A stretch of 32,270 bases of DNA from Anaerolineaceae bacterium. Lineage in GTDB: Bacteria > Chloroflexota > Anaerolineae > Anaerolineales > Villigracilaceae. Position numbers and translations under genes: made by a program. The notes under the pieces are model-generated. The model had not been told where the DNA came from. It saw nothing but the letters and a program-made list of their open reading frames with translations, and made no database searches. Of this stretch, positions 1-32,270 are shown in pieces (the stretch's first letter is position 1; each line of letters begins with the position of its first letter). The stretch is from the NCBI GenBank assembly GCA_009885525.1, contig VFKN01000177.1, forward strand, positions 1 to 32,270, read 5' to 3'.

Positions 1-103
1 CGCGCAAGTTACTTGATAACTGCTCAATGAAATTGAGCAAGCCCTTGACCAACTCACGGGTCTTTTCTTCCAGGATAGCGCCGAGATCAATGTTTTCGAA
101 CAT
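1..103 (-). CDS. N-terminal fragment of a possible transposase (cut by window edge)
   Basis: An open frame starts with the ATG complementary to 101-103 and runs off the left edge, giving 34 residues that begin MFENIDLGAILEEK and end in a leucine-rich amphipathic stretch (LLNFIEQLSSNLR). That stretch resembles the start of the N-terminal coiled coil of IS66-like transposases, but this is only a resemblance. It lies head to head with the transposase fragment at 201-845, so the left end is probably a mobile-element scrap zone. No clear ribosome binding site is seen. It could equally be the start of an unrelated coiled-coil protein. Confidence 0.3.
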   Translation of the reverse strand, partial: MFENIDLGAILEEKTRELVKGLLNFIEQLSSNLR

Positions 104-200
104 GCTTTAGTTTATCAGATTGTCGTTACTCGTCACCCCGCTTTTTTGAGATGATACTCCTGTTTGATGGAAAGAACTTTTCTGGATAGCTATAAAAGCA

Positions 201-845
201 GTGAAACCCAGTCCGGCAGAAGCGCATCCCGACCCGCTGCTACACCTAACGCGGCATAGTTACCAAGCCGGACTATGGACTGCCGACCAAATGGGTCAGC
301 ATCAATATTTGGAAGGCGCGCGGCGACAAGTGGAACGCTGCATACGCCTCGGTTCGGCGAACGATGGCGCAGTCTGGATTAACCGCGTCACGATCACAAA
401 CTACCTGCGCATTATCTACTCGATTGATTGGGCGCATGCGCACGGACGTTTGAGCAACGTTGCAAAAGCCGCTTTTGGCGACGGAACGCAACCCGCGCAA
501 CACTGGACGCAAAAGCAGGTTGAACATTTGTGGCATGGGCGCGTTGAAGATGTCGTAACCGCTTTGCAGGTTTTGGATTGGGATCAGATTACTTGCGTGG
601 AGGATATTCAGAATTCACCGGCTTACTTTGAAACGCGCAAACACAACATGGATTATGCGCGCCTCCGGCGCGAAGGGTATCCCATCGGCAGCGGCACAGT
701 CGAAAGCGGCATCAACACTGTTGTGCACCACCGTATGAAACGACAGGGACGCGGATGGAAACGTGAATACGCACAAGCCATGATGGCTGCCTTGGGCGAA
801 CTACATAGTGACCGCTTTGAATTGGCTTGGCAAGCAACCTGCTAA
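201..845 (+). pseudogene. ISKra4-like transposase, C-terminal part
   Basis: The 214-residue frame carries the C-terminal hallmark of ISKra4-type DDE transposases: an IDWAHA block near residue 75, then YPIGSGTVESGINTVV with the catalytic-type Glu near residue 167, followed by a basic MKRQGRGWKRE tail. The usual protein is roughly twice as long and the N-terminal DNA-binding part and first acidic region are missing. The apparent ATG is therefore just the first Met after the truncation. No full element ends were seen. I infer a decayed insertion sequence remnant. Family assignment is from motif memory and could be off by one related DDE family. Confidence 0.65.
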
Positions 846-920
846 CTTGAATTCATCCCGCCGAGACTTTTGCGCTACACCCGGTTTTGTCGCTATTTTC
901 CAGGGCGCTGAGAATCATGC

Positions 921-926
921 TATACT
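921..926 (+). promoter_or_regulatory. Possible -10 box (TATACT) of the PIN gene
   Basis: TATACT ends 9 nt before the ATG at 936, with no Shine-Dalgarno sequence between. If used, the transcript would have almost no leader. No convincing -35 is visible. Confidence 0.35.
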
Positions 927-935
927 AACCGCAAG

Positions 936-1385
936 ATGAAGATTTATCTTGACACCTGCTGTCTAAATCGCCCGTTTGACGATCAACGTCAGCCCCGCAT
1001 CCGTCTTGAAGCGGAAGCCGTAACGCTGATTTTGGAAAAAATCCGCCAGCGCGAATGGAATTGGGTTGGCAGCGAGGTTTTGATTTACGAGATCGAGCAG
1101 ACAATGAATGTCGAGCGCAAAGAACGCCTGCTTCTTTTGGCGGGAGAGGCAAATCAAACCGTTGAGATTAGCGAAAAGATTTTGCAACGCGCGGAAACGT
1201 TGTCATCTTTGGGCTTTGGCGAGTACGACGCTCTTCATCTGGCTTCTGCTGAGAACGCAAAAGTTGACGTCTTTCTGACTACCGACGATCCGTTGCAGAC
1301 AATTGCCAACAGAAATAAGAAACGACTCCCTTCTCTTATTGTAAGTAATCCAGTGAAATGGCTGGAAGAGGTACTGAAAAAATGA
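936..1385 (+). CDS. PIN-domain protein, probable ribonuclease (VapC-like toxin)
   Basis: This 149-residue protein opens with MKIYLDTCCLNRPFDD, the first acidic motif of the PIN ribonuclease fold. It carries conserved acidic residues at EIEQ (about residue 52), in GEYDALHLASA (about 91-101, the third PIN motif) and in FLTTDDP (about 111-117). PIN proteins of this kind cut RNA using metal bound by these acids, often as toxins. Its stop overlaps the ATG of the next small gene (ATGA at 1382-1385), so the two are translationally coupled. In classical VapBC the antitoxin comes first; here the small partner follows. Toxin function is inferred. Confidence 0.75.
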   Translation: MKIYLDTCCLNRPFDDQRQPRIRLEAEAVTLILEKIRQREWNWVGSEVLIYEIEQTMNVERKERLLLLAGEANQTVEISEKILQRAETLSSLGFGEYDALHLASAENAKVDVFLTTDDPLQTIANRNKKRLPSLIVSNPVKWLEEVLKK

Positions 1386-1597
1386 AAACTGAAACCCTTT
1401 CCTTTTATGAAATCCGCACCATCGGCTTTGAAGCATTACTCCGTGAACTTGGACCTGCGGGCGCGATCCGTTTTATTCAACAATACGAAACAGGACAGGG
1501 AGATTACACCCGTGACCGTAAAAAACTCCTGCCCAAGAAATCTGTCCGCGAAATTGGCACGGAGATTGTAAAAGCGCGACAATCGAAAACAAAATAA
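1382..1597 (+). CDS. Small basic protein coupled to the PIN gene, candidate antitoxin
   Basis: The 71-residue protein starts at the ATG overlapping the PIN stop codon rather than at the upstream in-frame ATG at 1358, which lies inside the PIN gene. It contains FEALLRELGPAGAIRFIQQYETGQGDYTRDR and a lysine-rich C terminus, consistent with a nucleic-acid or toxin-binding protein. I do not recognise a named family with certainty; short proteins with this look occur beside PIN genes in Chloroflexota and cyanobacteria. A strong terminator follows at once, so the two genes form a complete transcription unit. Confidence 0.6.
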   Translation: MKTETLSFYEIRTIGFEALLRELGPAGAIRFIQQYETGQGDYTRDRKKLLPKKSVREIGTEIVKARQSKTK

Positions 1598-1600
1598 TCG

Positions 1601-1633
1601 AACGCCCTCGTCTCAAAAACGAGGGCGTTTTTT
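1601..1633 (+). terminator. Rho-independent terminator after the PIN pair
   Basis: An 11-bp perfect stem (aacgccctcgt paired with acgagggcgtt) around a 7-nt loop is followed by six T residues. It sits 4 nt after the end of the small gene. Confidence 0.88.
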
Positions 1634-1639
1634 CATCTT

Positions 1640-1831
1640 TCATCCTTGACCTAACTTATCCCACGCCGCCAAAACACCAGCCTTGACGTCCGACTGCGAA
1701 GCGTCCCCATACAAGCGGACTTCCTTCTCCTTCAGCACGCGGAAGGTTTCCCTAGGGAAATATTCGCCGTGGACTTCTTTGGGGTCAAGAATATAGCGCA
1801 ATTCGCCGCAGGCGACCAAATCCGTTTTCAT
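1640..1831 (-). pseudogene. C-terminal fragment of an unrecognised gene, truncated at an IS1-like end
   Basis: A 63-residue frame reads MKTDLVACGELRYILDPKEV and ends AAWDKLGQG. It looks like genuine protein (balanced composition, no low complexity) but I do not recognise the family. Its first Met lies about 5 nt from the apparent terminal inverted repeat of the IS1-like remnant to the right. The best reading is that the insertion removed the 5' part of a longer gene, leaving this tail. It may still be a small intact gene, though no Shine-Dalgarno sequence precedes it. Confidence 0.4.
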
Positions 1832-1835
1832 CCGG

Positions 1836-2012
1836 GTAGTGGTTAAGTTGAAAGTGATGATTTGGCGAGATTGTAGCGGACGATAAATAGTCGAGTAACC
1901 AGTTCGTGATAGAAATCGGACTTTGAAAACGATAAGGTCTTACGAACGTAGCGTGCGATTGGCGGCAGGTATTGTTCCAGCGTTCCACATGATTGGTTTC
2001 ACCGCTCTCCGG
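1836..2012 (-). mobile_element. IS1-family remnant, frameshifted 3' end of the transposase gene
   Basis: Read on the minus strand, the region encodes ETNHVERWNNT in one frame and, after a one-base shift near 1969, ARYVRKTLSFSKSDFYHEL followed by VTRLFIVRYNLAKSSLST and a stop at 1843-1845. VERWNNT, VRK, LSFSK and the final acidic HE segment are the conserved C-terminal part of the IS1 InsB transposase. The sequence gggtagtggttaagtt at 1835-1850 is probably the outer end of the element. The 5' half is absent, so the copy is dead. Confidence 0.7.
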
Positions 2013-2334
2013 AATGTGTCAATGATTTGAGACACGGAAATTGATAATTTAGTCACTCGAAAACGGGAGTGACTTTTTCCGGACAGAATTCGTGTAAAAT
2101 GGAAGTTGCCCCAAACGAAACGGGAACGGCGCTCTTGCAGTGGCTGTTCTCGTTTTCATTTTTAGTGAGGTGCTCGATAGGTTTGGACGTTGGCGGTTTA
2201 AAGACCTTTTTGCAGTAGAGTCACAGATTGAAAGGAAAAAATCTGCTAAATCTGCTAAATCTGTGCAATCTGTGGATATAGGTTTTTCGTAATAAGAATT
2301 ATTTGGGTAGAGGCAAAGCAAAAAAGTAAACCAA
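2013..2334. other. Non-coding gap with repeat fragments
   Basis: No convincing gene is seen. The minus-strand frame at 2049-2321 translates to repetitive, unprotein-like sequence. The region holds a short direct repeat (aaatctgct twice, 2238-2260, then a related ctgtgcaatctgtgg) and one copy of a 28-nt dispersed repeat at 2196-2223. Confidence 0.6.
2196..2223. repeat. 28-nt dispersed repeat, copy 1
   Basis: The segment starting gtttaaagacctttttgcag is identical over 28 nt to 20522-20549. Both copies are intergenic, 18 kb apart. Confidence 0.8.
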
Positions 2335-2892
2335 TCATTTCACCCGATCATAAAACACGATCAACGTGCTGCCGTATTTTCTTTGCTCGGTCTCTTCCAG
2401 ATTTTTCAATTTAACTTCTTCGTATTCCGTCGGGTCAATTTGCACGATGACCGTGCCGTCTGCGCTCAGCCATCCCATATTTTCATCAATGATCTTCACC
2501 GCCTTTACCCACATCTCTTTATATTGCGGCGGCGCGATATAGATATATTCAAACTGCCTGTCCGCGTTTACGCTCAACATGCTGAATGCATCGCCTTTGC
2601 AAACCTCGGATTGTTTGCCAAATCCGCAATGCGCTACATTCTCTTTGATTGTTTCAACGGGCGCGTGATTTAAATCCGAGAAGCGCACGAAAGCCGCGCC
2701 GCGACTCAATGCCTCGATGCCGATTGCGCCTGTGCCGCCGAATAGATCCCACCAATTCGAGTCGACCACATCCCCGGCGAGGATGTTGAACAGCGCCTCT
2801 TTCACGCGATCCATTACGGGGCGCGTCGTATCGCCCGGCACGGATTTTAATTTCCTGCCGCGCGCAGTGCCTGAGATCACGCGCAGAGTCAT
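2335..2892 (-). CDS. rsmD: 16S rRNA (guanine966-N2)-methyltransferase RsmD
   Basis: The 185-residue protein has the RsmD N terminus (LRVISGTARGRKL), the TRPVMDRVKEALFNIL segment and the SAM-binding motif DLFGGTGAIGIEALSRGA at about residues 49-66. It would methylate G966 of 16S rRNA during 30S assembly, using S-adenosylmethionine. The catalytic motif IV, normally (D/N)PPY/F, reads APPQY at residues 120-124, so the usual acid is replaced by Ala. The ATG overlaps the stop of the upstream uroporphyrinogen-decarboxylase-like gene by 4 nt, making it the last gene of a three-gene minus-strand run. Length is normal for the family. Confidence 0.88.
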   Translation of the reverse strand: MTLRVISGTARGRKLKSVPGDTTRPVMDRVKEALFNILAGDVVDSNWWDLFGGTGAIGIEALSRGAAFVRFSDLNHAPVETIKENVAHCGFGKQSEVCKGDAFSMLSVNADRQFEYIYIAPPQYKEMWVKAVKIIDENMGWLSADGTVIVQIDPTEYEEVKLKNLEETEQRKYGSTLIVFYDRVK

Positions 2893-3905
2893 GACCTCAC
2901 CCCTAGCCCCTCTCCTGAGAGGAGAGGGGAATCATCAACGCTGTTTCTTGCCGCCATAAGATTCCCATGTGCGGCGGTGATGTGTGTGACGCAGCCCGTC
3001 CCGAGGATGAATCTGCGACCTCTTGTTTGATCAATCGCATCAGCCGCGTCTTTCTTAATTTGAGTTGACTCTTCGTACACGAGAGAATCCTGCCTCAAGC
3101 CGCCGCACAGCGTAATTCTGAAAAGATCGTGCGCCTCAGCCAGTGACGGATAAGTTTCGCGGTCATGCCAGTTGACGATCTGAAAATTTATCAGGCGCAG
3201 CAGCGAGAAGAAAACATCCTTGCCGTGTAAGTGCAGCATATTGCACCATAAGTCTTGCGTGGGTTGGAGCGCTTTCTGATCATACGGCAGCACCATTTTT
3301 TTGTATTCATCCAACGTGAAGAATTCCCTTTGCGCGTGTTGTACGGCATAAAAAATTCCGTCGATGCCGGTATCCATTGCCGCTTCGATAAATTTCTTCG
3401 TCCCCTGCGCGATGGTTTCCAATCCCTTCATCACGGCTTCTGGATGTTCGCGCAGATGCGTGAGCAGCATCTCATTGCCCGCCAGATTTTTTGCCTGCGA
3501 CATGGGATTGAAGATCGTTTGGATCAGCGGCGTATCGGGGCTGAGACCCTTTCGGATCAGGCGCAAACATTCGAGCTGCGCCGCGAGATGCGCGGAGGTA
3601 GGATCAAGCGCGGGCAGTTTCTCCCAATCCTGGGGCTTTTGAATCACGCGCTTGGAATATTTCCGCGAGCCTTCCGAATCTCCCAGCCATTGATCTTCGA
3701 CGCCCCAATCTTTGACCGCAAAAGAGGAAGCGGGCGTCACTTTGACGATGTCGAAATCATACTCACTTTGAAAATGCAGCGTCGCCGCGGCGAGTGTTTC
3801 GGGATGCTGGTCATCAACGGGGAAGTGCCGCCAAAGCGCGACGGGCGTGCGGTCGGTTTTCTCGCCGTTGAGACAGGCTTGAATGCGTTCACGATGTGTG
3901 GTCAT
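2889..3905 (-). CDS. Uroporphyrinogen decarboxylase (URO-D) family protein
   Basis: The 338-residue protein starts MTTHRERIQACLNGEKTDRTP, the typical start of URO-D superfamily proteins, and has a late ILGTGCV motif near residue 300. This superfamily includes HemE and methyltransferases of the MtbA/CmuA type. The sequence is divergent from true HemE, so the substrate is unknown. The last residues (about SPLLSGEGLGVRS) are encoded by a dispersed GC-rich palindrome (2894-2930), which has apparently been absorbed as the 3' end of the gene. It overlaps the glycosyltransferase upstream and rsmD downstream by 4 nt each (ATGA), implying one operon. Confidence 0.8.
   Translation of the reverse strand: MTTHRERIQACLNGEKTDRTPVALWRHFPVDDQHPETLAAATLHFQSEYDFDIVKVTPASSFAVKDWGVEDQWLGDSEGSRKYSKRVIQKPQDWEKLPALDPTSAHLAAQLECLRLIRKGLSPDTPLIQTIFNPMSQAKNLAGNEMLLTHLREHPEAVMKGLETIAQGTKKFIEAAMDTGIDGIFYAVQHAQREFFTLDEYKKMVLPYDQKALQPTQDLWCNMLHLHGKDVFFSLLRLINFQIVNWHDRETYPSLAEAHDLFRITLCGGLRQDSLVYEESTQIKKDAADAIDQTRGRRFILGTGCVTHITAAHGNLMAARNSVDDSPLLSGEGLGVRS
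2894..2930. repeat. CCCTCACCCC-type palindromic repeat inside the 3' end of the URO-D-like gene
   Basis: acctcacccctagcccctct leads into a cctctcct/aggagagg hairpin. Close relatives lie at 7973-8058, 22937-23018 and 29602-29670. Here the repeat is translated. Confidence 0.75.
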
Positions 3906-5569
3906 GGGATTTTTTTTACCTCGCAGAATACCGCGTCGCCGCGGCTGATTTTTAAGATGATGGGCGCATCTCTAAATGTTTTTATATCTTCATTCGTGCG
4001 CGTGTTGACAAGCACAAAATCGCCCGATTTTATTTTGCCAAACTCCGCGCGGTAATCGCGGATGGAAATATTTTTATTCGCATAATACGCTGCGATATAC
4101 GGCTCGCGTTTTACAAATAGCGTGCCCTGAGCCTGTCGAAGGGTGAGTTGATCGAATTGTTCGATGGCTTCTTTGTAACAGGTCAACCAGTATTCGGTCT
4201 CGTACGTGCGGAACGCTCCGCTCGTGCCGCCGATGAATGTATTGTAATAGGCATATTGATAGGGATGGAGTTGAATGGAAGAATAGATTGCGGGAAGGAA
4301 GATGAGTAGAGAAAAGAGAATAGAGAGTAGGGAGTAATGGGTAAACTTGCCCTGAGCAATGTCGAAGGGTGGTAATTGGTAATTCTTTAGAAGGGCGAAG
4401 ATTTTTTCAAACGCAAATCCGGCAAAAATAAATAACGGCGGGAGCATGAACAGGAAATGACGATACCCGTCATACATTGGTGGCTTGCGCAGGATGACAT
4501 ATAAGAAGGGGATGACGAACCAGAGAAGAACAGTGAACAGCTGCCAGTAATCAGTGTTCAATTTTTTACGGAGGAAGGCGAACAGTAAACCAACAGCGAA
4601 AAGTATGAGGACAGGTTCGGTCAGTGTGAGACTTAAGAGAACGGGAAGGTAGCGGCGTGGAAGTTGATCGGCTTGATAAATTTGCCCATTGAATAATACC
4701 GGCAATTGCGTTGGATTATCCGACATGAATCCAAAGGCTTCGATGAATCTTTGAATTGGATTTGTCCACAAGTAAGGCCAGGTGATGAAGGCAATCAATA
4801 TCGCGAAGGCTGCGTAAATTACAAAAGTTTTTATCAAGAAAGGAAGATAAACCCTAAAGGTCTGCCTGCCCTTTGGGAATTCTTGATTAACGAAAAAGAC
4901 CTTTAGGGTTTTTATCGCATAGATTCCCACGAGTACACCTGCCAAAGGTCCCAGCACGCGGATGGATGTGGCAATGCCGAGAAAGAAAGACGCAAGGAGT
5001 AGAGACTTTGCTCCCAACGGCGTCCTCGCCGCCGGGGACTGCGGCGAGAGCAGGGCTATATCATCTACCATCTCAAATCCAAAACATACCGCGCCTAAAA
5101 AGAAAACAAGGAAGGGCGGATCTTTCGGGTTGATGAAGGCATGTCCCCACAAAAGTGGCTGCCATGCGAATAGCGCGGCGGCTGCCAGCGCGGCGGCTGC
5201 GCTCATGTAGCGTTTTGAAAAACGATACAGCAAATATACGCCGAGTTGAAAGGTGAGGAAGTTGATCAAATGCCACGCGGATGCGTTATCCGCGCCGAGG
5301 GATTCAACCACCGATACAAACGGGCGCGCGATGATGATGTAAGCCGGTCCGCGGTTGGCATGGTCTGTTCCGCTCGAACCGTAGGCGTTGTTGAGGTCAA
5401 AATTTCCACTGAACCATTCTTTGGGCGAGTACGCGTATCTGAGCGCGTCGGCGTAATTATAAAAGAGCGGCTCATCCCACGATAAGCCGTAACTGCGAAA
5501 CGTAAATAAGCCAACCACAATGTTGACGATCAATAAAATAAGGATGGGGTTTTGACGGAATTTTTGCAT
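3902..5569 (-). CDS. Multi-pass membrane glycosyltransferase, GT39/ArnT (PMT) type
   Basis: The 555-residue protein has an N-terminal membrane helix followed by SWDEPLFY at about residues 30-37. This is the acidic pair in the first periplasmic loop that marks lipid-phosphate-sugar-dependent glycosyltransferases. Roughly ten further hydrophobic helices follow, then a soluble C-terminal part. It probably transfers a sugar from a polyprenyl-phosphate donor to protein or lipid at the membrane; acceptor unknown. The frame is interrupted by several in-frame palindromic repeat insertions, giving extra peptides such as LRQAQGT and FDIAQGK and the stretch encoded by 4849-4911. It overlaps the URO-D-like gene by 4 nt. 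Confidence 0.78.
   Translation of the reverse strand: MQKFRQNPILILLIVNIVVGLFTFRSYGLSWDEPLFYNYADALRYAYSPKEWFSGNFDLNNAYGSSGTDHANRGPAYIIIARPFVSVVESLGADNASAWHLINFLTFQLGVYLLYRFSKRYMSAAAALAAAALFAWQPLLWGHAFINPKDPPFLVFFLGAVCFGFEMVDDIALLSPQSPAARTPLGAKSLLLASFFLGIATSIRVLGPLAGVLVGIYAIKTLKVFFVNQEFPKGRQTFRVYLPFLIKTFVIYAAFAILIAFITWPYLWTNPIQRFIEAFGFMSDNPTQLPVLFNGQIYQADQLPRRYLPVLLSLTLTEPVLILFAVGLLFAFLRKKLNTDYWQLFTVLLWFVIPFLYVILRKPPMYDGYRHFLFMLPPLFIFAGFAFEKIFALLKNYQLPPFDIAQGKFTHYSLLSILFSLLIFLPAIYSSIQLHPYQYAYYNTFIGGTSGAFRTYETEYWLTCYKEAIEQFDQLTLRQAQGTLFVKREPYIAAYYANKNISIRDYRAEFGKIKSGDFVLVNTRTNEDIKTFRDAPIILKISRGDAVFCEVKKIP
4125..4143. repeat. CCCTGAGC..GTCGAAGGG repeat inside coding sequence
   Basis: ccctgagcctgtcgaaggg is translated as the LRQAQGT peptide of the glycosyltransferase. 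Related copies lie at 4350-4369, 15981-15994 and 30149-30162. Confidence 0.8.
4350..4369. repeat. Second CCCTGAGC..GTCGAAGGG repeat in the same gene
   Basis: ccctgagcaatgtcgaaggg is translated as FDIAQGK. It differs from the copy at 4125 only in the centre and keeps the reading frame open. Confidence 0.78.
4849..4911. repeat. 15-bp inverted repeat inserted in the glycosyltransferase gene
   Basis: aaaccctaaaggtct (4849-4863) pairs perfectly with agacctttagggttt (4897-4911). The left arm plus its flank (ctgcctgcc) is related, in reverse complement, to ggcaggcagggcctttaggg at 11964-11983 before the DGR. The segment is translated without breaking the frame. Confidence 0.75.
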
Positions 5570-5574
5570 GATGG

Positions 5575-5607
5575 GCGTAGAGACGCAGCATTGCTGCGTC
5601 TCTACGC
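5575..5607. repeat. Perfect 33-nt palindrome between thioesterase and glycosyltransferase genes
   Basis: gcgtagagacgcagca (5575-5590) is the reverse complement of 5592-5607 around a single central base. The segment ends 2 nt from the thioesterase stop codon. It may act as a transcript 3'-end hairpin, but no T-run follows in the minus direction. Confidence 0.78.
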
Positions 5608-5608
5608 G

Positions 5609-6082
5609 TTACCTTTGCGAGATGCGATACGCCTGACGCTTTTTGGCTTGTTCCATGCGCTGTTTTTCCTCTTCGGTTTCAACAACCAAAGCGGGGATCG
5701 GCGTTGCGTGTCCGTCGTCATCCAATGCGACATAAACAAGATAAGCCGTGTTCGTATGTGTGCGCTCGCCGGTGATCGGATTCTCTGCGACGACTTGCAC
5801 TTCGGCTTCGATGGAACTGCGCCCGGTGTAAGTCACCTCCGCGTTGAGAATGATCAGGTCGCCGATCTTGATCGGCTCGCGGAAGACCATCGAATCCACG
5901 GCGACGGTTACGACGCGTTTTTGCGCGTGACGCATACAGGCAAGCGCGCCAGCTTCATCCACAAGTTTCATGATCCAGCCGCCGTGGACGTTACCATAGG
6001 TGTTGGCGTGTTCGGGTTGCATCAATTGCGCGATGCTGATGCGCGATGCGCGCGGCGATTTGGGTGTCGGAGTACTTGTCAT
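5609..6082 (-). CDS. Acyl-CoA thioesterase, hotdog fold (YciA/BACH-like)
   Basis: The 157-residue protein has the hotdog-thioesterase core: QLMQPEHANTYGNVHGGWIMKLVDEAGALAC, in which the N-x-x-G-N-V-H-G-G-x-I-M-x-x-x-D/E block contains the catalytic acid. The DSMVFREPIKIGDLI strand of the second half follows. It would hydrolyse acyl-CoA thioesters in the cytoplasm; chain-length preference cannot be read from the sequence. The ATG at 6080-6082 (MTSTPTP) is preferred to one 27 nt upstream because the extra residues (MGGGARLIK) come from the flanking palindromic repeat. Length fits the family. Confidence 0.85.
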   Translation of the reverse strand: MTSTPTPKSPRASRISIAQLMQPEHANTYGNVHGGWIMKLVDEAGALACMRHAQKRVVTVAVDSMVFREPIKIGDLIILNAEVTYTGRSSIEAEVQVVAENPITGERTHTNTAYLVYVALDDDGHATPIPALVVETEEEKQRMEQAKKRQAYRISQR

Positions 6083-6098
6083 CTTTATCAACCTTGCC

Positions 6099-6135
6099 CC
6101 TCCCCCCATTTCCCGCTTTTGGAAATGGGGGGAGG
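6099..6135. repeat. 15-bp GC-rich inverted repeat
   Basis: cctccccccatttcc (6099-6113) pairs with ggaaatggggggagg (6121-6135) around a 7-nt loop, in the 66-nt gap before the thioesterase gene. It resembles the other cctcccc palindrome at 16815-16882. Confidence 0.8.
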
Positions 6136-6148
6136 AATGGGAGGGGGG

Positions 6149-6520
6149 TTAATCCATATCCTGAATCGATTCGCCCGCGTCTGTTGTGTGCAGGCGCTCG
6201 GGTTCATCAAGCAGGACGTCAATGAGTGAGTGGGTTAACTCGGACATCATCGGCGGGAGTGGAATGGTGGCGGGCAGGCTTACTTTTTGGGGTTTGGGCG
6301 GCGGATTGACTCGAGGATGAAGTGAGTTCGTCGAGCGTTTGCGAAGTATGCGTGGGTCGTTTGTCAGCGTCCCGACGTACAATCCGATCACGGAATGTAC
6401 GTCCCGATTCGGGGTGACGAATCCGATCCACTCTCCGTTGCGGTTGAAGATATATGGGTATGCCAAAAATGCTTCGGGATCGCCTTTGGTGGTGTAAATG
6501 GGGATCAGTCTTTCGCTCAT
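6149..6520 (-). CDS. Small protein with a likely 4-fold beta-flower domain
   Basis: The 123-residue protein begins [20 protein letters not shown], followed by YPYIFNRNGEWIGFVTPNRDVHSVIGLYVG. This pattern of short strands with repeated IYxxxG, GEWIGFV and VYSVxGxYVG turns is known from small proteins annotated as 4-fold beta flower. The role of such proteins is not established. The second half is proline-rich and probably disordered. The start is fixed by a GAGG Shine-Dalgarno 8 nt upstream, and the start codon overlaps the gtrA-like stop (6517-6520). It is the last gene of the UXS-GtrA operon. Confidence 0.65.
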   Translation of the reverse strand: MSERLIPIYTTKGDPEAFLAYPYIFNRNGEWIGFVTPNRDVHSVIGLYVGTLTNDPRILRKRSTNSLHPRVNPPPKPQKVSLPATIPLPPMMSELTHSLIDVLLDEPERLHTTDAGESIQDMD

Positions 6521-6990
6521 ATTTGAACCTCGTGTGAATGGTCGATGTCTTTGTATGTCCAGTAGCGGTTGACAAAGAAATTCCACAACATCACAATTCC
6601 AACCGCGGCGGCGAGTGTTAGATTCCTCGCGTAGAAATCGGCGCTTGTGGAAGGCACGCGAAATATGTTTTCAAAGAAATGCGTCAGCGGCGGTTCAACA
6701 TAGTGCAGAATCGGAATACGGATCGCGACGCCCGCCGTGTTGACCAGGAAGAACATGCCCAATTGATTTAGTAGCGGAAGCGAGCGCGATTCGGGATAAG
6801 TCCAAAATCGATTCCCGATGAAGTTGCTAATTACCGCGCAGGTAAAAGAGATCGTCCCGGCGTATACAAGCGGCATGTCCAAAAAATGCGAGAGCAGGTT
6901 CATCACGCCAAAGTCGATGGCTGCGCCGATGGTGCCTACGAATGCGAACTTAAAAAAACGATTGCGTTCTTTGGTGTCTTTAAGGATCAT
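6517..6990 (-). CDS. GtrA family membrane protein
   Basis: The 157-residue protein has four predicted membrane helices and the family signature [22 protein letters not shown] near the start. [15 protein letters not shown] follows in the second helix/loop, and the paired [10 protein letters not shown] motif near the C terminus. GtrA-like proteins are thought to help move polyprenyl-linked sugars across the membrane in cell-surface polysaccharide synthesis. The ATG at 6988-6990 overlaps the stop of the UDP-glucuronate decarboxylase gene (ATGA). That supports a shared role in making and flipping a nucleotide-sugar-derived glycan. The longer upstream frame lies inside the neighbouring gene and is rejected. 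Confidence 0.85.
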
Positions 6991-7943
6991 GCCAGTCCTA
7001 ATTTTTGTTTGAAGAATGGAATTGTACGGCGAATGCCTTCTTCGATATCCACTTTGGGCTCCCAATTTAAAATGTCGTGCGCGCGCGTAATGTCGGGGCG
7101 GCGGCGCTGTGGATCACGCGGGCTGCGCGCATCCACGTATGTAATGCCCGCTTTATTTTCCGTGATCCTGTTGATGGCTTCTGCAAATTGCAGGACGGTC
7201 ATTTCGACGGGATTGCCAATGTTGACAGGAAAATGTTCTTCGGAATAAAGCAATTTTATAATGCCGTCTACGAGATCATCCACGTAACAGAATGAGCGTG
7301 TCTGCTCGCCATCACCATAGACGGTAAGCGGCTGCCCTAGCAGGGCTTGCTTTAATAAATTGGGCAGGGCGCGTCCGTCTTCCATATCCATGCGCGGGCC
7401 GTAGGTGTTGAAGATACGCACAATGCTGGTGTTGACGTTATGGAAGCGGTGATATGCCATGGTTAAAGATTCGGCGAAACGTTTGGCTTCATCATATACG
7501 GCGCGTGTGCCGACCGGATCTACGTTTCCGGCATAGGTCTCCGGCTGTGGATGTACATCTGGGTCGCCGTAAATTTCGCTGGTGGATGCGAGTAAAAACT
7601 TTGCGTTATGCGCGCGCGCAATGCCGAGACAATTATGCGTGCCGAGTGCGCCCGCTTTCATGGTTTGAATGGGGAGGTTGAAGTATCCCGACTTCGACAG
7701 CGGGTTTGGGCTGGCTGGCGAGGCGAAATGCATAATTGCATCTATTTTCCCGGGGACAAAAATATAGTTCGAGACATCGCGTTTATAGAAAGAAAAATTT
7801 TCATTTCCTGCGAGATGCGCGATGTTATCCGGGCTGCCTGTGACGAAATTATCCATGCCGAGGACTTCGTGTCCGTCTGCGAGTAAACGGTCGCTAAGAT
7901 GTGAACCAAGAAAGCCCGCCGCGCCTGTGATTAAAATTCTCAT
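6987..7943 (-). CDS. NAD-dependent epimerase/dehydratase, probable UDP-glucuronate decarboxylase (UXS)
   Basis: The 318-residue short-chain dehydrogenase has the NAD-binding [10 protein letters not shown] at residues 7-16, MDNFVTG at about 30-36, and STSEIYGDP. The catalytic block [17 protein letters not shown] supplies the Tyr-x-x-x-Lys pair. The sequence GxRAxYDExKR and the later [10 protein letters not shown] are characteristic of UDP-glucuronic acid decarboxylase, which makes UDP-xylose. Length agrees with bacterial UXS. It heads an overlapping operon with a GtrA-like protein. Other extended SDRs such as dTDP-glucose dehydratase share the fold, but the YDEAKR signature favours UXS. Confidence 0.85.
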
Positions 7944-7972
7944 TGTTTTTTCCTTATATGAATTTGTTGATT

Positions 7973-8058
7973 CTCCCTCATCCCCGGCCCTTCCCCCAAA
8001 GGGGGAAGGGAGTCGGATTCCCCTCTCCCAGAGGGAGAGGGGTTAGGGGTGAGGGAGA
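7973..8058. repeat. Compound palindromic repeat cluster
   Basis: Two hairpins (ttcccccaaagggggaa and cccctctcccagagggagag) sit inside an outer inverted repeat attctccctcatcc / ggggtgagggagaat. The cluster fills the gap between the UXS gene and the propeller lipoprotein. It belongs with the clusters at 22937 and 29602. Confidence 0.8.
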
Positions 8059-8061
8059 ATT

Positions 8062-9648
8062 TTATTTCCAATCAATTATATTGATCAACCCATCGCCTGT
8101 CACTTGATAGGCTTGTGCGCTGCCGCTGTCGATCAACCAAAGATTATCCTGATACACCACCGCGATGAAGTCGCCGGTCTGGCCTTCGATAGGGTCTGGT
8201 GACCAGACCGGAGTTTGCGGTTCGATTCCGCTTGTATCTGTTGGCGGGAAAAGCACTTTGCGATTTGATCCATCGCGATCCATAAGAACTAAACGATAGC
8301 GGCTTGTGTCGCTTTGTTCGGTGAAGATGCTTTGCAAATACGCGACCTGATAATAACGCTCGCGCCCATTCCATCTTGCAGATGATGCGGCGGGAGATGA
8401 GAACATGCCCGCCACGTCCACCATCGAGACGTTCGCCGAGTTGCTAAACGAATACGCGGATAAATTGAAGAACGGCGATTCTTCGCTCGGGATCGGCGCG
8501 GGCGCGGGCGCATGTGATACATAATAAAGCGTGTTTCCATCCGCGCCCCAGGTGATGGGCGGAATCCACGCCCAGTTGTTATGCGTGTTGAGCGGGGTGA
8601 TATTCAGCAGCGGTTTGAGATATCCACCATCCTGATCCACCATCCCGATTTGATCAGGACGCGCATACGCGAGCCTGCCATCCGCGGAGTAGGCGAAGGA
8701 CATGCCCCACCAGCCATATACGCCGCCGCTGTTCGCATCCAGCATTTTGCGCGGAGCGCCGCCCACGACGCTGACGCGGTAAAGATCGTTGTTCGCCTGC
8801 CAGCCCGGCGCAGTCGCGCGCGGCTCAACCGTGGAGTATGCGACTGAACTTGTTTCAGGAATCCATTCGGCGTAGTGCACTACGTTGCTGGCTTGCAGCC
8901 AGACGGGTTTCGGGTCCACGCTGGTGGTGCGTACCGCCCAAAGCGTATTGATCTCTTCGCTGATCGGCTTTTTTGATTTGCGCGTGAAAAGCAAATAATC
9001 ACCTTTGGGAGATAACTTGAAGATATATCCATCGAGGTCGCCGGTGCCGACGAGGATGCGCCGATTCGCGGTCGAGCCTTCCATGATCCACGCGTTTCCG
9101 CCCGCGAGATAAACCAGCGCGCCGGATATATTCAACGGTGTGAACGATGAGCGCGCGCCGACCATCACGATTTCGGGCAGCGCTTCATTCAACGTCACCG
9201 TCTTCACCGCCGATTTGCTGGCTTCGACATTGTCTTCGAGAATTCTTCTGTATGTGATCTCTTGCAGCCCATTCACGCCGGCTTGTACGAGCCGCGTTTC
9301 ACCTTCTGGCAGGGTTTCGTTGCGCACGATCTGCCGTTCAAACGGAACAACGACTTGCCCGGTTTCAAAAACTTCCTTTACGCGTGTGAGTTTGATCGTG
9401 TCGCCGTTATTCAAGACCGTATAAAACGGCGGCTCGGAACGATCCAAACTTCCCGCTGTGATATTTATGGATTGCAAAACTTGTGTGACCGTGCTGCCCG
9501 CTTTGATCGTCACCGCGCGCGTCGCGCCGTCTGCGATGACACTGACGGTGATGTCTTCGCTGATCTGCGGGGCGCGGCAGGAAACACCGAGCGTGGCGAA
9601 TATTAGCAGAAACAGAATCAGAACAGAGCGAAGAAAGAAGCGCGGCAT
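8062..9648 (-). CDS. Lipoprotein with DUF348-like, G5 and beta-propeller regions
   Basis: The 528-residue protein starts with a lipoprotein signal ending in the lipobox LGVSC (Cys about residue 24). Residues about 30-95 (TVSVIADGATRAVTIKAGST) look like the ubiquitin-like DUF348 domain of YabE/resuscitation-promoting-factor-like proteins. Residues about 95-165 (VVPFERQIVRNETLPEGETR) form a G5 domain, known to bind cell-wall or extracellular sugars. The rest contains repeated SPKGDYLLFTRKSK, SADGRLAYARP and WGADGNTLYYVS units of a TolB/WD40-like propeller. It should be anchored outside the membrane and bind wall or extracellular material. The combination suggests an envelope sensor or scaffold; no enzyme motif is seen. 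Confidence 0.72.
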   Translation of the reverse strand: MPRFFLRSVLILFLLIFATLGVSCRAPQISEDITVSVIADGATRAVTIKAGSTVTQVLQSINITAGSLDRSEPPFYTVLNNGDTIKLTRVKEVFETGQVVVPFERQIVRNETLPEGETRLVQAGVNGLQEITYRRILEDNVEASKSAVKTVTLNEALPEIVMVGARSSFTPLNISGALVYLAGGNAWIMEGSTANRRILVGTGDLDGYIFKLSPKGDYLLFTRKSKKPISEEINTLWAVRTTSVDPKPVWLQASNVVHYAEWIPETSSVAYSTVEPRATAPGWQANNDLYRVSVVGGAPRKMLDANSGGVYGWWGMSFAYSADGRLAYARPDQIGMVDQDGGYLKPLLNITPLNTHNNWAWIPPITWGADGNTLYYVSHAPAPAPIPSEESPFFNLSAYSFSNSANVSMVDVAGMFSSPAASSARWNGRERYYQVAYLQSIFTEQSDTSRYRLVLMDRDGSNRKVLFPPTDTSGIEPQTPVWSPDPIEGQTGDFIAVVYQDNLWLIDSGSAQAYQVTGDGLINIIDWK

Positions 9649-9667
9649 GTCAGGTATAATCCAGCAG

Positions 9668-10240
9668 CTATTTGATCCTGCCGATCATGGTCATCACGCC
9701 GTCTGCAATGCTGATCGATTCCAAACGAAAGCCGATCGCGACGGGGCCAAAAGATCCGGTGAATGCTTCGGCAACAATGGCGTTGACTGTGGCGTTCAAG
9801 CCTTCGGGCGCGGCGAACGGACCGAAATCCGCGGTGACGATCTCAACCTTTGGCGCGCCTGTAGTCGGGTCGATGCTGACGTTGGTGGTGATGAGCATGT
9901 TGGCGGTGAATGAGCCGCGTGTGATCTTGCCGTAAAGTTGCATTTGATTGTCGCGCAGCAATACCTGCGGATCGGTGAACGGCGGATTTCCCTTCTCCAG
10001 CATTCTGGTTGCGATCAACGAGGTGAGTTGGCTTTCGGTGATGTTCAACGTCACCACGCCGCTTTCGGCACCCGTGACAAGCGCCTCAACAATTTGAGTT
10101 TGTACGCTTTGCACTTCGGCAGTTGAAACGGGAACGGTCTGGGTCGGGTAATCCGGCCCGCCGACGAAGACTGAGCAAGCCATTGATGCAAGCATAAAGA
10201 TGAGAATAAAGAAAGTAAGTGAATGTTTTTTATTTTTCAT
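9668..10240 (-). CDS. Small secreted lipoprotein of unknown function
   Basis: The 190-residue protein has a short basic start (MKNKKHS), a hydrophobic segment and a lipobox LASMAC, so it should be a membrane-anchored extracellular lipoprotein. The mature part has alternating beta-type sequence (GVVTLNITESQLTSLIATRM, DNQMQLYGKI, ANMLITTNVSID) like lipid-binding half-barrels, but I cannot name a family. The ATG at 10238-10240 is preferred over an upstream in-frame TTG. It lies 19 nt upstream of the G5/propeller lipoprotein on the same strand, so the two are probably co-transcribed. Confidence 0.65.
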   Translation of the reverse strand: MKNKKHSLTFFILIFMLASMACSVFVGGPDYPTQTVPVSTAEVQSVQTQIVEALVTGAESGVVTLNITESQLTSLIATRMLEKGNPPFTDPQVLLRDNQMQLYGKITRGSFTANMLITTNVSIDPTTGAPKVEIVTADFGPFAAPEGLNATVNAIVAEAFTGSFGPVAIGFRLESISIADGVMTMIGRIK

Positions 10241-10296
10241 AACATTGAATCCCAAAAAAGAATATTATTAAAATCATTAAGCGGAGCAATTATAGC

Positions 10297-10860
10297 ATGA
10301 GCGACTCTCAATCCACTTCCAATACTGAACTAAGCCTCGCGGCAAAGATCGAGGCGATGTTGTTCGTTTCAGCCGAGCCTGTGCCTGTCACGCAGCTCGC
10401 GACTGCGTTGGATATTAACGCGAGCGTCGTCGAGCGTGGATTAAAAGAACTCGACGACGCGCTTGCCACGCGCGGATTACGCCTGCAGCGCAATGCGGGA
10501 CGCGTGCAGTTGACTACCGCGCCCGAATTGGCTGAACTCGTCGAACTTTTTCTCGGCCTCGAAGCGACCACGCATCTCAGCCGCGCCGCGCTGGAGACTC
10601 TCGCGATTATCGCTTATCAACAGCCGTGTACCCGTCCGCAAGTGGATGCGCTCCGCGGTGTGAACAGCGACGGCATGATGAAGAGTTTGCTAAGTAAAGG
10701 CCTCGTTCAGGAATCCGGGCGCACTGATGGCCCAGGCCGCCCGATCTTATATTCCACTACGCCCGAATTTTTACAGCACTTCGGATTGAGCTCGATCATC
10801 GAGTTACCTCCGCTTGCCGCGCCTGTTGACGAAGAACATAACGTATTGTTAAAGGGATAA
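10297..10860 (+). CDS. scpB: Segregation and condensation protein B
   Basis: The 187-residue protein has the two winged-helix domains of ScpB: KIEAMLFVSAEPVPVTQLA at residues 17-35 and LSRAALETLAIIAYQQPCTR with QVDALRGVNSDGMMKSLLSKGLV at about 95-140. GRPILYSTTPEFLQHFGL closes the fold. ScpB dimers join ScpA and SMC in the condensin complex that compacts and segregates the chromosome. The gene is followed after 7 nt by the pseudouridine synthase gene, a very common pairing (scpA-scpB-rluB). scpA is not in the window. An imperfect -10-like ATTATAG sits directly before the ATG. Confidence 0.93.
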   Translation: MSDSQSTSNTELSLAAKIEAMLFVSAEPVPVTQLATALDINASVVERGLKELDDALATRGLRLQRNAGRVQLTTAPELAELVELFLGLEATTHLSRAALETLAIIAYQQPCTRPQVDALRGVNSDGMMKSLLSKGLVQESGRTDGPGRPILYSTTPEFLQHFGLSSIIELPPLAAPVDEEHNVLLKG

Positions 10861-10867
10861 TTTAATT

Positions 10868-11734
10868 ATGGAAGAAAGACTTCAAAAATTATTGGCACAA
10901 GCGGGCTACGGCTCGCGCCGCGCCTGTGAGGAATTCCTCATCCAAGGCCGCGTAAAGGTGAACGGAAAGGTTGCCGAGCTCGGACAAAAAGCCGACCTTG
11001 CCGTGGATCGAGTCACCATCGATGGCAAGGCTTTGCCCAAAGCCGAAGCGTTGACTTATATCGCATTATACAAACCGCGCAATGTACTCTCCGCCGTCGA
11101 GGGACAGGATGACCGCGAAACCGTGCGCGCGCTGATTCCCATCCCCGGGCATTTATATCCCGTTGGCAGGTTGGACTTCGACTCCGAAGGGCTGATCTTG
11201 ATGACCAACGATGGCGAGTTGACCAACAAGTTGACCCACCCGCGTTTTGGGCATGAGAAGGAATATCGCGTGCTGCTGGCGCGCAGGCCCGATGAAAAGC
11301 AAATGGAGGCGTGGCGGCGCGGCGTAGTTTTGGAAGATGGCGATAAGACCATGCCCGCGCAGGTAAATTTCCTCTCCTCCTCAGGTAAGGGCGTGTGGGT
11401 GCGGATTGTGATGGGCGAGGGCAAGAAACGCCAGATCCGCGAGACGGGGCGGCTGCTCGGCTTGCCGGTTGTTACGATTATCCGCTTGCGTATAGGCACG
11501 TTGAAACTTGGCAACCTCAAACCGCGCCAATGGCGCTATTTAACCGCTGGTGAAATCGCGGAATTAAAAGGCGAAGCGGCTGTGCCAAAACCGGTGATCA
11601 AATACAAACGCAGACCCGCGCAGATTCCAGAATCTAAAGACAAGCCGAAGCGACCGTTTCCCAAAGCGATCGATAAATCGAAGCGTCCGCTCTCCAAGAA
11701 AACCGATAAGCCGTTTAAGAAAAAATCTTATTAG
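10868..11734 (+). CDS. rluB: rRNA pseudouridine synthase, RsuA/RluB family
   Basis: The 288-residue protein has an N-terminal S4 RNA-binding domain (ERLQKLLAQAGYGSRRACEE, residues 3-22). The catalytic domain carries the GRLDFDSEGL motif at about residues 99-108, whose Asp attacks the target uridine. KKRQIRETGRLLGLPVVTIIRLRIG is the family end motif. It would convert a specific uridine in 23S (RluB) or 16S (RsuA) rRNA to pseudouridine. The symbol is a best guess from the scpB neighbourhood. The C-terminal 60 residues are a Lys/Pro-rich basic tail, likely RNA-binding and disordered. Confidence 0.88.
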   Translation: MEERLQKLLAQAGYGSRRACEEFLIQGRVKVNGKVAELGQKADLAVDRVTIDGKALPKAEALTYIALYKPRNVLSAVEGQDDRETVRALIPIPGHLYPVGRLDFDSEGLILMTNDGELTNKLTHPRFGHEKEYRVLLARRPDEKQMEAWRRGVVLEDGDKTMPAQVNFLSSSGKGVWVRIVMGEGKKRQIRETGRLLGLPVVTIIRLRIGTLKLGNLKPRQWRYLTAGEIAELKGEAAVPKPVIKYKRRPAQIPESKDKPKRPFPKAIDKSKRPLSKKTDKPFKKKSY

Positions 11735-11963
11735 ACCTCTTGCTTAAGTAATTTTCAGTCAACGAATAAATCCGATGGTCGAGTAGCCGCGTTCTTTTTC
11801 TTTGCGGCGTATCGAGACCATCCATGACAGAAAAACATAAATTACAACCAGTTTTTGATTTTGCAAGAGATCTATTAATTGATCTGTGATTAGATCCTAA
11901 AAGTCTCCTCGCCTGACACTCGTTACTGATTGCAAGACTCCCTTGCCTGATGTGACGAAGGTT

Positions 11964-11991
11964 GGCAGGCAGGGCCTTTAGGGTCTTTTTT
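11964..11991 (+). terminator. Possible terminator / palindromic element upstream of the DGR
   Basis: ggcaggcagggcctttaggg ends in a seven-T run (11985-11991). It can pair imperfectly with agatcctaaaag at 11892 or with ccttgcctg at 11941. It would end scpB-rluB transcription just before the DGR. Confidence 0.45.
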
Positions 11992-12002
11992 TATGTTGCT
12001 GG

Positions 12003-12008
12003 TATAAT
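12003..12008 (+). promoter_or_regulatory. Candidate -10 box of the DGR target gene
   Basis: A perfect TATAAT lies 28 nt before the ATG at 12037. No good -35 is visible at the expected spacing. Confidence 0.4.
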
Positions 12009-12036
12009 CGTATAAATTCGAATTTCATGGTGTCAG

Positions 12037-13452
12037 ATGGGTCATATTTTCATCAGTTACAGCCACAAAGATAAAGACTATGTCCACAAACTTCAAAATG
12101 TCCTGCAAAACGAGGGCTTTGAGGTTTGGATCGATGACCGTATTGATTATGGTGAAGAATGGCCCACCGAGATCGAATTGCGGCTGGATCAATGTGAGGC
12201 ATTTATTTTGGTTGTCAGCGAAAATGCGAAGAAATCAAAGTGGGTGCAAAATGAAGTGCGGCGGGCGGAGCGGACGGGAAAGCCTTTTTTTCCGCTTGTG
12301 CTTCAAGGTGATCCGTGGCTGTACATTGAAAGTATTCAATGGTTTGATGTCAAAGACGGATCCGTGCCTGACGAAAAATTTTTTCGGCGGCTTGCAAATT
12401 TTGCGACGAGAAGAAAATCTTCTGTCGAAAGACAGTATGAGCCGAAACCTGTAGGTCAAACAAACGCGCAGCGTGTTGAGCGCCTTGCTGAGAGACGAAC
12501 CACTACTGCTAACACTCGGGCTGTAAGCCCGACCTACGTCACCATTGGTGGAGTTGTGATCGTTGCTTTGTTGGGACTTATCTTTGGCATAAATTATCTT
12601 CTCAATATCCCCGCTTCTGTAACGCCGACTGAAACTGTAAATTCAACGCCTTTTGAAACAGCGGTTATCTCCACTTCAACTGAAACAAAAAATCCACCGA
12701 CGCGCACGCTCGTTCCGCCCGCATTTACGCCGACCCCTGGCATCGGCTCGATCTTCATGTCTGACGGCGTGACCATGCTTTACGTCCCGGCTGGAACTTT
12801 CTCGATGGGCAGCGAAAAAGATAATGATGAAAAGCCAATCCATTCCGTTGATTTGGATGGCTATTACATGGATAAATACGAAGTGACCAATGCCGCCTAC
12901 AAACGCTGCGTGGATGCGGGTACATGTGCCGCGCCAAAAGAAAGTAAGTCATACACGCGCCCCGCATATTATGGTAATTTTGAGTTTGACGAGTTTCCCG
13001 TCATTTATGTTGATTGGAACATGGCAAAGACCTACTGCGAATGGCGCGACTCAAGATTGCCCACCGAAGCCGAATGGGAAAAAGCCGCACGCGGTACAGA
13101 TGGGCGTACTTATCCGTGGGGTGAAGATATTAGCTGCGATAAATTGAATTACAATAATTGTACAGGAGACACGACCAAAGTTGGCAGTTATCTTGATGGC
13201 GTTAGCCCTTATGGACTTTACGATATGGCTGGCAACGTGTGGGAATGGGTGAGTGATTGGTATGATGGAAAATATTATCAAAATTCGCCCTCCTCGAATC
13301 CTTTGGGAGCGGCTTCTGGTTCATATCGCGTGCTGCGGGGCGGCTCGTGGAACTACGTCGATAACGTCACTCGTTCCTCGTATCGGTTCAACGTCACTCC
13401 CGATTACATCAGCAACGGCATCGGTTTCCGCTGCGCCCGCTCACTTCCTTGA
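12037..13452 (+). CDS. DGR target: TIR - transmembrane - FGE-sulfatase (C-type lectin) variable receptor
   Basis: This 471-residue protein begins with a TIR domain (residues 1-95: HIFISYSHKDKDYVHKL, GFEVWIDDRIDYGEEW, and SKWVQNEV with Glu73 at the position of the NAD-cleaving glutamate). Then come a basic linker and one membrane helix at about 167-189 (VTIGGVVIVALLGLIFGINY). A Thr/Pro-rich linker follows, then an FGE-sulfatase domain of C-type-lectin fold at about 235-471 (MLYVPAGTFSMGS, RLPTEAEWEKAARG, YGLYDMAGNVWEWVSDWYDG, LRGGSW). The last 40 residues are encoded by the DGR variable repeat. Basic residues before the helix favour TIR inside and lectin outside. It is probably a receptor whose ligand-binding face is diversified by the adjacent retroelement and which signals or kills through the TIR domain; ligand unknown. 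Confidence 0.9.
   Translation: MGHIFISYSHKDKDYVHKLQNVLQNEGFEVWIDDRIDYGEEWPTEIELRLDQCEAFILVVSENAKKSKWVQNEVRRAERTGKPFFPLVLQGDPWLYIESIQWFDVKDGSVPDEKFFRRLANFATRRKSSVERQYEPKPVGQTNAQRVERLAERRTTTANTRAVSPTYVTIGGVVIVALLGLIFGINYLLNIPASVTPTETVNSTPFETAVISTSTETKNPPTRTLVPPAFTPTPGIGSIFMSDGVTMLYVPAGTFSMGSEKDNDEKPIHSVDLDGYYMDKYEVTNAAYKRCVDAGTCAAPKESKSYTRPAYYGNFEFDEFPVIYVDWNMAKTYCEWRDSRLPTEAEWEKAARGTDGRTYPWGEDISCDKLNYNNCTGDTTKVGSYLDGVSPYGLYDMAGNVWEWVSDWYDGKYYQNSPSSNPLGAASGSYRVLRGGSWNYVDNVTRSSYRFNVTPDYISNGIGFRCARSLP
13327..13442 (+). repeat. DGR variable repeat (VR)
   Basis: This 116-nt segment aligns without gaps to the template repeat at 15017-15132 (offset 1690). It differs at 17 positions (13354, 13357, 13358, 13360, 13366, 13367, 13371, 13381, 13387, 13388, 13393, 13394, 13405, 13412, 13417, 13418, 13440). 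Every difference falls on an A in the template. Ten of fourteen template Asn codons are changed, to Tyr, Val, Asp, Val, Tyr, Phe, Val, Tyr, Ser and Gly; two changes are silent. The last 21 nt before 13440 are invariant and GC-rich, as expected of an initiation-of-mutagenic-homing sequence. VR encodes residues 431-469 of the target. Confidence 0.96.
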
Positions 13453-13535
13453 TCCTGTTTTCTGTGTTCTGGTTTTCTGATCTTCTGACTTCGCTAATTT
13501 ACAGAAGCGCTGTCTATTCACAGTCGTCCCACCTT

Positions 13536-13551
13536 CTCGCCGTAAGGCGAG
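13536..13551 (+). other. GC-rich hairpin with GTAA tetraloop downstream of VR
   Basis: ctcgcc (13536-13541) and ggcgag (13546-13551) enclose a GTAA (GNRA-type) loop, 93 nt after VR and 20 nt before the RT start codon. In the Bordetella phage DGR a hairpin just after VR helps target recognition. This one is farther away, so the role is uncertain. Confidence 0.4.
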
Positions 13552-13571
13552 TCGCGCAAAAAAAGGCGGTT

Positions 13572-14630
13572 ATGGGCAAAGCATACAATAACTTTTATCC
13601 GCAAATATATGATCTGATGAACTTGTGGCTTGCTTTTGGCAAAGCATCCAAAGGACGGCGTGGTCATCCTTCCATCGTTGCGTTTGAATACAATCTTGAA
13701 AAAGAGTTGGTGCAGCTGCGCGATGAATTGCGCGATGAAACATACATGCCGGGCGGTTATCGAAGTTTTACGGTGCATGAACCGAAGAGGAGAAAGATTT
13801 CAGCCGCGCCGTTTCGGGATCGGGTGGTTCATCATGCGCTAATGAATGTGGTTGGTCCCATGCTGGAAAGAAAATTTGTTTTTGATAGTTACGCCAATCA
13901 GGTTGGGAAAGGCACTCATAAGGCGCTGGATCGCTGTACATATTTCATGCGCCGTTATGAATATGTTTTACCTTGTGACATAAAGCAATTTTTTCCATCC
14001 ATTGACCACCAAATTCTAAAATCTGTGCTGGCGAACACTGTTAAGGATGCGCAGGCGTTGCAATTGATCGAACGTATCATTAAAAGTGGGGAAGGAGTGT
14101 TGAATGACGAATATGACATGACTTATTTTCAAGGAGATGATCTCTTTTCTAAAAACCGCCCGCGCGGTTTACCCATCGGTAATTTAACCAGTCAGTTTTG
14201 GGCGAACGTGTATATGAATGAATTGGATCAATTTGTCAAACAAAAATTGAAAGTTCGCGCCTATTTGCGTTATGTGGATGATTTTGCGTTGTTTTCAAAC
14301 GACAAAAAAGAACTGCGCGAATGGCGTGCCGCCATCATTAATTTTTTAGCGGGTTTGCGTTTGACCATTCACGAAGAGAGCGCGCATACTCGTCCTGTTT
14401 GGAAAGGAATTACCTTTTTAGGTTTTATTGTCTTTCCCGATCATCGCCGTTTGAAGCCGCCCAAAGGATATGCTTTCCGCCGCCGTTGGAAACATCTTTA
14501 TTCAATGCGTAAAAATGGAATGATGAGCTCCGACGATTTGAAAGTTCATGCGGTTGCATGGGCAAACCACGCGCGTTATGGCGATACGTGGAATTTAAGA
14601 AGAAAAATATTAAACTCGGTAAAATCATGA
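13572..14630 (+). CDS. Diversity-generating retroelement reverse transcriptase
   Basis: The 352-residue protein has the RT palm motifs: DIKQFFPSID at 136-145 (motif A), GLPIGNLTSQ at 199-208 (motif B) and YVDD at 234-237 (motif C). The Ile-Gly-x-x-x-Ser-Gln form of motif B, instead of the usual QGxxxSP, is typical of DGR RTs and is linked to error-prone copying at template adenines. No maturase or endonuclease domain follows, which argues against a group II intron. The start MGKAYNNFYPQIYD is chosen because the upstream extension (from 13449) overlaps the target gene and is hydrophobic, unlike RT N termini. Its stop overlaps the avd start (ATGA, 14627-14630), so the two are translationally coupled. 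Confidence 0.95.
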   Translation: MGKAYNNFYPQIYDLMNLWLAFGKASKGRRGHPSIVAFEYNLEKELVQLRDELRDETYMPGGYRSFTVHEPKRRKISAAPFRDRVVHHALMNVVGPMLERKFVFDSYANQVGKGTHKALDRCTYFMRRYEYVLPCDIKQFFPSIDHQILKSVLANTVKDAQALQLIERIIKSGEGVLNDEYDMTYFQGDDLFSKNRPRGLPIGNLTSQFWANVYMNELDQFVKQKLKVRAYLRYVDDFALFSNDKKELREWRAAIINFLAGLRLTIHEESAHTRPVWKGITFLGFIVFPDHRRLKPPKGYAFRRRWKHLYSMRKNGMMSSDDLKVHAVAWANHARYGDTWNLRRKILNSVKS

Positions 14631-14971
14631 CTGAAAATCAATCTCCCATTTTTGTAAAAACATCTAATTTCCTGTTGTGGATGATGCAGCATACCGATAA
14701 TTTCCCCAAAAGCGAACGTTTTCGGCTTGCAAAACGCATCGAAGATTCTGCCTTTGATTTTTATGAGAATTTAGTTCACGCTGTAAAAGCGCGCGACAAA
14801 AGAAGATTTTTGTTGCAAGCCGACTTGGAACTGGATAAATTGCGTTTGTATCTTCGGCTTGCCCATCAACGCAAACTCACCAGCCATCCGCAGTATCTTT
14901 ATTCCGCCGAGGCTTTAACTGAAATTGGAAAGTTACTTGGTGGTTGGTTGAAAACCATTCCACAGACATAA
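14627..14971 (+). CDS. avd: DGR accessory variability determinant, Avd-like four-helix protein
   Basis: The 114-residue protein starts MTENQSPIFVKTSNFLLWMM and has four amphipathic helices, including FPKSERFRLAKRIEDSAFDFYENLV and LELDKLRLYLRLAHQRK. Size, basic charge and helical pattern match Avd of known DGRs. In Bordetella phage Avd is a pentamer that binds RT and the template RNA and is required for mutagenic cDNA synthesis. It is coupled to the RT gene by a 4-nt overlap and lies 45 nt upstream of the template repeat. The longer frame from 14558 overlaps the RT gene and is rejected. Confidence 0.87.
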   Translation: MTENQSPIFVKTSNFLLWMMQHTDNFPKSERFRLAKRIEDSAFDFYENLVHAVKARDKRRFLLQADLELDKLRLYLRLAHQRKLTSHPQYLYSAEALTEIGKLLGGWLKTIPQT

Positions 14972-15016
14972 AGGCATTTTCAGGCTGTAAAGTCTGCTTA
15001 TGTGGGGACGCCAGAG

Positions 15017-15132
15017 CGCGTGCTGCGGGGCGGCTCGTGGAACAACAACAATAACAACACACGTTCCTCGAATCGGAACAACAACACTCCCGATAACATC
15101 AACAACAACATCGGTTTCCGCTGCGCCCGATC
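15017..15132 (+). repeat. DGR template repeat (TR), part of the template RNA
   Basis: This 116-nt non-coding segment is the parent of VR. It contains 35 adenines, nearly all in AAC/AAT triplets in the target frame, so it would translate as runs of Asn (GGSWNNNNNN, then NNN twice more). Mutating adenines in such codons can reach many amino acids without creating stop codons, which is the known design of DGR templates. The flanks diverge from VR at both ends (before 13327/15017 and from 13443/15133). The RNA probably spans from the avd 3' end to the hairpins at 15248 or 15299. Confidence 0.96.
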
Positions 15133-15247
15133 TCTTCTTATGGTCTTTCAAGCCTGAATGTATCGCGTTCATGGATGCGGTGCGAGCGCTTTGGAAGTGA
15201 GTCCTGGCGATTCCCGCCCAATTCTCTTGTTGGGCAAATATAAAATA

Positions 15248-15287
15248 GTCCCATTCCCTTCATTCTTTGAAATAATTGGAATGGGAC
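15248..15287 (+). terminator. Hairpin downstream of TR
   Basis: gtcccattcc (15248-15257) pairs perfectly with ggaatgggac (15278-15287) around a 20-nt loop. No T-run follows, so it may be a structural part or 3' end of the DGR template RNA rather than a terminator. Confidence 0.45.
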
Positions 15288-15298
15288 ACCTTAAACCA

Positions 15299-15336
15299 AA
15301 GACCTCCGAGATGCATACGCAAATCTCGGAGGTCTT
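15299..15336. terminator. Bidirectional terminator between the DGR and the DUF2442 gene
   Basis: A 14-bp perfect stem (aagacctccgagat / atctcggaggtctt) closes a 10-nt loop. It lies between convergent units. Two related hairpins occur at 15907-15946 and 26771-26808. Confidence 0.75.
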
Positions 15337-15340
15337 GATT

Positions 15341-15598
15341 TTATGCTTTTATCGCTTCAATAGCATTTACCCAAAGTTCGTACTCGCTCAGATCCAGCTT
15401 GTCGCTCCATGAAATTCCGTAGCCGCCAGCATCCACTTTTACCTGCTTGAAGAGGACTTCATTTTCCAAAGCCTTGAACGGCTCGAACTTTTCTATTAAC
15501 GGTTTGCAATCGTATATCTTTTCAATGCCATTGGCGAATTTGACCCGTAATTTTTTGTCTTCCAAAGGCTGCGCGGATAAAATCTTTGGAGTTTCCAT
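15341..15598 (-). CDS. DUF2442 family protein
   Basis: The 85-residue protein (METPKILSAQPLEDKKLRVK, FANGIEKIYDCKPLI, ISWSDKLDLSEYELW) matches the DUF2442 pattern of a beta-hairpin start followed by an SxxLDLxxxxLW end. It lies 7 nt downstream of a DUF4160 gene. The two families are often adjacent and have been suggested to form toxin-antitoxin-like or regulatory pairs; this is not proven. The start METPK is preferred to the upstream Met, which lies within the DUF4160 gene. Both arms of a convergent terminator separate it from the DGR. Confidence 0.85.
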   Translation of the reverse strand: METPKILSAQPLEDKKLRVKFANGIEKIYDCKPLIEKFEPFKALENEVLFKQVKVDAGGYGISWSDKLDLSEYELWVNAIEAIKA

Positions 15599-15605
15599 TT
15601 TTTTT

Positions 15606-15860
15606 CTACTCCAATCCGGGCAATTGTTTGAATTCATTTGTCTGCCACATGCGAAGCAACTCATCCTTGTATGCTGTAGCCCAATCTTTGACCAACTTAT
15701 GCGCTCGTGAAGGCAGGTCGCCTTCCATCATTTCGAGGGTTTGAATATTGTAGACTGCATTGTATTCGCCATACACTGCATGGAAATGAGGAACTCCATG
15801 TTCGCTTTGGCTGAAATACATCTTGATCACAATTCCGTAAAAACGAGAGATCACTGGCAT
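15606..15860 (-). CDS. DUF4160 family protein
   Basis: The 84-residue protein begins MPVISRFYGIVIKMYFSQSE and contains HGVPHFHAVYGEYNAVY. The F-x-G-I-x-I-x-M-Y, H-x-x-P-H-F-H-A pattern is characteristic of DUF4160, and the histidine cluster could bind metal. It precedes the DUF2442 gene with a 7-nt gap, so both are probably made from one transcript. A run of aaagaaggt directly before the ATG supplies a Shine-Dalgarno sequence. Function is unknown. Confidence 0.87.
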   Translation of the reverse strand: MPVISRFYGIVIKMYFSQSEHGVPHFHAVYGEYNAVYNIQTLEMMEGDLPSRAHKLVKDWATAYKDELLRMWQTNEFKQLPGLE

Positions 15861-15906
15861 AAATACCTTCTTTCTTAAATGTTAGTTGAAGATAGTATAA
15901 ACCAAA

Positions 15907-15946
15907 ACCTCCGAGCCGCTTTACGCAAAATCTCGGAGGTCTTTTT
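15907..15946. terminator. Terminator hairpin between the CBS gene and the DUF4160 gene
   Basis: acctccgag (15907-15915) pairs with ctcggaggt (15932-15940), followed by cttttt. It would stop minus-strand transcripts from the CBS gene and is a sibling of the hairpin at 15299. Confidence 0.7.
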
Positions 15947-15980
15947 ATATCTTAACTTGCCAACGTTTGACTTTCGACTC

Positions 15981-15994
15981 TTCGACAGGCTCAG
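15981..15994. repeat. TTCGACAGGCTCAG repeat copy
   Basis: Same family, opposite orientation, as the coding copies at 4125 and 4350. It lies in the 99-nt gap after the CBS gene, which otherwise holds only low-complexity sequence. Confidence 0.65.
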
Positions 15995-16045
15995 AGCATC
16001 AGCCTGTAACCTGCCAACTTTCAAACCTTCAACCTTCCAACACAC

Positions 16046-16687
16046 TCAGCTCTGTCTTATATCCCAAAACTTCTTCACAACCTTCGTTAAAGCCTTTTTC
16101 ACTTCTTCTTTCTTGAGTCCGGCTACCTTGAAGGTCAAAACTTTAGTGGTGGGATCATCGCCTGAGAATTGACCGAAGGAAATGAAGTCGCCGCCGGCAT
16201 CGGAGATGGCTTTGGTCACTTTCGCGAGCTGACCGGTTACATCGTCAATGACTGCGGTCACGCGAATACCTTTTGTGCGTGCGCCCATCAACTCGAGGAA
16301 AATCTTGAACAGGTCGGTTTCAGTGATTATGCCAACGACTTTTCCAGCGCGTATCACCGGCATACCGCCGATCTTTGAATCCGCCATCATGCGCGCGGCT
16401 TCTTCGATCGGCGTGCCGAAATCAACGGTTTCGATTTTTTTGCTCATCACCTGGCTGACGGTCACTTTGCTGAGCAGGTAGTTCATCTCCCACACGCTAA
16501 GTGTAGTTACGGGGGACGGGGAAGCATTCACCAAGTCACCTTCAGAAACGATACCGACCATCTTTCCATTTTTCATCACCGGCGCGCGGCGGATGTGTTC
16601 CTTTTTGAACATTGCCAAAACATCGTGGATGGATGTTTCGGGAGCAACTGAAATAACAGGGTGGGACATTCTTTCGCCAACAAACAT
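16046..16687 (-). CDS. Tandem CBS-domain protein with C-terminal ACT-like domain
   Basis: The 213-residue protein has two CBS domains: VGERMSHPVISVAPETSIHD at 3-22 through GIVSEGDLV, and VSQVMSKKIETVDFGTPIEE through GIITETDLF. An ACT-like segment follows (IRVTAVIDDVTGQLAKVTKA), as in AcuB-type proteins. CBS pairs bind adenine nucleotides and report energy state; ACT domains bind small ligands. Its regulatory target is not evident from the neighbours. The start MFVGERM is fixed by a strong GGAGGT Shine-Dalgarno 5 nt upstream. It is a single-gene unit ended by the hairpin at 15907. Confidence 0.87.
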   Translation of the reverse strand: MFVGERMSHPVISVAPETSIHDVLAMFKKEHIRRAPVMKNGKMVGIVSEGDLVNASPSPVTTLSVWEMNYLLSKVTVSQVMSKKIETVDFGTPIEEAARMMADSKIGGMPVIRAGKVVGIITETDLFKIFLELMGARTKGIRVTAVIDDVTGQLAKVTKAISDAGGDFISFGQFSGDDPTTKVLTFKVAGLKKEEVKKALTKVVKKFWDIRQS

Positions 16688-16814
16688 TTTTACCTCCAAA
16701 GGGTTATACAAAAACCTAATTCGTGAAATTTGTTACAAACACATTATACGCGGAATTCGTGAAAAGAAAGTCACGAATTTGGAGTGAATAAGGTCACATT
16801 GCGCCCCCACCCGG

Positions 16815-16882
16815 CCTCCCCCAAATACGACAACTGAGAATTTGGAAAATAGAAAAAGTTCGCATGTCGTATTTGGGGGAGG
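16815..16882. repeat. 18-bp perfect inverted repeat
   Basis: cctcccccaaatacgaca (16815-16832) pairs with 16865-16882 around a 32-nt AT-rich spacer, with further imperfect pairing outside (cccacccgg / gggcggaggg). It occupies the 220-nt gap between the M20 peptidase and CBS genes and may end the peptidase-side transcript or be a mobile palindromic unit. Confidence 0.78.
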
Positions 16883-16907
16883 TGCCCGCAGGGCGGAGGG
16901 GGCAGGA

Positions 16908-18266
16908 TTACTTTGCAAACTCCGTTATTACCCGTGCTGCGTGCCGCGCATGCTTAAGATACAGGTCAATGCGGATATTTTCGTTGGGCGCATGCGCGCG
17001 CGTATCGGGGTAGCCGTGTCCCATCGTCACCACGGGCAGATTGAGATCGTGCACGAATGGGTAGTTGGGGCCAGAGCCGCCGATGAGCGGGACGATTTGC
17101 ATCGGCGCGTCATAGACATCCGCGGAAGTGTCTACGATGAGTTTGACAAACGGATGATCGGGATCGGTGCGCGCGGCGGGTTCACCTCCGTGGTAGGTAA
17201 TCTCCACGTCGCTGAAGCCCTGCGCGTCGAGATATGCGCGGAGTTTTTTCAAAATATCCTCGGGCTTTTGATTCGGCACGAGTCTAAAATCCACTTTGGC
17301 GGATGCGCGCGCGGGCAGAACAGTTTTGGAGCCTGCGCCTTGATAGCCGCTGTTCAATCCGCAAATGGTGCAGGTGGGCGTGAAGACTTCTTCCACTTTT
17401 AAATCTGTGCCGCCTTGCAAGCCTTTGATGAATTCTTTCACGCCGTAACGCGTTTTGTATTCATCGGCGACATCGGGAAGTTGCTCCATGAATTCGCGGT
17501 CGCGCGCGCTGGGCGGAATGACATCGTCATAAAAGCCGGGAATTAGAATGCGTTCGTCTAATCCTTTCAACGTGTTTAGCGCCCATACCAAACGCCACGC
17601 GGCGTTCGGAAAAATGCTGCCGCCCAAACCGGAATGAACATCGGTTGAAAGCGACTCGACGGTGAGCTCAACATAACAAATGCCGCGCAAGCCGAGATAT
17701 TGCATTGGCACCTCGCGATGATCTACGCCGCCGAATTCCCAGATGCACGCATCTGCTTTGAGTTTTTCCATGTTATTGCGGATGAAGTCATGCAGGTGCG
17801 CGCTCGCGGTTTCTTCCTCGCCTTCGATGATGAATTTGATATTGCAGGGCAGTTCGCCATCCTGCTCAAGAATTGAATCGATTGCGAAGAGCCGCGCGGT
17901 GAGATGACTCTTGTCATCGCTCACGCCGCGCCCATACATTTTCCCGTCGCGGATGCTTGGTTCGAAGGGCGGGCTTTCCCATAATTCCAATGGTTCGGGC
18001 GGCTGCACATCATAATGATTATAGATCAGCAGTGTTTTATCGCTTTTACCTTTGCGCTCGCCGAACACGACTGGCGCGCCATCGGTCGCCATGATTTCCG
18101 CGCTGAAGCCGCGCTTCTCCAACATTTCCTTAACGATCAGCGCGCATTCTTTCATCCCGAGATTTTGCGCGCTGACGCTCGGCTGCGCCACGTAACGCAC
18201 AAGTTCTTTTAAATTTTCATCGAGATTTTTTTCGAGATATGAATCTAGTTTTGAATAGTTACTCAT
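16908..18266 (-). CDS. M20 family metallopeptidase (dipeptidase)
   Basis: The 452-residue protein has the M20 zinc-peptidase pattern: LLIYNHYDVQPPEPLELW (metal-binding His, then Asp), YGRGVSDDKSHLTARLFAID (bridging Asp), IEGEEETAS (catalytic Glu pair), and late H-x-P-N-E (RAHAPNENI) near the C terminus. The lid/dimerisation domain lies at about 205-330. It resembles carnosinase/dipeptidase-like members that cleave short peptides in the cytoplasm. The start MSNYSKLDSYL is set by a GGAGA Shine-Dalgarno. A longer frame from 18305 comes from a palindromic repeat and is rejected. Confidence 0.9.
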   Translation of the reverse strand: MSNYSKLDSYLEKNLDENLKELVRYVAQPSVSAQNLGMKECALIVKEMLEKRGFSAEIMATDGAPVVFGERKGKSDKTLLIYNHYDVQPPEPLELWESPPFEPSIRDGKMYGRGVSDDKSHLTARLFAIDSILEQDGELPCNIKFIIEGEEETASAHLHDFIRNNMEKLKADACIWEFGGVDHREVPMQYLGLRGICYVELTVESLSTDVHSGLGGSIFPNAAWRLVWALNTLKGLDERILIPGFYDDVIPPSARDREFMEQLPDVADEYKTRYGVKEFIKGLQGGTDLKVEEVFTPTCTICGLNSGYQGAGSKTVLPARASAKVDFRLVPNQKPEDILKKLRAYLDAQGFSDVEITYHGGEPAARTDPDHPFVKLIVDTSADVYDAPMQIVPLIGGSGPNYPFVHDLNLPVVTMGHGYPDTRAHAPNENIRIDLYLKHARHAARVITEFAK

Positions 18267-18288
18267 GGAATCTCCTTGTGTAAATAAG

Positions 18289-18345
18289 TGTAGCGCGACA
18301 TTCATGTCGCCGTACCAAACACAGCGACATGAATGTCGCGCTACA
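18289..18345. repeat. 22-bp perfect inverted repeat supplying a stop codon
   Basis: The arms 18289-18310 and 18324-18345 (starting tgtagcgcgacattc) are perfectly complementary around 13 nt. The right arm contains the stop codon (18341-18343) of the VTT gene. One arm has a 20/22 match at 28391-28412. Confidence 0.85.
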
Positions 18346-18898
18346 GAAACTTCATCACCCAGTCAATTGAATACGCGCCTGCATAAGCGAATATTGCCAT
18401 CTTGATCAATTGTCCGCCCCAGCAGAATAGCAGGAATTTCCAGAGCGGCATTTTTGCCATGCCTGCTGCGATTCCGGCGATATCAAAAAATGGATTGGGG
18501 ATTGCGGATAAAACGAGGATTGTCCACCCGCCATATTTTTTAATCCACGGGGTGACCTTATCGTAAATATCCATGCGCTCGATGACAGCCTGTCCGCTGA
18601 AGCCAGCCAGGTACCCGGTCAGTTCGCCGATTGCGCCGCCTGTCCCTGCGGCGAGGGCAACCAAAAGCGGATTGAAGATCGCACCCATTGCGAAGACTAC
18701 CGCCACACCCGGCGCGGGCAGAAAGACTGTTGCGTTCGCCATCATAGTAATCAGGAAAATGCCCGGATATCCGTACGCGGCAAATTCCTCTACATGATCG
18801 CGGATGCTGAAGATGTAAACCGTAATCGCAATTACAGCCAACAGTGCGGCGATGCGTAGAACGACAGTGCCAACATTTGAACGTTCAAACGCTGGCAT
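18341..18898 (-). CDS. VTT/DedA (SNARE-associated) family membrane protein
   Basis: The 185-residue protein has four or more hydrophobic segments and the VTT core: NATVFLPAPGVAVVFAMGAIF, TGGAIGELTGYLAGFSGQAVIERM and WTILVLSAIPNPFFDIAGIAAGM. This core (E-x-x-G-Y-x-x-G then P-N-P-x-x-D) is shared by DedA/TMEM41-type proteins thought to move lipids between membrane leaflets. The ATG at 18896-18898 is preferred because the only earlier start is a GTG inside the neighbouring cyclophilin gene. The stop codon lies inside a dispersed inverted repeat, so the original C terminus may have been altered. Confidence 0.82.
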   Translation of the reverse strand: MPAFERSNVGTVVLRIAALLAVIAITVYIFSIRDHVEEFAAYGYPGIFLITMMANATVFLPAPGVAVVFAMGAIFNPLLVALAAGTGGAIGELTGYLAGFSGQAVIERMDIYDKVTPWIKKYGGWTILVLSAIPNPFFDIAGIAAGMAKMPLWKFLLFCWGGQLIKMAIFAYAGAYSIDWVMKFL

Positions 18899-18908
18899 TG
18901 TCAAACGA

Positions 18909-19418
18909 TTAACTTTCTTCGATGGTGACACTGATAATCTTCACTGCCGGCGCACTGGCATTACCCGGGTCGCGCGCGGGGATGGACATCAACACATCCA
19001 AGCCTTCCACAACCTGACCAAAGACGGTGTGCTTGTTATCCAAATGCGGAGTGGGTCCATGCGTGATGAAAAACTGCGAGCCGTTCGTGCCGGGTCCCGC
19101 ATTTGCCATGGAGAGGATGCCCTGTTTGGAATGTTTCAGGCTGGGATGAAATTCATCGCCGAATTTATAACCGGGCCCGCCTCTGCCGGTGCCGGTCGGG
19201 TCGCCGCCTTGCACCATGAAGTTATCGATTACGCGGTGGAAGATTACGCCGTCGTAATATCCTTCGCGGGACAGGAAGACAAAATTGTTGACGGTCATCG
19301 GGGTTTTATCTGCGAATAGTTCAATGACCATCGTGCCTTTGTCGGTTTCCACGCGTGCCTTGTATTGCTTCTTCGGGTCGATCTGCATTGCGGGGGGAGT
19401 GCTCCATTGTTTTGCCAT
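18909..19418 (-). CDS. Peptidyl-prolyl cis-trans isomerase, cyclophilin type
   Basis: The 169-residue protein has the cyclophilin core: [40 protein letters not shown] (catalytic Arg in FHRVI), [24 protein letters not shown]. It speeds isomerisation of Xaa-Pro bonds during protein folding. No signal peptide is seen, so it is cytoplasmic. An AAGGAG Shine-Dalgarno precedes the ATG. The VTT gene follows 10 nt downstream and is probably co-transcribed. Confidence 0.93.
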
Positions 19419-19520
19419 TCTAAATTTCTCCTTTTAATTTATTTGTTTATATTGCGGGTCATGTAGGGCGGAAAGGTTGGGCAAGTAATTTTATCAGGCA
19501 TGCAGCCCGTATCAAGACTC

Positions 19521-20144
19521 TCACTTTAATAATAACTCTATTCTCGCCACAACCATATCCAGCGCAACAGCATTGAATCCGCCTTCGGGGATGATCACAT
19601 CCGCGTAACGTTTGGAGGGTTCCACGAATTCAAGATGCATGGGGCGCACCGTTTCCTGATATTGCTTGATGACGGATTCTGTCGAACGTCCGCGCTCGGT
19701 AATGTCGCGGTATAAACGGCGGATGAAGCGCAAGTCTGCGTCAGTATCCACAAAAATTTTCACATCAAATAATTTTCTTAATTCAGGTTCTGCAAAGATG
19801 AGAATTCCCTCTACCAATATTACCCTGTGGGGAGCAACTGTAAATGTTTCGCCGGTGCGGCTGTCAGTGGCGAAATCATAGGTCGGCACTTCAATTGGAT
19901 GGCGGCTGCGCAATGCTTTAAGGTGCTTGATCATCAATTCTGTTTCAATCGAATTGGGATGATCGAAGTTGACATCCTGGTGCTGGGCTGCCGGTAATTT
20001 ACTCAGATCTTTGTAGTATGAATCATGTTGAAGATACGCGATACGATCCGCGCCGACGCGGTTGAGAATCTCCTTTGCGACGGTGGTCTTGCCCGAGCCT
20101 GATCCGCCTGCGATACCGATGACCAGTGGAGTGATGTGACTCAT
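19521..20144 (-). CDS. udk: Uridine/cytidine kinase
   Basis: The 207-residue protein has the P-loop GIAGGSGSGKTTVAKEIL at about residues 9-26, LQHDSYYKDLSKLP, NFDHPNSIETELM, PTYDFATDSRTGET and FVDTDADLRFIRRLYRDITERGR, all uridine kinase signatures. It phosphorylates uridine or cytidine to the monophosphate in pyrimidine salvage. The start MSHITPLV gives the family's usual length; the longer frame runs into the upstream hairpin region. A perfect TATAAT lies 6 nt before this ATG, so the mRNA is probably leaderless. Confidence 0.93.
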   Translation of the reverse strand: MSHITPLVIGIAGGSGSGKTTVAKEILNRVGADRIAYLQHDSYYKDLSKLPAAQHQDVNFDHPNSIETELMIKHLKALRSRHPIEVPTYDFATDSRTGETFTVAPHRVILVEGILIFAEPELRKLFDVKIFVDTDADLRFIRRLYRDITERGRSTESVIKQYQETVRPMHLEFVEPSKRYADVIIPEGGFNAVALDMVVARIELLLK

Positions 20145-20150
20145 AACGCG

Positions 20151-20156
20151 ATTATA
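20151..20156 (-). promoter_or_regulatory. -10 box of udk, leaderless-type promoter
   Basis: TATAAT on the minus strand with only 6 nt to the ATG, which puts the expected transcription start at or within a base or two of the start codon. Confidence 0.5.
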
Positions 20157-20168
20157 GCCCATGAATGA

Positions 20169-20202
20169 CAAAACGGCTTTGGGCGAACCCGAAGCCGTTT
20201 TG
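20169..20202. terminator. Hairpin with CGAA tetraloop upstream of udk
   Basis: caaaacggctttggg folds back on cccgaagccgttttg around CGAA with one G-T wobble. T-runs on either side allow it to terminate in both directions and to insulate udk from the repeats to its right. Confidence 0.7.
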
Positions 20203-20255
20203 TTTGACTGCTTGAATACAATTGAACAATCAATGAGTCCACTGCTAAAACCAAT

Positions 20256-20526
20256 TAAACACAAAGGCACAAAGGGATACAAAGGAAAAGCCTTTTCATT
20301 AGACCTCTTGCAAAAGTAAAAATGGCTTTTCTAAGATCGTGAAAACCTTAACGCGAATGCCGCGAAAAGGCGAATGCCGCAAATTTTTAAGAGTTATTCG
20401 CGGGCATTCGCTCAATTAGCGCCATTCGCGTTTAAGAATTTCTCCGCGCCTCTGCGGTAAATCTTAAGACTTATGCAAGAGGTCTATTTATTAAAACCTT
20501 CGTGTACTTTGTGTCCTTCGTGTTTA
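20256..20526. repeat. Long imperfect inverted repeat, MITE-like element
   Basis: Outer arms (ttaaacacaaaggcacaaag near 20258 and its near-complement ending in cttcgtgttta near 20526) enclose inner arms of 18 bp (20300-20317, tagacctcttgcaaaagt, and 20469-20486, 17/18 complementary). Further paired blocks (aacgcgaatg / cattcgcgtt) lie nearer the centre. No coding frame is present. The structure resembles a non-autonomous palindromic element. It fills most of the 480-nt gap between udk and the LCP gene. Confidence 0.6.
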
Positions 20527-20549
20527 AAGACCTTTTTGCAGTAGAGTCA
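20522..20549. repeat. 28-nt dispersed repeat, copy 2
   Basis: Identical over 28 nt to 2196-2223 in the same orientation. It abuts the right end of the palindromic element. Confidence 0.8.
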
Positions 20550-20572
20550 TCTAATGTAATACTTTAAAAAAT

Positions 20573-20609
20573 AAAAAATCCCATCTCTTGTATAGAGATG
20601 GGATTTTTT
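20573..20609. terminator. Strong bidirectional terminator after the LCP gene
   Basis: A 16-bp perfect stem (aaaaaatcccatctct / agagatgggatttttt) with a 5-nt loop has A and T tails on both sides. It lies 15 nt from the LCP gene stop. Confidence 0.9.
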
Positions 20610-20624
20610 TATTTTCAAAACAAG

Positions 20625-22073
20625 TTACGGAATAATCCCTGCCAGATCGGAGCCGAGACGAATCTCGATATCTACTGTTGAGGCGGGATCAGGGTTGAAG
20701 CGGATCTGATTAGCAGTAATGCCAAAGGTCGCCTGCATATATTTCAATGTGTAAAGTTTAGGACCATACACAACGATCGTGGTGGTGGTGTAAAGTTCGC
20801 TGGCCGGGCCTACTTCGGTGACATTCATGCCTTGCGATTGGAAGAGTGTGCCGGCGCGCTGATCAAGACCGGGGGTGAACGTTCCATCCACGATGCGTAC
20901 GCGCGCTTCTTCCATGCGCATGAGAGTCGGGGCATCGCCTTGCGCGAGCGGGCTGAGCGGTCCGCTGGAGGTGAATATCTGGTCGCGCAGCACGCGGATC
21001 TTATCCGCGAGCGGTTTCATGATGCTGGCGTTTTGCCCGCCCAAGGTGACGTTATCAAGCGTGATCATTGTAGTATCGATGACGCCTGTTTGAATACCAT
21101 TGGCTGCGACATCCTTGCCAAGCACCGCAAGTTTAACGGCGTCTTGAAATGCCATGTTCGTGTGAATACCCGATTGAAATTGAGCATAGATCGCGGGCGA
21201 GTTTTCGATCAACTTGGGGAACATTTTAGGATCGAATACTTTTTTCTCAATGGCGTAAATGACAAGTTGCTGGCGTCTGGCGCGGTCTATGTCGCCGTCT
21301 TTGGTGTGGCGGGTGCGGGCATAGGCAAGCGTGCGCCAGCCGTTCATGTGGCGATAACCGCAGCACTTGACCTTGAAGTGATCCGTGCCGGGTCCAACCG
21401 GATCAAGGACGAGCGTCTCTTCCACCCACACATCCACGCCGCCGAGGTAATCAATAAATTCAGCGAAGGTATTGAAATCCACCTGGGCAAAATAATGGAC
21501 GGGTACGCCCAAAAATTGCTCGACTGTTTTCATGGCAAGTCCCGCTCCGCCGCCGGGGAGTTTCGCGCCTTCGCCGATGGGATAAGCCATGTTGATGCGG
21601 CCATAACCCGAGCCGGGAATATTCACCCACATGTCGCGCGGGATGGATAACATGCCCGCTTTCTTTGAGATCGGGTCAATGGTAAACAGGATCATCGTAT
21701 CGGTACGCGGAGGACCTTCGTTTGCCTGCCAGTCGCGATAATCCAAACCGAAGAAGAGGATGTTGATCCGGCTGGCGCCATCCCATGATGGAGGCAGCAC
21801 TACGGGAGCCAAAACTTCCGGCGTAGGAGGAAGGTTCGCAATTGCGCCGGGTTCGGGGGTGAATGAAGGATTAGCGTCGCCCACTCCACCGGGGCAGGTT
21901 GAAAGCGGCATACCGGGTAAATTTGTGATTAACCAACAATCTGTCATGCTGCGCGCGACAATAAACCCGCCAACTGCCAGCGCAAGAGTTACCCCAAAAA
22001 AGATGATCTGCCCAACGGAGGGGCGTTTCATTTTCGGGAATTTTATTTTTTTCAAGAATTCAAATCTATCCAT
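20625..22073 (-). CDS. LytR-CpsA-Psr (LCP) family cell-wall polymer transferase
   Basis: The 482-residue protein has a short basic cytoplasmic start, one membrane helix at about 20-43 and an extracellular LCP domain at about 105-260. The domain shows RTDTMILFTIDPISKKAGMLSIPRDMWV, then GGVDVWVEE and AYARTRHTKDGDIDRARRQQ, which contain the conserved Arg and Asp residues that bind the polyprenyl-pyrophosphate head. A LytR_C-like domain fills the last 100 residues (VRIVDGTFTPGLDQRAGTLF). LCP enzymes attach glycopolymers to the cell wall or outer lipids. It ends a three-gene run with the HEAT-repeat and Trm112-like genes (gaps 8 and 26 nt). Confidence 0.88.
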   Translation of the reverse strand: MDRFEFLKKIKFPKMKRPSVGQIIFFGVTLALAVGGFIVARSMTDCWLITNLPGMPLSTCPGGVGDANPSFTPEPGAIANLPPTPEVLAPVVLPPSWDGASRINILFFGLDYRDWQANEGPPRTDTMILFTIDPISKKAGMLSIPRDMWVNIPGSGYGRINMAYPIGEGAKLPGGGAGLAMKTVEQFLGVPVHYFAQVDFNTFAEFIDYLGGVDVWVEETLVLDPVGPGTDHFKVKCCGYRHMNGWRTLAYARTRHTKDGDIDRARRQQLVIYAIEKKVFDPKMFPKLIENSPAIYAQFQSGIHTNMAFQDAVKLAVLGKDVAANGIQTGVIDTTMITLDNVTLGGQNASIMKPLADKIRVLRDQIFTSSGPLSPLAQGDAPTLMRMEEARVRIVDGTFTPGLDQRAGTLFQSQGMNVTEVGPASELYTTTTIVVYGPKLYTLKYMQATFGITANQIRFNPDPASTVDIEIRLGSDLAGIIP

Positions 22074-22081
22074 TTTTTACC

Positions 22082-22651
22082 TCAGGGCTTGATATATACC
22101 ATATCCAGCCCAAGTCGTTCCAGGCCGATCTGCGCCCAATATTGCAGCACAGCGGATTCTTCACTCATTGATTTCATTAATATAGGGATGGCGCGGTGAT
22201 CGCGGATTTCGCCCAACGCGCGCAACGCCACGCAACGCGTGCGGATGCCGGTCGGCGCTTGAGTGGCGACCTCGATTAGACTCGGCGCGGCGGGTTTTCC
22301 AATTTTGATGAGCGCATTCGCTGCCAACCCCGCCGCGATTGAATCTTCGTCGGCGAGGGTTTTGATCAGCGCGGGGATCGCGGCTTCGTCGGGATGATGG
22401 CAGAGCGCGAGGGCGGCTGCGGCGCGCACATCGGGGGCAGGGTCTTCGAGGAGCGGGATTAACTGCGTGGCCAGCGTATGAGGCGAAGCGGCAAGCGCTC
22501 GCACAGCCCACCAGCGGGAATCTGCACTCTGCGCGCGCGTTAATTCCAGCAGAGGAGGAATCGCCGCTGCTCCTAATTCTACAATTGCAGGGATCGAGTT
22601 TTCTGCGCGCTCGTCGTCTCCGCTGGTGAGGTCATCGAGTAAATCTTGCAT
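22082..22651 (-). CDS. HEAT-repeat protein
   Basis: The 189-residue protein is made of about five HEAT/PBS-lyase-type helical repeats: AIVELGAAAIPPLLELTRAQ, LIPLLEDPAPDVRAAAALAL, ALIKTLADEDSIAAGLAANAL, and LRALGEIRDHRAIPILMKSM near the end. Such repeats form protein-binding solenoids; no catalytic site is seen and the partner is unknown. The ATG at 22649-22651 avoids overlap with the upstream Trm112-like gene; in-frame GTG/TTG codons lie just before it and could also start. It lies 8 nt from the LCP gene. Confidence 0.78.
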   Translation of the reverse strand: MQDLLDDLTSGDDERAENSIPAIVELGAAAIPPLLELTRAQSADSRWWAVRALAASPHTLATQLIPLLEDPAPDVRAAAALALCHHPDEAAIPALIKTLADEDSIAAGLAANALIKIGKPAAPSLIEVATQAPTGIRTRCVALRALGEIRDHRAIPILMKSMSEESAVLQYWAQIGLERLGLDMVYIKP

Positions 22652-22677
22652 TTCGACCGTGCTCAATACAGGCACGT

Positions 22678-22896
22678 TTATTTTGCGGGCGGCGGGACGG
22701 GCAGCGCGTCTTGCGCGGTGTTGATCCACTTGTCGCCTTCGTCAATTAACATTACGGGAATATCATCGACGATGGGATATTTGCGGGCGCAATCCTGGCA
22801 GATGAGCCAGGTGTCTTTGTGTAAAACAAGTTTGCCTTCTTTTTCGCGAACACAATTGGGGCAACGTAGGATTTCAAGCAATTCTGAACTGACCAT
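22678..22896 (-). CDS. Trm112/UPF0434-like zinc-ribbon protein
   Basis: The 72-residue protein has the Trm112-like pattern LLEILRCPNCVREKEGKLVL, then CQDCARKYPIVDDIPVMLIDEG. Two C-x-x-C pairs likely bind zinc and the YPIVDDIPVML motif is family-specific. In other organisms Trm112 activates methyltransferases; the bacterial relatives are less clear. The start is fixed by an AAGGAGA Shine-Dalgarno. It is the first gene of the run with the HEAT and LCP genes. Confidence 0.88.
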   Translation of the reverse strand: MVSSELLEILRCPNCVREKEGKLVLHKDTWLICQDCARKYPIVDDIPVMLIDEGDKWINTAQDALPVPPPAK

Positions 22897-22936
22897 GATG
22901 GGTCTCCTTTTTAAAATTGTATCATTATTACGGCGC

Positions 22937-23018
22937 GCCCTCACCCTAACCCTCTCCCAAAGGGAGAGGGGACACTAACTCCCTTCCCCCCTTTGGGGGA
23001 AGGGCTGGGGATGAGGGG
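22937..23018. repeat. Compound CCCTCACCCT palindromic cluster
   Basis: Two hairpins (ccctctcccaaagggagagg and cttccccccttt/gggggaag) are framed by ccctcaccc and gatgaggg. It fills the gap between the Trm112-like and VanW genes. Confidence 0.8.
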
Positions 23019-23024
23019 CTTTAA

Positions 23025-24902
23025 TTACGTATTCGGCGAGAGACAAATCTTGTCTCTTTTTGCCTGTTTCTCGGGGTTTTCGGTTCCGGGCCCGTATTGA
23101 CAGATGGCAGCCCAGGGTTGGTAATGGGTTGTGAATTCGCCAGTGAAGTAGACTTCGCCGTTGCGCCAGACCGTGCGCGTAACGGTGACATCCGCGCCGA
23201 GTGCGGCGTAATCAATTTGTTTGATCTCGCCTCTTCCAAGTTCGGGATTTTCTTCAAAGACCGGATCGGGCGCGGGGACGATATTAACAGGACCTGTTGT
23301 TTCTGATGTAACGCTGCGCCCATCGGAGGTGGAATAGATCGTCCATGTGATTTTGCGCGTGGCGACATCTACATCGGTGTCCATTAACATCCAGTAGGGA
23401 GTGTCGTTTTGAAATTTGAAATCGACGAGCGGGAAATATACGGTGGCATCCATGCCGGCAAGTTGGGAGTCATTCTCACCGCTGATGGTTTTTTCATAAT
23501 ACGTCACGCGGTAGGCATGAGAGTATCTTTCAATGACAGGATAGCCCGCTAGAAAGACGGTTCGGAAAAGCGTGGTGCTGACCTGACACACTCCCCCGCC
23601 AACGCCCTTGATAGTGCGTCCACCGTAAATGATAAGCGCTTCTGCGAATCCATTTTCAAGGCTGACATCGCCAAGATAGGAACCCATGGAGAAGATTTCA
23701 TTCGGCGCGACCAACACGCCTTCATAACGTTCCGCTGCGGCGACGATGTTTTGAATACGCGCCTCACTCGAACCGTAAAAATAGGTAGTGCCTTGCGCGA
23801 CAATTTGAATGATGCCCAACTCCGCGCCGGTGGCGGTATCCGCAACGGCGGGCTGCTGCTCGGCAACGACAAGCGGGACGTTATGCTCACCGCGCAGCAG
23901 CGCATCATTGATAGCGCGGATACTGGCTTCAACGTCCATGGAGCGCCCGACATTGGAAGCGGCGGTCGGTTCGATCTGACTCGATACTTCATTGAAATTA
24001 AAACGCGCGTTCGCGGGCTGGCGATCTACAAATGTCTTCAATTCATTTAATGTCGAACGCAGCGCATTGGGATCCAGACCGACCTGCATTTGTGCCTGTC
24101 CATTTACATCGACAACATTCACGCCGAGCATCTTGGCAAGCACGGGAATATCATACGACCACGGGCCGGGATCGCCCTCGCGGAAATTGGGGACGGTGAT
24201 GGTCAACGGCTGGCTGAGGATGCCGCGCGCCGCATCCGCTTGAGAGGAGACATCCAACAAACGCGGCGCGGCTTCCTGAATGACGAGCGGAGTTTCACCG
24301 TCGCGGAAAGTTTGCAGCTGCCCACCGAGATAGATCAGCGTCGCGTCGAGATTCAACAAACGCCCGACCTGACCGGGCTGCGCGACCACGTTCGTACCTT
24401 CCAAATGCAGATTTGCTTCGACAACGGGCTGGTCGATCTGCGCGGCAATATTCTGCAAATAACCGTACGCCACGCGCTGATCAAAGAGGATGACAGGCGG
24501 AACGTCAGCGCCGAGTCCGCTGGCGCCGGCTTGAGAAGATAACGCGCTAAATGGATTTCCAGAACGTCCATATTTATAGGCGGCGTTTGCGCTGGCAGTC
24601 GGGTCGAAGACCATGCCCAACTCGGCAGGCGACGCGACCCATGTTTTATCCGCGCTGCGGAATAATATTTTTCCAGTGATGGGATAGGAAAGCGTCTGGC
24701 TTAGTTTCAATGCGGCAGCGTTTGGCGAAAGACCGGAAACATCCACGCCGGCGATGGAGACACCGGGGAAGATGCGCCCCGCGTATGCGAGTTGATAGCC
24801 AACCGTCCAGAAGATGGCAAGGCCAAGATATAACGCAAATCCGCCAGTAAAGACGGCAAGGATCTGTCTGGGTAGATCACGACGAGAGGAGTGTCTATTC
24901 AT
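23025..24902 (-). CDS. VanW family protein with peptidoglycan-binding domains
   Basis: The 625-residue protein has an N-terminal membrane anchor (about 12-36) and a PGRIFPGVSIAGVDVSGLSP start of the first PG_binding_4-type domain. A second such domain lies at about 230-340. The VanW domain at about 400-520 shows NEIFSMGSYLGDVSLENGFAEA, VGGGVCQVSTTLFRTVFLAG and PVIERYSHAYRVTYY. A G5-like or beta-rich tail ends the protein. VanW proteins were first seen in vancomycin-resistance clusters but are common in Chloroflexota and Firmicutes; their biochemical role is unclear, probably cell-wall or surface-layer attachment. A TATAAT lies 7 nt upstream of the ATG. Confidence 0.87.
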   Translation of the reverse strand: MNRHSSRRDLPRQILAVFTGGFALYLGLAIFWTVGYQLAYAGRIFPGVSIAGVDVSGLSPNAAALKLSQTLSYPITGKILFRSADKTWVASPAELGMVFDPTASANAAYKYGRSGNPFSALSSQAGASGLGADVPPVILFDQRVAYGYLQNIAAQIDQPVVEANLHLEGTNVVAQPGQVGRLLNLDATLIYLGGQLQTFRDGETPLVIQEAAPRLLDVSSQADAARGILSQPLTITVPNFREGDPGPWSYDIPVLAKMLGVNVVDVNGQAQMQVGLDPNALRSTLNELKTFVDRQPANARFNFNEVSSQIEPTAASNVGRSMDVEASIRAINDALLRGEHNVPLVVAEQQPAVADTATGAELGIIQIVAQGTTYFYGSSEARIQNIVAAAERYEGVLVAPNEIFSMGSYLGDVSLENGFAEALIIYGGRTIKGVGGGVCQVSTTLFRTVFLAGYPVIERYSHAYRVTYYEKTISGENDSQLAGMDATVYFPLVDFKFQNDTPYWMLMDTDVDVATRKITWTIYSTSDGRSVTSETTGPVNIVPAPDPVFEENPELGRGEIKQIDYAALGADVTVTRTVWRNGEVYFTGEFTTHYQPWAAICQYGPGTENPEKQAKRDKICLSPNT

Positions 24903-24909
24903 ATAAAGG

Positions 24910-24915
24910 ATTATA
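24910..24915 (-). promoter_or_regulatory. -10 box of the VanW gene
   Basis: TATAAT on the minus strand, 7 nt before the ATG, again with no room for a normal leader. Confidence 0.45.
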
Positions 24916-25000
24916 ACGAAAAATTCAATTTCGTTTATGAGGTTTATATAAGTAGACCACGTTTATTTCACGGTACAATTTGAATACTCAAGGAGCGAAG

Positions 25001-25798
25001 ATGATTGAAGAAGAATCCATTCCACAGGAACCTGTGCAGGAAGAATCCGAACAGGCACAACCAGAAGTTATGTTTGTAGACGCGCCGCCGGCCGCCGCAT
25101 CCCAACCCAAGTGGCGGATGTGGATCGCCGCGGGCGGCTGCGCGGTGCTGTTTTGCGCGGCGGTCTTTGTCGGCACGCTGATATTCGCCGGGCCAAAGAT
25201 CGTGCAGCAATTCATCCCTGAAAATATTAAAACTGCGGAGATGGCTCCACACGTTGAGACTCAAATGAATGCCATGGGCGATCCCAACGCGCCGGTGCAT
25301 ATCATCGAATACGGTGATTTTCAATGTCCGTATTGTCTGAAGTTTTGGGAAGAGACCGAGCCGCAGTTGATCAATGAATATGTGAACACAGGCAAGGTAT
25401 ATTTTGAATATCGGACGTATGCATTCCTTGGACCCGAATCCATCTCTGCGGCGGAGGGCGCGTATTGCGCGGGCGATCAAAATAAATTTTGGGAATATCA
25501 CGACACACTCTTCAGCAATTGGACGGGCGAGAATGTCGGCGATTTTACGAACGAGAAATTGATCAAATATGCCAAGGCGCTTAACCTGAATATGACCGAT
25601 TTCACTGCTTGCTTGAAGAGTGAGAAGCATAAAGCAACTGTGGAGCTCGATATGCTCAACGCACAAAAAGATGGCGTAACCGCCACGCCCACCTTAATCA
25701 TCAACGGGTTTAAAGTGGAAGGCGCACAGCCTTTCGATAAATTAAAAGAAATTATCGAGCATGTCCTTAATGGAAATATAGATACACAAGATTTATGA
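25001..25798 (+). CDS. DsbA-like membrane-anchored thiol-disulfide oxidoreductase
   Basis: The 265-residue protein has an acidic cytoplasmic start, one membrane helix at about 43-65 (MWIAAGGCAVLFCAAVFVG) and an extracellular thioredoxin-fold domain. The active site is IEYGDFQCPYCLKFWEETEP (CPYC at about 109-112), and GVTATPTLIINGFKVEGA is the cis-Pro loop. It belongs to the DsbA/thioredoxin_4 group and probably oxidises or isomerises disulfides in exported proteins. The AAGGAG Shine-Dalgarno just before 25001 decides the start over an upstream ATG. It is divergent from the VanW gene and overlaps the next lipoprotein frame by 4 nt if the first ATG is used there. Confidence 0.88.
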   Translation: MIEEESIPQEPVQEESEQAQPEVMFVDAPPAAASQPKWRMWIAAGGCAVLFCAAVFVGTLIFAGPKIVQQFIPENIKTAEMAPHVETQMNAMGDPNAPVHIIEYGDFQCPYCLKFWEETEPQLINEYVNTGKVYFEYRTYAFLGPESISAAEGAYCAGDQNKFWEYHDTLFSNWTGENVGDFTNEKLIKYAKALNLNMTDFTACLKSEKHKATVELDMLNAQKDGVTATPTLIINGFKVEGAQPFDKLKEIIEHVLNGNIDTQDL

Positions 25799-25806
25799 GA
25801 GCAGCC

Positions 25807-26601
25807 ATGAAAAAATATTTTATCTATCTACTGGTTTTGACTTTAACCGCCTGCAACCTGCCCGGAAGCCCGCCCAACGCGCCTGCGGCACAAGCCGCCA
25901 CTGCGACGCAAACTATTGCGCCGCCCACAGAAGCCGCCACCAACACCTCGATCCCATCCGAGACGCCAAGCCCAATTCCCACGATGACATTTACGCCTAT
26001 GCCAACCGAGACAAGTACGGCAACGCCTGTTCCCGTTGCGGAGAGTTTGGATGCAACTGTTACCTCGGATTTGCTCAGTTGTCGTTATGGTCCCGGCGCG
26101 GAATATTTATACTTCTATGGGTTCAGCAAGGGCATTAAGTTAAAATTGATCGGGCGCGCAAACGGCAATAACTGGGTAATGGTGGACGGGATGAAGCATC
26201 TGTGCTGGGTGAATGCCAAATTCCTCGAAATCAAAGGCGATAAGCAAACGCTTAAGGTGACCTATCCCGGAGAATATAAAATACCAGTCTCGCCATATTA
26301 TGCTGCGCCGACGGTATTAAGCGCAACCCGTGACGTAAATGATCCCAGCAAAGTTACTGTCAATTGGACGGAGATTACTTTGCGCGCAGGTGATGAAGAA
26401 GATGAAAGCATGTTCATCTATATTATTGAAGTGTGGCGCTGTGAAGGCGGACAAAGCATCTTCGATCCGCTCGCGTCGAATTATCCCGAAGTGACATTTG
26501 TGGACGACAGCAGCTGTGACATTCCCTCACATGGGCGCGTCTTCTTTCAGGAAAAACATGGCTTCGCAGGTCCCGCGGAAATTCCGTGGCCCGCGAAGTA
26601 G
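25807..26601 (+). CDS. Lipoprotein with bacterial SH3-like domain
   Basis: The 264-residue protein has a lipoprotein signal (MKKYFIYLLVLTLTAC, Cys16) and a long Thr/Pro/Ala-rich linker to about residue 80. An SH3b-like domain follows (SLDATVTSDLLSCRYGPGAE, then KLIGRANGNNWVMV and CWVNAKFLEI), then a fibronectin-like strand-rich tail (KVTVNWTEITLRAGDEED) with paired cysteines. Those cysteines suit the oxidising environment served by the DsbA-like protein encoded just upstream. SH3b domains often bind cell-wall peptides or glycans. An earlier in-frame ATG at 25795, overlapping the upstream stop, is also possible. Confidence 0.75.
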   Translation: MKKYFIYLLVLTLTACNLPGSPPNAPAAQAATATQTIAPPTEAATNTSIPSETPSPIPTMTFTPMPTETSTATPVPVAESLDATVTSDLLSCRYGPGAEYLYFYGFSKGIKLKLIGRANGNNWVMVDGMKHLCWVNAKFLEIKGDKQTLKVTYPGEYKIPVSPYYAAPTVLSATRDVNDPSKVTVNWTEITLRAGDEEDESMFIYIIEVWRCEGGQSIFDPLASNYPEVTFVDDSSCDIPSHGRVFFQEKHGFAGPAEIPWPAK

Positions 26602-26610
26602 AACATCACT

Positions 26611-26740
26611 TAACCTACCTTACATAAGCAAATCCCGAAGTACATTATGACATCCCTTCGGGATTTGGATCACTGCATTTGATTTTCTATAATCGTTGCA
26701 TCCCTTCGGGATTGTAAACTGCGTAAGGTAAGTTACTTAA
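26611..26740. repeat. Imperfect palindromic element with two CCCTTCGGGAT copies
   Basis: Outer arms accttac / gtaaggta and inner arms aatcccgaag / cttcgggatt flank two direct copies of catcccttcgggatt (about 26652 and 26701). It lies between the SH3 lipoprotein and tRNA-Asn and contains no gene. Confidence 0.65.
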
Positions 26741-26770
26741 TTCAACAGGTTTCGCCGATTGCATAAAATG

Positions 26771-26808
26771 AAAAGACCTCCAAGTTCGTGAGAACCTGGA
26801 GGTCTTTT
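26771..26808. terminator. Terminator after tRNA-Asn (minus strand), bidirectional
   Basis: A 12-bp stem (aaaagacctcca / tggaggtctttt) with an inner gttc/gaac pairing lies 4 nt from the tRNA 3' end. It is the third member of the gacctcc...ggaggtc hairpin group in this window. Confidence 0.8.
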
Positions 26809-26812
26809 GCTG

Positions 26813-26888
26813 TGGCTCCTTGCCTAGGACTTGAACCTAGAACCTAGCGGTTAACAGCCGCTCGCTCTGCCAATTGAGCTAGCAAGGA
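26813..26888 (-). tRNA. tRNA-Asn (anticodon GTT)
   Basis: Read on the minus strand, the 76-nt gene has acceptor arm TCCTTGC/GCAAGGA, D-arm GCTCAATTGGCAGAGC, anticodon stem AGCGG/CCGCT around CTGTTAA (anticodon GTT) and T-arm CTAGG-TTCAAGT-CCTAG. It also has discriminator G and an encoded CCA. All stems pair. It decodes AAC and AAU. Confidence 0.96.
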
Positions 26889-26939
26889 AAGCGACCGACA
26901 TTATAAGGACAAGCATGGGGAATGTCAAGAGAATTTTGA

Positions 26940-26945
26940 TACAAT
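26940..26945 (+). promoter_or_regulatory. -10 box (TACAAT) of the MFS gene
   Basis: TACAAT ends 6 nt before the ATG at 26952, the same leaderless spacing as at udk. Confidence 0.45.
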
Positions 26946-26951
26946 CCATTT

Positions 26952-28190
26952 ATGTACTATAAACTTAAATATCTGTACGAAGAGTATCCGCGCCAGTTCT
27001 GGTTGATGGTGATGGGGATTGTCATCAGCACGGCGGGCGGAAGTATGATCTGGCCGTTCCTGTTAATTTACGCAAGCGGAAAACTGCATCTGCCGCTTAG
27101 CACCGTGGCAACGCTGATCTCGATCAACGCGGGTACGGGGTTGTTTTCATCTTTTCTGGCGGGCACACTTGCCGATAAGATCGGGCGCAAAGCGGTGATG
27201 GTTTTCAGCCTGGCATTGAACGGCGTTGCCTATTTCTTTCTGATGAGCGCAGAGACTTATCCGCAGTTTGTGGCGCTGATGATTCTGATCGGCTTGTCGA
27301 ATCCGCTGTATCAGGTGGGCGCGGATGCGATGCTCGCGGATATGATTCCCTCCGAGAAGCGCACCGACGCGTATGCCATTAATCGCATTGCGAATAACGC
27401 CGCGTTTGGGATAGGTCCAGCCATCGGCGGATTCCTGGCGTCGACGTCGTATAACCTTGCATTTTATGGCGCGGCGATTGGATTCATTGCATACAGTTTG
27501 TTGCTTTTTTTCTTCGCGCACGAAACACTGGATAAGACTCTCATCGCGCAGGCGCAAAATGATTCCGCTGTACCTATTCGAGGGGAAGGGTATGCGCGCG
27601 TTTTCCGTGATAGGAAATATATGGCGTTCGTCCTCTTAATGGGGATGGGGCTCATCGCGCCGACAATGGTGTGGGTGTTGATGCCGGTTTACGCAAATAC
27701 AAACTATCACATATCAGAAGCGATGTATGGCTGGATTCCCACCACGAACGCGCTGATGTGCGTGTTCGTCCAATACGCGGTGACGCAGGTCACGCGGAAG
27801 CATAAGACGCTGCCTGTCACCGCGGTGGGCATGTTGATCTACGCAATCAGCGTGGGCAGTGTGATGTTGATGAGTCAATTTTGGGGGTTCTGGTTGAGTA
27901 TGGTGATATTGACTTTCGGCGAGCTGATCCTTGTGCCAACCGCCAGCAAATACGTGGCGGATATTGCGCCCGCGGATATGCGCGGCAGATACATGTCTAT
28001 CTATTGGATCGGCTGGGGGCTTGCGCGTACGCTGGCGCCGCTGATCGGTGGATTCTTAAATGATAATGTAGCGCCCAAGTCAATTTGGATGGGAGGTCTG
28101 CTGATCGGTTTGACCAGCGTTACGGGGCTGATCCTGCTGGACAGAATCACGCAGGCGCGAAGTGCGCGGCTGGCGAATCTGGCAGGTTGA
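26952..28190 (+). CDS. MFS transporter
   Basis: The 412-residue protein has twelve predicted membrane helices and the major-facilitator motif A between helices 2 and 3 (GTLADKIGRKAVMVF, about residues 72-86). The helix 4-5 region contains DMIPSEKRTDAYAINRIANN and the central loop follows FFAHETL. It resembles drug/sugar efflux-type permeases but the substrate cannot be read from sequence. It stands alone between the divergent tRNA and the cytochrome gene; no Shine-Dalgarno is present, in line with a leaderless transcript. Confidence 0.88.
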   Translation: MYYKLKYLYEEYPRQFWLMVMGIVISTAGGSMIWPFLLIYASGKLHLPLSTVATLISINAGTGLFSSFLAGTLADKIGRKAVMVFSLALNGVAYFFLMSAETYPQFVALMILIGLSNPLYQVGADAMLADMIPSEKRTDAYAINRIANNAAFGIGPAIGGFLASTSYNLAFYGAAIGFIAYSLLLFFFAHETLDKTLIAQAQNDSAVPIRGEGYARVFRDRKYMAFVLLMGMGLIAPTMVWVLMPVYANTNYHISEAMYGWIPTTNALMCVFVQYAVTQVTRKHKTLPVTAVGMLIYAISVGSVMLMSQFWGFWLSMVILTFGELILVPTASKYVADIAPADMRGRYMSIYWIGWGLARTLAPLIGGFLNDNVAPKSIWMGGLLIGLTSVTGLILLDRITQARSARLANLAG

Positions 28191-28491
28191 TCACAAGGCT
28201 GCGCAAGATTAGTTAATTAGCCACCTTACGCACTCAAGCGTGATTCCCTGAGCGTCAGCGACACTTGCACCGCGCTGCGGATGCAGTGCAGGTGAGGGTC
28301 TCCGAGATAGTCGTAGAGGTTCTTCGCTTCGCTCAGAACGACACTGCAACGCGAGATTTATCTCGCATTGCGACATCTTCTTAGTCAAGCGCAACATAAA
28401 TGTCGCGCTACACAAAATTGAAATGCACATTTCCAAGTAGGGTTGTATAATAACAATAAGATCAAACATATCTAAATAGAGGAAGGTTGCC
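28191..28491. other. Intergenic region with repeat fragments and a promoter-like box
   Basis: No gene is seen. It contains a gcgagat/atctcgc hairpin at 28352-28367, a 20/22 match at 28391-28412 to the inverted repeat arm at 18324-18345, and TATAAT at 28446-28451, about 40 nt before the cytochrome gene. A GAGGAAGG Shine-Dalgarno precedes 28492. Confidence 0.55.
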
Positions 28492-29598
28492 ATGCGAAAT
28501 TTTATTCTATCCCTGTTCGCGCTTGTATTTGCTTTTTTGGGGGTGACTCTATTCTTTAATTCCGCCAATGCGGGAAACAACCTGCAAGACGATCAACTTG
28601 CCCATGGAAAATATATCGCTACCATAGCGGGCTGCACAGATTGTCACACACCTTATAAAGCAGAATTCCTGAAAGATCCAAAAACCTGGACACCGGAACA
28701 AGTGCAGGCGATTGCCTTCAACGCAAAAGTTACGCTTGATGAGGACAAGCTCCTGTCTGGTGCGCGTGCCTTTGATCTGGGACCTGCGGGTATTGTGTAC
28801 ACGCGCAACATTACGCCCGATAAAGAAACGGGCATCGGTAAATGGACAGACGAACAGATCAGGTTGGCGCTCAAGACCGGCTTGGATTCTGAAGATGGCG
28901 GAACGCTTTTCCCGGTAATGCCTTACCATGTATACAACGGCATGGCGGATGCAGATGCTGATGCTGTGATCGCTTATTTACGCTCGGTTAAAGCGGTCAG
29001 CAATAAAGTTCCCAAAGATACCGTTAGCAAAGAAGGCTTGTCGCCTATTCCTTTCAAAACCGGAATTGTAGCCCCTGACCCTTCAGATCAGGCGGCGCGC
29101 GGGGCGTATTTGGTTAATAACGTGATGGGCTGCACCGATTGTCACACGCCGATTGATCCGGCGACAGGCGCGCCGCTGATGGATAAATATCTCGCGGGCG
29201 GGCAGCCTTACGAGGGGCCGTGGGGAATTGTGTATGGCGGCAACATTACTCCTGATGTCAAGACGGGCATCGGCGATTGGTCGAAGGAGGAAATTAAGCG
29301 CGCGCTGGTGTCCGGTATCAGAAAAGACGGCCGCCGTTTGATTCTGATGCCGTGGTTTGTGTATTCATCTGTTACGAAGGAAGATGCGGATGCGGTCGTT
29401 TATTATCTCAAGAATCAATTGACTGCTGTTAATAATCAAGTGCCGGCGGCTTCGTTGAAGGCTGATTTCAATGTGGTTGTGAAGAGTGAAGAAAAGCCCC
29501 AGGCTGCTTCATCATCAACTTTGTGGGTGGTGATCGGGTTGGTCGTGGTGATTCTTGCGGGGCTTGGCGCGTTCTTCATGAGGCGTAAAGCGGCGTAA
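28492..29598 (+). CDS. Membrane-anchored di-haem cytochrome c
   Basis: The 368-residue protein has a signal peptide ending near SANAG (about residue 28) and two haem-binding motifs, each GCTDCH (about residues 47-52 and 214-219). Each is followed by a repeat of the same domain (NITPDKETGIGKW / NITPDVKTGIGDW, then VMPYHVY / LMPWFVY supplying distal Met ligands). A C-terminal membrane helix ends RRKAA. The domain type is like the cytochrome subunits of alcohol or gluconate dehydrogenases. It likely carries electrons at the outer face of the membrane. No dehydrogenase partner lies next to it. Confidence 0.88.
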   Translation: MRNFILSLFALVFAFLGVTLFFNSANAGNNLQDDQLAHGKYIATIAGCTDCHTPYKAEFLKDPKTWTPEQVQAIAFNAKVTLDEDKLLSGARAFDLGPAGIVYTRNITPDKETGIGKWTDEQIRLALKTGLDSEDGGTLFPVMPYHVYNGMADADADAVIAYLRSVKAVSNKVPKDTVSKEGLSPIPFKTGIVAPDPSDQAARGAYLVNNVMGCTDCHTPIDPATGAPLMDKYLAGGQPYEGPWGIVYGGNITPDVKTGIGDWSKEEIKRALVSGIRKDGRRLILMPWFVYSSVTKEDADAVVYYLKNQLTAVNNQVPAASLKADFNVVVKSEEKPQAASSSTLWVVIGLVVVILAGLGAFFMRRKAA

Positions 29599-29601
29599 GT
29601 G

Positions 29602-29670
29602 CTCCCTCATCCCCAACCCTTCCCCCAGAGGGGGAAGGGAGTCTAAGCCCTCTCGCAATAGGAGAGGGCT
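29602..29670. repeat. CCCTCATCCCC-type palindromic cluster
   Basis: Hairpins cttcccccagagggggaag and gccctctcgcaataggagag follow the cytochrome gene and end in a T-run at 29670-29675, so the second may also act as its terminator. Confidence 0.75.
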
Positions 29671-29727
29671 TTTTTATTTGCATATCTGTAACCTATAAAT
29701 ATGGCGGGGGATGCTAAACTCTTCGCG

Positions 29728-30003
29728 ATGAAGCAAACTATAAAATATTCGAAAGTTTTGACGGCGATCATTTTGTTGGGTATCGTTACAGGTTTGGCGT
29801 TTCGGCCGCGGGGAGTGCCTTCGCAGAAAGTTTTACAAGGGGTTGTGAGTACGCCGGTGATGCCGGCTGTGGTTGTGACTGCGGCTGCTGAGCCGGTGCA
29901 GACGCGTATTTTGTTTACGGGGGATATTAACCTGGGGCGCTGTATTGCGAAGCGGACGTTGAGCACGCAGGCGTATACGGGTGATTACAATTACCCTTTT
30001 TGA
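29728..30003 (+). pseudogene. Truncated CapA-like (poly-gamma-glutamate synthesis) protein, N-terminal part
   Basis: The frame encodes a membrane anchor (VLTAIILLGIVTGLAF) and then QTRILFTGDINLGRCIAKRT and GDYNYPF. GDI-x-LGR is the first metal-binding motif of the CapA/calcineurin-like phosphoesterase domain. The frame ends after 91 residues, where the family continues for 250 or more residues (next expected block: a GNLE motif). The sequence downstream is repeat debris, so the 3' part has been lost. Confidence 0.7.
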
Positions 30004-30282
30004 GTGAAGCCGTCGGTGAAATCTGGGGAATCTGTGGATGAATTCGGCTTGAAACGGGAGGATATGGGATGGGAAGACCCTTACCCAATGTGCAACTCTT
30101 TTGCCAAAATCATTTTGGGACGTTGATATTATTGCGAGCTGTGCTTACTTCGACGGGCTCAGTACAACGCTTGCTTTTAGCGGCGAAGCAATCCTGGACA
30201 AGCAAGAGCGGATTGCTTCGGACGAAGAACAAGGGCGTCCTCGCAATGACATATCGTTTTGCGTGATGGGAGGGGGCTTTTT
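30004..30282. other. Repeat debris between the capA remnant and the integrase gene
   Basis: No gene is seen. It holds attgcgag/ctcgcaat outer arms (30131-30138 and 30240-30247), an 11-bp inner inverted repeat cgaagcaatcc/ggattgcttcg (30184-30194 and 30210-30220) and a ttcgacgggctcag repeat (30149-30162). The outer and inner arms together look like one palindromic element interrupted by the third. Confidence 0.6.
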
Positions 30283-31323
30283 TTAGGTGTCGAGGGGTGA
30301 TTTGACGGCGAGTCCGCCGCGTTGTAATACGTGGGTGTAGATCATGGTGGTTTTGATGTCTTTGTGGCCGAGGAGTTCCTGGATGGTGCGGATGTCGTAT
30401 CCGTTTTGGAGGAGTTGGGTGGCGAAGGAGTGGCGGAAGGTGTGGGGTGAGACTTGTTTGTTTATGCCTGCGGCTTTGGCGGTTTCGCGGATGTTTTTTT
30501 GTAATACGGTTTCGTCGAGGTGGTGGCGACGGATGACGCCGGTGAGCGGGTCGGTGGAGCGTTGGGAGGCGGGGAAGATGAATTGCCATGCCCATTCTTT
30601 GGAGGCGCTGGTGTATTTTGCGTCGAGGGCGTTGGGGAGGATGGTTTCGCCGTAGCCTTCGGTGAGGTCTTTTTGGTGGAGGGTTTTTACATCCAGGAGC
30701 ATGTGTTTGATTTCGGGGATGATGCTTTCGGGGAGGATGGTGAGGCGGTCGTTGTCGCCTTTGCCGCCGCGGACGATGATTTGATGGTTGTCGAAGTCTA
30801 TATCTTTGACGCGCAGGCGCAGACATTCCATGATGCGGAGTCCGGAGCCGTAGAGGATTTTGGTCATGAGGCGGGGGATGCCGTGCATGCGGTTGATGAT
30901 GTTTATGGCTTCGGCGTGGGTGAGGACGGTGGGCAGGCGTTTGGGGCGGGATGCGTTGGAGAGGTCGGGCGGGACTTTCATCTCTCTTTGGAGGACGGTG
31001 CGGTAGAGGAAGAGGATGGCGCTAAGGGCTTGATTGGAGGTGGATGCGGCGACTTTGCGTTCTGCGGTGAGGTGGGCGATGAAGGCGCGGATTTCGGTTT
31101 CGCCCATGTCGTTGGGGTGGCGTTTGTTGTGGAAGAGGATGTAGCGTTTGATCCAGTCTTTGTAGGTTTGTTCGGTGCGGTAGGAGTAGTGTTTGGTGCG
31201 GAGGGCGTCGCCGACTTGTTCCATAAGTTTTTTGGCTGGGGGGGTTGATCCGCTCTGCGGTTTTTCGCCGGTTTTGGGGGTGGTGGTGTTTTTTTGTAAA
31301 GTGGGTGTTGTTTTTTGATTCAT
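30283..31323 (-). CDS. intI: Integron integrase (IntI-type tyrosine recombinase)
   Basis: The 346-residue protein has an N-terminal SAM-like DNA-binding domain ([18 protein letters not shown], about 44-61) and a tyrosine-recombinase catalytic domain: [20 protein letters not shown] (first Arg), [20 protein letters not shown] (His-x-x-Arg), [16 protein letters not shown] (Gly-His and catalytic Tyr). It also carries the integron-specific insert between these blocks ([25 protein letters not shown] then [20 protein letters not shown]). This insert separates IntI from XerC/XerD. It should recombine attI with folded single-stranded attC sites to capture cassettes. The start follows a GGGAGA Shine-Dalgarno; the first 30 residues are Thr/Pro/Lys-rich. 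It is divergent from the cassette on the right, as in typical integrons. Confidence 0.93.
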
Positions 31324-31385
31324 TGTGGTTTCTCCCTTAAGGTGTGTTAAAATCTGGGTTGTTAAGTTATGCTATTTTACCCCAT

Positions 31386-31452
31386 GACCGCCTAAAATCC
31401 CAAATTAATGTAGGCATTAGAATGAGGCAGGTAGAAAAGGAATTAGGCGGTC
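31386..31452. promoter_or_regulatory. Inverted repeat in the attI region
   Basis: gaccgcctaa (31386-31395) and ttaggcggtc (31443-31452) are perfectly complementary. Each arm carries a partial GTTAGGC-like core, so they may be accessory integrase-binding sites or an operator for intI. Confidence 0.5.
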
Positions 31453-31479
31453 AAATGGCGTCCTATACAATAGTTAGGC
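31453..31479 (+). other. attI: attI-like recombination site
   Basis: The sequence ends acaatagttaggc; GTTAGGC at 31473-31479 fits the integron core consensus GTTRRRY, cut between G and TT. It lies 150 nt from the intI start codon and directly before the cassette gene, and resembles the ...acaaagttaggc end of the class 1 attI site. The cassette would begin at 31474. Confidence 0.75.
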
Positions 31480-31526
31480 GCTTCGCGTAAAGTGCAAGAG
31501 CAAAACCAAAATCAAAGGAGTATTCA

Positions 31527-32153
31527 ATGTTAGATAAATCGTTGTGTCGTATCGGTGTTTTTTATGACGGCTCTTATTTCACTTACGCCCAAAGATATTT
31601 TTACTTCGATGAAAAAATAGGTTGGTTGGATTTCAAGCCTTTTCATGGTTTCTTAGAAACTTTTATTCGCTCAAAAGAACAAGGTTACACTCATTACAAA
31701 GTTGTGTATGGCGCATGGTTTCAAGGCATGTATGCAGGAAAACAGGCAGAAGAAAAGCAATTGCGAACAGATAGAAATTTGTATCACGACTTAATGCACG
31801 CTGGCATTGATCCAAAGTTTATGCCAATGCCACAATCAGGAGTTAACGAAAAAGGCGCAGATGTTGCATTGGCAATTGACGCTATGCAAATTGGCTTGGA
31901 AGGCAATATAGATATTGCCGTGTTAGTAACTGGTGATGGTGATTTTGTTCCTTTGGTTCGAGCCTTGATGAAACAAGGCGTCAGAGTTTTAGCCGCTCAT
32001 TTTGATTATAAAAATGATAAACACAATGCTTTTATCAACGAGCGGTTAGCAAATGTTTGCAATTACACTTTGAATGTTAATGCAATGTCAAAGGATAAAG
32101 ATTTCAAGGCTAATTACAAAGGGCTATTCAGGCGTGCTGATGAAGCCAAGTAG
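31527..32153 (+). CDS. NYN-domain (LabA/DUF88) protein, first integron cassette gene
   Basis: The 208-residue protein has the NYN/PIN-like pattern: RIGVFYDGSYFTYAQ (first Asp, residues 8-22), KGADVALAIDAMQIG (about 112-126) and VLVTGDGDFVPLVRALMKQG (about 132-151), the acidic residues of a metal-dependent ribonuclease site. It probably processes RNA. AAAGGAG precedes the ATG. The gene is visibly more AT-rich than most of the window and lies 53 nt after the attI core, with an attC-like site beginning 17 nt after its stop. This layout is that of an integron cassette. Confidence 0.88.
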   Translation: MLDKSLCRIGVFYDGSYFTYAQRYFYFDEKIGWLDFKPFHGFLETFIRSKEQGYTHYKVVYGAWFQGMYAGKQAEEKQLRTDRNLYHDLMHAGIDPKFMPMPQSGVNEKGADVALAIDAMQIGLEGNIDIAVLVTGDGDFVPLVRALMKQGVRVLAAHFDYKNDKHNAFINERLANVCNYTLNVNAMSKDKDFKANYKGLFRRADEAK

Positions 32154-32170
32154 TCTTTGCGTATAAACGC

Positions 32171-32270
32171 GCCTAACAAAGCGTGCACCCGACAAGTGGG
32201 ATTCTGCGCGATTTACAAGCAGTTTTCTGGCTTCGAGTTTATACTGCTCTCAGGCATTTTCCCAGCCCGC
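32171..32270 (+). other. attC: attC site of the first cassette, cut by the window edge
   Basis: GCCTAAC (32171-32177) is the exact complement of the GTTAGGC core at attI and fits the attC R'' consensus RYYYAAC. It is followed by aaagcgtgcacccgac, the usual look of the 5' half of an attC. The matching 3' half (ending GTTRRRY) should lie beyond 32270. Confidence 0.7.

Follow-up and report, generated by a model that had tools for sequence, protein, structure and literature searches.

A complete diversity-generating retroelement with a TIR–lectin target gene in a Chloroflexota genome

Introduction

What does a cellular diversity-generating retroelement (DGR) diversify, and can one tell from assembled genomes that it has been at work? 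The question is raised by a stretch of 32,270 nucleotides (the window) from a Chloroflexota (Anaerolineales-type) genome, which holds at positions 12037-15288 a complete DGR comprising target gene, DGR-type reverse transcriptase (RT), Avd and template. Cellular DGRs are described as diversifying putative conflict-system sensors in the available portion of Dore et al. 2024 (PMC10907252), and a large contig-based DGR survey states in its accessible text that remote targets are undetectable by its approach (PMC8144416). The present element offers a compact test case for what cellular DGRs do: a single chain of 471 aa combines the TIR domain, a predicted helix and the mutable sensor, and a second gene probably draws on the same template.

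Results

The locus carries a complete DGR

The first-pass annotation of this DNA had proposed a complete DGR with the pattern of mutagenic retrohoming, and at the level of sequence that proposal stands: a repeat pair, RT, Avd and target are all present, arranged as follows.

12037..13452, + strand: target (variable protein) gene, 471 aa, with TIR, predicted membrane helix and FGE/C-type-lectin-fold (open reading frame; Pfam TIR_2 and FGE-sulfatase above cut-off)
12046..12393, + strand: TIR domain, residues 4-119 (TIR_2 91.6 bits; alignment to solved TIR domains)
12541..12603, + strand: predicted single membrane helix, residues 169-189 (hydropathy)
12772..13440, + strand: FGE-sulfatase/C-type-lectin-fold domain with the variable repeat (VR), residues 246-468 (FGE-sulfatase 201.5 bits)
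13327..13439, + strand: VR core, 16/34 template A changed, 0/79 other positions
13419..13439, + strand: unmutated block, initiation-of-homing-like, at the VR 3' end, identical to 15109-15129 of the template repeat (TR)
13440, + strand: border letter, fixed as C in the VR and as A at 15130 in the TR
13536..13551, + strand: hairpin CTCGCC-GTAA-GGCGAG behind the VR, also behind remote VRs (motif search)
13572..14630, + strand: DGR-type RT, 352 aa (RVT_1 68.8 bits, cut-off 29.6)
14627..14971, + strand: Avd accessory protein, 114 aa (bAvd 71.2 bits, cut-off 40; NF033474 100.5 bits, cut-off 80)
15017..15129, + strand: TR core (repeat comparison with VR)
15130..15288, + strand: template 3' flank, containing hairpins at 15216-15235 and at 15248-15287; two relatives are similar to it as far as 15288

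VR 13327-13442 differs from TR 15017-15132 at 17 of 116 positions, each of them one of the 35 template adenines, a placement with a chance probability of 4e-11 (hypergeometric). The pair had earlier been described as a 116-nt repeat with 17 adenine mismatches and none at T. All 17 do lie at template A, and within the 116 nt none is at T; adenine mutagenesis, however, accounts for only 16, the 17th (VR 13440 C, TR 15130 A) being the fixed border letter, and the similarity reaches 13447/15137, with the next mismatch (13443) at a template T. Codon comparison confirmed that 15 of the 17 mismatches alter amino acids, leaving two silent. The stop-free VR had also been taken as a sign of activity, a claim that fails: none of the 20 A-bearing template codons can be converted into a stop, so that the lack of stops is built into the template and proves nothing.

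The difference at 13440/15130 is not a product of mutagenesis, because it directly follows the unmutated block and is a fixed feature of the relatives. With L075 and the second of the L063 readings left out, 68 related pairs were examined, of which four were unresolved; an IMH/IMH*-type check of VR against TR 3' ends found a fixed difference, which might keep the TR from being a recipient, as A/C (TR/VR) in 59 of the 64 resolved. The exceptions are L052 (G/C) and L103 (A/G), together with L037, L057 and L098, in which another run was picked or an indel lies at the site. As a universal DGR rule the A/C border was rejected, since none of the 12 readable records among 13 named phage and plasmid elements carries it (L127-L139, read by eye; L139 unreadable).

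Also as first annotated, RT and an Avd-like protein lie between the repeats, all three profile matches being above cut-off. The RT motifs LPIGNLTSQ and YVDD are located at 14169-14195 and 14271-14282; the SQ motif is a marker of DGR RTs. This RT is 51-59% identical to nine relatives and matches BPP-1 brt with E 3e-44, and the start of avd overlaps the RT stop. We infer that the flank at 15130-15288 forms part of a template RNA; a T run after the last template hairpin is present in L045 and L053, and none was found in the window. A promoter scan gave 3 hits against 5.7 expected.

Since the template matches the target 3' end at all but adenines up to the border letter, we consider it likely that the element works by adenine-error copying and overwriting: the RT would make errors at adenines when copying a template RNA, and the resulting cDNA would replace the 3' end of the predicted TIR membrane receptor gene here and of one or more other genes in the same genome.

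The target joins a TIR domain to a variable lectin

The TIR domain of the target matches Thoeris ThsB and further defence models, and its WxxxE glutamate aligns as E73 (12253-12255; NADase activity putative). A Pro/Thr-rich linker lies 3' of the predicted helix, and K/R residues number four in the 20 residues preceding it and none in the 20 that follow; we infer that the TIR domain faces the cytoplasm, with the variable lectin on the outside. A possible resemblance in working to a Toll-like layout comes from hydropathy and charge, TLR1 homology being weak (E 0.25). By sequence matching, the lectin domain resembles FGE structures (E 8e-31) and the DGR protein TvpA (2y3c, E 1e-16), which would put the VR at the C-terminal end of a protein with the C-type-lectin fold. 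Pfam found no NTPase in the target. FGE enzyme activity was rejected as its function: the VR aligns over what we take to be the active-site segment of human FGE, and the cysteines are absent; a cysteine-pair pattern occurs in 0/67 TIR+FGE proteins. A helix count over such proteins gave 67/67, made without a negative control; the membrane helix is missing in several related TIR-FGE targets (L047, L049, L057 and C331 of G071, a same-genus relative).

In such a protein, binding of a ligand by the outer lectin would activate the TIR effector, and the target would be a hypermutable alarm receptor, most likely directed at phage or foreign cells. The same mechanism might instead serve a receptor for kin, hosts or nutrients, as a lectin-fold sensor would allow and as Dore et al. 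suggest in naming kin recognition as an alternative in the accessible part of their paper (PMC10907252). We regard this other purpose as somewhat unlikely, given that the TIR domain matches defence-system models and that related DGR targets bear domains known from conflict systems (NACHT, caspase or EAD7).

Remote VRs follow the template of their own species

The second gene probably served by the window template is an AAA-TPR-FGE gene on contig C172 of the same genome, which comes after a TIR-AAA gene. Its VR is changed at 17 of 34 A and at 0 of 79 other positions, thus agreeing with the window template at 79/79 non-adenine core sites, and it differs from the near VR at 22 sites, all of them template A. 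The relative G071 has a single template of this type; its three VRs lie on other contigs and have 13, 17 and 17 of 32 A changed, with 0/81 other positions in each. Summed over the five VRs, changes amount to 80/158 at A versus 0/401 elsewhere. Both source genomes are MAGs, 89% and 85% complete, and the remote VR assignments rest on binning. One further match in the window's own genome (C64:38413-38462) was not counted as a VR, being an FGE relative that differs at non-A positions as well.

The window and G071 templates differ at 5 of 121 positions. At all five, the G071 VRs have the G071 letter; three of the five are letters other than A in the window template, and there both window VRs agree with it. 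Because the two window VRs and the three G071 VRs carry the non-A letters of their own template, the comparison supports use of the DGR since the species split. The earlier statement that the element "is or was recently active" thus gains support from sequence evidence other than that first offered for it. Species-specific template letters in this way indicate DGR rewriting of dispersed genes over evolutionary time without recourse to population reads.

That the cassette is a relic, which once worked and no longer rewrites its targets, is suggested by the broken RTs of relatives (L060 of G031, with TAG, and one G071 RT, with TAA); here, by contrast, the RT and Avd frames are open and the motifs present, and neither VR shows any non-A core drift (0/79) although the template differs from that of its nearest relative, and we think a relic unlikely. 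It is less probable still that the remote VR entered the bin from another organism or through misassembly. C172 is a 9380-base MAG contig, yet its VR carries the template letters of the window genome rather than those of G071, as well as the same hairpin. Duplication of a gene whose lectin loops were then reshaped by selection or gene conversion, with no retroelement step, would account for the near and C172 targets being paralogues in the FGE part (173 aligned residues, 66% identical), but is hardly credible when five VRs differ at adenines only and the non-coding template adjoins RT and Avd.

A hairpin lies behind the VRs

The hairpin behind the window VR, 96 nt past the unmutated block, consists of a 6-bp stem with GTAA as its loop. 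Its motif occurs at two places in this assembly and two in that of G071, all behind VRs and nowhere else, and the reversed motif gave 0; the pattern was picked after viewing the sequences behind VRs, so that the new information is its absence elsewhere. Behind the third G071 VR stands a variant that falls outside the pattern. Phage DGR hairpins, in the available text of PMC3240598, have a 7-10 bp stem, a GRNA loop and a distance of 4-34 bp, and the window hairpin falls outside these ranges in all three respects. An enrichment of hairpins with stem>=7 (39/70 VRs versus 110/1400 random stretches of the same loci) was set aside as support, because the control keeps terminators and the 6-bp stem of the window is not among the 39.

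Discussion

The window element is a further DGR of the kind that diversifies putative conflict-system sensors, as far as the accessible portions of the literature describe that kind (PMC10907252). With the Thiohalocapsa PB-PSB1/clade 5 DGRs of that work, whose hosts include chloroflexi, it shares RT, Avd, TR and a C-terminal CLec/FGE target, as well as the wider setting of NACHT and TIR effectors, several DGRs per genome and targets in trans. The clade 5-type pairing of CLec sensor and conflict-system effector is found here as TIR plus FGE; the targets described there are mostly NTPase- or vWA-based, whereas that of the window is TIR, one predicted helix and lectin, with no Pfam NTPase. The cyanobacterial DGRs described in part in PMC7517822 likewise place a C-terminal CLec VR on signalling domains and include TIR-like, membrane-predicted and remote variable proteins, but kinases prevail among their targets; cyanobacterial plasmid DGRs that we compared have another gene order and other border letters. 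In counter-invader systems centred on the FGS (=FGE) lectin, the same lectin fold has been put forward as a sensor that DGRs diversify and that is linked to effectors such as TIR, although fused to a STAND NTPase or vWA, or with TIR on another protein (PMC8195603, PMC7159879; available sections). The Bordetella phage BPP-1 DGR shares RT, Avd, adenine-specific TR/VR, unmutated block and a hairpin behind the VR, but has a phage tail target and a nearer hairpin with a GAAA loop (PMC3240598, same portion). Its border letters are C/A rather than A/C, and its TR precedes the RT rather than following Avd. No description of a TIR-helix-lectin layout was found in the accessible parts of the DGR and conflict-system literature compared.

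We offer a broader reading tentatively, as less likely than not. The target may belong to a bacterial Toll-like receptor family whose ectodomain is programmable (a hypermutable lectin outside, joined by one helix to the TIR domain inside), and one template would re-diversify dispersed sensors (membrane TIR, soluble TIR and AAA-TPR heads) in trans, the hairpin tag and the A/C border letter together making an FGE gene a target. The hairpin motif and the A/C border letter provide cheap rules for locating remote targets.

Some further observations concern the related set. That TIR-FGE genes are always DGR-bound was rejected: near-full-length target matches occur in five same-genus genomes (G071, G070, G064, G080 and G002), among which RT was found in G071 only, in an RT search that covered 7 genomes. 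The RT tree was built solely from relatives found in this analysis, leaving out L060 (RT interrupted). On it the TIR label, as first assigned, did not cluster (5 TIR rows; 5 changes; 500/500 shuffles as low), in a test counting as "other" L046 and L049, whose TIR domains were read only afterwards; the figure of 7/8 for this label is based on a 10-row set in a quick tree (SH-aLRT 97).

Credible TR/VR pairs number 55/80, the L075 pair having been excluded as a tandem-repeat artefact. The VR is one codon longer than the TR in L045, L057, L060, L087, L091, C172 and C353 of G071, and 18 nt longer in L083. We rejected the idea that this is a new way of diversifying length: slippage in steps of three at runs of AAC has already been posited (PMC12875486, available part), indels that are not multiples of three occur in the same set (L055, L059, L063, L094, L095, L097, L119), and MAG errors are possible.

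The first-pass annotation contained neither the TIR/helix/lectin nature of the target nor the second VR, a second DGR, the fixed A/C border letter, the hairpin at 13536-13551 or the template 3' flank up to 15288. The host belongs to a group with filamentous growth and may itself be multicellular, and the same genome holds that second DGR.

Cassette layout and mismatch pattern

The diversity-generating retroelement (DGR) of the window lies on the forward strand, with its target gene first and the flank of its template repeat (TR) last:

12037-13452, +, target gene
13536-13551, +, hairpin, between target and RT
13572-14630, +, reverse transcriptase (RT), above the curated cut-off
14627-14971, +, accessory protein Avd, above the curated cut-off
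15017-15129, +, TR core, 3' of Avd
to 15288, +, template flank

The repeat pair proposed in the first-pass annotation is borne out: the variable repeat (VR, 13327-13442) differs from the TR (15017-15132) at 17 of 116 positions, every one at a template A (35 A; chance 4e-11). Adenine mutagenesis, to which all 17 mismatches had been ascribed, accounts for 16. The 17th, VR 13440 C against TR 15130 A, directly follows a 21-nt unmutated block, and we compared this border across related loci found by searching with ten aligned RTs (the best 80 of 543 confirmed being kept), adding six loci from genomes of the same order. TR/VR pairs are present in 56 of the best 80, a count that includes the pair of L075, an artefact. 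The first difference behind the block is A in the TR and C in the VR in 59 of 64 resolved pairs (68 examined); within VRs template A is read as C in 120 of 1613 cases. The border letter is therefore fixed, which leaves 16 changes among 34 template A and none at the 79 other positions. The A/C border resembles a local version of a known feature, the divergence of VR and TR at their 3' ends, which in Bordetella phage is reported to stop the TR from becoming a recipient (PMC4891356); it occurs in 0 of the 12 readable records among 13 named phage and plasmid DGRs. The lack of VR stop codons, previously taken to indicate recent activity, is uninformative about selection or activity, because no change at A can turn any of the 20 template codons that contain A into a stop.

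Remote variable repeats

The window's own genome (4.1 Mb in 206 contigs, 89% complete) carries a second VR for the window template on contig C172, within an AAA_35-TPR-FGE gene preceded by a TIR-AAA_35 gene; the RT search gave no match on C172. This VR is one codon longer than the template, is changed at 17 of 34 A and at none of 79 other positions, and differs from the near VR at 22 sites, all template A. A second DGR of the same genome, on C37 (L027, 11611-13502), has an RT, its own TR/VR, an FGE target of 472 aa and an Avd-like ORF recognised by eye; a search with its template matched just itself and its C37 VR.

The same-genus relative G071 contains one matching template, on a contig (C247) identical to locus L053 across the 341 bases searched, whose RT is 84% identical to that of the window over 235 residues. 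Three VRs lie on three other contigs, in a TIR-FGE gene, a TIR-helix-FGE gene (57% identity to the window target) and an FGE gene truncated by the contig end; one of them may adjoin the template across an assembly gap, since C247 begins inside the RT. Their cores have 13, 17 and 17 of 32 A changed, with 0 of 81 other positions in each. The window and G071 templates differ at five positions. Each of the three G071 VRs agrees with its own template at all five, and both VRs of the window's genome agree with theirs at the three where the window template has a letter other than A. Descent without rewriting would not yield such own-template letters; this pattern is the strongest evidence here that copies of the template arrived in the VR genes after the species split.

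VRs exactly one codon longer than the template occur in L045, L057, L060, L087, L091, L005 (7512-7635, the C172 VR) and L176 (G071 C353), that is, in 6 of 70 TR/VR pairs with C353 additional; no VR one codon shorter inside the core was found in the 70 pairs or C353.

Hairpin and template 3' end

Two copies of the motif CTCGCC-(3-5 nt)-GGCGAGTCGCGC are present in the window's genome and two in G071, in every case behind VRs, whereas the reversed pattern is present in neither; the third G071 VR has a 7-bp hairpin variant. In BPP-1, efficient homing is reported to require a hairpin behind the VR (PMC3240598). A BPP-1-like role in homing is likely for the window hairpin rather than certain, because it is shorter, more distant and has a different loop.

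DNA similarity of the window to L045 and L053 ends at 15288. In the last template hairpin, 2 of 10 pairs are changed on both sides between the window and L045 (three sequences). A T run follows this hairpin in L045 and L053 and is absent in the window. Directly behind the template on the opposite strand (15341-15860, -) stand a DUF2442 gene and a DUF4160/DhiT-like gene (NF048015 98.9 bits, slightly below the cut-off of 100), likely a toxin-antitoxin pair.

Target protein

The target combines two domains:

residues 4-119, TIR domain, 91.6 bits
residues 246-468, FGE/C-type-lectin-fold domain, 201.5 bits

Between them, at residues 169-189, lies a hydrophobic stretch; the 20 residues on its N-side contain four K/R, those on its C-side none. 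The TIR retains glutamate E73. Its matches include a bacterial TIR (2.8e-6), RPV1, a resistance protein of plants (1.8e-4), and at a weak level TLR1 (0.25), a Thoeris ThsB model being the closest in PADLOC. For the FGE part, the matches are to FGE structures (8e-31) and to TvpA, a DGR variable protein (1e-16). A domain scan found both domains in 67 of the best 120 of 7995 protein matches; in each of these 67 a hydrophobic stretch separates the two, and in 62 the N-side is richer in K/R. We infer that the variable domain lies outside, switching the TIR on. The helix is absent from the targets of L047, L049, L057 and G071 C331. A further TIR-FGE-like match (residues 4-410) in the window's genome, C31:122-1411, has lost its C-terminal end at the contig end.

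DGRs with such sensor targets are of a kind already known. Dore et al. report conflict systems whose CLec sensors are diversified by DGRs, also in trans; TIR is one of the effector domains involved, and the hosts include chloroflexi (PMC10907252). TIR-like, membrane-predicted and remote variable proteins are reported in PMC7517822. No TIR-single-helix-FGE target is described in the literature examined.

Modularity and spread

Identity of the window to L045/L046 is 81/80% for RT and 64/76% for FGE against 30/29% for TIR, on which grounds the effector head seems to have been exchanged while sensor, RT and template remained together. In an RT tree of 82 rows (quick search), the window RT falls in a 10-member set (support 97). 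The target N-terminus is readable in eight members, as TIR in seven and caspase in one; of the remaining two, one target is cut off and one was not found. NACHT is present in 36 of 69 target entries and TIR in 6 of 69.

With an E-value limit of 1e-40, RT matches were obtained in 13 of 61 genomes, the window's own included. Of 57 genomes of the genus, 56 match the target protein at 1e-60, for the most part through its FGE region. The RT genes of L030/L060 (G031:C201) and G071:C52 are each broken by one stop, TAG and TAA, respectively, a sign of decay of some DGRs in the genus.

Elsewhere in the window, an ISKra4-like transposase fragment (201-845, +; NF033572 111 bits, cut-off 205) at the contig end is followed by a PIN gene (936-1385), and an integron integrase (30283-31323, -; TIGR02249 439.6 bits, cut-off 265) is present in this Chloroflexota genome.
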